Shown here: positions 1-64,000 of the stretch, in pieces
Layout of the letters: each line of letters opens with the position of its first letter
How positions within the stretch are numbered: position 1 is the first letter of the stretch
Assembly (NCBI RefSeq): GCF_000741535.1
Contig: NZ_JGYQ01000016.1
Span: 431,454 to 495,453 of the forward strand
Direction: 5' to 3'
Source of the DNA: Bifidobacterium boum
Lineage (GTDB): Bacteria; Actinomycetota; Actinomycetes; Actinomycetales; Bifidobacteriaceae
Length of the DNA: 64,000 nt
The notes under the pieces: generated by a model
The model's input: only the letters and a program-made list of their open reading frames with translations
Told to the model about the DNA's origin: nothing
Database searches by the model: none
Position numbers and translations under genes: made by a program

Positions 1-87
1 CAACGCACGCAACACCTCAAGACACGGGTTGATATCAATCCCCTCGTAGGGTGCGAACCCGGACATGACCACGTTGATCTGCTTCAT
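1..87 (-). CDS. pcp: Pyroglutamyl-peptidase I, N-terminal fragment cut by the window edge
   Basis: Only the first 29 codons are visible, reading leftward from an ATG at position 87. The visible protein starts MKQINVVMSGFAPYEGIDIN and continues NPCLEVL. This matches the opening of pyrrolidone-carboxylate peptidases, a beta strand followed by a GF-P-G-E--NPS-E-like motif. Family members are about 210-residue cysteine peptidases that remove N-terminal pyroglutamate from peptides in the cytosol. Its catalytic Glu, Cys and His lie outside the window, so activity cannot be judged. The cytidylyltransferase gene ends 43 bp upstream on the same strand, so the two may be co-transcribed. The call rests on a short segment. 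Confidence 0.6.
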   Translation of the reverse strand, partial: MKQINVVMSGFAPYEGIDINPCLEVLRAL

Positions 88-130
88 ACCATCCAGTCTA
101 GCCGCACACTACGGCGCACCGCAGTGATGC

Positions 131-1030
131 TCAGTCCAATCCCGATTCGGACGTGTCAGGCACCTCCGAGGGTGCGGACGTCATGCCGTGGACACGATCA
201 GCCGCACGCTGACGCGTAGCCTCAAACGCGAACCGCTTGATCATATCCAGATCATCATGTGTCGTGATCTTCATATTGCTCTCACTGCCGGCGACAATCG
301 CAACCCGCGTATCCGGCAGATAATCCACAACCACGCGCGTGTCATCGGTCGGATGGAAATCAGGATCCTGCGACGCCAGCTCATAGGCGTGACGAATCGT
401 CGCAAAACGGAACGCCTGCGGGGTTTGGGCGCGGAACATATTGCCGCGGTCAGGAACCGCGTGCACCACCTTGCGGTCGCCCAAATCCTCAGTGACCACA
501 ATCGTGTCCGTAGAGGGGATCGCCACCGTGGCCGCATCAAACTCATCCAACGCGTCAATGCAACCGTCAATGGAGGAACGCTCGACGAACGGACGCACCG
601 AATCGTGAATCAGCACTTTCGCATCCTGCGGGATACCGAAATCGGCGAGCATCTGCAACGCGCTTTCCGTACTGTCCACACGCTCGGCACCACCGTCAAT
701 AATGGTGCGAACCTTCTCATACCCGGCCTCATCTACAAGACGCTCAACCTCGCCACGCACCTGCGGGTTCGTCACCACGATGATATCCGTAATCCGAGGA
801 TTGTATTCGAACGCCTCAATACTCCAGCACACCACCGGCTTGTTGGCGACGGCGACCAGCTGCTTGGGGTTACGCACATCGAAACGGGTGCCGAAACCCG
901 CGGCAAGCACGACCGCAACCACGGGGACCGGGGCAGGACGGGCGGCATGGGGTTCAGGCTGGGCAACGGGGGCTTGAGTCTGCTGGACAGGCTCCTGAGC
1001 GTACCGGGATTCTTGGCTCTCTTCACACAT
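131..1030 (-). CDS. ispD: IspD/TarI-type cytidylyltransferase (probable 2-C-methyl-D-erythritol 4-phosphate cytidylyltransferase)
   Basis: This is a nucleotidyltransferase that would join CTP to a polyol phosphate. The nucleotide-binding motif VVLAAGFGTRF followed by PKQL is intact, and a middle motif IHDSVRPFV and a C-terminal NMKITTHDDL segment complete the family pattern. IspD makes CDP-methylerythritol in the MEP isoprenoid pathway. However, VPDRGNMFRAQTPQAF and the following segment also resemble ribitol-5-phosphate cytidylyltransferases (TarI), so the substrate is not certain. A proline/glutamine-rich stretch of about 35 residues precedes the catalytic domain. The ATG at 1030 is preceded by GGTGGGG and is preferred over an ATG at 1054 that has no clear ribosome site. 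The pcp gene follows closely. Confidence 0.72.
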   Translation of the reverse strand: MCEESQESRYAQEPVQQTQAPVAQPEPHAARPAPVPVVAVVLAAGFGTRFDVRNPKQLVAVANKPVVCWSIEAFEYNPRITDIIVVTNPQVRGEVERLVDEAGYEKVRTIIDGGAERVDSTESALQMLADFGIPQDAKVLIHDSVRPFVERSSIDGCIDALDEFDAATVAIPSTDTIVVTEDLGDRKVVHAVPDRGNMFRAQTPQAFRFATIRHAYELASQDPDFHPTDDTRVVVDYLPDTRVAIVAGSESNMKITTHDDLDMIKRFAFEATRQRAADRVHGMTSAPSEVPDTSESGLD

Positions 1031-1366
1031 ACGCCCCACCGTAAACGCAACCATGCCCGGATGTCATGATGCGGGCGGGTTTCTGCACCGAATCGGCGGA
1101 TTTTTACGCAGTGGCGGGCGGGGGCGCAGAGGTGCGCGGGCAAGGGTGCGCGGAGCTCCACGGCGAAGATATCGGCGGGTGAAACGCACCGTGTGGAAAG
1201 GATACCGAAGAATCAGACGGTCAGAAGACGGGGACGGACGGAACAGAACGTTGGAATCATGCGGTTCTTGCCGCCATTGTGTTTGAGCCGGCTCTTCTGT
1301 ATAGTCGGTATCCTTTCCATACGATGGATTTCGGTGCCCGATCAGGCTGGTTTGGACACCAGACGG
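1031..1366. other. Intergenic region with a widely spaced inverted repeat
   Basis: No convincing gene is present between the cytidylyltransferase start and the end of the laccase-domain gene. The region holds the leader and promoter of the cytidylyltransferase gene and the exact inverted repeat listed at 1194-1319. I see no strong U-tract terminator. Confidence 0.5.
1194..1319. repeat. 15-bp perfect inverted repeat, arms 96 bp apart
   Basis: The left arm TGGAAAGGATACCGA lies at 1194-1208 and its exact reverse complement TCGGTATCCTTTCCA lies at 1305-1319. The arms are separated by 96 bp with no gene. A 15-bp exact match at this distance is unlikely by chance. It could be a paired regulator-binding site or the ends of a very short mobile element; no flanking target duplication is obvious. 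Confidence 0.6.
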
Positions 1367-2383
1367 TCAGGCCTGACGCGAGATCAGGGCGAGCATGCGG
1401 CCCTCATGGGATTTCTTGGCGAGCGTGGCGCGACGATGCGAATACCACAGCGGGTTCTCCACCGTGCACAAGCTGTGCTTGATGGCACCGACCCGCTCAT
1501 CAAGCTCCGGATCGCCCTCGTTGTCAATGCGGCACAAGTCGCGTAACTCCTGATCCTGCGCAAGATATTGCGTTGCGGCGGCGACGCGGGGACGCGAATC
1601 GATGATGCGGTCGGCGCTGACACCAGCCTTGTCCAGGCATTGACGGGCAGCGGCGGCGATATCGATGCCTGGCCCGCCAAAGCGAGTGAGCGTGTAGGTG
1701 CCGGGGAATTGCGCATCGAACGCGTCGGCGATATCGCCGCCCACCTCATAGCAGTCGCCGCAGATGCACGGGCCGAGCGTGGCGACAATACGGGAGCGTT
1801 CGGCCCCCTTGGCACACATGAGATCGATGGTGTGGGCGATGATGTCGCGCTCCAATCCGCGCCGGCCGCAATGCGCGCCCGCGATAATGCCGGAAACCGG
1901 GTCAGCCATAAGGACAGGCAGACAATCCGCCGCAAAAATACCGAGTGCGATGCCGGGACGCGAGGTCACCTGACCATCGGCGGCGACCACGCGCATGCCC
2001 TCATTCGCACCGGCACCCCCGGATGCCGCACCGTTATCACGCACAGTGCCGGATACATCGAATCCGAAGGGCGTGTTGATGGTGAAGGAACCATCGACAT
2101 CCACCGCATCCCCGGAATGCACCTGGCTGATCAGCGATAGGTCCGCCCCGACCGCCGCACGCAACGCCATCCGGTTGGCCAGCACACGCTCGGGGTCGTC
2201 TCCGGATTTGCCGCCCAGATTGCACGCCGCGTAATCGCCTTGGCTGACCCCGCCCAACCGGGTCGTGTACGTCACGGTAATACCGGGCGCAAGGATGACG
2301 GGAATGGTGACGGGAATCGGATTGCCGGATTCGTCGATCGGCGAGATGGCGTTACTGTCCACGATGTTCGCAGGTTCGTTCAT
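1367..2383 (-). CDS. pgeF: Laccase-domain protein of the YfiH/PgeF family (peptidoglycan editing factor / polyphenol oxidase family)
   Basis: The 338-residue protein carries the family metal-site motifs in order: a QVHS histidine, an ADCLPVLM cysteine and an AHCGRRG histidine (usually AHAGWRG in relatives). A GPCICGDCYEV segment, the family GP-I--CCYEV signature, follows. Relatives are cytosolic enzymes assigned to peptidoglycan quality control (PgeF) or purine nucleoside phosphorolysis; older databases call them polyphenol oxidases. The ATG at 2383 follows GGATAGG and begins MNEPANIVDS. A longer upstream reading frame exists but its extra N-terminus looks like translated intergenic sequence. 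An insertion rich in Gly, Ala and Asn separates the histidine and cysteine motifs. Confidence 0.8.
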   Translation of the reverse strand: MNEPANIVDSNAISPIDESGNPIPVTIPVILAPGITVTYTTRLGGVSQGDYAACNLGGKSGDDPERVLANRMALRAAVGADLSLISQVHSGDAVDVDGSFTINTPFGFDVSGTVRDNGAASGGAGANEGMRVVAADGQVTSRPGIALGIFAADCLPVLMADPVSGIIAGAHCGRRGLERDIIAHTIDLMCAKGAERSRIVATLGPCICGDCYEVGGDIADAFDAQFPGTYTLTRFGGPGIDIAAAARQCLDKAGVSADRIIDSRPRVAAATQYLAQDQELRDLCRIDNEGDPELDERVGAIKHSLCTVENPLWYSHRRATLAKKSHEGRMLALISRQA

Positions 2384-2722
2384 ACGGCCTATCCTAGCGG
2401 CATGCCGTGCAACCGCCATCTGCCGGTACCGCCGATTCTCTGCCGGGCCGAGACGCTTTGCCCGATTCTGCCCGGTTCTATCCGGTTCTGTCAAGTTTCG
2501 CATGTCGGAACATACGCGACCCGTCGAGCCTCGGTGTCAAGCGGCATGGTGTCATGGCATGCGACGACTTACGTATGTCATGGCATACGCAACCGGACGG
2601 TTCAGCGTGGAGGGATGGAAAATACCACCCGTGAAGCGTGCGATGTATGCCGCGGTATACACAATCCGGCATACGCCACGTTTCCTGCCCCGCCTGAAAC
2701 CGAGCCGGCCCGCCAGCCTCGG
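2384..2722. other. Intergenic region occupied mainly by structured repeat copy A
   Basis: This 339-bp gap lies between two leftward genes. Most of it is the palindrome-rich element at 2480-2678. Reading frames that cross it have no family resemblance and no supporting start signals. Confidence 0.55.
2480..2678 (-). repeat. Dispersed palindromic element, copy A (about 199 bp, minus orientation)
   Basis: Read on the minus strand, this stretch aligns over its whole length with 36211-36407 read on the plus strand (199 against 197 bp). Shared blocks include CCGGATTGTG near the start, TCCCTCC in the middle, CACCGAG later, and ACAG-AC--GGAT at the end. It contains several hairpins built on a GTATGYC/GRCATAC core, for example TTGCGTATG pairing with CATACGTAA. 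The copy lies downstream of the U32-family gene and is oriented with it. No open frame is conserved between the copies, so a structured RNA or DNA repeat is likelier than a gene. Confidence 0.7.
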
Positions 2723-4159
2723 CTATTCGGCTTTCAGCGTGCGGTTTCGGGCGCGGGAACGGATTGCGGCGTTCACGGTGACCGGTTCGGGGCACGGCAT
2801 GGAGAACACGTGGGCGGGGTTGTTCACCGATTCGACCCAATGGCCGTCCGCGTCAAGGAACCCGCCCGCCGGCACGGTCATGCGCAACGGTTCGCGACCA
2901 GGCATCAGGAACTCGACTTCCTGCCCCGCCTCGATTTTGTTGCGGCTCATCAGCGTGACCCGTCGTGTTGTAGCGTCATACGAAATCACTTCGCCCACGA
3001 CGATCCAATCACGGAAATACCCGCCGCGATCCGTATTCTGCCCGACCTGATGCTCCGGGTAGTAGAAGCCCGTGCTGTATTCGCGGTGCGAGACCTTGTA
3101 CGGCTCGTCCAACACCCACTGTGGCAGTACAACATGCGGCGCGTCACCGGGCAGGCGCGCGGCGTCGCCCAGCAACGCGGGCTGGCCTGCCGGCGTGCGG
3201 CGGACCCGGTCGGCGAACGGCCGCAACGTGTGGCCTTGCCCGTCCTCGAACCCGCGTTGGACCATATACGCATCTACTGCCGTCTTGTAGGCGTTCGTGA
3301 CTGCGGCCACATAGTACGCGCTTTTCGCACGACCCTCGATTTTCAGGCTGGTAGCCCCCGCGTCGATGAGGTCGTCAAGATGGCCGAGCATGTTCATATC
3401 CTGCGAATTGAACAGGAACGTCCCCTCGCCGTTCTCTTCAACCGGGAAGAACCGTCCTGGACGCTTCTCCTCGACCACATGGTATTTCCAGCGGCAGGGC
3501 TGTGCGCAATCCCCGTGGTTGCCGCTGCGCCCGGTCAGATAATTCGACAGGAGGCAACGCCCGGAGAAAGCCATGCACATCGAACCGTGCACGAAGCATT
3601 CGATATCGAGATCATCCGGCGTGTTCGCGCGGATGTCACGGACCGCATCCAAGTCAAGTTCACGGGCGAGCACCACACGCTTTGCGCCCAACTCGTACAG
3701 CGCGTTCGCGGCGCCGTAATTGGTGACGCCGGCCTGCGTGGACACGTGCAATTCGAGTTTCGGGGCGATACGGCGGGCATCCATCATGATGCCGATATCG
3801 GTGACGATCAGCGCGTCAACCCCGACCTCAGCGAGCTGGCCAATGTATTCGCGCATGGCCGCGACCTCATCGTTATGCGGCAGAATATTGCAGGTCACGT
3901 ACACGCGAGCGCCATGCTTGTGAGCGTACCGCGCACCCTCCTCGAAATCCTCGAGCGTGAAATTCTTCGGCGCCGAACGCATGCCGAAAGCCTTGCCGCC
4001 GCAGTATACGGCGTCCGCACCGAAATCGACCGCGGTTTTCAGGCTACGCAGGTTGCCGGCCGGCGCCAGCACTTCGGGGCGTCGGCGGGTATGGCGGGAG
4101 GTTGCTGTGTCTGCGATTGCGATCGAATCGGTCTGTATGGTCGTCATCTGTTCATTCAT
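2723..4159 (-). CDS. U32-family peptidase-like protein (YegQ/RlhA type)
   Basis: The protein has about 478 residues. It opens with the U32 hallmark PEVLAPAGNLRSLKTAVDFGADAV and contains the family signature ECFVHGSMCMAFSGRCLLS. Next come conserved cysteines (NHGDCAQPCRW), the block FNSQDMNMLGHLDDLIDAG with SLKIEGR, and the C-terminal U32 accessory domain. Family members include collagenase-like proteins and the tRNA/rRNA hydroxylases TrhP and RlhA. The conserved Cys set fits an iron-sulfur or RNA-modification role better than secreted proteolysis, and there is no signal peptide. The start is uncertain: ATG codons at 4177, 4159 and 4147 all lack a strong ribosome site. Confidence 0.85.
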   Translation of the reverse strand: MNEQMTTIQTDSIAIADTATSRHTRRRPEVLAPAGNLRSLKTAVDFGADAVYCGGKAFGMRSAPKNFTLEDFEEGARYAHKHGARVYVTCNILPHNDEVAAMREYIGQLAEVGVDALIVTDIGIMMDARRIAPKLELHVSTQAGVTNYGAANALYELGAKRVVLARELDLDAVRDIRANTPDDLDIECFVHGSMCMAFSGRCLLSNYLTGRSGNHGDCAQPCRWKYHVVEEKRPGRFFPVEENGEGTFLFNSQDMNMLGHLDDLIDAGATSLKIEGRAKSAYYVAAVTNAYKTAVDAYMVQRGFEDGQGHTLRPFADRVRRTPAGQPALLGDAARLPGDAPHVVLPQWVLDEPYKVSHREYSTGFYYPEHQVGQNTDRGGYFRDWIVVGEVISYDATTRRVTLMSRNKIEAGQEVEFLMPGREPLRMTVPAGGFLDADGHWVESVNNPAHVFSMPCPEPVTVNAAIRSRARNRTLKAE

Positions 4160-4215
4160 CACCGCATAGCATAACAATCCCGCCGCGATGACACGTGCTT
4201 GAGCGTGCTCATACT

Positions 4216-4257
4216 CAAACTGGTTACGCTGAGAAGCCTCTCAGCGTAACCAGTTTG
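4216..4257 (-). terminator. Perfect 19-bp hairpin with GCTGAGA/TCTCAGC apex
   Basis: CAAACTGGTTACGCTGAGA at 4216-4234 pairs exactly with 4239-4257 around a four-base loop, AGCC. It sits 29 bp beyond the stop of the aldo/keto reductase gene and upstream of the U32-family gene, the place of a transcription terminator. There is no U tract on either strand. The apex sequence recurs at 17.5 and 50.4-50.5 kb. Confidence 0.65.
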
Positions 4258-4286
4258 TGAAAGACGGCAGGTGGAAGGAAACCGGC

Positions 4287-5150
4287 TCAGCCGAGATAAG
4301 CGAGTTCTTCAGGGCTGAGCTCGAGCTCATCGGCCTTGAGCGAGTCAAGGATGGTTTCGGGTCGATGCGCCCCCGGAATCACGAACATGTGGTCGCCCTT
4401 GGCAAGCTCCCATGCGAGCACCACCCGCTGGTAGCTGACCCCATGCTTCGCGGCGACCTTACGGAACGGGTCGAACAGATGCTCGTCATACGGGTGACGA
4501 TACCCGCCGAGCGGACTCCAGCACACGAAGGCGAGACCGAGCTTCGCGCAGTACTCAAGCGTGTCCTGCGTTTCCAAGTGAATCGGGGAATACTGGTTTT
4601 GCACGGCGACCAGCTTGTCTCCCAACACGCGGCGGGCGATATCCAACTGTTCGATGGTGACATTCGACACGCCCGCCCACTTGGCCACACCCTGGTCGAG
4701 CAACGCCTTGATGCCTTCGCAGGACTCCTCGTACGGGACTTCAGGGTCGTGGCGGTGCAGATACAGCAGGTCGATCGCATCCACGCCGAGTGCCTGCGCC
4801 GACTGCTTGCCGTATTCGATGAGATGCTCCGGCTTGCCGTCACGCGGCCAAATAGGCTTGTCGCCATCCCACGCGCGACGCAACCCCACCTTGGTAGCGA
4901 CCAGCACTTCGTCACGCGGGCCATTCCACGTGTCAAGTGCCTCGCGCACCAGCTTCTCGCCGGTCTGCTCCTCCTCGCCGGGCGTGTAATATGCCCATGC
5001 GGTGTCGATATGGCGGCAGCCGGCATCCAAGGAAGCGTGCAGCGTCTTGATGCCGACTGCATGCCCGCGGTTGTTCTCAATGGTCAACGGCATCTCGCCA
5101 TGCCCGATGGCAGTGGTATGGAACGGTCCCAGGTCGCGATACAACGTCAT
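4287..5150 (-). CDS. Aldo/keto reductase
   Basis: This 287-residue NADPH-dependent oxidoreductase has the family tetrad in order: Asp and Tyr in HIDTAWAY, Lys in VATKVGL, and His in LLYLHRHDPEVPYEE. The GVSNVTIEQL block and the C-terminal nucleotide-binding segment around FVIPGAHRPETI are also intact. The physiological substrate cannot be read from sequence. The ATG at 5150 is preceded by AAGGAGGATTC, an almost ideal ribosome site, which rules out an earlier in-frame ATG. It is monocistronic, flanked by hairpins at 4216-4257 and 5216-5255. Confidence 0.88.
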   Translation of the reverse strand: MTLYRDLGPFHTTAIGHGEMPLTIENNRGHAVGIKTLHASLDAGCRHIDTAWAYYTPGEEEQTGEKLVREALDTWNGPRDEVLVATKVGLRRAWDGDKPIWPRDGKPEHLIEYGKQSAQALGVDAIDLLYLHRHDPEVPYEESCEGIKALLDQGVAKWAGVSNVTIEQLDIARRVLGDKLVAVQNQYSPIHLETQDTLEYCAKLGLAFVCWSPLGGYRHPYDEHLFDPFRKVAAKHGVSYQRVVLAWELAKGDHMFVIPGAHRPETILDSLKADELELSPEELAYLG

Positions 5151-5215
5151 GAATCCTCCTTCACGGACACCGCATACCCTCATGGCAGGCGGCTTGCCAG
5201 ACAACCTTTCAACAA

Positions 5216-5255
5216 TCGGACCGGCCTCGGCGACGATTCATCGACGCCGGTCCGA
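5216..5255 (-). terminator. Hairpin terminator candidate after the DUF2207 gene
   Basis: TCGGACCGGC at 5216-5225 pairs perfectly with GCCGGTCCGA at 5246-5255. The 20-base loop contains a small CGA/TCG stem. It is 84 bp beyond the DUF2207 stop codon and lacks a U tract. Confidence 0.5.
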
Positions 5256-5338
5256 CGCGGTCAGCTCAAGCCTACGGGCGGACGTGGATTTCACTCCACG
5301 AACACGCGCACGTTACCGATAAACGCCCCATCAGCGGA

Positions 5339-7510
5339 TTACCGGCCGCCGAAGCTCCCGCCGCCGGCTCCGCCGCCTCCGCCGCCGAAGCCGCCGCCAC
5401 CGGAGAAGCTGCCGCCCGACAGGCCGCCGCCGGACGAATCCACAGGATGCAATACCGTTTCCACCGCATCCTGGACTTGCGCGAAGCCAGCGTCCAGTTG
5501 TGTGCCCAAATCCGCGAACGACGACGGGATGAACGATGCTCCGGCAGCCGCACCACCCAACGCCCCCGCACTCGTCGAGCCAAAGCCCGTATTCCAGTAC
5601 ATCGGACGGTACATCCAGTACAACAGCGAATCGGAAGCGTTGTCATCAAGCCACGCCGGGTCAGACAATTCAGGAACGACCTTCACCAGCTGACGCATCA
5701 CCTGTTCGGACATGCCAAACGCCGCGGCATACACGAGATACCGGTCCCACAGGACCAAATCCAATACGCCGCGATCCTTGAAATCGCTGAAATCGTTGAG
5801 ATACTGCTTCAAGCCTTCCACTTGCACCGCGAGCGCCCTGCCGGTGTCGCTCAATCCGACACTGCGCTTCAGATTCAGGCATACAATCATGCAGAACGCC
5901 ACTGGCAGGATCAACGCGAGCTGCATGGCCAGATTGTCGGTGAACAGCGCCATGCACGCCAGCCCGTACAGCACCGAGCACACGGCGGCGGCAATCGTGC
6001 CGCGCCCGTTGGACGTCGTGGCGCCGAGCGCAGCGAATTCGCCGTCGAACCGGTCAATCATCGACTCCTGTTTGCGTGCACCAGACTTCCAATCGCCGAT
6101 GGATTCACGCAGCCGGCTCATGTCGAACACCCGGCTGTTGAGATGGTGCCCCACGGTTTGCAGGAAATCAAGCAGTGCATCCTCAGAATCGCACAGGTTC
6201 ATCTGTGCACGCGTGCCAGGCAGGTCGCTTGCCGGTTCGATGACGATGGTCACGTCGTCACTCGTACCGGACGCCATACCTTGCACAACCGGGGATGCGG
6301 CAATCGCAGCGGACAGCGCGTGAGGATCAGCGTTGGCGATGTTGACGCCGTTGTACGCTTCACTGCTGCCTGGCAGAATACGGATCGCGTGTTTCGACGC
6401 CAGAGACAGCATGGTTGCGGACAGGGCGCGCGCGTTTGTCTGCTCGTCCGCGTCGTCAAGTACGCCGTTGAGTTGCGCGGCGTTATTCGGGCTCATATCC
6501 GGCGGGTCATGCCGATAGACGACATCCTTGGGGCAGGCGGCCTTGCGTCTGCTGAACACCGTGGAGATGATCAGCCACGCGACCAAGGCGATGGCAATCG
6601 TCACTTCGGCCACCAGCGTTCTTGCTTTGACGCGTTGGCTTTCCTTCCACGCTTGTTCCAGCTTGTTCTCATGCGCCATGAGGATGTCTTTATACTCGCC
6701 GGTCTCATGGCGTGCGACGCCTGAGGTTTTCGACACGTCGAACATGGACACCAGATCGAGATAATCGCCGGATTTCACGTTGTATGCGGTGAACTTGAGC
6801 GAGCCGTCAGCGTCACGTGATGTGGTTGACGTGCCTTCATAGTGCAGCCACGCCCACGAGTTCTTCGCGGTGACCCCCTTGGGGAAGGTGACCGTGCCGG
6901 TGAGTTTGCCAATCGGCACCTGGTTGGTGGTGCCGACCGGCTCCCACTGGAACGCGGCCACGTCATCATAGGCGGTGCTGACCCCTTGGAAGGTCATGGA
7001 GATGTCGAAACCAAGGCTGTCGGCTTCACTGATGGCCGGAATATTCCAGCCGAGCTCGACCGTACCCCATGACGGCGTCTCGGACGCATCATAGGATTCC
7101 AGATCATCACCATAGACACGCGCGATATACCAGTGGTTCGCGTACGTGGAATCCCACATGCCGTTGGTGTCTGAGCCAGGAATAACCGGATCGGTCTGGG
7201 TGTATGTGACGCCGCTGGTCGTGTTCCGTACGCTGATGTCAGTGATGGCGGTGAGTTGGGACAGGTCGAGCTTGTAGCGCTGATACAGCTGACGCCACGG
7301 CTTGCCACGATCGTTGAGTTTGACGTCGATATGCTCGGTGATCTTCAAATCACCGTTGGCCAGCACCTTGACCCGGTAGTCCGCGCTGCGATACGACAAA
7401 TCCGGGGAGTCGCCGTGCGGCGAGAACATGACGATGGCGAACGCGCACACCAAAGTCGCGGCGATCCCTGCGATAATCGCCTTTACCCATATGGCAGTCT
7501 GATGCTTCAC
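5339..7510 (-). CDS. DUF2207 membrane protein with glycine-rich C-terminus
   Basis: The 723-residue protein starts with a membrane anchor or signal (KAIIAGIAATLVCAFAIVMF). A large extracytoplasmic DUF2207-type domain of about 250 residues follows, opening with a YRVKVLANGDLKITEHIDV block. Then come a membrane segment near residue 300 (LVAEVTIAIALVAWLIIS), a cytoplasmic region, and two adjacent membrane segments around residue 520. It ends in a tail made almost wholly of Gly, Ser and Phe (GGSFSGGGGFGG). Members of this family are commonly found next to lemA in Gram-positive genomes, and their biochemical role is unknown. The start is a GTG at 7510 preceded by AGGGGAG. lemA lies 40 bp upstream on the same strand. 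Confidence 0.82.
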   Translation of the reverse strand: MKHQTAIWVKAIIAGIAATLVCAFAIVMFSPHGDSPDLSYRSADYRVKVLANGDLKITEHIDVKLNDRGKPWRQLYQRYKLDLSQLTAITDISVRNTTSGVTYTQTDPVIPGSDTNGMWDSTYANHWYIARVYGDDLESYDASETPSWGTVELGWNIPAISEADSLGFDISMTFQGVSTAYDDVAAFQWEPVGTTNQVPIGKLTGTVTFPKGVTAKNSWAWLHYEGTSTTSRDADGSLKFTAYNVKSGDYLDLVSMFDVSKTSGVARHETGEYKDILMAHENKLEQAWKESQRVKARTLVAEVTIAIALVAWLIISTVFSRRKAACPKDVVYRHDPPDMSPNNAAQLNGVLDDADEQTNARALSATMLSLASKHAIRILPGSSEAYNGVNIANADPHALSAAIAASPVVQGMASGTSDDVTIVIEPASDLPGTRAQMNLCDSEDALLDFLQTVGHHLNSRVFDMSRLRESIGDWKSGARKQESMIDRFDGEFAALGATTSNGRGTIAAAVCSVLYGLACMALFTDNLAMQLALILPVAFCMIVCLNLKRSVGLSDTGRALAVQVEGLKQYLNDFSDFKDRGVLDLVLWDRYLVYAAAFGMSEQVMRQLVKVVPELSDPAWLDDNASDSLLYWMYRPMYWNTGFGSTSAGALGGAAAGASFIPSSFADLGTQLDAGFAQVQDAVETVLHPVDSSGGGLSGGSFSGGGGFGGGGGGAGGGSFGGR

Positions 7511-7550
7511 GGTTCACTCCCCTACGACGAACAGCACGGACAGTACCAGC

Positions 7551-8114
7551 TCAGAACTTCACTTGCGGAGCCTGCCTCGAGGCATCATCCACCTGGAAGT
7601 ATTCCGCCTGCTCGAAGTGGAACAGGCCGGCCACGATATTGCTCGGGAAAGTCTCGATCGCGTTGTTGAACTTGAGCACGACATCGTTGTAGAACTGGCG
7701 TGCATACGCGATCTTCTGTTCAAGTTCCTGCAACTGGCGCTGCAAATCCATGAAGTTCTGGTTCGCCTGAAGCTGCGGATACGCTTCGGCGGTCGCCTGC
7801 AAGTTGAACAGGGCGCGCGTCAGATTGTTTTCCGCGGCGATACGGTCCGCCGTGCTCGCCTGCTTGTCGGAAGCCACGGCCACGGCTTTCGCACGGGCCT
7901 CAGTGACCTGCGTGAACACTTGGGACTCGTGGGTGGCATACCCTTTGACAGTTTCCACCAGATTCGGCACCAGATCGGCACGCTGCTTGAGCTGGACATC
8001 AATCTGCGCCCAGCCGTTCTTGACCCGGTTGCGCAGGGTGACCAGATTGTTGTAGGCGCTAATCATCCACACAATGATCAGCAGCACGATGACGGCAATG
8101 ATGATCCACACCAT
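7551..8114 (-). CDS. lemA: LemA family protein
   Basis: The protein has 187 residues. It has one N-terminal membrane helix ([20 protein letters not shown]). This is followed by the LemA signature [20 protein letters not shown], with [18 protein letters not shown], and a long helical region ending in a conserved [14 protein letters not shown] segment. LemA proteins are membrane-anchored four-helix proteins of unknown function. The ATG at 8114 follows AAAGGAGAG. The DUF2207 gene follows 40 bp downstream, so the two form a two-gene operon. A hairpin at 8265-8292 separates this pair from pnp. Confidence 0.92.
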
Positions 8115-8264
8115 CGTTCTCTCCTTTGAAATCCCGAGAATCGTCATGATCCCGGCAGGACTGTCCCGCATGTCCAGTATCTCAGAAGGCTTGTACCATC
8201 ATGAAAACCGCAGTATGTAAGCTTTCCGCGCACTTGCGGCGACAACGCGGGCAGATATGCAACA

Positions 8265-8292
8265 GGGCCGCCGGGAACACTCCCGACGGCCC
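8265..8292 (-). terminator. Terminator hairpin of pnp
   Basis: GGGCCGCCGGGA at 8265-8276 pairs with TCCCGACGGCCC at 8281-8292, with one mismatch and a four-base loop. It lies 59 bp beyond the pnp stop on the minus strand and is followed there by CTGTTG, so the U tract is weak. Confidence 0.65.
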
Positions 8293-8351
8293 GATCAGCT
8301 TCAATCCAGCCGGACGGTCACCCTGCTACCGGTGACACGTCCGACAGGCGA

Positions 8352-11066
8352 TCAGTCCTCCTCGAACGGATCGAAGTCGCGGCGCACACGGCGGCGCGGA
8401 CGCTCATGACGCTCCTCGCGGTCGGCGCGATACTCGTCATAGTGATCGTCCGCCGCATAGCGCGGGTTACGGTCATCACGACGGCTACCACGATAGCCGC
8501 GGCCGCCACGATCCTCACGGTCGGAACGCTCAGCACGACGACCACGACGCGGACGATCATCATACTCATCATCACGCTCATCACGGCTACGGCGAGCCGG
8601 ACGGTCATCATCGTCATAGCGGTCGTCACGGCTGCGGCGGGACGGACGGCGGTCGTCATCATACCGGTCGTCACGATCGTCACGCTCAGCACGACGGCCA
8701 CGACGCGGACGATCATCATACTCATCGTCACGCTCATCGCGATCGTCACGGGAACGACGGCCACCGCGATACCCGCGATCGTCACCGTCGTCACGACGGC
8801 CACGCCCGCCACCGCGACGCTCGTCACGGCCACGGCCGGCGGAACGCGGGGCCGAAGACTCCTGATCTTCAAAGCCCGGGATGGCCAGAGAGATCTTGCC
8901 GCGATCATCCACGCCCTGTACGACGACCTCAACGGTGTCGCCTTCCTTGAGCACGTCCTCGACGGCGTCGATACGCTCGCCGTTGGCGAGGTTACGCACC
9001 TGGGAGATGTGCAGCAGGCCGTCGGTGCCCGGGGTCAGGTTCACGAACGCACCGAAGCTGGTGGTCTTGACGACCTTGCCGTTGTACACTTCGCCCGGTT
9101 CGGGGACATGCGGGTTGGCGATGGAATCGATGATGCCCTTCGCCTTCTCGGCAGCCTCGCCACCCTCGGAGGAGATGTAGACGGTGCCGTCGTCCTCGAT
9201 AGTGATTTCGGCGCCGGTTTCCTCCTGGATCTGGTTGATCATCTTGCCCTTCGGGCCGATCACCTCACCGATCTTCTCGACCGGCACCTTGGTGGTGATG
9301 ATACGCGGAGCGAACGGGCTCATCTCGGCCGGGCCGTCGATGCACTCGTTGATCAGGTCGAGAATCGTGGCGCGGGCTTCCTTCGCCTGCTGCAGCGCAG
9401 CGGCGAGCACGTCAGCCGGGATACCGTCGAGCTTGGTATCCAGCTGCAACGCGGTGATGAACTCGGAGGTACCAGCCACCTTGAAGTCCATATCGCCGAA
9501 CGCGTCCTCGGCACCCAGAATATCAGTCAGCGTCTTGTAAATGTGCTGGCCGTCGACATCGCCGGAGACCAAACCCATCGCGATGCCCGCGACCGGGGCC
9601 TTCAGCGGCACGCCGGCGGACAGCAGCGACAGGGTGGAGGCGCACACGGAACCCATGGACGTCGAACCGTTGGAACCAATGGCCTCGGAGACCTGACGGA
9701 TGGCGTAGGGGAACTCTTCGCGGCTCGGCAGCACCGGCACAAGCGCCTTCTCGGCGAGGGCACCATGGCCGATTTCGCGGCGCTTCGGGGAGCCGACACG
9801 GCCGGTCTCACCGGTCGAATACGGCGGCATCTCATAATTGTGCATGTAACGCTTGAACTGCGGGCCGCTCAACGCGTCAATCTGCTGCTCCATCTTGAGC
9901 ATGCCGAGCGTGGTGACGCCCAGAATCTGGGTTTCGCCGCGCTGGAAGAGGGCGGAACCATGTACGCGCGGCACAATGTCCACCTCGGCGGACAGGGTGC
10001 GGATATCGCGCAGGCCGCGGCCGTCGATGCGATAATCCTGCGTCAGGATGCGGCGGCGTACAATCTGGCGCTGCAGCTCCTTGAACGCGTTGCCGAGCTC
10101 CTTCTCCTTCTCGGCGTCATCCATGTCGGTGAACTCGTTGGCCAGCTGCTCGCGCACCTGCTCCTTGATTTCGTGGATACGCTCCTGACGAGGCAGCTTT
10201 TCCGCGATGGACAAGGCTTCATCAAGCTCGGCGTGGGAGATTTCATCAATGCGGTTGTACAGGTCTTCGGTGTACTCCGGGAACAGCTGGAACTCCTTGG
10301 CCGGCTTCGGAGCCTTGGCCTTGAGCTCGTTCTGTGCTTCGCAAATCGTCTTGATGAACGGCTTGGCCGCCTCAAGACCGCCGGCGACGACTTCTTCATC
10401 CGGCTTGGTCTGACCCTCATCATAGATGAGATGCCAAGCGTTCTTGCCGGCACCGGCCTCGATCATAGCGATCGCGACATCACCGTTCTCGACCACGCGG
10501 CCGGCGACGACGATCTCGAAGACCGCGCGCTCACGTTCGCTCCAACGCGGGAAGGCGACCCACTGGCCGTCGATCAGGGCCAGACGCACGCCGGAAACCG
10601 GGCCTTCAAATGGCAGGCCGGAAATCATGGTGGACGCGGACGCAGCGTTCAGCGCGAGCACATCGTAGGCGTCGTCAGGGTTGACGGCGAGTACGGTCTC
10701 CACGACCTGCACCTCGTTGCGCAGCGTGTGCGGGAACAGCGGGCGCAGCGGGCGGTCGATGATACGGCAGGCGAGAATCGCCTCGGAGCTCGGACGGCCC
10801 TCACGGCGGAAGAACGAGCCCGGGATCTTGCCCGCGGCATACATCTTCTCTTCCACATCAACGGTCAGCGGGAAGAAGTCGTAGTTCTCCTTCGGGCTGG
10901 AACCGGCCGTGGTGGTGGACAGCACCATCGAATCATCATCAAGATAGGCGGCTACAGCACCATCCGCCTGCTGGGCGAGACGACCCGTCTCGAAACGCAA
11001 CGTGCGCTTGCCAAATGAACCATTATCGATAACAGCCTCTACGGCCTTGATTTCGGGACCCTCCAA
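8352..11066 (-). CDS. pnp: Polyribonucleotide nucleotidyltransferase (PNPase / guanosine pentaphosphate synthetase type) with Arg/Asp-rich tail
   Basis: This 904-residue phosphorolytic 3'-5' exoribonuclease of the RNA-decay machinery has two RNase PH-like halves. The second contains [16 protein letters not shown] and the active-site region [21 protein letters not shown] domain ([20 protein letters not shown], near residue 595) and an S1 domain ([20 protein letters not shown], near residue 660) follow. About 170 C-terminal residues are low-complexity Arg/Asp/Tyr/Gly with internal repeats, such as [19 protein letters not shown], which occurs twice. The start is TTG at 11066 behind AAGGAGGAACCC, which is strong. 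rpsO lies just upstream, the usual arrangement. Confidence 0.97.
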
Positions 11067-11388
11067 GGGTTCCTCCTTTTGTTTGTTTTTCTATCTACCT
11101 AAACCAATGCTGACCTGACGCAGGCCGTGCGTATCACGCGGCAAACCTGGCCGCGTTTCCCTCGTTTTCCTCGTGTCAGAACGTCAGTCCCATTATTCAC
11201 TTATTCGTTGACTTTTCGTCCGCGGCTTCGCATCCCATGCGAGCCTTCCGCCACTTCCAGGCGCCTCTGCGCGCCTCAACCCGCGATGGCAGTGCAGCCA
11301 TGCCGCCGGCCACCGCGAGGCTGAGCGCAAATCCCTTCGGGATCAAGATATGCAAGCGCCCGCGTACGATGACGCGGGCGGAAGTCTT
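11067..11388. other. pnp leader region
   Basis: This 322-bp gap between rpsO and pnp holds the rpsO terminator hairpin and then the presumed pnp promoter and leader. It contains a small TCCC-TTC-GGGA hairpin near 11333 and no believable gene. Leader structure here would be the natural place for PNPase autoregulation, but that is inference from other bacteria. Confidence 0.4.
11357..11380 (-). terminator. Terminator hairpin of rpsO
   Basis: CGCCCGCG at 11357-11364 pairs exactly with CGCGGGCG at 11373-11380 around an eight-base loop. It starts 9 bp beyond the rpsO stop. On the minus strand it is followed by CTTGCAT, a weak U tract. Confidence 0.6.
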
Positions 11389-11658
11389 CTATCGACGCAG
11401 GCCGAGACGCTCAATCAATGAACGGTAACGGTTGATGTCTTCGCGCTTGAGGTAATCAAGCAGACGACGACGATCACCGACCATAAGCAGCAGACCACGA
11501 CGCGAATGGTGATCATGCTTGTGGGTCTTGAGGTGCTCGGTCAGATCCGCGATACGCTTGGTCAGCAGTGCAACCTGGACCTCCGGGGAACCGGTGTCGC
11601 CTTCGTGCGTCGCGTACTTGCTGATGATTTCCTGCTTGTCCTGAGCCGTAAGTGCCAC
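11389..11658 (-). CDS. rpsO: 30S ribosomal protein S15
   Basis: This 89-residue small-subunit protein binds 16S rRNA. The S15 signature region is intact: [19 protein letters not shown], then [20 protein letters not shown] and [20 protein letters not shown]. The start is GTG at 11658 ([10 protein letters not shown]), preceded by AAGGAGGAAGCC. The in-frame extension to 11733 lacks S15 similarity and is untranslated leader. A -10-like TATACT lies at 11745-11750 on the minus strand. Confidence 0.97.
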
Positions 11659-11744
11659 GGCTTCCTCCTTGGATCTCGTTGCGCGGTGCCGCCGGCCCAA
11701 TGCCGGAGCGCTCTCTATCCGCGGGCGAAACACGCCAAATCACA

Positions 11745-11750
11745 AGTATA
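11745..11750 (-). promoter_or_regulatory. -10 element of the rpsO promoter
   Basis: The minus strand reads TATACT inside GGGTTATACTTGTG, about 87 bp upstream of the rpsO GTG. A convincing -35 is not seen at 17 bp. This would give a leader of about 80 bases. Confidence 0.4.
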
Positions 11751-11811
11751 ACCCGAGACGTGGAAAAACAGGCAGGCGCCACGCCAAACACTGTCACAGC
11801 GCCATCAGCGC

Positions 11812-12537
11812 TCAGACCGCTTGAAGCAAACCACCGAACATGACGATACACAACGCCGCCACTTCAATGACAAAAAACAAAGTGAACGACGCCCAGCTGC
11901 GGGTCAGCACATTGAGCGGCGAATCCTTACGCACCACAATCAGCAGACCGACAAACACCACCGCATACACCGCCACTGCGGCACCCGCCGCCATAATGCC
12001 CAAATTCGCCGCGTTCGCCAGCGGCGCCGCCGGGCCGAACACCACATACGTCGAATACCAGAAATTGAAGCGCAGCAAGCATAAGCCGGCCACAAGCTGC
12101 TCGGCGACGACACCAACGACGAACACCAGTCGCCACAACCAGCGGCGGGTATCAACAATAAGCATGCCAAGACCGGTGAGTGCCAACACCGTCACCAGCC
12201 ATGAAATGAACATGACGCCCTGCACGGATAATCTGCCGGTAACAGCGATCAGACGCTGGGTGTCACGAACCGCGATATCGCGGCCGATACCATACGGCAC
12301 GATGACGGCAAACAGCAGCAGGACGGCAAACACCGCCCACTGCACCGGGTGCGAGCGGCTGCGCTCGATATCCGCGAGCGACAGGTCGCTGTCGGGGATG
12401 GTGGGTTCAGGATGCTTGGAGACGTCCACACGCTCGATTTTGCCCTGCACGATTTCAGTGGCGATGTTGGACTCGCCGGCGGTGTCGGCCGCCGTCCCGG
12501 TCGTATCGGTGTCGTGCCGTGTACCAGTCTGTGCCAT
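11812..12537 (-). CDS. Five-helix membrane protein of unknown function
   Basis: The 241-residue protein has about 80 mostly hydrophilic, cytoplasm-like N-terminal residues rich in Thr, Asp and Ala. Five clear membrane segments follow: WAVFAVLLLFAVIVPYG, MFISWLVTVLALTGLG, LVFVVGVVAEQLVAGL, LGIMAAGAAVAVYAVVF and FFVIEVAALCIVMFGG. I recognise no catalytic motif or named family. The ATG at 12537 is preceded by a GAGG element; a longer frame upstream runs into a tandem repeat and is unlikely to be translated. It stands alone between rpsO and the tRNA-Gly gene. Confidence 0.65.
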   Translation of the reverse strand: MAQTGTRHDTDTTGTAADTAGESNIATEIVQGKIERVDVSKHPEPTIPDSDLSLADIERSRSHPVQWAVFAVLLLFAVIVPYGIGRDIAVRDTQRLIAVTGRLSVQGVMFISWLVTVLALTGLGMLIVDTRRWLWRLVFVVGVVAEQLVAGLCLLRFNFWYSTYVVFGPAAPLANAANLGIMAAGAAVAVYAVVFVGLLIVVRKDSPLNVLTRSWASFTLFFVIEVAALCIVMFGGLLQAV

Positions 12538-13139
12538 GCATCGCCTCGCTTGTCTCGGACATGCGACGCCACGGCCACATGCTCGGTTTGCCCTCCACTC
12601 TAGTATGCCGCACTCTAGTATGCCGTATGCCGGATCGATGCGCACGAATCCGGGCCGGGCATCGATCCGTGTAACCCGTCCATCGTCAGTCAATCAGGAC
12701 AGACCAAATCTCGACATCTGCGCGAATCGGCGTGCGTGGGCGAGATATTGAGAAAACAGTCCGAATATCTCTCGCCAGCCGTGCCCCTTCCCGATTCTTT
12801 CAGATTTCCCGCGTGACGCACGAGACTGCCGTCACCTCAAAACCGTTGATATTGCTAGATTTTCAAGATGGGTCATCGCTTCGACCACCTTGCTGGATCT
12901 CATTTTCTCACGAAATCAGGTGCCAGACGCGAGTTTTTCCGACTTTTTTCTGGACAACTCGTCGAATCGACATCCGAACGCGAGATATTAAGACCTGCCC
13001 TCCCCGACTACACCGAGGCAGGTGCCGGAATGCCGGATCAGGAAGCCACACAAACCGGCGACGCCACCAGCCTGCTTAGCGTCAGCAGGTTGAGGGCGGC
13101 GACGCAGAGAACGAAAAAGCCCCGGGATTCCAGGGCCAG
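12538..13139. other. 602-bp gene-free region of lower GC
   Basis: No supported gene is present. The stretch holds a tandem 15-bp repeat at 12596-12625 and an imperfect hairpin GGCGAGATATT (12739-12749) with AATATCTCTCGCC (12764-12776). A second CGCGAGATATT lies near 12979-12989, and several T runs follow between 12850 and 12960. Rightward frames across it end in DDGNRTRV, the well-known false translation of a tRNA read on the wrong strand. Confidence 0.5.
12596..12625. repeat. Tandem repeat, two copies of a 15-mer
   Basis: CACTCTAGTATGCCG occurs at 12596-12610 and again at 12611-12625. A partial TATGCCG follows directly. It lies about 60 bp upstream of the five-helix membrane protein start. 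Confidence 0.75.
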
Positions 13140-13213
13140 TGGAGCGGATGACGGGAATCGAACCCGCGTAATCAGTTTGGAAGACTGAGGCTCTACCATT
13201 GAGCTACATCCGC
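13140..13213 (-). tRNA. tRNA-Gly (anticodon TCC), 3' CCA encoded
   Basis: On the minus strand the acceptor GCGGATG (from 13213) pairs with CATCCGC, and a discriminator T and encoded CCA end at 13140. The D arm has AGCTCAATGGTAGAGC and the T arm GGGTTCGATTCCC. The anticodon loop CTTCCAA between CAGT and ACTG gives TCC, reading GGA/GGG glycine codons. Confidence 0.96.
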
Positions 13214-13263
13214 GCATCGCAGCATCTGCAAGCCATCGGCAAGCAGACAACGCAACTTGAGCT

Positions 13264-13293
13264 AGTATACACGACACCGTGACGATGCCGCAA
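13264..13293 (-). promoter_or_regulatory. Promoter of tRNA-Gly
   Basis: On the minus strand TTGCGG (13288-13293) is followed after 18 bp by TATACT (13264-13269). This is a good sigma-70-type promoter about 45 bp upstream of the mature tRNA 5' end. Confidence 0.55.
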
Positions 13294-13389
13294 CCGTGTC
13301 AGCGCCCATGGGGACACCGAGGGCGGGCGTGCCGTCGCGCAACGCATTCGCCCGCACGCGACGGTACGCCGAAGCCGACACCATACGCG

Positions 13390-15201
13390 TCAGCAGGCCT
13401 CGATCTTCCACTCGTACGGCTTGAGCGCCACCGTACGCGGCAGACTCACGCCTTCGATGCTATCAAGCGTCGCCGTGGCGTCACGGTTCGCGAAATTGAA
13501 CACGCCGAGCAGGGTGCGCCCGCCTGACTGCCGGACCATCGCGAGAATACCGTCATCATGCGCATCCCACGTGGTCACCCAGGCGTCAGGCGCGAAACAC
13601 GGATCCGAGCGCATCGCCCGCACATCCGCCATGCCTTCCCACAGCCGATTGGGCAGCGTTCCCGGAACATCGCGGTTCGCGGCGTTCTTCCAGTTGAACT
13701 TGCTGCGGTGCAGATTGCGGCTGTCGGCGACACGATCGGGATCTTCCTTGTAACCCCAGCCGTTGAGCTGGCCGATCTCATCACCGCAGTTGAGCATAGG
13801 GAACCCGCGAAGGAAGCCCATCGCGTGGTGCATGAGCAGGTCACGCTGGATCGAGCGCTCATACAGCGGCCGGTCATGCGTGATCAGCGCACGCTCAATA
13901 CCGCACAGACTCGCCGTGGTGCCGCAGCTGCGCGCGTCACCGGACGCCGGATCGTAGTTGTACAGCTCGCCCATCGACCAGCTGCCGGGCACCATGCCCT
14001 CGTAGAAGTGGTAAAGGAATTCCTTGTGCTTGAGCGGGTCGATGCCCAACTGGCGTTCCACGTCCTCGTCCAGGCCCCAGCCGATATCGTCATGGCAGCG
14101 TAGGTAGTTGACGAACCAGCAGTTGTCGGGCAGGGCATCGAGCTTGTCGATCTGGGTTTTGAGCAGCCGGGTGTCGCCGTTGGCGAGCGCGCTCCACAAG
14201 TTGACCATGACGGACACGTTGTACAGCATGTGGCATTCGGGCTTTTCGGGAGTGCCGAAGTAGGCGGCGAGCTCCTTGGGGGCCATGACGACCTCGCCTT
14301 TGAACACGACGGCGGGGCAGACGATTTCGGACATGATGCGCATCATGCGCACGATGGTGTGGACTTGCGGCAGGTTGCGGCAGTTGGTGCCCAGCTGCTT
14401 CCAGATGTACGGCACGGCGTCGATGCGGAAGACTTCGACGCCGAGGTTGGCCAGATGCAGCAGGCTGGACATCATGGCGACGAAGACCTTGGGATTGCGA
14501 TAGTTGAGGTCCCATTGGAACGGGTAAAACTGGGTCATGACCCATTTGCCCATCTGCTCGTTCCACGTGAAGTTGCCGGGGGCGGCGGTCGGGAAGACCT
14601 GCGGGACGACGGCATCATACTGGTCGGGGATGGTGCGGTCATCATAGCAGAAGTAGTAGTCCTGGTATTCGGGGTCGCCGGCCTGCGCGGCTTTCGCCCA
14701 GCGATGGGTGGACGCGGTGTGGTTCATGACGAAATCAAGGCACAGGCTGATGCCGGCTTCGCGCAGTTTCGCGGTGAGGTCGGCGAGGTCCTGATTGGTG
14801 CCGATGGATGGGTCGACGGTGTCGAAATCCTCGATGGCGTAGCCGCCGTCGTTGTCCGGGTGGGGCATGGTCAGCAGCGGCATGAGATGCAGGTAGGTCA
14901 GGTGCTGTTCTTTGAGATAGTCGATATGCTTGGCGAGATCGGTGAGTTTGCCGGCGAACAGGTCGGTGTACATGGTCATGCCGAACATGTCGCCGCGACG
15001 GTACCATTGCGGATCGTGTTCACGGGCAGCGTCGAGGCGTTTGAGGTCGGCTGGCCGGTCGGCGTGCGCTTGGGCCATGACCTGTTCGAAATGGTCGAAT
15101 TCAGGGGAATCCCCGTACAACGAGTGGAAGAGTTGTTCAAGTTCTGCGCGGCGCGGGGCGAGCCGTTCGGCGAATACGGGATCGCGATATGTGGCTTCCA
15201 T
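13390..15201 (-). CDS. Amylosucrase-like GH13 enzyme
   Basis: This 603-residue alpha-retaining glycosidase or transglucosidase is of the GH13 subfamily 4 type, which splits sucrose and builds alpha-1,4-glucan or hydrolyses it. An N-terminal helical domain of about 90 residues is followed by the barrel. Barrel motifs are PLLTMPHPDNDGGYAIEDF, DFVMNHTA, FRIDAVPYIW (nucleophile Asp261), VFKGEV (acid/base Glu303) and LRCHDDIGW (Asp371). The HDDIGW block and long N-terminal domain fit amylosucrase rather than sucrose phosphorylase. No signal peptide is present, so it is cytosolic. The ATG at 15201 follows AGGAG. A LacI-type operator overlaps the promoter at 15258-15286. Confidence 0.88.
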   Translation of the reverse strand: MEATYRDPVFAERLAPRRAELEQLFHSLYGDSPEFDHFEQVMAQAHADRPADLKRLDAAREHDPQWYRRGDMFGMTMYTDLFAGKLTDLAKHIDYLKEQHLTYLHLMPLLTMPHPDNDGGYAIEDFDTVDPSIGTNQDLADLTAKLREAGISLCLDFVMNHTASTHRWAKAAQAGDPEYQDYYFCYDDRTIPDQYDAVVPQVFPTAAPGNFTWNEQMGKWVMTQFYPFQWDLNYRNPKVFVAMMSSLLHLANLGVEVFRIDAVPYIWKQLGTNCRNLPQVHTIVRMMRIMSEIVCPAVVFKGEVVMAPKELAAYFGTPEKPECHMLYNVSVMVNLWSALANGDTRLLKTQIDKLDALPDNCWFVNYLRCHDDIGWGLDEDVERQLGIDPLKHKEFLYHFYEGMVPGSWSMGELYNYDPASGDARSCGTTASLCGIERALITHDRPLYERSIQRDLLMHHAMGFLRGFPMLNCGDEIGQLNGWGYKEDPDRVADSRNLHRSKFNWKNAANRDVPGTLPNRLWEGMADVRAMRSDPCFAPDAWVTTWDAHDDGILAMVRQSGGRTLLGVFNFANRDATATLDSIEGVSLPRTVALKPYEWKIEAC

Positions 15202-15257
15202 GTGAAACTCCTATGTCTCATCCGGCAGGCCTGCACGTTCAGGCCCGAAGTGACTCC

Positions 15258-15286
15258 AGTATATCAAACCGGTTCGATTCTGACGA
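15258..15286 (-). promoter_or_regulatory. Promoter of the amylosucrase-like gene with overlapping LacI-type operator
   Basis: On the minus strand TCGTCA (15281-15286) and TATACT (15258-15263) are spaced by 17 bp. The spacer is filled by ATCGAACCGGTTTGAT (15263-15278), a palindrome with one mismatched pair and the central CG step typical of LacI-family operators. A repressor bound here would block RNA polymerase, so sugar-controlled expression is expected. No LacI-family gene lies in the window. Confidence 0.6.
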
Positions 15287-15378
15287 TGCGACGCTCCGGA
15301 CTGCCCGCGATCACCTCGATTCCACGCATCGAGTGCGCCGGCATCGGCGCTGCCCCAAGCCGGGCACGGCTGAATGTC

Positions 15379-15915
15379 TTACACCCGGTCGGTGATCAAT
15401 ACGGCAACCGCTGAAGCGACCGGCCCATCATGGCTCAACGAAATATGCCAACGATACCGTGCGCTTCCCCGTCCGGCAGCGCGCCCCCGCCCGGCAGACC
15501 CATCAGTGGCTTGATCCAGGGAATCTTCCAACGCTCGAGCGACCGCATCCGCAAGAACGACATGCGGCACGCCACGCGCATCATCAAGAATCTCGATACC
15601 CGCCCACGGGATGGTGTCCACGGTGTACGGAAGCGGGGCGCACTCCCCCAGCGCCTCGCACCACGCTTTGATCACCGCTTCCTTGCCGGCCCACCGTGCG
15701 GCAAGATGCACGCCCTCACCATCGGCTTTCAGCCGGCCACGCAGCGCGCTTTGCCGCAACTCACGCGGCGAGAACAGGCGGCGCATGCCCCCGCCGGGCT
15801 CCTCAAGCTGCTCGGCGAAAGCATCCAATGCCACGACATCATGGCCGAGCCCCACGATACCGTCCAAATCACCCGATTCCACCCCTGTCACTGCGCCGCC
15901 CCGAGCCTGCATCAT
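15379..15915 (-). CDS. acpS: Holo-[acyl-carrier-protein] synthase (4'-phosphopantetheinyl transferase)
   Basis: The enzyme transfers phosphopantetheine from CoA to a serine of acyl carrier protein. The AcpS metal-binding motifs are present as GLGHDVVALDAF near the N-terminus and WAGKEAVIKAW about 65 residues later. It has 178 residues, longer than the usual 120, with a charged linker rich in Gly and Arg before the C-terminal strand. The ATG at 15915 overlaps the stop of the CAAX protease gene (ATGA), so translation is coupled. It very probably modifies the carrier domain of the FAS-I encoded 1.6 kb upstream, which has no transferase domain of its own. Confidence 0.9.
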   Translation of the reverse strand: MMQARGGAVTGVESGDLDGIVGLGHDVVALDAFAEQLEEPGGGMRRLFSPRELRQSALRGRLKADGEGVHLAARWAGKEAVIKAWCEALGECAPLPYTVDTIPWAGIEILDDARGVPHVVLADAVARALEDSLDQATDGSAGRGRAAGRGSARYRWHISLSHDGPVASAVAVLITDRV

Positions 15916-17390
15916 GCCGTCGTAAACCCGTTGACGCATGCGAACACGAACGACAATCCCAGAAACACGAGAAACCACGGTGAGCTCCAGCATGCGGCGA
16001 GCGTGCCCTTGAGGCTGCGGTTGGTCTGCATGTATTCGCGGATCTTGCCACGCCGCAGGATGAGATACAGCAGGGAGCCGATTCCGACAAGGATATACAG
16101 CCCGAAGCCGACAACATTCTGCGCGGTTTGCGGCATCACCGCCAAGAGGCGGGACAACAGGTCGGAAAACACGAAATTATTGGTGATATGCAGCGCGATC
16201 GACCACACCAGCCCATATTCAGTAGCGATATAGCCCAACACCAGACCGACGAGAATCGCGTATGCGCCTTGCAGCAAATCCGTGTGGAAAAAGCCGAACA
16301 GCACTGCGCTCGTGACGATCGAAAACACTTTGCCGTAGCGGGCGAGCGCCGGCATCACCAAGCCGCGGAACAGCAGCTCCTCCATAATCGGGCCGAAGAA
16401 CCCGGCATACAGGACCATGGCGAGCGTGCCCATCGACGCGTCGATGCTGTCCATCGCCGTGTCAGGTTTCGCCCCGAACAGTCCGGACAGCCAGTCAAGC
16501 GCCGGCTCAAGAACAAACGAGTAGACGTCGGAGGCCCCCAAAATCAGCATGATGGAAATAAGGAAGACAACAGGGGTCATCGTGCGATGCGCGCGCTGCC
16601 CACGGCCAGCGAGCTCCAGCCACAGTTCGCGCGGCAACCCGTGCCATAACGGGTCGCGCGAACGCATGAGGGCCAGGTAGATCGCGCATCCGACCAGGGC
16701 GATCAGGCTGACGGCACCGGATATCCGATTGATGAAGGCATCACCGTCAATCGCCGATTCCGGAGTGCCCTGAAGGATCATTACCGTGGCGATGGTCATC
16801 TGGGCGACCAGCGCGACCGCCGTCATCACGACGCAATAGAACAGCACAAGCCGCGCCTCGCGGCCAACCGCACGACGCACCTGCTGGGCGTAGGTGAGTA
16901 CGCGCTGAGGCTTCCATGCGGGCCGCCGGGATTGCGGCATAGCTTGCGGCAAGTACGTTCCGGTTTGGTATGGCGCCGACGGATACACCGGGACCTGCGG
17001 TATCAGCGGAACCGGAGGATACGGATAAGGAACACCTCGCATCGCAGCGTTTGCGCTACCGCTTGGGGCCTGTCGAGGTGGGAGCACAGGCTGCGGATAG
17101 GTGTGATACGGCCGGTACGGCGGAATCTGCCGGTAAGGCTGGTAGCTTGGCTTGGCCGATGGTTGGAACGAATATCCTTGCGGCTGGATTGGCTGAGCTG
17201 GCTGAACCAGTGGTTGAGGCGAAGCGTACCCCTGCTGCGCAACCCGCTGATAGTGCGAGGCTTGGACGGCGTGCGCGCCGTTCGTGTTGACTGGCGTGGG
17301 TTGCGGTATCGAGGCCGGTGGGCCGGACTGTTCGGTGTGTTCCGGCTGGTCGCCGGAGGCCATGCCTGAATCATCAATCTGGTCGCTCAA
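15912..17390 (-). CDS. CAAX-type intramembrane metalloprotease (CPBP/Abi family) with Pro/Gln/Tyr-rich N-terminus
   Basis: The protein has about 492 residues. The N-terminal 170 are hydrophilic and built of Pro, Gln, Tyr and Ser (for example YPYPPVPLIPQVPVYPSAPY). They are followed by a membrane domain with about eight segments. The protease motifs are EELLFRGLVMPAL, FGFFHTD and ALHITNN, giving the Glu-Glu, His and His/Asn metal-site pattern of the family. Bacterial members act in membrane protein processing or bacteriocin immunity; the substrate is unknown here. TTG at 17390 is preferred because AAAGGAAA precedes it; an ATG at 17435 has a weaker site. The gene is coupled to acpS by a 4-bp overlap. 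Confidence 0.83.
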   Translation of the reverse strand: MSDQIDDSGMASGDQPEHTEQSGPPASIPQPTPVNTNGAHAVQASHYQRVAQQGYASPQPLVQPAQPIQPQGYSFQPSAKPSYQPYRQIPPYRPYHTYPQPVLPPRQAPSGSANAAMRGVPYPYPPVPLIPQVPVYPSAPYQTGTYLPQAMPQSRRPAWKPQRVLTYAQQVRRAVGREARLVLFYCVVMTAVALVAQMTIATVMILQGTPESAIDGDAFINRISGAVSLIALVGCAIYLALMRSRDPLWHGLPRELWLELAGRGQRAHRTMTPVVFLISIMLILGASDVYSFVLEPALDWLSGLFGAKPDTAMDSIDASMGTLAMVLYAGFFGPIMEELLFRGLVMPALARYGKVFSIVTSAVLFGFFHTDLLQGAYAILVGLVLGYIATEYGLVWSIALHITNNFVFSDLLSRLLAVMPQTAQNVVGFGLYILVGIGSLLYLILRRGKIREYMQTNRSLKGTLAACWSSPWFLVFLGLSFVFACVNGFTTA

Positions 17391-17477
17391 CGCGTTTCCT
17401 TTCCCGTCGCCATCTGCCGGATGCAAAACAGCCATTCATGTCATCATCTCAGTCGAGATTGACCATTACATACACGC

Positions 17478-17529
17478 ATGCTGCGTCTGCCGACGCTGAG
17501 AAGCTTCTCAGCGTCGGCAGACGCAGCAT
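17478..17529 (-). terminator. 52-bp perfect palindrome after fas
   Basis: The 26 bases from 17478 are the exact reverse complement of the 26 bases ending at 17529, centred on AAGCTT. The stem reads ATGCTGCGTCTGCCGACGCT and continues GAGAAG. It starts 38 bp beyond the fas stop codon, so it is the obvious terminator of the accC-accD-fas operon, although no U tract follows. It belongs to the same hairpin family as 4216-4257 and 50425-50514. Confidence 0.7.
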
Positions 17530-17567
17530 CATGTGCCGGATTCCTGCCGGCTCAGCATCTTAGACGA

Positions 17568-20500
17568 TCAGGCTGCATAGTAGCCGTCAGCGCCAAGGCG
17601 GGCGTTCGGATCGAGCAACATCGCCTTCTCGACCTCATGCGCGTCGTAGCCGTGGCCGTCCTTGCGGAAGTGGCGCTCGTCGATTGGCTCGTAGAGCGCG
17701 GCATGGCCCATCATGCCTTCTTCCAGACGACGATGGCCTGCAGCCAGACGGCTGTTCGCGCGCTTGCGCCACGCCTGGAGCGCTTCATCGCCTGCGGTGT
17801 GAGCGACCGCGGCTTCGAAGGCGCCGGGGCTGACAATCGCCACGAAACCGCCGACATGGCCGAAACCGAGGGATGTCGCCAATCCCGCCTTGACCGGGCC
17901 GACCTTGATGGGGATGGTCGGCCAGACCATGAAATCGTCACGCTTGAGCTTCGGATCGACGCAGTCGAGCGCAGCGTTCGCCGGGACGATGCCCGTGCGG
18001 AACAGCTGGGTCAGGCCGTTGATCTGGAACACGCAGGCGCCGCCCTTCGCATGGCCCGTCAGGCTCTTCTGGGAGATGACGAGCAGCGGGTTGCCTTCGG
18101 TACGGCCGATGGCGTGCGCAAGCGTGTTGTGCAGCTCGGACTCATTCGGATCGTTCGCGTTCGTGGACGTGTCGTGCTTGGAAACCACGGCGATATCGTC
18201 CGGGGTGACACCAAGCCGCGCCAAATCATGCACCAGCTTGGAATCACGGCCGCCCATGCCGGCGGCGAGCGCACCCAGCCCCGGAGCGGGGATCGAGGTG
18301 TGCGCACCATCAGCGTAGGAGTGGATGAATCCGACAACACCGGCGACCGGCAGGCCGAGCTTGAGCGCGATATCGCCGCGGGTCAGCAGAATCGTGCCGC
18401 CGCCCTGCGATTCGACAAAACCGCCGCGACGACGGTCATTCGCGCGGGAGAAGAAGCGCGAGTCAATACCCTTGGCGTACATCTCTTGGGCGTTCGCGGT
18501 GGCGTTCATGTTGCCGAAACCGATGACGGATTCAACACCGATGTCGTCGATGGCGCCGGCGACCACAAAATCAGCCTTGCCGAGCGCGATTTTGTCGGCG
18601 CCTTCCTCAACGGAGACCGCAGCGGTCGCGCAGGCAGAGACCGGCTGAATGATATTGCCGTACCCGCCGATGTACGACTGCATCACATGGGCGGCGACCA
18701 CATTCGGCAACGCCTCCTGGAGGATGTCGGTCGGAATCTCATGGTTGAGGAAGCGATCGAGGTACAGCTTGCGCATCGACTGCATACCGCCGAAACCGGT
18801 GCCTTGCGTGTCCGCGACCATGGAGGGGTGTACGGCCTGCAGGATCTCCGTTGGCGTGAAGCCTGCGGACAGGTAGGCGTCCACCGCGGTGACGATGTTC
18901 CACAGGGCGATCGGGTCCACCGCACCGACCATCGAAGCGGGGATGCCCCACTTGAGCGGGTCGAAGCCCTTGGGGAACTGGCCGCCGACCGTTCGGGTCA
19001 TGGTTGCGCGACGCGGCACGCGAATCATCGAGCCGGCATGGCGGGTGACCACCCATTCGCCTGCTTCAGTATCTTCGCGGATGCTGGTGTGCGCTTCGTC
19101 AAGCTTGACGTATTCACGGGCCATATCCTCGGTGGGTACGGAGAATTCGACATCATGGTCGAGGAAGATTTCAGCCTCTTCCTCGTCATTGCCGCCTCGC
19201 TCGCCGTCACGAAGGTAGTCGGAGCCCATGCCGTCTTCGAACGGTCGGACACCGCTGCGCGCCACGACCTCGTCATGGTACCGTTCAGCGATATCCTCTT
19301 CGGGAACCAGATTGCCGTCGGTGTCATACCAGCCGGCTTTCGGACTGTCTTGCCAAGTGAGCAAGCCCATATTCCACGCGAGTTCGAGCACAGCGCCCGC
19401 GGACAAGTCAACGCTGCCGTCGGGGTGGATGCCGAGCTCCGCCTGGGCACGGGTGCGACCGGAACCCCACGGGCCAAGTTCGCCGACGGAAACGATGACG
19501 ATTTCGTCTTCAGGACGCGCGGTGACATTGCTCCAGTCGTCGAGATTGATGTCAGGCTGGCGGGGTACGCGCGGCGTCGGCAGGGCCTTGATGATCGCCG
19601 TGGCGGTGGTTGCCGCGTTCCGGCTGTTGTCGGAGGCTTGCGATTCGGCGCGTGCCGCATCTTCCATGGCCTCACGGCGCAAAGCGCTGATATCGATGGG
19701 CTCGCCGCCCAAGCCTCCGGTCAGATCCACATCCAGCGGTGCGATCTTGGCTTGTTCGCGGGCTTCCTTCGTGGACAGTTCGAGGAGCTTGACGGCGATC
19801 TGCGCGGTCGAATAGGTCTTCAAACCGTGGCGTTCGACCACTTCGACAAGCGGGTCGTTGCCGCCCATCAAACCGGTTCCACGCACCCAGCCGATCTTCG
19901 GATGGGCGAAGGTGACGCGGCCGGACCACACGCGTTCGGCGTGGGCGCGGTTGACGATCGCGTCGAACGCGCTCTTGACTTCGCCGTAGGCGCCGTCGCC
20001 GCCGAAAATGCCGCGATTCGGCGAACCGGGCAGAATCACGTGAAGCCGGTGCTGCACGTCGGTGTCCGAGCCGATGACCGCGAAACCGGTGATCGCGCGT
20101 TCCACGCCCCACAGCATGAGGCGCGCCTGCGATTCGAACAGTTCGCCGGAATCGGCCATGGTGCCATGAACCGGAGGGGCGGCGAACGGGAAGAACAGGG
20201 TGGGCTCATACGCCGGTTTGATCACCGTGGTCGTAGCGCCGGATGTCTTCTTCTGCTCATGGCCGACCCAATCGACCAGCGCATCGACATCACGGTAGCT
20301 GGACAGGTTCGCGGGGACGAGCCACAGGCGGGCTCCCGCGGCGGCATACGTACGGTATGCCTGCTTCGCCCACTGTTTGACGGACGGTTTGAAGCTATGC
20401 GAGGTGGCGACGACAGTCGCGCCTCCGGCGAGCAGGCCGCACACGACTTGGGCTGCGATGGAACGCGGGGCGACACCGGTGACGACGGCGATATCTCCGG

Positions 20501-23500
20501 CGAAGCGGGATGCCGCAGGGTCGGTCTTCGGGTCGGCGAGCGCTTGGGTGGCGATGGTGTCGTATATCGCGGCGAGATCGCGGTTGTCCTCGCGTTCGGC
20601 CTTGTCTGCGAACCACTTGGCTTGCTTGCATACCGCGTCGCCGGCGCCGGTGAAGTCCCGCTCCGCGACCGACCGGTCGTCGTTGTAGTACAGGCGGGCG
20701 AGGTCCTCGCGGGCGGTTGCCCAACGGTCGTCGAATTCGATGGCCTTACGGGCGTCGAAGCGCGGTTCGACCTGCTTGGGCCAGTCGGAGCCGAGTTCGG
20801 CGGCGACGGCTTGGACCACCGCCGCGTCCTCGTTGTCTTCCGGCTGGGCGGCCGGGGTGTTCAAGCCGAGCCGGTCAAGCACGTAGCGTGCGGTGGAGGC
20901 GAGTACGCCGGTGGAACCGGTGACCTGCTGGGCGAAGGCGTCAAGCGCGGCGGAATCGACCACCGCACCCGAGGCGACGCCGGAAGCGGACGGCAGCGCG
21001 ACCGTGATGTTGCGGCTTGCGGCCACCTGCTGGACCGCCGTATCAATCAGCGCGTTGGCAGCAGCCTGATTCTGTGCGTCTTCGGTACCGAGAGTCGCCA
21101 GATCCCCGCCGCGCGAGGACGCCCCATCACGCGTGCCGAGCACGAGAGCGACGAGCACGTGGGACGCCCAGCCTTCGCCGAGCTGCCACGTATTGGTCAC
21201 CCGCTGTTCGACCTGGGCCTGCTTGATGCCGGCTGCACCGAACAGGTGGCGGATGCGGTCGCGTACGATGTCCGCAAGCACCTGGCCGAAGGGCTTGTAA
21301 TTCGGGGCGACCTTGTCGACCAGCTTGTTCAGTGCGGAAACCGGAGCTTCGGCGGCGCCATCGACGCTGGCCACGCCGAGTTCGGAGCTGATATCCATGA
21401 GCAGCTGGTTGCGCCTGGAGGAGACGCCGTTGGTGAGCGTGTCGGTCGTGTCGTTGTCGCCGATCTGGTCGGGGCGGATTTTGCCCGCGTAGGCGAGCAG
21501 CGCTGCGATGGCGTCGGAGGCATGGAATGGGATATCCGCCGGCCGTTCGCCGGATGCGGCTGCGGGGGCAGCAGGAGCAGGGGCCGCAGAGGCAGCAGCC
21601 GGTGTGGTCTGCGTCGCCGCGACGGTGGGAGCCGCAGGAGCAGCAGCGGGTGCGGCGGACGCGGCGGCGCTATCCTCCTCGTCCTCAACCTCAACGAGCG
21701 GATCGGTATCGGTCATGTACATCCGGCCCTCGTCGCGCCCCACGTTGTACACGGTCACATGACGGCCGGTGTACTGCGGCAGACGCAAGGTCTTCGTACC
21801 GAGGTTCGCGAGCGTCGGGGCGTTGCCCAGACCGACCTCGACATATTCCTCCACGCCAAGCCCGTCGTGTGCGGTCGCGCGGAACATGAGGTCCTGCGTT
21901 TCGATCCATCGCACCGGGCTGGCGAACTGCCAAGACAGCAGTTCGGTCAGCAGCAGGCGGCCGAGTTTCTGCTCGTCGGCGGCGTAAGAATCCCACACCT
22001 GCGGGTCGTCGAGCGCGGCCTTGATGCGTTCGGACGGCACGACGTCGAGGATCTTGCGCGCGAAATCGCGTGTCATTTCGAACGGCACGGCCACAAGGTT
22101 CGGAATGTACCGTCCGACCAGACGCTGGTAGTCGATGTACTGCGGCAGGAGTGCGTCAAGCTTGTCGCGGAATTCGGGCACGCCCTTGCGCAACAGCCTC
22201 GAGTGGAACGGCACATCGATACCGGGAACGAGCATGAAGGCCGGCTTGCCGCCGTATTCCGCCACGCGGCGGGCGGCATCCGCCTTCAGTGCCTTGAGCC
22301 CGGCGATTGTGCCAGCGATTGCGTACTGCTGGCCTGCAAGGTTGTAGTTGACGATTTGCAGGAATTCGCCGGACTGCTTGGCGATGCTTTCGACGTACTC
22401 TTCGACGCCGTCATCGCCGACGCCGAACTGGTTCGGCCGCAGCGCGCCCATGCGATAGTTGGAGCGTCCCTGTTCGTCGCGCTCGATGAGATGGTGCATC
22501 GTGGAACCACGGTGGAACACGAGTTCGAGCACGGTTTCCAACGGGATGATGCCCGCGAAGGAACTCAGCGCGTTGTACTCGCCGAGCGAATGGCCGGCAA
22601 AGTAGGACGGCCACAAATCGCAACCGGCTTCGCGCAGACGTGCGGTCTGTGCGAATGCGACCGTGGCGAGCGCGACCTGGGTGAACTGGGTGAGGTTGAG
22701 CAGCCCGTCGGGGTGCCGGTAAGTGACGCCGTTGGCGGTCAGTTCCTTGGGGTTGTCACGCACAACAGCAAGGATTGAGAAGCCGAGTTTGCTTCGGGTC
22801 AGCGCGTCGGCGCGTTCCCACACTTCGCGGGCGGCCGGTGATTTCGCACGCTCATCCAGAGCCATGCCCTGCTTTTGGATGCCCTGGCCCGGGTAGGCGA
22901 AGGCGGACACGAGCGGGCGGGTGGCGGCGGTGCCGCGCGAAACTAGCTGGCCGTCGATGCGGCAGGTGACTTCGAGCAGCAGCCCGCCATGACGGATATG
23001 GCCGACACGTTCGACGGTGATCTCCACTTGGTCGTCCAACTGGACCATGCCGTACATGTTGTAGGTCCAGCCGGCGATTTCGTAATGCATGCCCTTGTCA
23101 TCGCTCGCCTGCACCACATGCTGGGCGGTGGCGGACAGCCACATGCCGTGCACGAGCGGAGCGTCCAGGCCGCTGATGGCAGCGCCGCGCACGGAGGTGT
23201 GAATCGGGTTGAAATCGCCTGAAGTCCGTGCGAATGCGGTCATTTCATGCGGGGCTCGGACGGTGACGCGACGCAGCAGGCGGCGCGGGGTCGCTTCGGT
23301 GGACTCGCCGGCCTGGTCCTTCGCGTCATCCTCATTCGGGGTATGAGACGGATGATCCCGGTAGGTGAGATATTCGCCATAATCAGGCGCTTCGACAGGC
23401 AGCTCGTCGCTGTAGGCGCGGCCGCGGATGGCGAAGCGTTCGGTCTCATGGGCAAGTACCGTGCCGTCGGCGGCGGTGTGCGTCACATGGATGGTAACCA

Positions 23501-26500
23501 CGCGCCCGGAGGCGGATTCGGCGTACGGGTCCGCCCAGCTGGTCAGGCTGATCTGCTCGCCAGTGTGACGCAGCAACTCACGTTCGGGCACTTGCAGTTC
23601 GATGAGATGGTCAAGATGGACCGCATTGAGCAGGCCTTCGATGACCGGGTAGCCGTTGACGCTCACCGAGCCGAGCGCCGCGTAGATCGCCGGCCATGCC
23701 GGGCCTACCAGCGCGTCGGGGGCGATACGCGAAGCGTTAAGATCCCCCGGCATAATCCCGGCGGTCGCAGCCTCATGGTCGACGCCAAGATTCGCGGATA
23801 GCGTGTACTGGGTGTGCGCTTGGCCGAAGGGGTAGCGCTCGGTATCGTCTGCCGGCGTGACTTCGGGCATTGCGGTAAGCCGGTCCCCAGTGATTGCGGT
23901 GTTGCCGATACCGGCGACCGCGGCCAGCATCGCGTACACATGTTCGGGCAGACGCTCGCGGTCCACGACCGGCAGACGACCGCGATCCGCGTCGCTCACG
24001 ATCAGTGGAATCACGATGTCGCGCACCGCGTGCTTGCCGAGCCCGCCGTCGGGATCCTTGTCCCAGAAGGTGTCGAGGTGGATGTCCAGATCCAGCAGCG
24101 TGTTGTCACCGTCCGTGCCGACTTCGTCGATACGGTAGTTTGCGTCATCCGCAGCCGTTCCATATGCGGGATTGCCGGTCACGTGGCCGATCCAAGAAAT
24201 GTTCGGGCAGCTGCGCACGTACGCCTGCACGTCACCTGCTCCGGCGAGCGTGCCGAGGGCGTTGACAGCCGGCTCGTCCGACTGCGCCGCCAAGGCTTGC
24301 GTGCGTTCCAGCGCGGCGTGTTCGAAACGTCCGAGAATATCGGCGACCGGCTCGTCGATGGTCGTGATGCCGGCCACCGAGATCGGGCCGGGGATGATGC
24401 GCACGGCGTCCGCACTGTAGCGCGGATCTTCGGACTGCCACAATTGGTCGCGTCCCCACCAACGCAGCAGGTCGTTGTCGATCACTGGGACGAACGGCAT
24501 CGGCTTGGGGTATTCGTTGACCAAAGTGATGAACCATGCGGCATCGGTCGGCTCGACTTCAAGCGTGTTAATCTGCGGGTAGCGCTCCCCCAGCCGGTTC
24601 AGCGCCTGCTGCGGGTCGGATTCCACATCGGCGCGCACGGCGAACAACGGCGTGAACTCGCCGGATTCCTGGTCACGAACGCGGGCCTCGATGCGCTGCA
24701 GCAGGTGCAGGTAGCGGTCTGCATAGGTCGGGTCGGCCCAGGGGAAGGACAGATCAGCGAACCGCTGCGCCCACTGGCGGTAGGTCATCGAAGCAACGTC
24801 GCCGAAATACGGTTTCGCGGTCTTGTCAAGCGCGTCGATGATTTCGGCGCGGCGAGGCTCAATCTGCTCGGGGTGCTTCATCATCTCGACCAGCAGACGG
24901 CCGCAACGGGCTGACGCGTTCTCCAGCTCGTAGATATCCGCATGCAAATGGCTCAAGCCGGAGCTGACACCGCCGACCACCTTGCCGGACGGCACCCAGC
25001 GTTCGCCACGCGGGGCGAACGGATCGTCGCCGCCCTGTTCGAGTGTGATGCCGGGGGTTTCGACGAGCATACGCTTGACCTGCGGGCTGGTGTGCGCCTC
25101 CTTGGCGGTCATGACGGCAGTGCCGACGAGCACACCATCCACCGGCATGTCCGGCTCGCCGTAAGCGCGGGACCATTCGCCGGAAATGTAATCCGCAGCG
25201 CGTTCAGGCGTACCGATGCCGCCGCCGGCGACCAGCACGAGGTTCTCGCAGCCGCGCACGTCAGCGTACGTGTCGAGCAGCAAATCATCCAGCGACTCCC
25301 AGGAATGGTGACCGCCGGCGGAACCGCCTTCGACTTCGGCGATGATGGTGACCGGGGCGACCGCCTTCGCGATGCGCACCACCTGGCGGATCTGATCGAC
25401 GGTGCCAGGCTTGAACGCCACATACGGAAGGCCGTCCGCCCGCAGGGATGCGATGAGCTGCTTGGCTTCGTCGAATTCCGGGATGCCCGCGGACACGACC
25501 ACGCCGTCGATCGGAGCGCCGGAGGCACGCTTCTTCGGCACCAGGCGCTGCGTGCCGAACTGGAGGTTCCACAGGTAGCGGTCCATGAACATCGCGTTGA
25601 ATTCGACCGTGCGGCCTTCTTCGAGCTCATCTTCCAGCTCGGACAGATGCTGGTTAAGCACCTCGGCGGTCACCTGACCGCCACCGGCGAGTTCGGCCCA
25701 GTATCCGGCGTTCGCCGCGGCTGCGACAATCTGCGGGTCCACGGTGGTCGGGGTCATGCCGGCCAGCAGAATCGGCGGCTTGCCGGTCAGCTCGCTGAAT
25801 TTCGTGGCGATGCGGTCGCCGGCTGGCGTGTGGATGACACGCGGACGATACACATTCCAGTTCTGCAGACGTTCAGGCTCGCCGGTCAGTGTAGACAGCG
25901 CCGCCCGATCGGCGGAGCTGGCCGCCTCGACCACGCCGGCACCGCTGCCTTGGGCGAGTGCGGCGACCAGTTTGCCGGCGGTCGTACCCGGCCCCATATC
26001 GATGATCCACAATGCGGACGGGTCGGTGGACGCAAGCAGTTTGCGTACACGGGCAGTCCAATCCACATGATTGATCAGCACCTCTTCGGCAAGCTCACGG
26101 GCACGCAACCCATCGAAGCCGCACGCCTGCGCCCACGCGACCGTCTGGTCGACGGCCTCAGCCATAAGCGGGGAATGGAACGGCAGCGTCACGTCAAGGT
26201 ATTCGAGCGTCGGATCGAACACAGAACCACCGCGTACCTTCTGCTCGCGCAGACGCGCCTGCTTGCGATGCTCCTTGCCTGCGGCGAGCGCGAACAGCGC
26301 CAGATCCTCCGGGTATCCGGACAGGACCTGATGGTCGGGGGCGTTCTCCACGGCGATGGAGATCGGCCCGCGGGTGGCCGGGATACGCGCAATCAGCGTT
26401 TCAGTCTGTTTGCGGTTCGCCCCCTTGACCGACAGCATCGGGGTGGCGCCTTCCAGTTTGGCATGCAGGCCTAGCAAACGGGCCTGGCGCGTGCCGGCGA

Positions 26501-26981
26501 CACCGATGAGGCGTGCGATGGCGAGAATCTCATCAATCGGCTCTTGGGCGGCTTCGAGCGAACCGGCATGCTGCAATTCACGCGCCATATGCACACCGAT
26601 AACACCCTGCGAGTGGCCGAGCAGCGCCATCGGTTGCGAAACGGGATTGTATCCCAGATGCACGGCGTCCATAATGGCTGCAAGTTGGGTAAGCGCAATG
26701 CCTTCGACGCTCACCGACGCGTCGGCGGCGACACCGAGCGAAGCACCGGACGGTTTGAATCCGAACACGTCGATTGGTTTTCCGGTCACGGCGAGCAGAT
26801 CGGCGGCCACGGGGGTGAGCAGACGGTCTGCGGCAAGGACTTGGGTGCGCAGGTCCGCGGCGAGAGTCGGGTCGCCCATCGCGTCGGCGAGCGCCATCGT
26901 CCACGGTGTGGACTGCCCGCCGAACACCACGGCATGCGGTTCGTCGACAAGTCTGGACAGGAATGGTTTCGTACTGGTCAT
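17568..26981 (-). CDS. fas: Type I fatty acid synthase, single 3137-residue polypeptide
   Basis: This multifunctional enzyme builds fatty acids from acetyl- and malonyl-CoA in the cytosol. Domains in order: acetyltransferase (GHSQG, Ser124); FMN enoyl reductase (ILLAGMTPTTVDP near 405, GGGIGTPE near 600); dehydratase regions ending in a MaoC hotdog (GDFNPIHTS near 1258); malonyl/palmitoyl transferase (AGHSLGE, Ser1465); an Ala/Pro linker at about 1765-1815; acyl carrier (GVSSRRNQ, Ser1854 or 1855); ketoreductase (IAVVTGVAPRSIAAQV near 2160); and ketosynthase (VSACATA, Cys2784; later SKHDTSTNANDP and KSLTGHAKGG). There is no C-terminal phosphopantetheinyl transferase, unlike fungal FAS. The ATG at 26981 follows AAAGGAATAACA. 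accD ends 69 bp upstream. Confidence 0.98.
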   Translation of the reverse strand: MTSTKPFLSRLVDEPHAVVFGGQSTPWTMALADAMGDPTLAADLRTQVLAADRLLTPVAADLLAVTGKPIDVFGFKPSGASLGVAADASVSVEGIALTQLAAIMDAVHLGYNPVSQPMALLGHSQGVIGVHMARELQHAGSLEAAQEPIDEILAIARLIGVAGTRQARLLGLHAKLEGATPMLSVKGANRKQTETLIARIPATRGPISIAVENAPDHQVLSGYPEDLALFALAAGKEHRKQARLREQKVRGGSVFDPTLEYLDVTLPFHSPLMAEAVDQTVAWAQACGFDGLRARELAEEVLINHVDWTARVRKLLASTDPSALWIIDMGPGTTAGKLVAALAQGSGAGVVEAASSADRAALSTLTGEPERLQNWNVYRPRVIHTPAGDRIATKFSELTGKPPILLAGMTPTTVDPQIVAAAANAGYWAELAGGGQVTAEVLNQHLSELEDELEEGRTVEFNAMFMDRYLWNLQFGTQRLVPKKRASGAPIDGVVVSAGIPEFDEAKQLIASLRADGLPYVAFKPGTVDQIRQVVRIAKAVAPVTIIAEVEGGSAGGHHSWESLDDLLLDTYADVRGCENLVLVAGGGIGTPERAADYISGEWSRAYGEPDMPVDGVLVGTAVMTAKEAHTSPQVKRMLVETPGITLEQGGDDPFAPRGERWVPSGKVVGGVSSGLSHLHADIYELENASARCGRLLVEMMKHPEQIEPRRAEIIDALDKTAKPYFGDVASMTYRQWAQRFADLSFPWADPTYADRYLHLLQRIEARVRDQESGEFTPLFAVRADVESDPQQALNRLGERYPQINTLEVEPTDAAWFITLVNEYPKPMPFVPVIDNDLLRWWGRDQLWQSEDPRYSADAVRIIPGPISVAGITTIDEPVADILGRFEHAALERTQALAAQSDEPAVNALGTLAGAGDVQAYVRSCPNISWIGHVTGNPAYGTAADDANYRIDEVGTDGDNTLLDLDIHLDTFWDKDPDGGLGKHAVRDIVIPLIVSDADRGRLPVVDRERLPEHVYAMLAAVAGIGNTAITGDRLTAMPEVTPADDTERYPFGQAHTQYTLSANLGVDHEAATAGIMPGDLNASRIAPDALVGPAWPAIYAALGSVSVNGYPVIEGLLNAVHLDHLIELQVPERELLRHTGEQISLTSWADPYAESASGRVVTIHVTHTAADGTVLAHETERFAIRGRAYSDELPVEAPDYGEYLTYRDHPSHTPNEDDAKDQAGESTEATPRRLLRRVTVRAPHEMTAFARTSGDFNPIHTSVRGAAISGLDAPLVHGMWLSATAQHVVQASDDKGMHYEIAGWTYNMYGMVQLDDQVEITVERVGHIRHGGLLLEVTCRIDGQLVSRGTAATRPLVSAFAYPGQGIQKQGMALDERAKSPAAREVWERADALTRSKLGFSILAVVRDNPKELTANGVTYRHPDGLLNLTQFTQVALATVAFAQTARLREAGCDLWPSYFAGHSLGEYNALSSFAGIIPLETVLELVFHRGSTMHHLIERDEQGRSNYRMGALRPNQFGVGDDGVEEYVESIAKQSGEFLQIVNYNLAGQQYAIAGTIAGLKALKADAARRVAEYGGKPAFMLVPGIDVPFHSRLLRKGVPEFRDKLDALLPQYIDYQRLVGRYIPNLVAVPFEMTRDFARKILDVVPSERIKAALDDPQVWDSYAADEQKLGRLLLTELLSWQFASPVRWIETQDLMFRATAHDGLGVEEYVEVGLGNAPTLANLGTKTLRLPQYTGRHVTVYNVGRDEGRMYMTDTDPLVEVEDEEDSAAASAAPAAAPAAPTVAATQTTPAAASAAPAPAAPAAASGERPADIPFHASDAIAALLAYAGKIRPDQIGDNDTTDTLTNGVSSRRNQLLMDISSELGVASVDGAAEAPVSALNKLVDKVAPNYKPFGQVLADIVRDRIRHLFGAAGIKQAQVEQRVTNTWQLGEGWASHVLVALVLGTRDGASSRGGDLATLGTEDAQNQAAANALIDTAVQQVAASRNITVALPSASGVASGAVVDSAALDAFAQQVTGSTGVLASTARYVLDRLGLNTPAAQPEDNEDAAVVQAVAAELGSDWPKQVEPRFDARKAIEFDDRWATAREDLARLYYNDDRSVAERDFTGAGDAVCKQAKWFADKAEREDNRDLAAIYDTIATQALADPKTDPAASRFAGDIAVVTGVAPRSIAAQVVCGLLAGGATVVATSHSFKPSVKQWAKQAYRTYAAAGARLWLVPANLSSYRDVDALVDWVGHEQKKTSGATTTVIKPAYEPTLFFPFAAPPVHGTMADSGELFESQARLMLWGVERAITGFAVIGSDTDVQHRLHVILPGSPNRGIFGGDGAYGEVKSAFDAIVNRAHAERVWSGRVTFAHPKIGWVRGTGLMGGNDPLVEVVERHGLKTYSTAQIAVKLLELSTKEAREQAKIAPLDVDLTGGLGGEPIDISALRREAMEDAARAESQASDNSRNAATTATAIIKALPTPRVPRQPDINLDDWSNVTARPEDEIVIVSVGELGPWGSGRTRAQAELGIHPDGSVDLSAGAVLELAWNMGLLTWQDSPKAGWYDTDGNLVPEEDIAERYHDEVVARSGVRPFEDGMGSDYLRDGERGGNDEEEAEIFLDHDVEFSVPTEDMAREYVKLDEAHTSIREDTEAGEWVVTRHAGSMIRVPRRATMTRTVGGQFPKGFDPLKWGIPASMVGAVDPIALWNIVTAVDAYLSAGFTPTEILQAVHPSMVADTQGTGFGGMQSMRKLYLDRFLNHEIPTDILQEALPNVVAAHVMQSYIGGYGNIIQPVSACATAAVSVEEGADKIALGKADFVVAGAIDDIGVESVIGFGNMNATANAQEMYAKGIDSRFFSRANDRRRGGFVESQGGGTILLTRGDIALKLGLPVAGVVGFIHSYADGAHTSIPAPGLGALAAGMGGRDSKLVHDLARLGVTPDDIAVVSKHDTSTNANDPNESELHNTLAHAIGRTEGNPLLVISQKSLTGHAKGGACVFQINGLTQLFRTGIVPANAALDCVDPKLKRDDFMVWPTIPIKVGPVKAGLATSLGFGHVGGFVAIVSPGAFEAAVAHTAGDEALQAWRKRANSRLAAGHRRLEEGMMGHAALYEPIDERHFRKDGHGYDAHEVEKAMLLDPNARLGADGYYAA

Positions 26982-27050
26982 TGTTATTCCTTTACGGGTT
27001 TCCGTTCGATTCGTGTGTTGCTGATTGATGAGCTTGACGGTTGGAAGCGC

Positions 27051-28661
27051 TTACATCGGCTGATTGCCGTGATGCTTCTCCACCGGCCGGAAGCGACGCT
27101 TGCCGGCGAAAGTGCGCAGGACCCCGGCGATCGCGTCCCTGGTCTGCTCGGGGTCGATCATCGCGTCGATCTGCCCGGTTTCCATCGCAAGATTCGCGTT
27201 GACGGTCGTGGTCTGATAGTCGGCGACGTACTTGGCGCGCAGCGCCTCCACGTCCTGCCCGCGTTCCTTGGCTTTCTGTAGGTCCTTGCGGTGGATGATG
27301 TTGACCGCGCCCTGGGCACCGAGCACCGCAATCTGGCTGGACGGCCAGGCGAGGTTCACATCCGCGCCGATCGCCTTGGAACCCATGACGATGTATGCGC
27401 CGCCGAAGGCCTTGCGCAGGATCACCGTCACCATCGGCACTTGTGCATTCGCGTACGCGTAAATCACTTTCGCGCCGCGGCGGATGATACCCGCATGCTC
27501 CTGGTCGCTGCCCGGTTTGTATCCCGGCGTGTCCACAAGCGTAACGACCGGCAAGTTGAACGCGTCGCACAACCGCACGAAACGCGCGACCTTCTCGGAG
27601 GACTCGACATCGAGGATGCCGGCGAGCACATTCGGCTGGTTGGCGACGATACCGACCGGATGGCCTTCAATGCAGGCGAAACCGACCACCGCGGATTTCG
27701 CGTACAGTTCCTGCACCTGCACGAACTCGCCATAGTCGACGATACAGTGGATGACATCAAGCATGTCATACGGTTGACGGTCGTTATCCGGCACGATGGA
27801 AGCGATACGTGCGGCGGCCGCCTGGTCGGCGTGGGTGGACGCGTAGGCGAACACGGGAGGCTCCGACTGGCAGTTCGACGGCAGGTACGCGAGCACGGTG
27901 CGCGCGTAGTCGATCGCATCCGCCTCATCCTCACCAAGATAGTGGGCAACGCCGGAAACCACGTTATGCACGTAGCCGCCGCCCAAATCCGCCATACTGA
28001 TCATCTCACCGGTGGATGCTTTGACCACGTTCGGACCGGTGACGAACATGTCGGAGTTCTCGCGCGTCATGATGATCAGATCGGTCAGCGCCGGGCAATA
28101 CACGGCGCCGCCTGCGCACGGGCCGAGAATGATCGAGATCTGCGGGACGAAACCGCTTGCCTCGCAGGTTTTCTTGAAGATCCGACCATACTGGCTCAGC
28201 GCCGCAACACCCTCCTGGATGCGCGCGCCACCAGAGTCGATGAGCGCGACAATCGGCACTTTGAGGCTGATCGCCATATCCATGAGATGGCAGATCTTCT
28301 CGCCCTCGGCCACGCCGAGTGTGCCGCCGCGCACGGAAAAATCCTGCGCGTACACGGCGACCGTGCGGCCATACACTTTGCCGAACCCGGTGATAACGGC
28401 CGAACCCGCCACCCCCTTGTTGATGTCGCCGCCGACAAACCGGCCGATTTCCTGGAAGCTGTCCGCGTCGAACAGCAGGTCGAGGCGCTCGCGAGCCGTG
28501 CCTTTGCCTTTCGCATGCTGGCGTTCGCGAGCATGCTCTTCGGCGGTGCGCGCAAGTTCGGCGGCCCGTCCCACCGCCGGGCGGATCGGCTGGGTCGCGT
28601 CTTGCGCCGTGGTGTTCGCCGGCTGCACTGATGATTGCGGTGCGCTGATGGTACTGGTCAT
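27051..28661 (-). CDS. accD: Acyl-CoA carboxylase, carboxyltransferase beta subunit
   Basis: The 536-residue subunit moves CO2 from carboxybiotin to acetyl-CoA (or propionyl-CoA) to make malonyl-CoA. It has the two crotonase-like halves of the PccB/AccD5 type: an N-terminal half with TARERLDLLFD, LIDSGGARIQEGV and GPCAGGAVYCPAL, and a C-terminal half with DTPGYKPGSDQEHAGIIRRG and LRKAFGGAYIVMGSK. The ATG at 28661 overlaps the accC stop by 4 bp, showing translational coupling. Position next to FAS-I argues that acetyl-CoA is the main substrate, but sequence alone does not exclude propionyl-CoA. Confidence 0.94.
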   Translation of the reverse strand: MTSTISAPQSSVQPANTTAQDATQPIRPAVGRAAELARTAEEHARERQHAKGKGTARERLDLLFDADSFQEIGRFVGGDINKGVAGSAVITGFGKVYGRTVAVYAQDFSVRGGTLGVAEGEKICHLMDMAISLKVPIVALIDSGGARIQEGVAALSQYGRIFKKTCEASGFVPQISIILGPCAGGAVYCPALTDLIIMTRENSDMFVTGPNVVKASTGEMISMADLGGGYVHNVVSGVAHYLGEDEADAIDYARTVLAYLPSNCQSEPPVFAYASTHADQAAAARIASIVPDNDRQPYDMLDVIHCIVDYGEFVQVQELYAKSAVVGFACIEGHPVGIVANQPNVLAGILDVESSEKVARFVRLCDAFNLPVVTLVDTPGYKPGSDQEHAGIIRRGAKVIYAYANAQVPMVTVILRKAFGGAYIVMGSKAIGADVNLAWPSSQIAVLGAQGAVNIIHRKDLQKAKERGQDVEALRAKYVADYQTTTVNANLAMETGQIDAMIDPEQTRDAIAGVLRTFAGKRRFRPVEKHHGNQPM

Positions 28662-30544
28662 TGCCGGTCTCCTTCCGTGCCCTGGCCTTCGCCCGCCGAT
28701 GCCGCGGATGCCGCTTGTGCGCCTTCGGCGGCGTGGATATCAAGCTCGACAAGCGTCTGCCCGCCGTCAACACCGTCCGCGGGACCGACGCAGATTTTCT
28801 TGACCGTGCCGTTGACCGGCGCGTACACGTAGTTCTCCATCTTCATGGATTCAAGCACGACCAACAGGTCGCCCTTGGTGACGCTCTGGTCTTCCGCCAC
28901 GTTGACGCGGGTGACGATCGCCTGCATCGGCGAGGAGATGATGCCGCTTTTCGCCCCGTCATCCACCTTCGGCTTGCCGATATCGTGCAAGCCTTGACCG
29001 CGCAACGGCTGGGTGGCACGCCGCGCGGACCGCACGCGGGCGGCACCCGTCAGCCCATCGACAATCGTCTGGGGGACAGTGAGTTTGACCCGCTTGTCAT
29101 TGACTTCGATGAAGAAGGAATCGCTGGCGGCAGGCTTTTCGCTGGAAGCGCCGGCGAGTGAAGCGGGCTGACCGGCACCGGCGGCCGCCGGCTCACGGTT
29201 GAGATACTTGCGCTCCAGCCATTTGGTGGATACGCTGAACGGATGCTGTTCGGCAGTGAACTCAGGATCGTCGAAGATCTGCTCGAACAGGCTCACCGGC
29301 GACGGCACGCCTTCAATACGCAGCTCGCCGAGCGCCCGTCGCACGCGGGCGACCGCAGTCGCGCGATTCTGCGCGGTGACGACGAGCTTGCCCATCAGGG
29401 AATCGAATTTCGGCGAGATCGTGTCCCCCGCCTTGACTCCGGAATCCACGCGGATTCCCGGACCGGCCGGCCATTGCAATCCGGTGAGCGTGCCTGAACT
29501 CGGTGTCAGGTTCGTCGCAGGGTCCTCACAGGTGATGCGCAGCTCGAAGCTATGTCCGCGGATGCTCTCCGGGTGGGTCAGATGCCCGCCTGCAGCGATG
29601 GTCAGCTGTTCGCGCACCAAATCCAATCCGCATACCTGCTCACTGACCGTATGCTCGACCTGCAACCGCGGGTTGACTTCCAGGAAATACACTTTGCCTT
29701 GCTCGGTGAGCATGAACTCGCAAGTGCCAAGCCCAACGTAATCCACCGCCTCGAACAGGCCGCGAGAGTAGCGTTCCAACGCTTCAAGCGCTTTCGGGGG
29801 CAGGAAGGGGGCGGGAGCTTCTTCGACGAGTTTCTGGTTCCGGCGCTGCACCGAGCAGTCACGCGTCGAATACACGACGAAATCGCCGTGGCTGTCCCGC
29901 CCGCACTGGGTTTCCACATGACGCGCCTTGTCGATGAACCGTTCGACAAAATACTCGTCCAAATCACCGCCTTGGAGCGCGTCATGACTCAAATAGAAGC
30001 TGCGCAGCTCGTCATCGTTGTGCACGATGGTGATGCCGCGGCCGCCACCGCCATCCGTGCGCTTCATCATAATCGGATAGCCGTGCGTCTGCGCGAAATC
30101 AAGCAGCTCACGCATGTCACGCACCGGTTCGGAAATACCGGGGACCGGCGGGACTTTCGCGCGGGCGGCAACCCGGCGGGCCGTGATCTTGTCACCCAGA
30201 TCAACCAGGGCTTTCGGATCGGGACCGACCCAGACGGCTCCGGTCTCACGCACCTTGGTTGCGAATGACGGGACTTCAGAGAGGAACCCGTAGCCGGGGT
30301 GCACCGCGTCGGCACCGCTCCTGTGCAGGATGCCGATCAGCAGATCCTCGTTGAGATACGTGTCACGGTAGGTGTCGCCGGGCAGCAGATACGCCTCATC
30401 CGCCATCTGGACGTATTGTTCGTCACGATCCTGTTCGGCGTACACAGCGACCGTGCGAATGCCCATTTCCCGGGCGGTGCGCACGACGCGCAGCGCGATT
30501 TCGCCGCGGTTCGCCACCAGAAGTTTGCTGACAGTATTGACCAT
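28658..30544 (-). CDS. accC: Acyl-CoA carboxylase alpha subunit: biotin carboxylase fused to biotin carboxyl carrier domain
   Basis: The protein has 628 residues. The N-terminal biotin carboxylase has KLLVANRGEIALRVVRTARE, the ATP-grasp glycine loop KRTDGGGGRGI and the catalytic region FLEVNPRLQVEHTVSE. A linker leads to the C-terminal BCCP domain with VLESMKMENYVYAP, where Lys568 of the MKM motif is the biotin attachment site. It carboxylates biotin with bicarbonate and ATP and hands it to AccD. The ATG at 30544 is preferred; upstream codons are leader. accD is coupled by a 4-bp overlap. A biotin importer gene is divergent and a biotin ligase gene is close by. Confidence 0.96.
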   Translation of the reverse strand: MVNTVSKLLVANRGEIALRVVRTAREMGIRTVAVYAEQDRDEQYVQMADEAYLLPGDTYRDTYLNEDLLIGILHRSGADAVHPGYGFLSEVPSFATKVRETGAVWVGPDPKALVDLGDKITARRVAARAKVPPVPGISEPVRDMRELLDFAQTHGYPIMMKRTDGGGGRGITIVHNDDELRSFYLSHDALQGGDLDEYFVERFIDKARHVETQCGRDSHGDFVVYSTRDCSVQRRNQKLVEEAPAPFLPPKALEALERYSRGLFEAVDYVGLGTCEFMLTEQGKVYFLEVNPRLQVEHTVSEQVCGLDLVREQLTIAAGGHLTHPESIRGHSFELRITCEDPATNLTPSSGTLTGLQWPAGPGIRVDSGVKAGDTISPKFDSLMGKLVVTAQNRATAVARVRRALGELRIEGVPSPVSLFEQIFDDPEFTAEQHPFSVSTKWLERKYLNREPAAAGAGQPASLAGASSEKPAASDSFFIEVNDKRVKLTVPQTIVDGLTGAARVRSARRATQPLRGQGLHDIGKPKVDDGAKSGIISSPMQAIVTRVNVAEDQSVTKGDLLVVLESMKMENYVYAPVNGTVKKICVGPADGVDGGQTLVELDIHAAEGAQAASAASAGEGQGTEGDRQ

Positions 30545-30611
30545 GCTTTCCAAGCTATGACGCGAAGCTTGAGCGGGACGGGGGCATGGACGACAAAGAA
30601 TCCGCGATCTT

Positions 30612-30640
30612 TTTGTAACCCTCCACAAACGTCACCGTAA
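30612..30640 (-). promoter_or_regulatory. Candidate promoter of the accC-accD-fas operon
   Basis: On the minus strand TTACGG (30635-30640) and TACAAA (30612-30617) are spaced by 17 bp, about 68 bp upstream of the accC start. The match to consensus is modest. A GGCGG/CCGCC inverted repeat lies just upstream at 30658-30671. Confidence 0.33.
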
Positions 30641-30674
30641 GTTGGCTTGCGATTTTCGGCGGTATTCCGCCATT

Positions 30675-30705
30675 GTTGCGTCTGTAACGCAACCGAGGCG
30701 ATACT
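30675..30705 (+). promoter_or_regulatory. bioY promoter with operator-like inverted repeat
   Basis: TTGCGT (30676-30681) and GATACT (30700-30705) form a promoter with an 18-bp spacer, 84 bp upstream of bioY. A perfect inverted repeat, GTTGCGT-ctgta-ACGCAAC (30675-30693), overlaps the -35 box, so a bound protein would repress. The local BirA has no DNA-binding domain, so another biotin or lipid regulator would have to bind. Confidence 0.5.
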
Positions 30706-30789
30706 TGGACGACATGGAGACGCACAACCGCGCCCATACAATGATGCCCTGCACGCCCAGTCAGGGCGCATTGGAAAGAAAGGGCTTCC

Positions 30790-31407
30790 ATGTCATCACC
30801 TACCACACCATCAGCCACGGTTTCCGTCACGACTTCGACCACCGCACGCCGCCTGCTGCAATCAGCAGGCGTGTCCCTGCTGTTCGCACTGCTCCTGTGG
30901 GCTGCAGCAGCCGCCGGGCGCATTCCGATTCCCGGCACGCCGGTCGCCATCACCTTGCAGACCTTCGTGCTCATGCTCGCCGCCTTGAGTCTTGATTGGC
31001 GCGAAGCCGGCGGCGCGGTCGTGTTGTATCTGCTCGCCGGAGCCGCCGGCCTGCCTGTGTTCTCTGGCGGCATGTCCACGCTGGCGCTGGTCGGCCCGAG
31101 TGCCGGCTTCCTGTTCGGCTTCCTGCCGGGTGCCATCGTCACGTCCCTGCTCAAGGGCAAGGCACGCAGCACGGGTGCACGCGCCTACTGGCTGACCGCC
31201 GTGAGGTATTTCGGCGCCTCGCTGGTCGGCTGCGTGGTTGTCGTGTACGCCTTCGGTGTAAGCATCCAGGCGATGCTCACGCATGTTCCCCTGAGCGCTG
31301 TGGCGCTCGCCTCGCTCGGCTTCGCCGGCGGTGACCTGCTCAAGGCAGTTGTCGCCTCCGCAGCCGTCAGCGGGCTGTCCTCATACATCGCCCGTGATGC
31401 GAAGTAA
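30790..31407 (+). CDS. bioY: BioY-type biotin transporter substrate-binding membrane protein
   Basis: The 205-residue membrane protein is the S component of an ECF-type biotin importer. Family features are IPIPGTPVAITLQTFVLMLAAL near residue 48, the AAGLPVFSGG motif, and about six hydrophobic helices ending in a short basic tail. The ATG at 30790 follows GAAAGAAAGGG. BioY is shared by BioM/BioN or the general ECF module; neither is in the window. It is divergent from accC and convergent with birA, which groups biotin uptake, biotin attachment and the biotin-using enzyme. Confidence 0.93.
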   Translation: MSSPTTPSATVSVTTSTTARRLLQSAGVSLLFALLLWAAAAAGRIPIPGTPVAITLQTFVLMLAALSLDWREAGGAVVLYLLAGAAGLPVFSGGMSTLALVGPSAGFLFGFLPGAIVTSLLKGKARSTGARAYWLTAVRYFGASLVGCVVVVYAFGVSIQAMLTHVPLSAVALASLGFAGGDLLKAVVASAAVSGLSSYIARDAK

Positions 31408-31471
31408 CGACGACGAACGTCGAATAACGCCAAATAACGACCGTACGCACTAGTCGCACCAGTCGATAGCG

Positions 31472-31508
31472 GAAGGCCGCCGTCCCATGATTGTGGGCGG
31501 CGGCCTTC
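31472..31508. terminator. Bidirectional terminator between bioY and birA
   Basis: GAAGGCCGCCG (31472-31482) pairs with CGGCGGCCTTC (31498-31508). An inner CCCA/TGGG stem follows across a one-base bulge, with a six-base loop. It stands between two convergent genes. Confidence 0.75.
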
Positions 31509-31558
31509 TGCATGTTCCGCAGTATCCGCGAATCCGTCAATGAACGCGTCGGACGCGC

Positions 31559-32431
31559 TCAGGCGAGCACGCCGACGTCACCGGTCGTGACCGTATGTTT
31601 GGCACCGTCATCATCCACGATGGCAAGCGAAGCGTCAGGATTGATGCGCACGGCACGCCCCTCAAGCGCGTCGCCGCCAACCAATCGCGCTTGGACACGC
31701 CGGCCGAGCGTCCAACTCAACCGCTCGGTCTCGTCAAGCAACTGGCCGGCATACCCGTGGCTGTCCTGAACAAACTGTGCGATCCGATTTCGCAGGCCGG
31801 CTGTCAGGTCCGCCGCGAGCATATCGCGCACCACCTGCGCGTCCGGCAACGGATCGACATGCAGTTGCAGCGAGGTGGATTGCGGGGTCGGCAGGCTTTC
31901 CGCGCGCAACGCAAGATTGATACCGATGCCGATGATCACGCCCACACGCTGCGTGTCAAGCGGCACCAGCTGGACGAGAATCCCGCCAAGCTTCAAACCA
32001 TGGCAGAAGATGTCATTCGGCCATTTGATGGCCAGCGAGCAATCCTGCCGACGCGGACTGGCACCGCAAGCGCGGACGGTACTTCTGATTGCGTCCAAGG
32101 AGGCCAATCCCGCCAATGTCGGCAGCCATCCGTTGACGGTCTCGTCAGCGACCACCTGCCGAGGCATCACCGTGACGAACGACACCGTGAACGACTCTCC
32201 CGGCCGGTTCACCCACGCACGCCCAAGCCGTCCGTGCCCGCCGGTCTGGTAGTCCGCCGCAATCACCGTGATCTTCCCGTCATCCGCCGGGTCGCCCCCG
32301 ATCCGCCCATCGGCGAGCATCTCGCCGGCAAGCGTGTTCGTCGAATCCACCTCGGCCAATGCGATCAGCCGGTCAGACTCCTGCTCGGTCCGCGGCATGC
32401 GTGGAATCGTCCCCTGTTTATCAAACTCCAT
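31559..32431 (-). CDS. birA: Biotin-[acetyl-CoA-carboxylase] ligase
   Basis: The 290-residue ligase activates biotin with ATP and attaches it to the BCCP lysine of AccC. It shows EVDSTNTLAGEM, the biotin/ATP loop GGHGRLGRAW, the segment IKWPNDIFCHGLKLGGILV, and GVIIGIGINL. A C-terminal SH3-like domain ends in DDDGAKHTVTTGDV. There is no N-terminal helix-turn-helix, so this is a ligase-only BirA and cannot be the biotin repressor. The ATG at 32431 follows CTGGGAG. Confidence 0.95.
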   Translation of the reverse strand: MEFDKQGTIPRMPRTEQESDRLIALAEVDSTNTLAGEMLADGRIGGDPADDGKITVIAADYQTGGHGRLGRAWVNRPGESFTVSFVTVMPRQVVADETVNGWLPTLAGLASLDAIRSTVRACGASPRRQDCSLAIKWPNDIFCHGLKLGGILVQLVPLDTQRVGVIIGIGINLALRAESLPTPQSTSLQLHVDPLPDAQVVRDMLAADLTAGLRNRIAQFVQDSHGYAGQLLDETERLSWTLGRRVQARLVGGDALEGRAVRINPDASLAIVDDDGAKHTVTTGDVGVLA

Positions 32432-32629
32432 GACTCCCAGCCTAACGCCGATACGATCGAAACCGCGGATGTACGCGCCGGATGGTCCACACGACAGACG
32501 GCTGGAACCGCGAACCGGTATCCGCGATGCCGGTTTGTGAACCAATCCTCACACAACAGCACCCAGCCCCAGCCCCAGCCAAGTCCTCCCCCACCGTCGA
32601 ACCACTCCGGACGACTCCTTGCATCAGAC

Positions 32630-32635
32630 TACAAT
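32630..32635 (+). promoter_or_regulatory. -10 box next to a start codon, suggesting a leaderless transcript
   Basis: TACAAT at 32630-32635 ends only 8 bp before the ATG at 32644, and no ribosome site is present. Transcription would begin about at the start codon. No strong -35 is seen. Confidence 0.4.
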
Positions 32636-32643
32636 GCTCAAGC

Positions 32644-34845
32644 ATGACTGAAGCCACGCGAACCACGACAAACCAGACCACGCCGCACGCGCAGCCCGAC
32701 CAGTCGGTTTCGCCCAGCATCGCGCACGGCAACAGCCGTACCCATTCATCTCGCTCATCCCGCGGCGCCCAGCATCGACACCTGGAACGCGTCGGGCATA
32801 TCGCCCGATTGGCGCTCGCCGTACTCGCCGTGCTGTGGTTGAGTTTTTGCACAGCAGTCGGCCCATGCTACTGGTTCGGCGGCGGTATCGCCGACTGGAA
32901 GGGCACCAACACCCTGTTTTTCCTCGTCGCCGCAGGCATCTACACACTGATTCTGCTGGCCTTGGTCCGCGTGGGAGGCGGGTTGCCGCCACTGCCGCCG
33001 GCAATACACACCCCATTGCGCCGTATCGCAACTGCGCTCCGTACTCTCGGCTCACGCCGCCGGTTCCAACGTCTAGGCACCCTGCTGCGGGCGATGGCGC
33101 GCGGCTGGCACCGTTTCGCATCAACCCGTGTCGCCACAATCGTCGCACGTGGTTGGCGTACTATACGTATAGCCGCCCCGCGCATCATCATGCGATGCAC
33201 GAGCAGTTGGCTTGGTTTGGCGCTGATCCTGTTCATCGGATGGCTATGGGTGCCGACCACCCTGTTGTCCGCGTTCGGCGCGGATATCCGCTCGCAGACC
33301 CGCGAATTCAGTTGGGCGTGGAACCAGTGGACCGGCTTGCAACAGCCGTACACTGGGTTCTTCGCTTTCGTCCCGATGGATATCTACCCGACCGCGCACT
33401 ACCTGTGGCCGCAAAACCCGACGTATCTGACCGACCAGCATAATCTCGTACTCACCGTGGTCTATGGGGCGGTCGCCGCCGCGTCACGCTATTTCACCGG
33501 TTCGAATGACGCCGGCTATGTGCTGCTGTCCGCACTCCAGTTCCTGTTCGCCGTATTCTGCTGTGCGGCGACCATGCATCGTTTCTTCAACCTGCCGTGG
33601 ATTGCGGATGATACCAAGGCTGACATACCACCAAGCGAGCCTGACAGCACTGCGCAAGACTATCCACATGCCGCCACGCGTGCCGGCGTATGGCCCCGCG
33701 TACTGACCATCCTGTTCTTCCTGGTGTGCCCGATTCCGGTGTTCGCCACCATCAGCCTGACCAAATCACCATTGTTCGCGTTCGCGTTCGTCTGGTGGTT
33801 CGGCATCGTCTACCAGCTGCATATGACCCGCGCCACGCAGGATGGGAAACCCCGGCGGCTGCCGCGCAACACGTTCATCGCCGGTATCGTCAGCGCCTGC
33901 GTTATGCTGATCAGCGCGAAATACGCGTGGTATATTCTGCTCGCGCAGACCATCATCATGCTTGTCGCCGATCGCAAACGGTGGAAAACCTATATCGCCA
34001 TCCTGCTGCTGCCAGCCGTGATTATGCATGGCGGACTGATGATGCTAGTCGCTTCCGGCAGCGTCATCAACGGTGATCCGATTGAGAGCCGCGGCATCCA
34101 ATTGCAGCAGATCGCGCGTGTCGCCAAACTCAATCCGACCGGCATCCCCAAGGACGCGGCGGCCAAACTCGCCCCGATTTTCAATCTCGACCAAATGGGG
34201 GAATCCTACTTCCAGCAGGACGCCGACCCGGTGAAATCCTCAGGTATCCAATCCAAAAAAGTCAGTTACAAGTGGAGGTCGGTCACCAAAGAGGATATGG
34301 CTGATTTCAACAGCGCATGGTGGCAGATTGTACGAGCCAATCCCGTCATCGCGTTGGACGCGTTCCTTGCCGAATGTTTCGGGTATTTCGACGTTGCGGA
34401 CCTGCCTTACGTGTCCATGGACTATTACGTGACCAGCGACTATGTGGACAATACCGCGTGGATCGGGAAATGGCAGCAGCAATGGCGGCATGACATCGCA
34501 AAATTCGCCCGCGATTGGAGCAACATCCCCGTACTCGGATGGGTTACGCACGGCAATTTCTATGTCATTGTCACCTTGCTTATCGGCGCGGCTGAAGTCC
34601 TGCGCCGGCGGTGGCGCACGCTCGCCTGGCATATGCCGCTGCTGCTGCTCATGGGCGTGATGGTCACCTCGCCGGCCAATAATTTCGAACGCCATATGCT
34701 GCCGGTCACCTTCGTGTTCTGCTTCCTGCTGCTGACCTACTGGCGTGAATCACGCCGCGTCGGCGGCACCGCTGTCGAGCAGGAGTCCAGACACGCCACC
34801 ACTGGCGGTGAACCTGCCCGTGACACGGTGAAGGCACGGAACTAG
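32644..34845 (+). CDS. Large polytopic membrane protein (DUF6020-like, possible glycosyltransferase-type)
   Basis: The 733-residue protein has a hydrophilic N-terminus of about 50 residues and about twelve membrane segments. Between early helices lies an extracytoplasmic loop with DIYPTAHYLWPQNPTYLTDQHN. The repeated pattern of aromatic and acidic loop residues, the long final soluble segment (near residues 480-620) and the helix layout recall polyprenyl-phosphate-sugar glycosyltransferases, and I believe the family is DUF6020, but no catalytic motif proves it. Just before its end it runs FERHMLPVTFVFCFLLL. The start follows a -10 box directly, with no ribosome site. The PucR-type regulator gene follows after 10 bp. 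Confidence 0.7.
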   Translation: MTEATRTTTNQTTPHAQPDQSVSPSIAHGNSRTHSSRSSRGAQHRHLERVGHIARLALAVLAVLWLSFCTAVGPCYWFGGGIADWKGTNTLFFLVAAGIYTLILLALVRVGGGLPPLPPAIHTPLRRIATALRTLGSRRRFQRLGTLLRAMARGWHRFASTRVATIVARGWRTIRIAAPRIIMRCTSSWLGLALILFIGWLWVPTTLLSAFGADIRSQTREFSWAWNQWTGLQQPYTGFFAFVPMDIYPTAHYLWPQNPTYLTDQHNLVLTVVYGAVAAASRYFTGSNDAGYVLLSALQFLFAVFCCAATMHRFFNLPWIADDTKADIPPSEPDSTAQDYPHAATRAGVWPRVLTILFFLVCPIPVFATISLTKSPLFAFAFVWWFGIVYQLHMTRATQDGKPRRLPRNTFIAGIVSACVMLISAKYAWYILLAQTIIMLVADRKRWKTYIAILLLPAVIMHGGLMMLVASGSVINGDPIESRGIQLQQIARVAKLNPTGIPKDAAAKLAPIFNLDQMGESYFQQDADPVKSSGIQSKKVSYKWRSVTKEDMADFNSAWWQIVRANPVIALDAFLAECFGYFDVADLPYVSMDYYVTSDYVDNTAWIGKWQQQWRHDIAKFARDWSNIPVLGWVTHGNFYVIVTLLIGAAEVLRRRWRTLAWHMPLLLLMGVMVTSPANNFERHMLPVTFVFCFLLLTYWRESRRVGGTAVEQESRHATTGGEPARDTVKARN

Positions 34846-34855
34846 GCTGGACCCC

Positions 34856-35839
34856 ATGGTCTCATCTTCCGTACATGCCGGTTCGGGCGGCGAACGCAAG
34901 GATCTGCTCGACCTGCTTATGGTACGGCTCGCCGCTATGCTCGGCGATGACGTGCTTGACCGCGCCCATACCGCAGCGGCAGGCCGGTCTGCATCCAATA
35001 CCGTGGCCGATACGGCCGACGCTCACAAGGATTCGCCACACACGCTGTCCCCCGGCCCTACTGACGCGCGGACACTGCTCGAATCCATCGTATTCGCCTG
35101 TCTGGCTGAAGGTATCGACGACGAGCGGATCGTGTCCCTGATGCATCTGCTCGGCTGGCCGGGCAGTTTCATATGCTGCAGTATCGCCGGCACACCCGCG
35201 CAGCATGACGTGTCCGTATGTGCGGCATCCATCCGTACGTCGCTTCCCGCCCGTCAGGACGGCACGCCACAGGATTGCCTTATCGGCGAGCATGACGGGC
35301 ATCTTATTGCCCTTGTACGAGTGGACGACGAGACAAGTCCCGACCAGGTTGCCGGTATTGCGAAAACTTGTTTTGACCCGGCTGAACCCATTTGTCTTGG
35401 CCCTACGCGGCAGAACGCATCCGGCGCATCACACGCCATCCAGGCCGTCATCAATGCGCTGTTCGCCATGCGTGCATGCACGCGGGACGTACCGCAGCCG
35501 ATGCGCACTGAGGATCTGCTGCCGGAGCGGGCGCTAATGGGTGATGAGGATGCGCGCGATGAGCTGATCGGATCGATTTATGAGGCTCTGAAAGGTGACA
35601 ATCCGGATGACCCCACCCTGCTCACCGTCAGTATTTTCCTTGATTCCGGCGCTTCGCTTGACGCGACCGCGCGAGCCTTGAGCGTGCATCCCAACACTGT
35701 GCGCTACCGACTCAAACGCGCCACGGAAATCTGCGGCTGGGACGCGACCGACACGCGTGAAGCGTACATCCTGTCAACCGCGATCACGTTGGGGCGTCTG
35801 CGTGACGCGGGCATGTGGCGTGACAACGGTGAGCGGTAG
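34856..35839 (+). CDS. PucR-family transcriptional regulator (helix-turn-helix C-terminal domain)
   Basis: The 327-residue protein ends in the PucR/CdaR-type DNA-binding domain, LLTVSIFLDSGASLDATARA then LSVHPNTVRYRLKRATEICG. The N-terminal two thirds form a poorly conserved sensor-like region that includes LLESIVFACLAEGIDDE. In Streptomyces a regulator of this architecture, FasR, activates fatty-acid synthesis genes. This gene is about 4 kb from the accC-accD-fas operon, so a similar role is plausible but is inference. It follows the membrane protein gene by 10 bp and shares its transcript. The ATG at 34856 follows AGGCTGG. Confidence 0.8.
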   Translation: MVSSSVHAGSGGERKDLLDLLMVRLAAMLGDDVLDRAHTAAAGRSASNTVADTADAHKDSPHTLSPGPTDARTLLESIVFACLAEGIDDERIVSLMHLLGWPGSFICCSIAGTPAQHDVSVCAASIRTSLPARQDGTPQDCLIGEHDGHLIALVRVDDETSPDQVAGIAKTCFDPAEPICLGPTRQNASGASHAIQAVINALFAMRACTRDVPQPMRTEDLLPERALMGDEDARDELIGSIYEALKGDNPDDPTLLTVSIFLDSGASLDATARALSVHPNTVRYRLKRATEICGWDATDTREAYILSTAITLGRLRDAGMWRDNGER

Positions 35840-35965
35840 GTGTGATGACGGGGGCATAGTACCACGCAGCACGGGGCAGCCTTGGGCGCCGAGGGACTTG
35901 ATGCCGTAGGGGCCTGCGTCCCGATGAACTCCCGGGCAAATTCCCACAAACCGGCTATCGGCGAG

Positions 35966-35993
35966 AAAACTCCCGCATTGCCATGGGAGTTTT
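35966..35993. terminator. Terminator after the PucR-type gene
   Basis: AAAACTCCC (35966-35974) pairs exactly with GGGAGTTTT (35985-35993) around a ten-base loop. The right arm itself supplies the T run on the plus strand. Confidence 0.65.
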
Positions 35994-36130
35994 AGCGTGG
36001 ATACACGAATCCAGCGGTGTTCTCCCGATATCGGTTTCCGGGGGCGAATTCAACAACCGCGGAATTCCAACGTTTCCGTTGGGAGATTATCCGCAGGGGC
36101 ACGGAATTGCAGCGATCTCCCCCGCAGAAC

Positions 36131-36175
36131 GCGGGAGAACAGCCACGAATCATGGAATTCGCGGAGTTCTCCCGC
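36131..36175. repeat. Inverted repeat GCGGGAGAAC / GTTCTCCCGC
   Basis: The 10-bp arms at 36131-36140 and 36166-36175 are exact complements with a 25-base loop. A third related arm, GTTCTCCCG, lies at 36019-36027, so alternative pairings are possible. Confidence 0.6.
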
Positions 36176-36210
36176 AGCAGTGCGGTCCGACAGACATCGC
36201 GGTGACGGAT

Positions 36211-36407
36211 GCACCGGATTGTGCATGCCGTGGCATACACCACATGCGGAATGGACGGTTTTCGTCCCTCCGCGTGCCAGAACGTCCGTCTGGTGTATGC
36301 CCGGGCATACACCAGATGCCGGATACCGCACCGTTCCACCGAGTTCCGGCACGGTACGCCCTGCTGCGCATGTCGCAGCATACAGAACGAAACGGCACAG
36401 ACAGGAT
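36211..36407 (+). repeat. Dispersed palindromic element, copy B (about 197 bp, plus orientation)
   Basis: This is the second copy of the element at 2480-2678, read on the opposite strand. It contains the hairpin GTGCATGCC-GT-GGCATACAC (36221-36240) and a perfect 28-bp palindrome at 36289-36316 whose half-site is TCTGGTGTATGCCC. Compared with copy A, the central stem differs at two base pairs on both sides, so pairing is kept. It lies downstream of the PucR-type gene, in the same orientation. Confidence 0.72.
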
Positions 36408-36507
36408 GGAACAGCACTGCAGGCAACGACCAGCCCCCGCGATTCTGCCACGGGCACGTATGGCCGACCGCCAATACCCCATACTCCAAGACGCGGAGTA
36501 AAAGGGA

Positions 36508-36546
36508 AAGCCCCATGGACACCGGTATATGGTGCCCATGGGGCTT
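36508..36546 (-). terminator. Terminator of the secE-nusG-rplK-rplA cluster
   Basis: AAGCCCCATGG (36508-36518) pairs with CCATGGGGCTT (36536-36546). An inner CACC/GGTG stem adds to it. It lies 49 bp beyond the rplA stop, and on the minus strand it is followed by TCCCTTTTAC. Confidence 0.75.
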
Positions 36547-36595
36547 GTGCGTTCTCGTTCCGCCCTAGGCTCGAATTAACGGACGGAACCAGAAA

Positions 36596-37291
36596 TCAGG
36601 CGAGCGCCGCAGTATCCAGCGGGATGCCGGGGCCCATCGTGGAGGTGATGGTCGCCTTGGTGATGTAGCGGCCCTTCACGGTGGACGGCTTGAGACGCTT
36701 GATCTCGTCGGCCACTGCCTTGAAGTTCTCGTCAAGAGCCTTCTCGTCGAAGGACATCTTGCCGATGAGGAAGGACAGGTTGCCGTGCTTGTCCACACGG
36801 AACTCGATCTTGCCGCCCTTGATATCCTTGACGGCCTTGGTGACGTCCATGGTCACGGTGCCGGTCTTCGGGTTCGGCATGAGGCCACGCGGGCCGAGGA
36901 TACGGCCGAGGCGGCCGACCTTGCCCATCATGTCCGGGGTGGCCACGACGGCATCGAAATCGAGGAAGCCGTCCTGCACCTTCTGCACGAGATCGTCATC
37001 GCCGACGATGTCAGCGCCGGCCTCGGTGGCCTCGGTGGCCTTCGGGCCACGGGCGAACACGAGTACCTTGGCGGTCTTACCAGTGCCGTTCGGCAGGTTG
37101 ACGACGCCACGCACCAGCTGGTCGGCCTTGCGCGGGTCCACGTTAAGACGGTACACGGCTTCGATGGTCTCATCGAAACCACGCTTCGGCATGCTCTTGA
37201 GCAGAGCGATCGCCTCAGGAGCGGTGTACAGGTTGTTGCGATCGACCTTCTCGGCCGCTTCGCGGTACTTCTTGGAGTGCTTCTTAGCCAT
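36596..37291 (-). CDS. rplA: 50S ribosomal protein L1
   Basis: The 231-residue protein forms the mobile L1 stalk and binds 23S rRNA. It begins [20 protein letters not shown] and includes [20 protein letters not shown], the domain-II block with [14 protein letters not shown], and a C-terminal [18 protein letters not shown]. In many bacteria L1 represses its own operon by binding an mRNA mimic of its rRNA site. The ATG follows AGGAGAAGGACAG. rplK lies 14 bp upstream. Confidence 0.98.
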
Positions 37292-37305
37292 CTGTCCTTC
37301 TCCTC

Positions 37306-37737
37306 TCAGTCGGTGACCGTGATGCCCATGGAACGGGCGGTACCTGCGATGATCTTCATGCCGGCCTCGACGTCGCGAGCGGACAGATCAGGCATCTTGA
37401 TCTCAGCGATTTCGCGGACCTGTGCCTTGGTGACCGAACCAACCTTGTGGGTCAGCGGGTTATCGGTGCCCTTGTCGATACCGGCAGCCTTCTTCAGCAG
37501 GGCTGCGGCCGGCGGGGTCTTGAGGATGAAGGTGAAGGAACGATCTTCGTAAACGGTGATCTCGACAGGGACGACCTGGCCCATCTTGTCCTGCGTGGCC
37601 GCGTTGTAGGCCTTGCAGAAGTCCATGATGTTGACGCCATGCGAGCCCAGAGCCGGACCCAGCGGCGGGGCGGGGTTCGCCTTGCCAGCCTGGATCTGAA
37701 GCTTGATCAGCGCTGTGACTTTCTTCTTAGGAGCCAT
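37306..37737 (-). CDS. rplK: 50S ribosomal protein L11
   Basis: The 143-residue protein belongs to the GTPase-associated centre. It reads [20 protein letters not shown] at the start, then [20 protein letters not shown], and ends [12 protein letters not shown], all typical of L11. The ATG at 37737 is the conserved start; the longer frame upstream is leader. rplA follows 14 bp downstream. Confidence 0.98.
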
Positions 37738-37941
37738 TGTCTGGTTCTTCTTTCTGTGAAGCGGTATGTACGGTCGCCGCACGCGAGGCGCGGTCTCCTC
37801 CCGCAACTGGTATTGCTGTGCTGTGCTAGCGGGTCTCCCCTCCAGACACAAACAGCACTATTATGCTCACTCGCCTCGACATCGTCAACGACGCCACGCC
37901 AGCATCAGCGGACACGGAACGGCGATGGTTGCCGTAATACG

Positions 37942-37977
37942 ACGATGGCGGCGACACCATAAGGCATCGCCGCCATC
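37942..37977 (-). terminator. Hairpin between nusG and rplK
   Basis: CGATGGCGGCGA (37942-37953) pairs exactly with TCGCCGCCATCG (37966-37977). It lies 20 bp beyond the nusG stop, so rplK-rplA may be at least partly transcribed on their own. Confidence 0.65.
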
Positions 37978-37996
37978 GCTTGCACGTATACGATAA

Positions 37997-38848
37997 TCAG
38001 CTGATCTTCTCAACCTGGCCGAAACCAAGCTCGACCGGCGTATCGCGACCGAAGATGGATACGAGCACGGTGAGCTTCTGCGTGGTCGGCTCAATGTCGG
38101 ACACCACGGCCGGCATGGTCGCGAACGGGCCGTCCGTAACCGTAACCTGATCACCGATGGCGTAGGAGACTTCGAGCTTGCGCTTCTTGGCCGCGGCAGG
38201 CTTGTCACCGGCTGCCTTGAGCGCTTCGGAAGCGATCATCGGAGCCATCATCTGCACGACTTCCTGACGGGACAGCGGAGCCGGCTCCTTGGTCGGGCCG
38301 ACAAAGCCGGTTACACCCTCGGTTTCGCGCACGATACGACGGGCATTCTCGTCCGGCCACATGCGAATCAGCACATAGCCCGGCACACGGACGCGGGTGA
38401 TGACCTTCTTGCCCTTTTCCGTATGCTTTTCAACCTCTTCCATCGGCACTTCCACCTGGAAGATCTGGTCTTCAAGACCGAAGCTCTGCACGCGGGACTC
38501 GATATTCGTCTTCACACGCTTCTCATAGCCTGAATACGTGTGCAGGACATACCATTTGCCGTCCAAAGTGCGCAGACTCTTGGAGAATTCCTCGACAGCT
38601 TTCGTACCGGCATCTTCAGTAGGAGCCTCAGTATCAGTCTCGACAGCCCCATCCGCTTCAGCCGGGCTGTTCCCTTGCAGTGCTTCGTCCGCGGGAGCGG
38701 CGGCCGTCTTTTCAGCCTCATCAGCCTGATGATCCGCCTGAGGTGCAGGAACCTGCTGTGCGACAGGAATGTCACCGTTAGCGGCATCCTCATCGGAAAC
38801 CACATCTGGCAACGAATCCAGATTCTCGAGATTTACTTCATCATCCAT
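37997..38848 (-). CDS. nusG: Transcription termination/antitermination protein NusG
   Basis: The 283-residue protein binds RNA polymerase and couples to Rho or the ribosome. An acidic, alanine-rich N-terminal extension of about 90 residues precedes the NGN domain ([40 protein letters not shown]). The C-terminal KOW domain is [20 protein letters not shown]. Such extensions are common in actinobacterial NusG. The ATG follows GAAGGTTAAGTAAGC, 44 bp after secE. Confidence 0.97.
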
Positions 38849-38892
38849 GCTTACTTAACCTTCGTGGCTCACTTAATCTTCGTATCAATGGA

Positions 38893-39117
38893 TCAGCCGA
38901 AAATGAGCAGCACAAGCTTGCCCAAGCCGAAGTCCATCGCGGTGACCAGCGCCATCAGGATCAGCACGAACACGAACACCGCGAACGACCAGGAAAGCAG
39001 TTCCTTGCCCGTAGGGGTTACGACCTTGCGAAGCTCATTGAATGTCTGCTTGATGTACAAGCCAATCCGCATGAAAATATTGGGCTTGCGCGGCTTGTCG
39101 TTTCGTGCCTTGGCCAT
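38893..39117 (-). CDS. secE: Preprotein translocase subunit SecE
   Basis: This is a small single-span subunit of the SecYEG channel, with 74 residues. It has the amphipathic helix IKQTFNELRKVVTPTGKELL followed by one membrane helix. The ATG at 39117 (MAKARNDKPRKPN) is preferred since GAAGGA lies just upstream. It lies 38 bp downstream of tRNA-Trp and upstream of nusG, the standard order. Confidence 0.95.
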   Translation of the reverse strand: MAKARNDKPRKPNIFMRIGLYIKQTFNELRKVVTPTGKELLSWSFAVFVFVLILMALVTAMDFGLGKLVLLIFG

Positions 39118-39155
39118 TTCCATCCTTCGCTCGGCTATTGAACATTCAAAAAAAC

Positions 39156-39231
39156 TGGCAGGGACGGCGGGACTCGAACCCACAACCTACGGTTTTGGAG
39201 ACCGTTGCGCTACCAATTGCGCCACATCCCT
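39156..39231 (-). tRNA. tRNA-Trp (anticodon CCA), 3' CCA encoded
   Basis: On the minus strand AGGGATG (from 39231) pairs with CGTCCCT; a G discriminator and encoded CCA end at 39156. The anticodon loop CTCCAAA within CGGT/ACCG gives CCA. The T arm is GTGGGTTCGAGTCCCGC. It heads the secE-nusG transcript. Confidence 0.96.
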
Positions 39232-39246
39232 AGGTGAACTCTGCTC

Positions 39247-39274
39247 ATTCTATCGAAACGACGGGACTGAGCAA
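39247..39274 (-). promoter_or_regulatory. Promoter of the tRNA-Trp-secE-nusG cluster
   Basis: On the minus strand TTGCTC (39269-39274) and TAGAAT (39247-39252) are spaced by 16 bp. The -10 box ends 15 bp upstream of the mature tRNA 5' end. Confidence 0.55.
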
Positions 39275-39438
39275 AACCGCCAAGAGGCCATCTTAGCGGG
39301 TATCGTCGATTTCGTCCAATCGGGTCGCGCAACACGCGTTATATCGCGGCAAACCAGTGTGTCGCGCAGCCCGCACACCACACGGATTCGACGCCTATCG
39401 GCGCATCCGGAACGCGCGACACACCGGGGCGAACGACC

Positions 39439-39474
39439 GGTGCCCGGCCGCAGCCCACGCCACGGCCGGGCACC
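39439..39474 (-). terminator. Terminator of aspC
   Basis: GGTGCCCGGCCG (39439-39450) pairs exactly with CGGCCGGGCACC (39463-39474) around a 12-base loop. It starts 24 bp beyond the aspC stop and has no U tract. Confidence 0.65.
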
Positions 39475-39497
39475 ACAACCCGGTTCAGCTGACTGAA

Positions 39498-40709
39498 TCA
39501 GCCGATCCACTCCTTGAAATACCGCATCCCTTTGGCGAGATCCTCATCCGAAAGCGCGTAGGAGAAACGCAGATATCCGGGAGCGCCGAACGCTTCGCCG
39601 GGCACCGCAGCCACATGGCCTTCGTCAAGCAGCAGCGCGGCGAATTCCTGCGACGTATGGGCGATGGACCCATTGGCACCCAACGGCTTGCCCAGCAGCT
39701 CCTCGATATTCGCGAACGCGTAGAACGCGCCGGTCGGCATCGGACAGTGCACACCCGGAATTTCGTTGAGCGCCGTGACGATGGCCTGACGACGCTTATC
39801 GAACGCTTCACGCATCGCCGCCACGGCGGACAGGTCACCCGCGACAGCGGCAAGCGCCGCACGCTGGGACACGTTCGCCACATTGGACGTCATATGGCTT
39901 TGCAGCTTGATCTGGGCTTTGGCGACCTCGGCAGGCGCAATCGTCCAGCCGACACGCCAGCCGGTCATCGCATACGTTTTGGCCACGCCGTTGAGCACCA
40001 GCAGTTGATTGCGCACTTCAGGCACTTCGGCACCGACATACGCGGTTTTCACGCCGTCATAGTTGAGATGCTCGTAAATCTCGTCGGAAACAACCCACAC
40101 GTGGTGTTCCACAGCCCACTCGCCGATCGCCTTGATGGTTTCACGGCTCCAGACGGCGCCGGTCGGGTTGGACGGCGACGTGAGAATAATGGCTTTCGTG
40201 TGCTCCGTGCGTGCGGCTTCAATCTGGTCGATATCCGGTTCGAAGCCCCGGTCGGCGCCCGAAAACACCGGGACAGGCTTGCCTCCGGCGAGTTTGACCA
40301 CTTCCGGGTAGCTGGTCCAGTACGGCGCGGGGATAATCACCTCATCGCCAGGGTTGAGCAGCAGCTGGAAGACCTCGTACACGGACTGCTTGCCTCCATT
40401 GGTGACCACGACTTGGTCAGGGGCAACCTCATAGCCGGAGTCACGCAGCGTCTTCTTGGCGATCGCCTCACGCAGTTCAGGCAAACCTGCCGTCGGAGTG
40501 TACCGGTGGTTCTTCGGGTCGCGGCATGCGGCCGCGGCGGCGTCAACGATGTAGTCGGGAGTGGGAAAATTCGGCTCGCCAGCGCCGTATGCCACGATGT
40601 CGACGCCCTGCGCTTTCATCGCCTTCGCCTTCGAATCGACAGCGAGGGTTGCGCTTGGGGCGACATTGTTGACGCGGTCGCTCAGCTTCTGCCAGTCAGC
40701 CATAGTCAT
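39498..40709 (-). CDS. aspC: Aspartate aminotransferase-type class I aminotransferase
   Basis: This PLP enzyme of about 403 residues interconverts aspartate and oxaloacetate with glutamate/2-oxoglutarate. Motifs are [16 protein letters not shown], the PLP phosphate region [36 protein letters not shown], and the Schiff-base lysine in [17 protein letters not shown]. The start is uncertain: the ATG at 40709 begins [13 protein letters not shown]; a GTG at 40730 is possible. No ribosome site precedes either, and a TACAGT box seven bases before the ATG hints at a leaderless message. It feeds the aspartate family pathway represented elsewhere in the window. Confidence 0.93.
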
Positions 40710-40761
40710 GGGTTCTACTGTAATCGCCACGGGCGAAAAGCTTCACGGCTGCGACACGCAG

Positions 40762-41894
40762 TCACAGCAGGACGAGATTATCCCGATGCACGAGCGGATG
40801 CGCGTAATCATCGCCAAAGAATCGGCGCAATTGTACAGTGTTGCGGCCGAGCATTCGTGGGATTTCCTCGGAATCATATCCAGACAGGCCTTTGGCGATA
40901 TGCTTGCCGGATTCGTCATCCACCCATACGGGGTCGCCGGCGGAAAATTCGCCGCGCACCTCAACCACGCCGGCGCTGAGCAGGCTGGCCTGTCCGGCGC
41001 GAATCGCCTTGGCCGCCCCCGCATCCGCAACCAGCACGCCACGCGGATGGGATGCGAACTTGATCCACAGGCGACGCGACGAGCCGCGGCGTTTGACCGG
41101 GGCGAAAGCGGTACCCACCGGATCGCCCATCAGGGCGGGGCCGGCATTCGACGCGCAGGTCAAGACGGTCGGAATGCCGGACACCGCGGCCATATGCGCG
41201 GCTTCGAGTTTGGTGATCATGCCGCCGGTGCCCACACCGGACGTGCTATCAGCGACTTTCACCTCATCCAAGGCACGCTCAACATCAGGAACGAACACGA
41301 TTTTCTTGGAATCCGGATGGCTGGGAGGCGCGGTATACAGCGCATCCACATCGGTGAGCAGGACGAGCGCGTCCGCACGCACGATATTCGCCACGAGTGC
41401 GGACAGGCGGTCATTGTCTCCGAAACGGATCTCGTTATTGGCTAGCGCGTCGTTCTCATTGACGATCGGCACCACCCCCAGGTCGAGCAGACGATCCAAC
41501 GTGCGTTGCGCGTTATGGTATTGCGTCACACGAATCGTATCCTCGGCGGTGATGAGAATCTGCCCCACCCGGATGCCGAAACGGCTGAACGACACCTCAT
41601 AGCGGGCCATCAGCAAGCCTTGGCCGACTGAAGCGCACGCCTGCTGCGTAGCGATATCCGACGGACGCTGTTCGAAGCCGAGCGGCCCGAATCCGGCGGC
41701 GATAGCGCCCGACGACACGAGAACGATGCGGGCGCCCTGTACACGGGCACACGCCAACGCCGATACCAGCGCATCAAGCTTGGCCGGGTCAAGATGCCCG
41801 GACGGCATGGTCAACGAACTTGAACCGACTTTGACCACCACCGTCTGCGCTTGCGCAATGGCCCGCCTGACCTTCTCGTGCGTGGGCTGCGTCA

Positions 41895-41895
<1 letters not shown>
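40762..41895 (-). CDS. proB: Glutamate 5-kinase with C-terminal PUA domain
   Basis: The 377-residue enzyme is the first of proline synthesis and phosphorylates the glutamate side chain. The amino-acid kinase domain has VVVKVGSSSLT, LVSSGAIAAG, VPIVNENDALANNEIRFGDN and SGVGTGGMITKLEAA. A C-terminal PUA domain starts near KFASHPRGVLVADAGA. The ATG at 41895 shares one base with the obg stop (TGATG), so translation is coupled to obg. A GTG one codon earlier is an alternative. Confidence 0.95.
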
Positions 41896-43619
<1,724 letters not shown>

Positions 43620-43745
43620 TTACGTCGTCCGACCGCCGATGAACGCATAAGACGGACGGGAAATTCATGGGATAGTCAAGGATACCGCCATCGGACGATA
43701 ACCTCAGGCGGCAGGCGGGCAATACGCCCGAAGCTGAGCCGGGCA

Positions 43746-43780
43746 ATAAAAAAGCCGCGTCCGACAACGGGCGCGGCTTT
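43746..43780 (-). terminator. Rho-independent terminator after rpmA
   Basis: AAAGCCGCG (43751-43759) pairs with CGCGGCTTT (43772-43780). On the minus strand it continues in a TTTTTTATT tract. It is the clearest classical terminator in the window. Confidence 0.85.
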
Positions 43781-43792
43781 CTCAAGACATCG

Positions 43793-44044
43793 TCAGGCGG
43801 TGACGATATCAACAACCTTGCGGTCACGACGGACACCGAACTTCACGTTGCCGTCCTTGAGCGCGAACAGGGTGTGATCCTTGCCCATGCCGACGTTCTG
43901 GCCGGGATGGAACTTGGTGCCGCGCTGGCGGACCAGGATGTTGCCGGCGAGCACGGACTCGCCGCCGAACTTCTTCACACCGAGGTATTGGGGCTGCGAA
44001 TCGCGCCCGTTACGTGAGCTGGAAGCACCCTTCTTATGTGCCAT
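43793..44044 (-). CDS. rpmA: 50S ribosomal protein L27
   Basis: The 83-residue protein starts [20 protein letters not shown] and continues [40 protein letters not shown], an intact L27. There is no cleavable N-terminal extension of the Firmicutes type. AAAGGAATTAGATC precedes the ATG. It follows rplU by 30 bp. Confidence 0.98.
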
Positions 44045-44074
44045 GATCTAATTCCTTTCGGTCCTCAAGAACGC

Positions 44075-44383
44075 TCAGGCGATCTCAGTGATCTTGACGA
44101 GGCTGAGCTTCTGACGATGGCCCTTACGACGGGTCACACCAGTCTTGTTCTTGTACTTCATGATGTTGATCTTCGGGCCCTTGGCCTCGTCGTTCACGAC
44201 TTCGCCCTTCACGGAGACCTTGGCAAGATCCTTGGCGGCAAGGGTGACCTTGGAGCCGTCGACTACGAGCGCGACCGGGAACTCCACGGTATCGCCCTGC
44301 TTCGCATCGAGACGGTTGACCAGGATGACGTCACCGACCTCGACCTTTTCCTGATGGCCACCGGCCTTCACAATCGCGTACAT
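44075..44383 (-). CDS. rplU: 50S ribosomal protein L21
   Basis: The 102-residue protein reads [20 protein letters not shown] and ends in the L21 hallmark [20 protein letters not shown] with VKI. The ATG follows AAGGAACGGAAT. It starts the rplU-rpmA transcript; the RNase E/G gene lies upstream beyond a strong hairpin. Confidence 0.98.
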
Positions 44384-44504
44384 ATTCCGTTCCTTATGTT
44401 GTGGAAAGCTTACTGCCCAGCACGTTCGAGCCTCCGGCCAGACACCAACTATCGAAATTACACCGACCCGCGTACATCCGTCAAGTCGGCGGACCCGCGC
44501 GTGT

Positions 44505-44541
44505 CCGCTCCGGACACCGGCATTCGCGGTGTCCGGAGCGG
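44505..44541 (-). terminator. Terminator of the RNase E/G gene
   Basis: CCGCTCCGGACACC (44505-44518) pairs exactly with GGTGTCCGGAGCGG (44528-44541) around a nine-base loop, immediately beyond the stop codon. There is no U tract. Confidence 0.75.
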
Positions 44542-44544
44542 TAT

Positions 44545-47472
44545 TCAGCGCGCTTCGTCAGCGTCGACAGATCGGCCTGCTGCATGCTCCGCATCAGAGC
44601 CAAGTCGCTCATGCGCATCCTCATCATGTGCGGCGTCTTCAACGCTTTCAGCATTATTCGCGGCAACCGCCGCGGCGGCGATCTGCGCGAGTTTGGCTTT
44701 GACCGCCGGGCTCGACCCCTTCGGCGCCTGCACTTCCGGCGTACCATGCCCATGCTTGTTGGTTTTGACGAACGGGTCGCCGCCCTTCATCGCATACGGG
44801 TCATCGTAATCGGCGGACACCGTGGGCTCATCATGGATGATGAAGCCACGGCCCTTGCAGGTGGGGCATTCCTCGGAGAACGCTTCGACAAGCCCCTGGC
44901 CGATACGCTTGCGGGTCATCTGCACCAAACCCAGCGACGTGACTTCGGCCACCTGATGCTTCGTGCGGTCACGCGCCAAGCATTCAACCAGACGGCGCAG
45001 CACCAGGTCACGGTTCGCCGGCATCACCATATCGACGTAATCGATCATGATCATGCCACCGATATCACGCAGTCGCAGCTGGCGGGCGATTTCCTCGGAC
45101 GCCTCCAGATTGCACCGGGTGACCGTCTCTTCAAGGCTCTTGCCTTTACCGATGAACCGGCCGGTATTCACGTCGATCGTGGTCATCGCCTCAGTGCGGT
45201 CGATGACGATCGAACCGCCGGACGGCAAGTAGACCTGGCGTTCCATGCCCTTGCGCAGCTGGGAGTCGATCTGCCACTTGTCGAACACGTCCTTACCGCC
45301 ATGCTCCTCGGGATCCCACTTGACGAGCTTGTCGCGCAGGTCCGGTGCCATGGTGTCGAGATATTCCTCGATCCGCTCGTACACGCGGTCGCCTTCGACA
45401 ATCATCTGGGAGAAGTCGTCGTTGAAGATGTCACGCACCACGCGGATGGCGACATCCGGCTCGCCCTGCAGCAGTTTCGGCCGTTTGCCATGCAAGTACA
45501 GGTCGCGCTTTTCACAGATCTTGTCCCACTGGCGGCGCAACGCCTCGAGATCCTTCTCAATCGCCTCCTCGGATGCGCCTTCGGCGGCGGTACGGATAAT
45601 CACGCCCATATCCTTTGGGGCGATCTTCGAAACGATGGACTTCAGGCGTGCGCGCTCACGGTCAGGCAGCTTGCGGCTGACGCCAGTCATGCCGCCGGAC
45701 GGCACGAGGACGAGGAACCGGCCGGCGAGCGTGACCTGAGAGGTCAGACGGGCACCCTTATGGCCGATCGGATCCTTGGTGACCTGCACGAGCACCGGAT
45801 CGCCTGACTTGAACGCCAACTCGATACGACGCGGCTGGCCTTCGAGCCTCGTGGTATCCCAGTTGACCTCGCCGGCGTACAGGACGCCGTTGCGCGGCTG
45901 GCCGATATTCACGAACGCCGCCTCCATACTCGGCAGCACGTTCTGCACGCGGCCAAGATAGATATTGCCGACGGTCGCGACCTCCTGGATATCAGACACG
46001 TAATGCTCGACCAGCACGTTGTCCTCAATCACGGAAATCTGCGTATGGTGGCCGCGTTCTCGCACCACCATCAGCCGTTCGACATGTTCACGGCGAGCAA
46101 GGAAATCCTGCTCCATGATCTGGTTCTGACGGCTACGCTCACGACGATTGTCACGACGACGCTGCTTCTTGGCTTCAAGACGCGTGGACCCCTCGACATC
46201 GGTGATTTCGTCGATGTACTGCTGTTTGCGGGAACGACGTACCGGCTCCTCGGTTTCCTCCACGCCTTTACCGGAACGACGGCGACGACGGCGACGGGTG
46301 ACGGTCGTATCATCATCCTCATCGCGGTGACGACGACGCACTTCGAGAATCTGCTCGTCGTCGTCATCCGCCTCCTCGTGTGCGGCACGACGGCGACGGC
46401 GACGCGTACGAGTGGTCTCTTCCGAAGATTCATCATCATCGACGGATGCACTGTCAGCGGCACGATTACCGGACATCACCTCAGCGATCGGCGTGTAGGC
46501 GATGTCATCGTATTCAAGGTCCTCTTCAATCTGTTCGACCTCGGCGGCGGCACGACGCTCCTGTGCGTTCAAACGACGGGACCGGCGGCCGCGGCGCGGC
46601 TCATCACGCTCACGGCCGGCAGATTCCGCAGTCTCGCTGTCATGCTCCTGCGCATCATCGGAACGTCCGGCATTGCGGTCGTAGCGTTCGTCGTAGCGTT
46701 CGGCATCATCTTCGCCGCGGGAACGGGAACGACGGGAACGGGAACGACGGGAACGACGCGGCTCACGCTCGCCGGCACGGTCATCGCGGCGCTCGCCATG
46801 GTTGGCATCCGTGTCGGACGGTTCATCTTCAGGCTCGGGTTCCTTCGCGGAGCGGGTGGGCAGCACCGGCTCTTGGAACAGCAGCGAGGTCATCGGCTTG
46901 GCGCGATGGCGCGTATGGTTGTCCCCGGACATGTCCCCATGCTCGTGGGACAGCAAATCCAGCGCATCCTGGACGCGTTCTTCAGGGGTTTCCGCGTCGC
47001 CGACGCCATGATTGCGAGGGTGCGCGCCACTTGCCGCGACCGGCTCAGCCGGCTCGTCGGATACGGCGATACGAGAACGACGGCGTGTCCGCGTCGTACC
47101 GGTTGAGGATGTCTCCGTGCGCGAAGCGCGACGACGGGTACGCTGCGGCGCAGCGGATTCTTGCGTGCCGCTCGCATCAACGGTTGCGCTCACGGTATCA
47201 GGCTTGCCGACCGGTTCAAGTACGGGTGCCGGCTGCAAGACCGGCGCCTCAAACAACGGCTTGGGATGCTCTTCGACCTTCAGCGCGAGGTCAGCCCCCG
47301 CCGCACCCGCGCCGCGGACCACGCGACGACCGCCACGGCGCCGACGGACCGGAACCGTCTCAGACGCAGGCGTCGTAGCGTCTGCAGGAGCGAGATTGAT
47401 CGTATTCTGCTGCTGGGATTCGCGCGATTCACCAGAATCGTTCGCGGCACCCTGTTCTTCTGTTCTGGGCAC
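44545..47472 (-). CDS. rne: Ribonuclease E/G with long disordered arginine-rich N-terminal region
   Basis: The 975-residue endoribonuclease starts mRNA decay and processes rRNA. The first 460 or so residues are low-complexity, with many arginine blocks such as [20 protein letters not shown] and [18 protein letters not shown]. The catalytic half starts with an S1 domain ([20 protein letters not shown] near 500). It has the active-site aspartates in [12 protein letters not shown] (near 764) and MIMIDYVDM (near 812), and the zinc-link CPTCKGRGF (near 872). A short acidic tail ends the protein. GTG at 47472 follows AAGGAG and is preferred over a start at 47532 that lacks a site. Confidence 0.95.
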
Positions 47473-47773
47473 AATGCTCCTTGCGACATGCCGCAGCCAT
47501 ATCGCCTTTTTCCAGTCCCGCACAGTGGTCACACCGCGCTCTCACCGCGGCCGCGCACCATTCGCGCCTATACGGGGACAATGCATACAAAAGTCTCGCT
47601 GCGCGACTGCGGACACCAGCCTCGCCGCGGCCACCATAGCCGAACGTGCGAGGGGATCGACGCCGTCGAACGCTTGACGGTTGCTGCAGAACCGCCACCC
47701 TCAAGTATGACACAAAAAACCCGTGTGCGCACACAGCGGCACCAACAGGCGCCATTGCGGCCGCCAGCGGCGA
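47473..47773. other. rne leader region
   Basis: This 301-bp gap between dapE and rne contains the dapE terminator and then the presumed rne promoter and leader. A CATACT box lies just after the terminator on the minus strand. RNase E genes often have long autoregulatory leaders; a leader of about 200 bases would fit here. No gene is supported. Confidence 0.4.
47713..47739 (-). terminator. Rho-independent terminator of dapE
   Basis: On the minus strand CCGCTGTGTGCGCACACGGG forms a hairpin and is followed by TTTTTTGTG. It lies 35 bp beyond the dapE stop. Confidence 0.7.
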
Positions 47774-48973
47774 TTATGCCAGCCAATCCAGCAGGATGGA
47801 CGCCATGCGCGTCAGCTCACTTGCCGCGACCTGCTCATCATGCTTATGGGCGAGCAGCGGACTGCCCGCACCAAGGTTGACGGCGGGGATACCGAGCTGA
47901 GCGAACCGTGCGACATCCGTCCAGCCGAGTTTCGCCTGCGGGTCGCGCCCCGTGCGATCCTTGACCAGCGCGGCAAGGGACACCGCAAGCGGCGCGTCCA
48001 TCCCCGGACGTGCGCTCGGCGACTCATCTTTCATTTCAATGCCGAACCCGGCGAACATACCGCCGGTCGCCTCATGCTCGCCGTTACCGAGTTGCGCGCC
48101 CGCATCTTCACCCATCATCAAGGCCTTCGCCTGGGCGATGGTTTTGTCGGGGGCGAAACGATAGTTGACATGGACCCGGCATTCGTCGGGAATCACATTC
48201 GTGCCTTTGCCGCCGGAAATCAGGGTGGCGTTCACGCCCTCACGGTACACCAGCCCGTCCACGGTCACGTCCTGCGGCTTGTATGCGTTGAGCGCATTGA
48301 GGATCGGAGCCGCCTTGTGGATGGCGTTCGATCCCATCCATGCGCGGGCGGAGTGCGCGGCCACACCATGGGTGATCACGTCGAAACGGATCGTCCCATT
48401 GCACCCGCCTTCGATACCACAGTCGGTCGGTTCGCCGATCACCGCGAAATCGCCTCGAATCCAGTCAGGATGGCTTTCCACGACTTTGCGCAAACCGTTC
48501 TTGTCGGCGGTCACCTCCTCATGGTCGTAGAACACGTACGTCAAGTCGTATTTCGGATTCGTCACATTCGCCGCCAAATACAACAGCACCGCGTCGGACG
48601 CTTTCATATCAGTGGCGCCACGGCCCCACATCACCCGCTCCCCCGGATACGCCGCCGCGATATCCTCCCGGATCAGCGGGTCGCCCGGCTCAAGCCAGCG
48701 CGGCGGAAAATTGTCGATAACCGGAACCGTGTCCAAATGCCCGGCGAGAATCACCCGGCGTTCACGACCCAAATCAGTCGAAGCGACAACCGTGTCACCG
48801 TGCCGACGGACCGTCAGATGAGGCAGCTGATTCAGGTAGGTTTCCACCTGGTCGGTCAGCGGGCCTTCATCGTCGCTGACGGAATACTGGTTCATGATAT
48901 CGGTGAAGATGCGTTCGACATCCTCACGCATCCGTTCATTATCATGCTGCTGGTGTTGTGCCGTCACTGCCAT
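47774..48973 (-). CDS. dapE: Succinyl-diaminopimelate desuccinylase
   Basis: This 399-residue zinc M20-family hydrolase removes succinate from N-succinyl-LL-diaminopimelate in lysine and peptidoglycan-precursor synthesis. Motifs are LAGHLDTVPV (metal His/Asp), WGRGATDMKASDA (bridging Asp), YDHEEV (Glu base and metal Glu), GEPTDCGIEGG, and the late ligand AHKHDE. The ATG at 48973 follows GGAGGATGAT; a longer frame upstream has no support. A classical terminator follows. Confidence 0.94.
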   Translation of the reverse strand: MAVTAQHQQHDNERMREDVERIFTDIMNQYSVSDDEGPLTDQVETYLNQLPHLTVRRHGDTVVASTDLGRERRVILAGHLDTVPVIDNFPPRWLEPGDPLIREDIAAAYPGERVMWGRGATDMKASDAVLLYLAANVTNPKYDLTYVFYDHEEVTADKNGLRKVVESHPDWIRGDFAVIGEPTDCGIEGGCNGTIRFDVITHGVAAHSARAWMGSNAIHKAAPILNALNAYKPQDVTVDGLVYREGVNATLISGGKGTNVIPDECRVHVNYRFAPDKTIAQAKALMMGEDAGAQLGNGEHEATGGMFAGFGIEMKDESPSARPGMDAPLAVSLAALVKDRTGRDPQAKLGWTDVARFAQLGIPAVNLGAGSPLLAHKHDEQVAASELTRMASILLDWLA

Positions 48974-49359
48974 ATCATCCTCCACAATCGTTGACGGGAC
49001 GCCGCAATCCACGCTGCGGCCGGTGCTGTCCGCCTGTTGCGTTCCATCATCGCAGATATCGTGGATGCCGGCACGCCATATCTCAGGTTCTTTCACACAG
49101 GCCCTTTCGTCAGCCCGACCCGTATCGCCGCTTGTCATGCGGCTGACCGTGATGCGAGACCGCGGACACGCCCCGTGCGCTCACGCACGATACTGGTGAG
49201 TACAACGCCGGCCGTCATATCGTCGCCGACAGCGCATACCATGCCAAACGCATGGGCACACGTCGCAGCAAGCGGCCGACACAGCCTGCTGTGATTTCAC
49301 ACACGTGTTCACATTCGAGCGGTGAAGCCGCAACGGCACCAAGACGAGGAGAGGTGGGA
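48974..49359. other. Divergent promoter region between dapE and the carrier gene
   Basis: This 386-bp gap holds promoters for two divergent genes. I see a small CGTGCG-CTCA-CGCACG hairpin (49173-49188) followed by GATACT (49189-49194), a possible -10 for the rightward gene. No coding region is supported. Confidence 0.4.
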
Positions 49360-50304
49360 ATGCCAGGTTTACTGAGCGCCATGGAAGGATTCTGCGTGAT
49401 CGGCATCGTCATCGCAGTCGGGTATGTGGCCGCCCGCATGCAGATCGGCGGGTCGAGCGCGCAAATGGTGCTCAACAGGTTCAGCTTCTTTATTTCCAGC
49501 CCTTGCCTCATGTTCGCGATTCTGTCCAAAGAGAAGATTTTCGCGATTTTCCACTCGTCGATTATCGTCGCGTTCTTCTCCGCCATGCTTGTCGGGCTGG
49601 TGTTCCTGATCCTCAACCGGCTGGTCTTCCACATGAAAGCCGCGGACGCGACCATCGGAGCGCTCAACTCGCTGTATCTCAATTCGAACAATATCGGCCT
49701 GCCGATCGCCACGTATATTCTCGGCAATCCGGCGCTTGTCGCTCCGATTCTGGTCATGCAGCAGGCGATTTTCACGCCCGTGGCGTTGACCGTGCTGGAT
49801 GTGACCACCAAGGGCGAAGTATCCATGAAGCGTATCCTGTCGCAGCCGTTGCACCAGCCGCTGCTCATCGGATCGCTCGGCGGCATCATCGTTTCAGCGA
49901 TCACCGCGAAAACCGGGTATTTCATCATCCCCGACTTCATTTTCGACCCGATCAACATGATCGGGCAGTCCGCGGTGCCGATGATCCTCATGGCCTTCGG
50001 CATGTCGTTGCACGGCACCAAGCCGATGCAGAACAAGAGCGACGTGCCGGCGACCGTCACCGTCGCCGTGCTCAAGAACGTCATCATGCCGGTGATCGCG
50101 TTCCTGCTGTCGTACTACGTAATGGGCTTCCGCGGCGCGACCCTGTACGCGTGCGTGGTGCTTGCCGCGTTGCCGACCGGTCAGAACGTGTACAACTATG
50201 CGGCCCGCTACAATGTGGGTCTCACCTTCGCGCGCGACGGCATTCTGCTGAGCACGCTGACCAGTCCGATATTCATCGCCATCGTCGCCGCGCTGCTGTC
50301 CTGA
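49360..50304 (+). CDS. Auxin efflux carrier (AEC) family transporter
   Basis: The 314-residue membrane protein has about ten helices arranged as two similar halves. The family features are NRFSFFISSPCLMFAILSKE in the first half and SLYLNSNNIGLPIATYILGN in the middle. The late block LAALPTGQNVYNYAARYNVG also fits. Bacterial relatives export or exchange organic acids such as malate, but the substrate cannot be read here. The ATG at 49360 follows GAGGAGAGGTGGGA. It is monocistronic, ending at a pair of hairpins. Confidence 0.88.
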   Translation: MPGLLSAMEGFCVIGIVIAVGYVAARMQIGGSSAQMVLNRFSFFISSPCLMFAILSKEKIFAIFHSSIIVAFFSAMLVGLVFLILNRLVFHMKAADATIGALNSLYLNSNNIGLPIATYILGNPALVAPILVMQQAIFTPVALTVLDVTTKGEVSMKRILSQPLHQPLLIGSLGGIIVSAITAKTGYFIIPDFIFDPINMIGQSAVPMILMAFGMSLHGTKPMQNKSDVPATVTVAVLKNVIMPVIAFLLSYYVMGFRGATLYACVVLAALPTGQNVYNYAARYNVGLTFARDGILLSTLTSPIFIAIVAALLS

Positions 50305-50424
50305 TCCGCCCGAGTTTCCGTCCCGCGCGAAGCTGATCGTCCATTCTCACAAACCGTCTACGCTACGACCCGCATTTCCGTAACCAGTTGATGAACCACC
50401 GTCGGCACCGGCACAGTCTCAACC

Positions 50425-50462
50425 TTCTGCCGACGCTGAGAGCACCGTCAGCATCGGCAGAA
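50425..50462. terminator. Hairpin of the GCTGAG family, first of a pair
   Basis: TTCTGCCGACGCTGAG (50425-50440) pairs with GTCAGCATCGGCAGAA (50447-50462) with two mismatches. It lies between the convergent carrier gene and Maf-Nudix gene and could stop both. Confidence 0.55.
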
Positions 50463-50478
50463 ACAGAAAACCAAACCG

Positions 50479-50514
50479 TCTGCCGACGCTCAGGGATGTC
50501 TCAGCGTCGGTAGA
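50479..50514. terminator. Hairpin of the GCTGAG family, second of a pair
   Basis: TCTGCCGACGCTCAG (50479-50493) pairs imperfectly with TCTCAGCGTCGGTAGA (50499-50514). It repeats the core of the preceding hairpin 54 bp away. Confidence 0.55.
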
Positions 50515-50538
50515 AGCAGGGGCGGGGAGGGTACGAGC

Positions 50539-51528
50539 TCAGCGGGCGCGGTTGGCGGCGGCGAGCCCGTGCAGACGATCGGCGAAACGCTGCCAGTCGG
50601 TGCGCATGGCAGTCAGGAGCTTACGGTTCGGCACCTCACCGACCGGCACCCATGCGATTTCCATGCTCTCATCGTCGTTCGCCCGCAAACGCACCTCATG
50701 GCCGGGCTTTTCGAACGCGAACACCGTGGTGTACGCCCACGGGCCGTGATCCTCACGGTAGGAGCCGACCACCTCGATATCCTGCGGGGTGATGTTGGCT
50801 TCCTCGAAGCTCTCGCGCAATGCCCCTTCAATCGGGGTTTCATTATCGGCGATAGCGCCACCCGGAATACCCCACGTGCCGCCTTCCGCACTCCACTGGG
50901 CGCGATGCTGCATGGCCACATGCGTGACTTCACCGTCGGCGTTCCTGCGAGCCAGCAGAATGCCGGCCGCTCCGTGCGTACCCCAATGCCGGCGTCCGCA
51001 CGCGCAAGACACCCAGCCGTCACCCGGTTGGTGCACGTTCTCAAGCGGCGGGAGCACGCTGTCCGGATGCTTATCCTGCTCCTCAGGATTCGGGGCGTGC
51101 GGTTCCACATTCCACAGGTCAGTCCAGCGCATACCGAGTTTGCTGACCAGCCGGCGCAATAACGGCAGACTGATACCGATGACGCCATGCGGGTCGCCGT
51201 CGATCCGGTCGATGAACGCGCCGCCGAAACCCTCCAGCGTGAACGATCCGGCGACTTCCAGCGGCTCGCCGGTGGCGATATACCGGTCGATGTCCTCATC
51301 GGTGTACTCACCGAAATACACGATCGCACGGCTGGCATCCTGGATGGCACGCCCAGTGGCGAAATCGATGATGCAGTGGCCGGTCCACAGCTCCCCGCTG
51401 CGCCCACGCATACGGCGAAGGCGTTCCCGTGCCGTGGCTTCATCATGCGGTTTGCCATAGCATTCACCATCGAACAGGAACATCGAGTCGCAGCCGACGA
51501 TCAACGGGCCGGGACCGGAACCGTTCAA
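50539..51528 (-). CDS. Maf C-terminal part fused to a Nudix hydrolase domain (downstream half of a split gene)
   Basis: The first 130 residues are the C-terminal half of a Maf-type nucleotide pyrophosphatase: VGCDSMFLFDGECYGKPHD, then TGHCIIDFATG, and GAFIDRIDGDPHGVIGISLP. A segment with four Cys or His residues (VSCACGRRHWG) leads to a Nudix domain with the box GGAIADNETPIEGALRESFE and EEANI. Both activities clean up non-standard nucleotides. The reading frame continues in phase into the upstream Maf half, broken only by one TAG at 51532-51534. A TTG at 51528 with GAAGGG about ten bases before it could allow re-initiation. Confidence 0.75.
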   Translation of the reverse strand: MNGSGPGPLIVGCDSMFLFDGECYGKPHDEATARERLRRMRGRSGELWTGHCIIDFATGRAIQDASRAIVYFGEYTDEDIDRYIATGEPLEVAGSFTLEGFGGAFIDRIDGDPHGVIGISLPLLRRLVSKLGMRWTDLWNVEPHAPNPEEQDKHPDSVLPPLENVHQPGDGWVSCACGRRHWGTHGAAGILLARRNADGEVTHVAMQHRAQWSAEGGTWGIPGGAIADNETPIEGALRESFEEANITPQDIEVVGSYREDHGPWAYTTVFAFEKPGHEVRLRANDDESMEIAWVPVGEVPNRKLLTAMRTDWQRFADRLHGLAAANRAR

Positions 51529-51531
51529 CCC

Positions 51532-52014
51532 CTAGTTGCCCTTCACCGGCTTGCCGATCGGTTCGACGCGGGTAGGCGGAGTGACACCGGAGAAATCGCG
51601 GGTGATGGCGCTTGAGACCACCGAAGCCGGTTGACCCGCGCCCACGTCAGATGAGCCGGATGCGGCAGGGGCTGCCGCAGCGTTAGCGGAGAGTTCTTCA
51701 TCCGCACGACGTTGCGCACGCACCTGTTCGGATTCAAGCGGGTACGCGATCACCCGCTCGCCCCTCGCCGCTTTCGACGTGTCAGCGACCGCTCGATACG
51801 CTTCATAGACCGCGTTCGCTTTCGCATGGGCGAGAATGGCGACCCGATGGCCGACATCAAGCCGTTCGACCGGGACGCCAGCCTGTTGTGCGGCCTGTTC
51901 GAGCGCGGCAGGCTCGTCAACATGCGAAACTTTGATGGTTGGGCAAATTCCGGCGGCATACAGCACATCACGCCGCGGTCTGGACTGGGATGCCAGAATC
52001 ATCGATATCGTCAT
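51532..52014 (-). CDS. maf: Maf N-terminal part (upstream half of a split Maf-Nudix gene, ends at an in-frame TAG)
   Basis: The 160-residue frame begins MTISMILASQSRPRRDVLYA with the Maf S-x-R-R nucleotide-binding motif. It continues through VAILAHAKANAVYEA and then enters a low-complexity Ala/Ser/Pro linker not found in ordinary Maf proteins. TAG stops it at 51532-51534; the very next codons continue the Maf fold in the same frame. It therefore lacks the Maf catalytic aspartate, which is in the downstream half. The ATG at 52014 follows GGAAGG. Either the gene is a nonsense mutant or the two halves are made separately and assemble. Confidence 0.65.
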   Translation of the reverse strand: MTISMILASQSRPRRDVLYAAGICPTIKVSHVDEPAALEQAAQQAGVPVERLDVGHRVAILAHAKANAVYEAYRAVADTSKAARGERVIAYPLESEQVRAQRRADEELSANAAAAPAASGSSDVGAGQPASVVSSAITRDFSGVTPPTRVEPIGKPVKGN

Positions 52015-52090
52015 AGCTTCAACCTTCCGGATTGGCATACAGGAACACCGCGGCTTGGAAACCACCGCAGGCGACCCTCAACACAGTGGT

Positions 52091-53089
52091 TCAGCCTCGC
52101 TCCACGGCCACGCCGGTGGTGTTGACCGTCAGATGCAGGACGCGCCAATGCCCGGACGCCAACTGCTCAGCGGCAGCGCGCTCGATGTCTTCCCGGGCGT
52201 CACCGTCATGCAACACCAGTACGCACGGGCCAGCACCGGACACCGCCGCCGCATACCCGCATTCGCGCAGCGTCTCGATAAGCTCCCACGATGGGGTCAT
52301 CAAATCTTTGCGATACGGCTGATGCAGCCGATCCTGGGTGGCACAGAACAGAACGGCGTTCGCGTCAAGTCCGCCATGTAGCACGCCCGGGTTCATCGCG
52401 CCAGGCAACAAACCGACACGGGACACGTTGAAAATCGCATCATGATACGGCACCGATGCCGGCAACGCTTGGCGCGCTTTTTCCGTGGACAGCTCATAAT
52501 CCGGCACGAACACGGAGGCGTGGATGCGCTCGCTGACCGGATAGTTCACGGTGTGGAATCCGCCGGACAGCGGTTCACCGCCAGATACGCGGGTCGATCC
52601 GACACCTTCCGGCGTCTGATAATCCCACGATACCGTCAAGCCGCCGTACACCGCTGGAGCGACGTTGTCCGGGTGGCCCTCAATGGTTGCCGCCAGTTCA
52701 AAAATCGCGTCACGGTTGAGTTCACCGTCATGTGCGAACGCCGCGGCGGCGGAAATGCCGGCGACGATCGCCTCAGCGGACGATCCCATACCACGCGCCT
52801 GCGGGATACGATTGTGCGCCTCAAGTGTGAACCCGAGACGGTCAAGCCCGAACGTGTTGCAGGCTTTACGGAATGTGGAGACCACCAGATTGGTTTCGTC
52901 ACGCGGCAGCGTATCCTCACCTTCGCCGTCGATCAGCACGGTGACACTGTGATTGTCCGGGTCACCACTCAGCGTGAAAGTCAGCTCATCGTAATAGTCG
53001 AGCGCCAGACCGATGGTGTCAAACCCGGAGCCCAGATTCGCGCTGGTCGCGGGCACTTTCACATGGACAGACTTGGCTACGGGGTTCAT
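52091..53089 (-). CDS. thrB: Homoserine kinase
   Basis: The 332-residue GHMP kinase phosphorylates homoserine for threonine synthesis. It has VPATSANLGSGFDTIGLALD near the N-terminus, the GHMP glycine loop RGMGSSAEAIVAGI, and a late VSGAGPCVLVLHDG motif. The ATG follows GGAAGGACCGCA, just after a strong hairpin in the leader. thrC is not between hom and thrB, unlike many actinobacteria. hom lies 151 bp upstream with a terminator-like hairpin between. Confidence 0.95.
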   Translation of the reverse strand: MNPVAKSVHVKVPATSANLGSGFDTIGLALDYYDELTFTLSGDPDNHSVTVLIDGEGEDTLPRDETNLVVSTFRKACNTFGLDRLGFTLEAHNRIPQARGMGSSAEAIVAGISAAAAFAHDGELNRDAIFELAATIEGHPDNVAPAVYGGLTVSWDYQTPEGVGSTRVSGGEPLSGGFHTVNYPVSERIHASVFVPDYELSTEKARQALPASVPYHDAIFNVSRVGLLPGAMNPGVLHGGLDANAVLFCATQDRLHQPYRKDLMTPSWELIETLRECGYAAAVSGAGPCVLVLHDGDAREDIERAAAEQLASGHWRVLHLTVNTTGVAVERG

Positions 53090-53102
53090 TGCGGTCCTTC
53101 CA

Positions 53103-53127
53103 CGGGCGGCATGACTGCTGCCGCCCG
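53103..53127 (-). promoter_or_regulatory. Hairpin in the thrB leader next to the ribosome site
   Basis: CGGGCGGCA (53103-53111) pairs exactly with TGCCGCCCG (53119-53127) around a seven-base loop. The thrB ribosome site GGAAGG follows almost at once, so folding could affect thrB translation. Confidence 0.5.
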
Positions 53128-53174
53128 ACGATTGTGTGACGTCGATGGTGCGACGTATTGCGTTAGGTAGTGAA

Positions 53175-53209
53175 TGCCGGCTGACGTGGCATCACACGGT
53201 CAGCCGGCA
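53175..53209 (-). terminator. Terminator or attenuator after hom
   Basis: TGCCGGCTGAC (53175-53185) pairs exactly with GTCAGCCGGCA (53199-53209). It lies 31 bp beyond the hom stop, upstream of thrB, and has no U tract. Confidence 0.6.
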
Positions 53210-53240
53210 CTGGTTCTGTATGTTGACAACAACAGCGGAC

Positions 53241-54548
53241 TCAGTCGAGCACGCGCAGGATGGACGGTTCGCCGGAAACGCATTCCAGCTTGCACACGGC
53301 GTCCACGGTCTTGCGCAATGTGACTTCATCACACAAGTGGGTGACGATACGCAACTGCTGAAGCTCACCCGAATAGCCCGGATCATGCTGGGTGGGCTGA
53401 AGATCCTGGTTCACGCCGTTGATGGAAATGCCATGATTCGCGAATTCCTCAGCGATCGAGGCGAGTACACCCGGCTTGTCGTGGATCAGGAAGCGCACGG
53501 CGAACGCGGCCTTCGACGCGTCCGCAGGAGCGAGCGGCAGTGTGTTGTACGTCTGGATACCGGTTGCGGTGGTGCCGGACACGATATTACGTGCGGCCAT
53601 CACCACGTCGCCGACCACCGCGGAAGCGGTCGGAGCGCCGCCCGCACCACGGCCGTACAGCATGATGTCGTCGGCTTCCTTCGCCTTGATGAACACGGCG
53701 TTGAAGCTGCCATGCACGGAGGCGAGCGGATGATTCTCATCAATCAGCGCCGGATAGACGCGTGCAGACACGCCGGCATCAGTATGATCAACCACCGCAA
53801 GCAGCTTGATGACCTTGTGTTCGGCCGCTGCCGAAGCGATATCAGCCGCGGTGATCTTGGTGATGCCTTCAACAGACACGTCGTCAATACCAACCTGGGT
53901 GTGGAAGGCGAGCGTCGCCATAATGGCAGCCTTATTCGCCGCGTCATAGCCTTCGATATCACCGGTCGGATCCGCCTCCGCGTAGCCCTTCTCCTGGGCC
54001 TCACGCAGCGCAATATCAAAGTCCAAGCCCTTCGTGGTCATCTCGTCAAGAATGTAATTCGTCGTACCGTTGACGATACCCAGCATGCTGTTGATCTTGT
54101 CGCCGGCGAAAGATTCACGCAGCGGGCGCACGATCGGGATGGCGCCGCCGACCGCAGCCTCGAAGAAGATATCGACGCCATGCTCTTGGGCGACCTTGTA
54201 GATTTCCGGGCCATGCTTGGCGAGCAGCGCCTTATTGGCGGTGACGACCGAGGCGCCAGATTCGATGGCCTTGAGTACGAAGGTGCGCGCCGGCTCAATA
54301 CCACCAATCAGCTCGATGACGATATCCGCACGAGTGCACAGTTCCGCGGTGTCGCGGGTGAGCAGAGACTGGTCGATCCACGGATCGCTGACCGGATCAA
54401 GTGTGGCGATGCCGACGATCTTATAGTCGCGGCCAATGCGGTGAACCAGCTCGTCATGCTGTTCGACCAGCAGACGCGCGGTCTGCGAGCCGACGGTTCC
54501 CGCACCAAGCAACGCAATGCGAATGGGGGCTTGATTGTCTTGTACCAC
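53241..54548 (-). CDS. hom: Homoserine dehydrogenase
   Basis: The 435-residue enzyme reduces aspartate semialdehyde to homoserine. It has the NAD(P) motif LGAGTVGSQTARLL, VVTANKALLAKHG, EAAVGGAIPIVRPLRE, the catalytic segment GIVNGTTNYILDEM with EAQEKGYAEADPTGDIEGYD, and a C-terminal ACT regulatory domain (LIHDKPGVLASIAEEFANHG). The ACT domain suggests feedback by threonine. GTG at 54548 follows GGAAGGATCC. lysA lies upstream beyond a hairpin at 54725-54761. Confidence 0.97.
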   Translation of the reverse strand: MVQDNQAPIRIALLGAGTVGSQTARLLVEQHDELVHRIGRDYKIVGIATLDPVSDPWIDQSLLTRDTAELCTRADIVIELIGGIEPARTFVLKAIESGASVVTANKALLAKHGPEIYKVAQEHGVDIFFEAAVGGAIPIVRPLRESFAGDKINSMLGIVNGTTNYILDEMTTKGLDFDIALREAQEKGYAEADPTGDIEGYDAANKAAIMATLAFHTQVGIDDVSVEGITKITAADIASAAAEHKVIKLLAVVDHTDAGVSARVYPALIDENHPLASVHGSFNAVFIKAKEADDIMLYGRGAGGAPTASAVVGDVVMAARNIVSGTTATGIQTYNTLPLAPADASKAAFAVRFLIHDKPGVLASIAEEFANHGISINGVNQDLQPTQHDPGYSGELQQLRIVTHLCDEVTLRKTVDAVCKLECVSGEPSILRVLD

Positions 54549-54724
54549 AGTGGATCCTTCCCGTGAGCTCGCAGCTACTGCACCAGATGCCGGCGGGGCC
54601 GCGATGCGTCGTCATCATCCTTGCCCATGGTACCGGGACAAGCTGACGTTTTGCGGAATATGCGTGCCATGCGACCCGTCGCTCACACCGCAGCCGGATA
54701 CCGTTCACGAACCGCAATTGCGAC

Positions 54725-54761
54725 GAGGGCCGCACCGACCTCCACGGTCGATACGGCCCTC
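54725..54761 (-). terminator. Terminator of lysA
   Basis: GAGGGCCG (54725-54732) pairs with CGGCCCTC (54754-54761), with an inner CGACC/GGTCG stem. It lies 25 bp beyond the lysA stop. Confidence 0.65.
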
Positions 54762-54786
54762 ATACACTCCCGATGACGATCCAATG

Positions 54787-56409
54787 TCAGCCCAAATCGT
54801 AGCCGAGCAAATCATCGATAGTCTGACGACGAAGCATCACATGCGCCCCGGACGAACTGACCGCAACCACCGCAGGGAACAACGCCTGGTTGTAATTGCT
54901 GGCCATCGTACGGCCATACGCGCCCGTCACCGGGACCGCGAGAATATCACCACGCTGAAGATCAGCCGGCAACCGGCATTCATGCACGAGAATATCGCCG
55001 GACTCGCAGTGGATACCGACCACACGCGACAGCATGGTGTCGGCGCTCCCCTGACGATTCGCCAGCCGTGCCGTGTAATCCGCGTCATACAACGCCGGAC
55101 GGATGTTATCGCTCATACCGCCGTCCACCGACACGTAGGTGCGCTCGCTGATCGGCGAACCGTCCTTCGCGGTGGTGCCGTCCGGCAGGCCGACATGCTT
55201 GATGGCGCCGACCCGGTACAGGGTCACGCAGGTGGGTGCGACAATCCAGCGGCCCGGTTCGAAGGAAATCACCGGCATTGGCATGCCGAGCGCACGGTTG
55301 ATTGTGGTGACCGCTGAAGCTAGACGCCCCAGCTCCACATCGATGTCCATCGAGTCTTCATCCTCGGTGTACGCGACCGAGTAGCCGCCGCCCAAGTCAA
55401 CTTCCGGCAGCGTGTAGGCGTCGGTCGCATAGAAGGTCTTGCGCAACAGCATCATGCGTTTGGCCGCTTCGATGAACGCGTTCGCGTCGTGGATCTGCGA
55501 GCCGATATGCGAATGGATGCCGACGAGTTCCAGATCGCCGGGATACCGGTACAGCTCCTTGAGTACGGCGAGCGCCGGGCCGCGGGCGACCAGATCCATC
55601 GCGTCAGCGAGCGCGGCGTCCTGTTTGCTGATGCCGGATGCGTCAAGGTCGTAGGGCGAGCGCATATCGTATTGCAGGTCACGCTGGCCGTTGTGTCCCA
55701 CGGTATGCGTGTCTTGACGGCGTGCAGCGGGTTCGGGGGTTTGCGAAGGCTTGCTTTCCTGTGCGATCAGATCGTCGAGCACGCTGAGCGTGGACGGGTC
55801 GGTTCCTGCTGGCAGGAGCGCCATGCCGAATTTCTGGTCCTCGTGGGAGGTGGAAATGTATTCGTGGCCGCCGGCGTGAATGCCGGTGGTCACGCGTAGC
55901 ATGACGCGTGCGGTTTTGCCCAGACGGTGGGCGATGCGGGCGATGCGCGCCGGTTCGTCCGGGGAATCGACCACGATTTTCGCGAAGCCTTCGCGGATGG
56001 CGAGCTCGATTTCCTCATCTGACTTGTTGTTGCCGTGCAGTACGAGGCGGCGTCCGGGAACACCTGCAGCGAGGGCGATCCGCATTTCCCCCATGGTGCA
56101 GGTGTCGACCAGCATGCCGGCTTTGGTGACCAGGCGCAGTACTTCCTTGGACATGAACGCTTTCGCGGCGAAGCTCACGTGCGTGGTGGAATTGGAGAAT
56201 GCGGTGGCTGCAGCATGCAGGAAATGACGTGCACGGGTGTCGATGTCGTCGGTGTCCATCACGTACAGCGGGGAGCCGAATTCGTCGAGCAGGGATTGCG
56301 CGCTGCGGCCGTGGAAGGTCAAGGCGCCGGTGCTGTCAATCGAGCAGCCGGCCGGCCATACCTGGCTCAACGGGGTGTTGGCGGCGTTTGGTGTGCTGGT
56401 TTCGTTCAT
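54787..56409 (-). CDS. lysA: Diaminopimelate decarboxylase with an internal insertion
   Basis: This 540-residue PLP enzyme makes lysine from meso-diaminopimelate. It has HVSFAAKAFMSKEVLRLV (PLP lysine region), VDTCTMGEMRIALAAG, LHGNNKSDEEIELAI, GIHSHIGSQI, VDLGGGYSV and the C-terminal CESGDIL block. Between FGMALLPAG (near 195) and GIHSHIGS (near 300) there is roughly 70 residues more than usual, rich in Gln, Asp and Ser, so the protein is longer than the common 420-470. The ATG at 56409 starts one base after the argS stop (TGAAATG), with GGAGAAG upstream, so it is coupled to argS. Confidence 0.95.
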   Translation of the reverse strand: MNETSTPNAANTPLSQVWPAGCSIDSTGALTFHGRSAQSLLDEFGSPLYVMDTDDIDTRARHFLHAAATAFSNSTTHVSFAAKAFMSKEVLRLVTKAGMLVDTCTMGEMRIALAAGVPGRRLVLHGNNKSDEEIELAIREGFAKIVVDSPDEPARIARIAHRLGKTARVMLRVTTGIHAGGHEYISTSHEDQKFGMALLPAGTDPSTLSVLDDLIAQESKPSQTPEPAARRQDTHTVGHNGQRDLQYDMRSPYDLDASGISKQDAALADAMDLVARGPALAVLKELYRYPGDLELVGIHSHIGSQIHDANAFIEAAKRMMLLRKTFYATDAYTLPEVDLGGGYSVAYTEDEDSMDIDVELGRLASAVTTINRALGMPMPVISFEPGRWIVAPTCVTLYRVGAIKHVGLPDGTTAKDGSPISERTYVSVDGGMSDNIRPALYDADYTARLANRQGSADTMLSRVVGIHCESGDILVHECRLPADLQRGDILAVPVTGAYGRTMASNYNQALFPAVVAVSSSGAHVMLRRQTIDDLLGYDLG

Positions 56410-56410
56410 T

Positions 56411-58207
56411 TCACATCTTCTCCGGTGCGCTGACGCCGAGCAGGTCGAGGCCAGCGGCAATGACGGTTCGGACGGCGTCGTTGAGCTTCAAGCGTGCGGC
56501 GGCGCGTGCCGGTTCGGGGTTCTTGGCGATACGCAGCGCTTCACGTTCGGCTTCGGGCTTGCGTTCTTCGAGGTCGGTCAGCGGCATCGGTACGACGCGT
56601 TCGACGTTGTACCACTTGTGGTAGGCGGCAGCGAGATCCTCGAGGTAGTGGGCGATGCGGTGCGGGGCGCGCAGGTCGCCGGCTTGGGCGAGCGCGGCAG
56701 GCCATTGGGCGAGCGCGGCGAGCACTTCGCCGTCGGCTTCAGTGTCCAGCAGGGCAAGGTCGGCGACAGTCGGGTCGATCTGCGCCTCGGCCGCATTGCG
56801 GTCCACGTTGCAGCTGCGGGCGTGCGCGTACTGCACGTAGTACACCGGGTTGTCGTTGCTGTGGGAGGCCAGAAGGTTGAGGTCGATATCCACGCTCGTG
56901 TTGTAGTCGGTGCGGGCGAGCGAGTAGCGGGAGGCGTCCACACCGATCGCGTCGACCAAATCGTCGATGGTGACGACGTTGCCGGCGCGCTTGGACATGC
57001 GTACGGCTTTGCCGTCCTTCATCACGTTGACCAGCTGACCGATGAGAATCTGCATATTGACGCCCGGCTTGTCGCCGAAAGCGGCGCACATGGCCATCAT
57101 GCGGCCGATATAGCCGTGATGGTCGGCGCCCAGCATGTAAATGGCCACGTCAGCCGGGTCGGTTGCGCGGTGACGCTTGTTGTAGTAATAGGCGATATCG
57201 GCGGCGAAATACGCGTAATTGCCATCGGATTTGATGATGACACGGTCCTTGTCGTCGCCATGCTTCGTGGATGCGAACCAAGTGGCGCCGTCTTTTTCGA
57301 AAATGTCGCCTTGCTCACGCAGCTTGGCGATGGCGCGCTCGACTTCACCGTCCTGGTACAGGCTGTTCTCATGGAACCACACGTCGAAATGTACGCGGAA
57401 ATTCTTCATGGATTCCTGGATTTCAGCGAACATCATCGGGACCGCTCGCTTGCGGAACTCTTCGCGTTGTTCGGAGTCGCCTTCGCCGAGGGGCTCACCA
57501 TCAGCGTTCTTGCCGCCGTCGACTCGCGGCAGGGCGAGGATATCGATGCCGTCGGCTTTCGCTTCGTCGATGACACGCTGCGCGATTTCATCGATGTACG
57601 CGCCCTTGTAGCCGTCAGCAGGGGTTTGTTCACCGTGGGCTGCGGCGACCAAGGATTTGGCGAAACGGTTGATCTGCTCGCCGTGGTCATTGAAATAGTA
57701 TTCGCGCACGACTTTGGCACCGTTGGCTTCGAGCACGCGGGCCATAGAGTCGCCGACCGCCGCCCAGCGGGTGCCGCCGATATGGATTGGGCCGGTGGGG
57801 TTTGCGGACACGAATTCGAGGTTGAGGGTCTGTCCGGACAGGTGGTTGTTACGACCGAACTGCGCACCTTGTTCGAGTACGGCGTCCACGACCGCCGCGG
57901 CGGACGCGGAATCAAGCGTGATATTGATGAAGCCGGGGCCGGCGACCTCGACGGCGGCGACCCCGTCGGCGGATTGCAGGCGTGCGGCAAACAGTTCCGC
58001 CAAATCACGCGGCTTCATGCCGGCCTTCTTGGCCAGTTGCATGGCAGCGTTCGATGCCCAGTCGCCGTGGCTGCGGTCCTTGGGACGCATGACCGCGAAT
58101 TTTTCGACCGGCGGGATGAGATCCTCGGTCAGGGTGCCAGCCTCGCCGGCGGCGACCAGATCATGGGCAATACGGGAAATCAGTTCACTGAGCGCTTCTG
58201 GATTCAT
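56411..58207 (-). CDS. argS: Arginyl-tRNA synthetase
   Basis: This 598-residue class I synthetase has the N-terminal Add1-like domain, the HIGH-type motif in NPTGPIHIGGTRWAAVGDSM, and the KMSK-type position in VRMSKRAGNVVTIDDL. The DALR anticodon domain carries YVQYAHARSCNV. The C-terminus ends LLGVSAPEKM. A TAGACT box seven bases before the ATG suggests a leaderless or nearly leaderless message. It heads the argS-lysA operon, a linkage widely seen in actinobacteria. Confidence 0.97.
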   Translation of the reverse strand: MNPEALSELISRIAHDLVAAGEAGTLTEDLIPPVEKFAVMRPKDRSHGDWASNAAMQLAKKAGMKPRDLAELFAARLQSADGVAAVEVAGPGFINITLDSASAAAVVDAVLEQGAQFGRNNHLSGQTLNLEFVSANPTGPIHIGGTRWAAVGDSMARVLEANGAKVVREYYFNDHGEQINRFAKSLVAAAHGEQTPADGYKGAYIDEIAQRVIDEAKADGIDILALPRVDGGKNADGEPLGEGDSEQREEFRKRAVPMMFAEIQESMKNFRVHFDVWFHENSLYQDGEVERAIAKLREQGDIFEKDGATWFASTKHGDDKDRVIIKSDGNYAYFAADIAYYYNKRHRATDPADVAIYMLGADHHGYIGRMMAMCAAFGDKPGVNMQILIGQLVNVMKDGKAVRMSKRAGNVVTIDDLVDAIGVDASRYSLARTDYNTSVDIDLNLLASHSNDNPVYYVQYAHARSCNVDRNAAEAQIDPTVADLALLDTEADGEVLAALAQWPAALAQAGDLRAPHRIAHYLEDLAAAYHKWYNVERVVPMPLTDLEERKPEAEREALRIAKNPEPARAAARLKLNDAVRTVIAAGLDLLGVSAPEKM

Positions 58208-58274
58208 TCTTCAAAGTCTAGCGAGGGTATTGGCCAAGTGCCGGCGTTGTCGCCGCCATAACAGGCAGACAAGC

Positions 58275-59765
58275 TCAAACGGTGACGGGCGTGCCCTCAT
58301 CGTGCCGTCTGTTGTGTTTCAGCCGTTCACGCAGGTAATACACGCCGTAGCACAAGGCGACGAAGGGGATCATGTACAGCAGCGTGGAGCGTTGCGCCGG
58401 GTCGGCGACCACCAGGACCAACGCGAACAGGCACATGATGATCGCGATGATCGGAACCGCCGGATAGCCGGGCGCATGATAGGCAAGCGAGTCGACGGAC
58501 CTGCCGGAACGTTTGAGTTCACGCCGGAAGAGGATATGACATATCGCCACTGACATCCACACTACCAGTGTCGCCAAGCCGGAAATCGCGACCAGCGCCA
58601 AGTACACTGTCGAGGCGGCGACCACGCTGGACAGCAGGGCGAGCAGACCGCCTGCAAGACTGACCAGTACGGCGAATACGGGGACACCGTGGAAATTGGT
58701 TTTCGCCAGGATCGACGGAATCATATGCTCTTTGGCCAGCGACCACACCATGCGCGAGCAGACGTACAATCCGGAGTTCGCCGCGGACAGTACGGCGGTC
58801 AGTACGACGAAGTTCATCACGTCCCCGGCGAACGGCATGCCGATGCTCTGGAACACAAGCACGAACGGGCTGGCGTCCACGCCGGACTGTTTCCAAGGGA
58901 TCAGCGCGGCCATGACGGCGATCGAGCCGATGAAGAAAATCGCCAGACGCAACACCGTGGTGTGTACCGCTTTCGGAATCGCCCGATCCGGGTTTTTGGT
59001 CTCCCCTGCGGCCACGCCGACGACTTCCGTGCCGGAGAAAGCGAACACGACGGTCAGAAGCGTGGAGAATACCGGCATAATCCCGTTGGGGAACCAGCCG
59101 GAACAATAGTAGTTTGAGAACAACGGCGCGTGGGTATACCCCCTGATGGGGATGATGCCGAATATGGCGAGCAAACCGATCGCAATGAACGCGATAATGG
59201 CGACCACCTTGATGCTGGCGAACCAGAACTCCGACTCACCGTACAATCTGACGGACAGGATGTTCAGCGTGAATACGACGGCGATGAACAGCGCGCTCCA
59301 CACCCATGCGGGTGAATGCGGGAACCACCGTTGCATGAGCAGGCCGGCCGCGGTGAATTCAGAGGCAAGCGCCACCGCCCAGTTCAACCAGTACAGGATG
59401 GCGATGGTGAACGCGGTGCCCGGTCCAATGAACCGGCGCGCATACAAGTGGAAGCTGCCGGCATACGGCATGGCGACCGATAGCTCCCCGAGCGAAAGCA
59501 TCACGCAGTAGACAAGAACCGAACCGATGAGATAGGCGAGGATGGCACCGAGTGGCCCCGCCTGATGAATGGTGTAGCCGGAGCTGAGGAACAGGCCGGT
59601 GCCGATGACACCGCCCAGTGAAATCATCGTCAGATGACGTGATTCCATATTCCGTTCAAGCTGGGTGTCGGGGCTTTGCAACCCGTTCGTATCCGGGTTC
59701 ACCGTAGGATTGGTTGCACTCTCGCTGACGGCGGCGTGCGATGAGGGTTCAAAATCAGTAGCCAC
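58275..59765 (-). CDS. APC-family amino-acid permease
   Basis: This 496-residue secondary transporter has twelve predicted helices. After a 40-residue hydrophilic N-terminus comes the family start RHLTMISLGGVIGTGLFLSS, then GELSVAMPYAGSFHLYARRF, FSGTEVVGVAAGETKNPDRA and SAANSGLYVCSRMVWSLAKE. It most resembles the lysine/aromatic/GABA permease group (LysP, AroP, GabP). Its position next to lysA and argS would fit lysine or arginine, but that is inference. The start is GTG at 59765 with a poorly spaced GGAG. Confidence 0.9.
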   Translation of the reverse strand: MATDFEPSSHAAVSESATNPTVNPDTNGLQSPDTQLERNMESRHLTMISLGGVIGTGLFLSSGYTIHQAGPLGAILAYLIGSVLVYCVMLSLGELSVAMPYAGSFHLYARRFIGPGTAFTIAILYWLNWAVALASEFTAAGLLMQRWFPHSPAWVWSALFIAVVFTLNILSVRLYGESEFWFASIKVVAIIAFIAIGLLAIFGIIPIRGYTHAPLFSNYYCSGWFPNGIMPVFSTLLTVVFAFSGTEVVGVAAGETKNPDRAIPKAVHTTVLRLAIFFIGSIAVMAALIPWKQSGVDASPFVLVFQSIGMPFAGDVMNFVVLTAVLSAANSGLYVCSRMVWSLAKEHMIPSILAKTNFHGVPVFAVLVSLAGGLLALLSSVVAASTVYLALVAISGLATLVVWMSVAICHILFRRELKRSGRSVDSLAYHAPGYPAVPIIAIIMCLFALVLVVADPAQRSTLLYMIPFVALCYGVYYLRERLKHNRRHDEGTPVTV

Positions 59766-59931
59766 GATGGTGTCCGATGCTCCTGTATTCCGGTGTTCTG
59801 GCGTATGCGGCTGACAGCCACGGCGAACTCATGCCCGCCGTGTGTCATCTCGTATGAACGTACGGCACCACCGTAGCGTCCCGGCGCGAATTGCGGGGAC
59901 AACCACCGTGATGCCGTACGATGTCGGCGTG

Positions 59932-60318
59932 TCAGAGTGCCGCGATGGCGTCAATCTCCACCAGCGCGCCCGCCGGCAGATCGTTGCCGCCGAATGCGAC
60001 GCGAGCCGGCTTGATATCGCCGTCGAACACCTCGGCATAGGCGGCATCGATTTCGTGGAAGTCCTCAACGTGCTTCATGTAGATGGTGGCACGCACCACA
60101 TGCGCGGTATCAGTCCCCGCCGCCTCAAGCACATGGGCGATGTTCTTCAACGCTTGTGCCGCCTGCTCGCCAGCGGTGTCCCCCGCCAGCTTGCCGGTGG
60201 CCGGGTCAAGACCCAGCTGGCCGGATGCGAACACGAAGCCGTTGGCTTTGACGGCTTGACTGTACGCACCCAATGCGGCAGGCGCGTGTTCTGATGTGAC
60301 TTTGACCAATTCGCTCAT
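59932..60318 (-). CDS. ridA: RidA/YjgF/YER057c/UK114 family enamine/imine deaminase
   Basis: The 128-residue protein hydrolyses reactive enamine/imine intermediates from PLP enzymes such as threonine dehydratase. Family motifs are PAALGAYSQAVKANGFVFAS, GQLGLDPATGKL, the arginine site VVRATIYMKHVEDF, and the end RVAFGGNDLPAGALVEIDAI. The ATG at 60318 follows GGGAAGGC; the longer upstream frame is not RidA. It stands alone, 238 bp downstream of the adhesin gene stop. Confidence 0.93.
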   Translation of the reverse strand: MSELVKVTSEHAPAALGAYSQAVKANGFVFASGQLGLDPATGKLAGDTAGEQAAQALKNIAHVLEAAGTDTAHVVRATIYMKHVEDFHEIDAAYAEVFDGDIKPARVAFGGNDLPAGALVEIDAIAAL

Positions 60319-60349
60319 TGGAATGCCTTCCCTGGACTGTTGGACACCG

Positions 60350-60389
60350 CCGGGCACGTGTCTCTTTCTTCCACAGGATGCACGCCCGG
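60350..60389 (-). terminator. Hairpin after the adhesin gene
   Basis: CCGGGC (60350-60355) pairs with GCCCGG (60384-60389), with an inner GTG/CAC stem across a bulge and an A-rich loop on the minus strand. It lies between the adhesin stop and ridA; no U tract follows. Confidence 0.35.
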
Positions 60390-60556
60390 CTCTGGTAAAG
60401 CCGCCGTAAGAGTCTGGACTCCCGTACAACGACCGTTGGCGACCAGTGTAGCGTCGCAAGCCCGGCCGGTATGCGGATATCCCACACCATGACATGCCGC
60501 AGACAGGCAAGCGTGTCGTCCCGTCTTGTCGCGGCACGCCATGATGAGGATTGCGA

Positions 60557-63500
60557 CTACTGCTGTCGGCGACGGGTAGCGCCCGACATCCGGATCACCG
60601 CAGCCGCGGCCACCAGCATGCCCGTGGCGGTCAGCAATGCGATGATCGGGCTGCCGGTTTGCGCCAATGTTGGCCGGTAGCCGTGCCACGTATCAGCGGC
60701 GTTGACTGTTTCGCCACGGCATACGCCGTCTTGTCTGACCGCCGGCTGGTTGTCGAAGGGATTGTCGTCGACAAGCGGGCATGTCACCACCGTCGACGCG
60801 GTTACTGTCGCCCTGTCGGTGTGACGGCCCGTGACTGCTGACAGCATCGCAGTGACATCGACGGATTCACCCGGCTTGAGGACAAGCTCATCCCAGTGTT
60901 CTGGATATTGCCAGGCGTCCACCGTGGCGTCACCGACAGTGACGGTGTCATGCAAACGCAATCCGGTTACCGGCATGTCGCCGATATTGCGGATGCGGAA
61001 CACGAGCCTCGTCTTGTCTTGGGTGATGGCGAGCGCACGCTCCATGGTATCCCGGTCACCGTCACGCTCTCCTGATGTCTCGTCGAATTTCACCAGTTCG
61101 ATTGCGCCTCGTTCGAGTGCGGTGCGTGTCCACACCTCGTTGGATTCGCGGGTGATGCCGTTGAGAGTTTCCGCGAACCCGTTGGTGATGCGCTCTGCGG
61201 GCAGAATACGCTGCATTTGGATGAACAGCGTCCACGCGCCGGCCTGATTGCGACCGCCGAGCACGTGTTTGCCCCGTTCGGTCAACTCGATATGCAGCCG
61301 TCCGCCGGCATCTTCAACGGTGAGCAATGAGGAGTCGAGGCCGCTCCCGGCATCGTCATCATTCCGGTCGTTGGAGACCAAATCGATGTTGGTATGGCGT
61401 TCGATAAGCTCCCCCGCTTGCACAGGCTTGCCGTCGATGCTCATGTCATGGCGGGCGGCGAGAGCCCACTGGCCGAGGTATACGTCGTGCAACTCGTCAT
61501 AGTCGTCGTCGATGTTCCACGAGTCGACATCGTAGGCACGATTGGCGGGCAGGTCTGAGGAATCGAGGCGGTACAGGAAGGTGGTGTGCAACGGGATGTC
61601 GGTGCCGTTGGCGCTGTCCCCGTGCATGGCGATAGTCACGTCTTTCGCCGGGTTCACCGGTTTGAGCGGGTTGACCACCGTCCGGGTGTTTGTACGCGTG
61701 GTTCCGGTGACCTGGGTGGCGGTGTTCTGCACGTGGACGCCGTCTTCGACCGCGATGACGGTCATCGGTAGCACGAGTTCATAACGCTGCCCCAGAACAT
61801 GCTGGTCGATAGCCGGGTCGGTGTGGGGGTCGAGTGAGGCGGATGCGTAGGCTTTCAGGTCATCCGGCTGTCGTGCGGCGATGACGCGTCCGGTGGCCGG
61901 GTCGGTGGTATCTACAGTGGCGAAGAACGCGTACAGCACGCCGTCCCGGTCTTGGATGTTGAAGGCGCCGGTACGGTCGTTGCCGCGTTCGTCGGTCACA
62001 GCGACCCGGTCAAGGTCAAGCGCAAGGTAGCGTTCGTCATAGTCGTCGATGATTCCGAGCCGTTGGACCGTGTAGGCGCTGGACTGCAACGCGGATGCGT
62101 CGAGCGTGACACGGTAGTAGATGGTGTCGCCCAGCAATGCGGTCCGTCCGTCGATGGCGATACCTGCGTCGGCTTGGGTGACGGTTTTCTCCGGTACGAT
62201 ACTCGGCGGCTCGATGACAACCCGGTTCGACGGGGTCATACTGTTGTTCAGTCCGAGCGTCCATTGATTGCCTATGAGGCGCTTCGCCGGGGCATTGTCC
62301 GCCACCGTGCCGGTGAACTCCACCAAGAGATTCGGCAAGGTTCGCGTGTCGTTCCACGCCTGGTTGATTGCCGAACGGTTGAATACGATGTGGAAACGAT
62401 GTTGTTCGCGATTCCAGTGCACGGTGTAATGCTGACGTCCGAATACCGTGTCGGAGCGGCGGTCGCGGACAAGGATGCTGTATTCGTCCGGTTCGAAATA
62501 CCGGTCGTATTCGTCAGTGACGGTCACGCTGTCAAGGCGATACCCCAAACCGGTTCGTGCCGTAATATCCGCCGTCAGCTCGTAGGTGACACGCTGCCCC
62601 GGCATCACTTTGGCCTGGTTGATCGGTGTGCGGGCTCCTGTCTGCGAGGAGTGGGCGAGTACACGTTTGGCGGCTGGCGGCACAATCGCGCATAACGGTG
62701 GACGGTTCGCTTCCACGGTATGGTCGTTGACCGTATGCGTGCCTTGAGCGATGAATGATTTGCCTTGCGTGCTGGAGCACAGTTCCACCGCCTGCCCGTC
62801 TTTGGCTTGGTAATCTTTGCGTGTTTGAACTGCGCCCCCGCCATTGGCCAGGTTGATGCGACCGGGAACGACCAGGGTGAGCTGGCGGTGCGTGCCCAGT
62901 CCTTTCACTGACTGCCGGTAGGCTTGTGATGCCACGGCGGTCGCCGTGCCATCGTTGACCCGGATGGTGAATTCGCCGGTCACGTCTTTGCCGCGGCGGG
63001 CAATGTCAAACACTCCGGAAGTACGTTCTTGTGGGGTGTCGGCGGCATACACGCGGATTTCTGACGCTGCTGAAGGGTCGAACAGGTAATCCGCCTGCGA
63101 CCAGCCGACGGTCAGCTCCAACCGTTGTGGCGCTTCGATGAGATGGGCGGGAAGCACCGCGTTGGTCGCCGCGGCTACCATGTCACCGTCCAGCAGCGAA
63201 CGTCCGGCAGCCCCGACAGCATTGCTGTGGTCAGGGTCGATGACAGCATCCCAGCCGCCGTCATCACCGCGCAGCATCCACACGGTGTCCGGTTGCGGTT
63301 TCCATGTGGGGAACTGCTGTGGTTGCGTGGTCTGCTCGGGTTCTTCGTTCCATTGGACGGCTGCCACATCATTGACGATGTTGTGCCCCGGCGTGTTGAC
63401 GGTGACGGCGAAGGAGAATTCGAACGCGTGGTCAAGCGGAAGCATGCTTTGGTTGTCTTTCCGGCTCGCGCTGACCGTATGCGCGTCCTTATCCCACGTG

Positions 63501-64000
63501 ATGGTGAACTCGCCGGTATGGTCCGTACCGTCAGTCAAATCACTGATCCGATAGTCGTCAATCTGGTATGGCACTCCGTTCGCCGTGATGGTGTCGGTGA
63601 TGTTCAGTTTCCAACCGCCACGCCCGGTGCCTGTGACGATCCGCGTGCGATTGACCATGCCGTCGGCACTCACCCCATCGTCCACATGTTTTGTCGGCGC
63701 ACCCGGCGCACGGGAACCGACACGGAAACTTTCGGACGCCTGCCGATCTTCGGTGTTCACGCCGGCAGCCATACTCCCTTGTTGGGGAACAACGATGTCG
63801 AACCAGTAGTTGCCTTCCTGCCAGCCGTTCCAGCCGAAATCCGATGGTGTGAATTGTGGGGAGTCGACCGACCCCGCATGAGGCAACCGCACCGGCTTGT
63901 TGACCGACTGCGCCTTATACAAGCGGGCGGGATGCCCGTCATAGTTGAGCCACACTTGGGCGTCCACGTGCTCGTCAACCGCTGATCCCGCAGCGTCTGT
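60557..64000 (-). CDS. Sortase-anchored cell-surface adhesin with antigen I/II-type domains, 3' part only
   Basis: 1147 residues are visible and the frame is still open at the right edge. Three domains resemble the C2-type isopeptide-bonded domains of streptococcal antigen I/II adhesins. They are marked by VTDEYDRYFEPD, by IIDDYDERYLALD, and by LPANRAYDV with DDDYDELHDVYLGQW. Upstream lie beta-rich segments with VTGEFTIRVNDG-like repeats. A DUF11-like segment (LVFRIRNIGDMPVTGLRLHD) follows. The C-terminus is a sorting signal: LAQTG, a hydrophobic helix (IIALLTATGMLVAAAAVIRM) and RRRQQ. The protein is thus secreted and linked to the wall. No sortase gene is in the window. Confidence 0.85.
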   Translation of the reverse strand, partial: TDAAGSAVDEHVDAQVWLNYDGHPARLYKAQSVNKPVRLPHAGSVDSPQFTPSDFGWNGWQEGNYWFDIVVPQQGSMAAGVNTEDRQASESFRVGSRAPGAPTKHVDDGVSADGMVNRTRIVTGTGRGGWKLNITDTITANGVPYQIDDYRISDLTDGTDHTGEFTITWDKDAHTVSASRKDNQSMLPLDHAFEFSFAVTVNTPGHNIVNDVAAVQWNEEPEQTTQPQQFPTWKPQPDTVWMLRGDDGGWDAVIDPDHSNAVGAAGRSLLDGDMVAAATNAVLPAHLIEAPQRLELTVGWSQADYLFDPSAASEIRVYAADTPQERTSGVFDIARRGKDVTGEFTIRVNDGTATAVASQAYRQSVKGLGTHRQLTLVVPGRINLANGGGAVQTRKDYQAKDGQAVELCSSTQGKSFIAQGTHTVNDHTVEANRPPLCAIVPPAAKRVLAHSSQTGARTPINQAKVMPGQRVTYELTADITARTGLGYRLDSVTVTDEYDRYFEPDEYSILVRDRRSDTVFGRQHYTVHWNREQHRFHIVFNRSAINQAWNDTRTLPNLLVEFTGTVADNAPAKRLIGNQWTLGLNNSMTPSNRVVIEPPSIVPEKTVTQADAGIAIDGRTALLGDTIYYRVTLDASALQSSAYTVQRLGIIDDYDERYLALDLDRVAVTDERGNDRTGAFNIQDRDGVLYAFFATVDTTDPATGRVIAARQPDDLKAYASASLDPHTDPAIDQHVLGQRYELVLPMTVIAVEDGVHVQNTATQVTGTTRTNTRTVVNPLKPVNPAKDVTIAMHGDSANGTDIPLHTTFLYRLDSSDLPANRAYDVDSWNIDDDYDELHDVYLGQWALAARHDMSIDGKPVQAGELIERHTNIDLVSNDRNDDDAGSGLDSSLLTVEDAGGRLHIELTERGKHVLGGRNQAGAWTLFIQMQRILPAERITNGFAETLNGITRESNEVWTRTALERGAIELVKFDETSGERDGDRDTMERALAITQDKTRLVFRIRNIGDMPVTGLRLHDTVTVGDATVDAWQYPEHWDELVLKPGESVDVTAMLSAVTGRHTDRATVTASTVVTCPLVDDNPFDNQPAVRQDGVCRGETVNAADTWHGYRPTLAQTGSPIIALLTATGMLVAAAAVIRMSGATRRRQQ

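Follow-up and report, generated by a model that had tools for sequence, protein, structure and literature searches.

Rows of two-fold symmetric dyads at a step of about 73 bp in Bifidobacterium boum and its close relatives, a candidate platform for a dimeric DNA-binding protein

Two palindromic copies in a 64,000-nucleotide stretch of the Bifidobacterium boum genome (the window) are two of many rows in which a 44-bp two-fold symmetric motif recurs at a step of about 73 bp. On sequence evidence the rows may well be a platform for a putative dimeric DNA-binding protein, a reading that we hold with belief and doubt in about equal measure. The rows themselves are real, are lineage-specific, are not an RNA stem and are partly enclosed by ends of the IS1249 type.

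Rows of dyads in the window and in the B. boum genome

A first-pass annotation had described an element present twice in the window, alignable along its whole length and sharing a series of GTATGYC/GRCATAC cores, and both statements held. Copy A and copy B align over their full length with 129 of 182 paired columns identical and a score of 30, whereas all of 300 shuffled versions of copy B scored lower against copy A, reaching at most -2 with no more than 119 identities. Sites within two mismatches of GTATGYCnnGRCATAC number six in the window, three per copy, against 0.41 expected, and six were reached in none of 100 shuffles. Each copy is a row of three imperfect dyads with the core GYATGYCnnGRCATRC, and the steps between the dyads are 72 and 73 bp in both.

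2428..2706, no strand: stretch that holds copy A and is missing in genome G101 (about 7 bp there)
2480..2678, minus strand: copy A, row of three family A dyads between tandem genes, steps 72 and 73 bp
2645..2660, no strand: copy A dyad 1, 16-bp core (the family-wide conserved site reaches about 22 bp to each side of the dyad)
2573..2588, no strand: copy A dyad 2, 16-bp core that matches GTATGYCnnGRCATAC perfectly
2500..2515, no strand: copy A dyad 3, 16-bp core
35841..36503, no strand: intergenic stretch of about 660 bp that holds copy B (same place 69 bp in G101, 105 bp in G008, 191 bp in G100)
36211..36407, plus strand: copy B, row of three dyads between convergent genes, steps 72 and 73 bp
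36223..36238, no strand: copy B dyad 1, 16-bp core
36295..36310, no strand: copy B dyad 2, 16-bp core that also matches perfectly
36368..36383, no strand: copy B dyad 3, 16-bp core

Copy A lies between tandem minus-strand genes for a peptidase U32 and then a laccase-domain protein, and the mechanically called start of the latter gene (2503) touches the last dyad. Copy B is flanked by a PucR-type gene and a convergent ribosomal L1 gene. Just to the left of copy B, positions 35984-36179 carry another dispersed repeat, with relatives at G000:C2:141923 and G101:C5:213840 (73-74% identity).

Further copies, which the annotation had proposed to look for in this and other Bifidobacterium genomes, were found in both. 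In the window's own genome (2,171,356 bp in 18 contigs) the degenerate palindrome matches at 192 sites when two mismatches are allowed, and its reversed version at 93. When 20 places around listed single sites or short DNA matches were taken together with the window, a position matrix identified 60 dyads, and by a stricter rule these make up at least 15 rows with a minimum of two dyads each, besides at least two strong single dyads. More rows were found in B. apri and B. thermophilum, and the longest, with nine dyads, is in B. apri.

Gaps were counted between consecutive dyads no more than 160 bp apart with matrix scores above 16, with no rule on spacing. In the pooled sets that had been picked regardless of spacing, 61 of 95 gaps are exactly 73 bp and 84 are 71-74 bp. 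The own genome and window contribute 19 of 34 gaps at exactly 73 bp and 31 of 34 at 71-74 bp, the remainder being 68, 145 and 146 bp. Twenty places in relatives picked by a single 24-bp site contribute 42 of 61 and 53 of 61, respectively, and the gaps outside the range measure 26, 75, 136, 143, 145 and, three times, 146 bp. The 22 loci picked by an exact 73-bp pair gave 66 of 75 gaps at exactly 73 bp and 71 of 75 at 71-74 bp, figures that are biased by the selection. At the usual helical repeat of 10.45 bp per turn, 73 bp corresponds to seven turns of DNA.

Conservation within the rows follows the dyads. Eleven alignments of orthologous rows were scored, in which a dyad was required in the first sequence only and each pair was counted in both directions. 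Mismatches amount to 242 of 1322 positions (18%) in the core, 1.5-8.5 bp from the dyad, 949 of 2427 (39%) in the spacer and 80 of 166 in the central NN, and a dyad is found at the aligned place for 73 of 88 dyads and is missing for 15. The 29-bp spacers are 35% identical between neighbouring units exactly 73 bp apart (44 pairs) and 28% identical between different rows; by these comparisons the units seem nearly stripped of spacer similarity, yet they keep a common step. Small gaps occur 10 times per 1553 columns inside orthologous rows versus 27 times per 2294 columns of flanking intergenic DNA, a trend short of significance (p = 0.13), and their sizes are 1-5 bp inside and up to 33 bp outside. 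Long gaps are of 73 and 219 bp inside rows, which are whole units, and of 70 and 144 bp outside. The case for selection on the step thus draws on the distribution of gap lengths and falls short of proof, and tandem duplication that hands down the unit length could contribute to the common step.

Empty sites in relatives, another proposed check, were present for both copies. At the place of copy A, rows of dyads also occur in G100 and G008, while in G101 the row is cleanly absent. Copy B is absent from G101, G008 and G100, where no dyad scores above 12 at the corresponding place. Among the strong sites of these three relatives (20 places), 23 groups were distinguished, comprising 20 rows of two to nine dyads and three single dyads; all three singles are in G101. 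At each of L211, L212 and L213, G101 has just one or two dyads, as against two to five in relatives; the own genome has one dyad at the L212 place, and rows of four or five dyads persist elsewhere in G101. Because the copy A row is cleanly missing and only one or two dyads are left at L211-L213, the rows look dispensable there.

Range of the rows and other palindrome families

Across 112 Bifidobacterium genomes, two cores at a 73-bp step with up to three mismatches were found in six: G000 (21 matches), G008 (91), G100 (65), G101 (13), G048 (3) and G014 (1). A reversed-pattern control gave none in any of the 112, and the single three-mismatch match of G014 was treated as probable chance. When a collection of 84,980 species, each represented by a single genome, was scanned for the exact 73-bp pair (the window's own genome was possibly left out), 22 stretches were returned, in B. 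apri and B. thermophilum only; the strains behind them are B. apri DSM 100238 and B. thermophilum DSM 20210 and JCM 1207.

In the ribosomal L1 region identity is 95-98% for G101, G008 and G100 and 86% for G048, which by this measure is a more distant species. The matching rows of G048 are all found within a single stretch, about 8.5 kb long, which over 6.7 kb shares 96% identity with G101; outside it a match to the compared 40-kb stretches is absent, and one homology edge falls within a row. Rows of family A, to which the window copies belong, and of a second family, B, lie near the ends of this stretch (G048:C6:167651-176146; L188, L189). We read the stretch as a probable transfer, a transferred-looking island. 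If the G048 rows arrived in this way, the feature belongs to four close relatives and one recipient. Within the collections searched, family A rows are restricted to the B. thermophilum/B. apri group and G048. A phage origin was considered and rejected, as four exact-pattern scans of IMG/VR (two 73-bp pair patterns and two single palindromes) returned no stretches. The titles and abstracts among the literature matches listed contain no description of rows of this kind in Bifidobacterium, nor is one apparent in the available portions of PMC3642284, PMC12306157 and PMC3733652.

The step is shared by other palindromes. Family B, with the palindrome TGTGAGYSAATCCTCACA, forms pairs at a 73-bp step in exactly five of the 112 genomes (G000, G008, G100, G101 and G048). 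Loci that had not been picked for this family show 57 gaps, of which 54 measure 72-75 bp and 33 exactly 73 bp, and all 57 neighbours are on the same strand. The outer arms of the palindrome may resemble the Rex operator. Rows with a step of 73-74 bp are found at these places, among others:

L070, 1570-1960: family B row
L076, 4049-4560: family B row
L069, 6653-7140: family B row
L171, 4471-4632: family B row

Families A and B adjoin at several places, and the distances from A dyad to B dyad at the borders are mixed as judged by eye. Family D has the palindrome AAACnnGnTACGCT...AGCGTAnCnnGTTT with AAACTGGTTACGCT arms, and its step is 73-74 bp at one place and about 52 bp at four:

L063, 5652-5950: family D row
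L076, 178-394: family D row
L068, 5832-5960: family D row
L070, 6350-6500: family D row
L075, 673-891: family D row

A genus search for family D with a fixed 13-bp centre matched 2 of 112 genomes, a count that is uninformative because the actual length of the centre varies. Spacing in family C was irregular in the scan. A further palindromic repeat, TCTGCCGACGCTGA / TCAGCGTCGGCAGA, is clustered at L105 (1256-1450), L111 and L119 (1620-1760), where a clear fixed step is absent. Taken on sequence patterns, the step common to unrelated palindromes is the strongest hint that a shared spatial rule may exist.

IS1249-type ends, known repeat systems and gene context

Dyad-holding elements in B. apri and B. 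thermophilum share their ends, GGGTTATNGGCC, with an autonomous insertion sequence. In B. apri (G008) there are 21 terminal-repeat hits, 14 of which form seven facing pairs, and all seven pairs enclose dyads. The seven elements are 416-417 bp long with three dyads or 490 bp long with four, and their 8-bp flanks match at 8 of 8 positions in three, at 7 of 8 in one and not in the other three. G100 has seven hits, four of them forming two pairs; one pair encloses four dyads and the other none, and an 8-bp target duplication was found in neither. An 8-bp target duplication is accordingly a property of only some of the B. apri and B. thermophilum elements. The autonomous element with the same ends occurs in other Bifidobacterium genomes (L177, L182) with duplications matching at 8 of 8 positions, and the transposase at L177 is of the IS1249 family (NF033544, E 8.5e-137). 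At least 7 of the 35 terminal-repeat hits (L105, L106, L107, L109, L111, L115 and L119) have a tRNA gene about 50-130 bp away.

The main rival of the platform reading is that the rows are selfish minisatellite cargo: the insides of miniature elements driven by IS1249 and their decayed descendants, amplified into 73-bp minisatellites that neither serve the host nor bind a protein. We regard this as possible but rather unlikely. It would account for the facing pairs around three or four dyads in B. apri (seven of seven) and G100 (one of two), for the target duplications among the nine paired elements (three exact, one 7 of 8), for the existence in the genus of an autonomous IS1249 with the same ends and duplications, and for length differences that come in units (73 and 219 bp) in rows that are present or absent between species. 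However, the cores of orthologous dyads are better kept than their spacers (18% versus 39% mismatch), and a second, unrelated palindrome recurs at this step in those genomes too. Moreover, the own genome has just three terminal-repeat hits (up to three mismatches) against its 15 or more rows. Near copy A and copy B no IS1249-type terminal repeat was found. The small non-autonomous mobile element that the first-pass annotation had offered as one option is therefore a fair description of elements in the relatives, B. apri above all, but finds no terminal repeats near the window copies. Compared with IS1249 (IS256-like) MITEs, several B. apri rows likewise lie between IS1249-type repeats, some with 8-bp duplications, but the IS1249 ends themselves do not include the dyads. 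Were the rows selfish debris after all, they would still offer an unusually clean separation of conserved (44 bp) and drifting (29 bp) parts of a repeat.

Mycobacterial MIRU and bacterial minisatellites are intergenic tandem units in which the whole unit is repeated. Family A rows resemble them in being intergenic and tandem, in unit length and in changing by whole units, yet only the dyad is conserved in them.

A relationship to REP/BIME repeats, which a RAYT-type transposase moves and on which general proteins such as gyrase can land, had also been suggested for the window copies, and we consider it improbable. Location and dispersal agree with it: the rows are made of short extragenic palindromes in many clustered and dispersed copies, lying in the own genome only in tandem or convergent gaps (none of 17 places divergent). 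In the available portions of PMC3733652, REPs are defined by a tag, GTAG or CGTC, that marks one end of their palindrome, and tandem clusters of such REPs are described in other phyla. The consensus of 284 arms, read by eye, contains neither tag, and a stem-loop kept by pairing was not seen among 152 dyads. The Y1_Tnp/RAYT transposase (PF01797) was found in none of the five array genomes, while it matched in 2 of 10 further Bifidobacterium genomes and in 5 of 14 control genomes, and RAYT-driven REPs were rejected on this ground. What is conserved here is a symmetric site of 44 bp that recurs in rows at a 73-bp step, and not a pairing stem.

Two other comparisons are partial. CRISPR arrays also carry palindromic repeats at regular intervals, but near-identical repeats with unique spacers were not found here, the dyads being diverged (152 distinct 36-mers), and none of the four genes next to the window copies encodes a Cas-like protein. 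Dispersed chromosomal binding-site systems are represented by parS, Noc sites and matS. As in these, a symmetric core of about 16 bp recurs around the chromosome; unlike them, the dyads here stand in rows of two to nine at a fixed step and are conserved over 44 bp.

The rows are for the most part intergenic. Gene context was assessed with calls from a codon-usage script made for this analysis. In the own genome and window, nine of 17 places are in tandem gaps, eight in convergent gaps (one overlapping a called ORF) and none in divergent gaps; the background of the window is 27 tandem, 4 convergent and 3 divergent among 34 intergenic gaps. All 41 places together comprise 14 tandem, 12 convergent and 4 divergent, two of the latter sharing one gap, with 9 at a locus edge and 2 overlapping a called ORF. 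The 23 groups in relatives, which are partly the same places as in the 41-place set, are 10 convergent, 6 divergent, 5 tandem and 2 at an edge. That the rows are operators of an ordinary transcription regulator seems very improbable: the dyads do have the anatomy of dimeric operators, and one G101 single (L209) sits in a divergent gap, but 20 of the 23 groups are rows of two to nine dyads, divergent gaps are empty in the own genome, and the four genes beside the window copies are functionally unrelated. As judged by eye, no regulator gene stood out near isolated dyads among the loci read, and no candidate binding protein among the genes called in 10 array loci.

Arm independence and the possible role of the rows

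In the pooled profile of 284 arms (GRCATRCGCAACnnGnCRnAT) information is present between 1.5 and about 21.5 bp of distance from the dyad and drops close to zero from 22 to 46 bp. Conservation over 44 bp that then ends fits a two-fold symmetric protein site. Pairing between the arms was examined in 152 distinct dyads (distinct 36-mers) at 18 positions, with shuffled partners as the control; the dyads had been picked with an additive symmetric matrix, and the statistics ignore their relatedness. Pairing exceeded the shuffle at one of the 18 positions (-5/20, 0.49 versus 0.37, p 0.002) and was well below it at position 1/14 (0.37 versus 0.54), while positions 0, 2, 3 and 4 are nearly invariant and give little information either way. 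At core position 5/10 the combinations T-A, C-G, C-A and T-G occur 32, 32, 40 and 36 times. Since arm combinations are free at this position and pairing is not above the shuffle, the half-sites appear to be kept independently, which is expected of a dimeric protein and contrary to a hairpin. A two-fold symmetric site with independent half-sites is what an array of protein-binding dyads would contain.

Another reading is that stem pairing matters, in a structured RNA or a cruciform; the first-pass annotation had offered a structured RNA as one option and had pointed to compensatory changes in the central hairpin as a sign of selection on structure. Those changes (two pairs altered on both sides and one G-T pair turned into G-C) are present in the sequence, but they hold for that one pair of dyads and are not a general feature of the 152. 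The described series of hairpins stands as palindromes, each copy being a row of dyads, and fails as RNA-like hairpin pairs. Copy B does fold better than its shuffles (z -3.45) and position -5/20 is the one place where covariation was seen, but the other 17 positions lack it, C-A is as common at 5/10 as the standard pairs, copy A does not outdo its shuffles (z -0.39), and Rfam at gathering score reports two tRNAs only in the whole window, with no family matching either copy. We rejected an RNA or cruciform structure on the arm test and give it hardly any weight. The case is a reminder that compensatory changes in a single pair of copies can mislead.

Returning to the protein platform, we would picture a putative dimeric protein that binds each dyad, with cooperative binding across the same helical face at intervals of about seven turns. 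Bound rows might organise or insulate DNA, mostly at the 3' ends of genes, rather than regulate promoters. The rows would grow and shrink through unequal exchange of 73-bp units, and miniature elements may have spread them.

A bolder and tentative proposal, which we think rather unlikely, is that bacteria of the B. thermophilum group possess a dedicated system akin to chromatin, in which unrelated palindromes (A, B and probably D) would stand in rows of integral helical turns, spread by IS1249 and kept by selection at gene ends. Proteins would then be aligned on one face of the DNA, at seven turns (73 bp) and, in family D, also at five turns (52 bp).

If the rows are protein platforms, they would provide a ready bait with which to find a new protein that organises DNA, in actinobacteria outside the usual model organisms, and miniature transposons would be shown to be able to carry architectural sites. 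If the chromatin-like proposal were true, a spacing rule that sites of unrelated sequence obey in common would amount to a new principle in the organisation of bacterial chromosomes.
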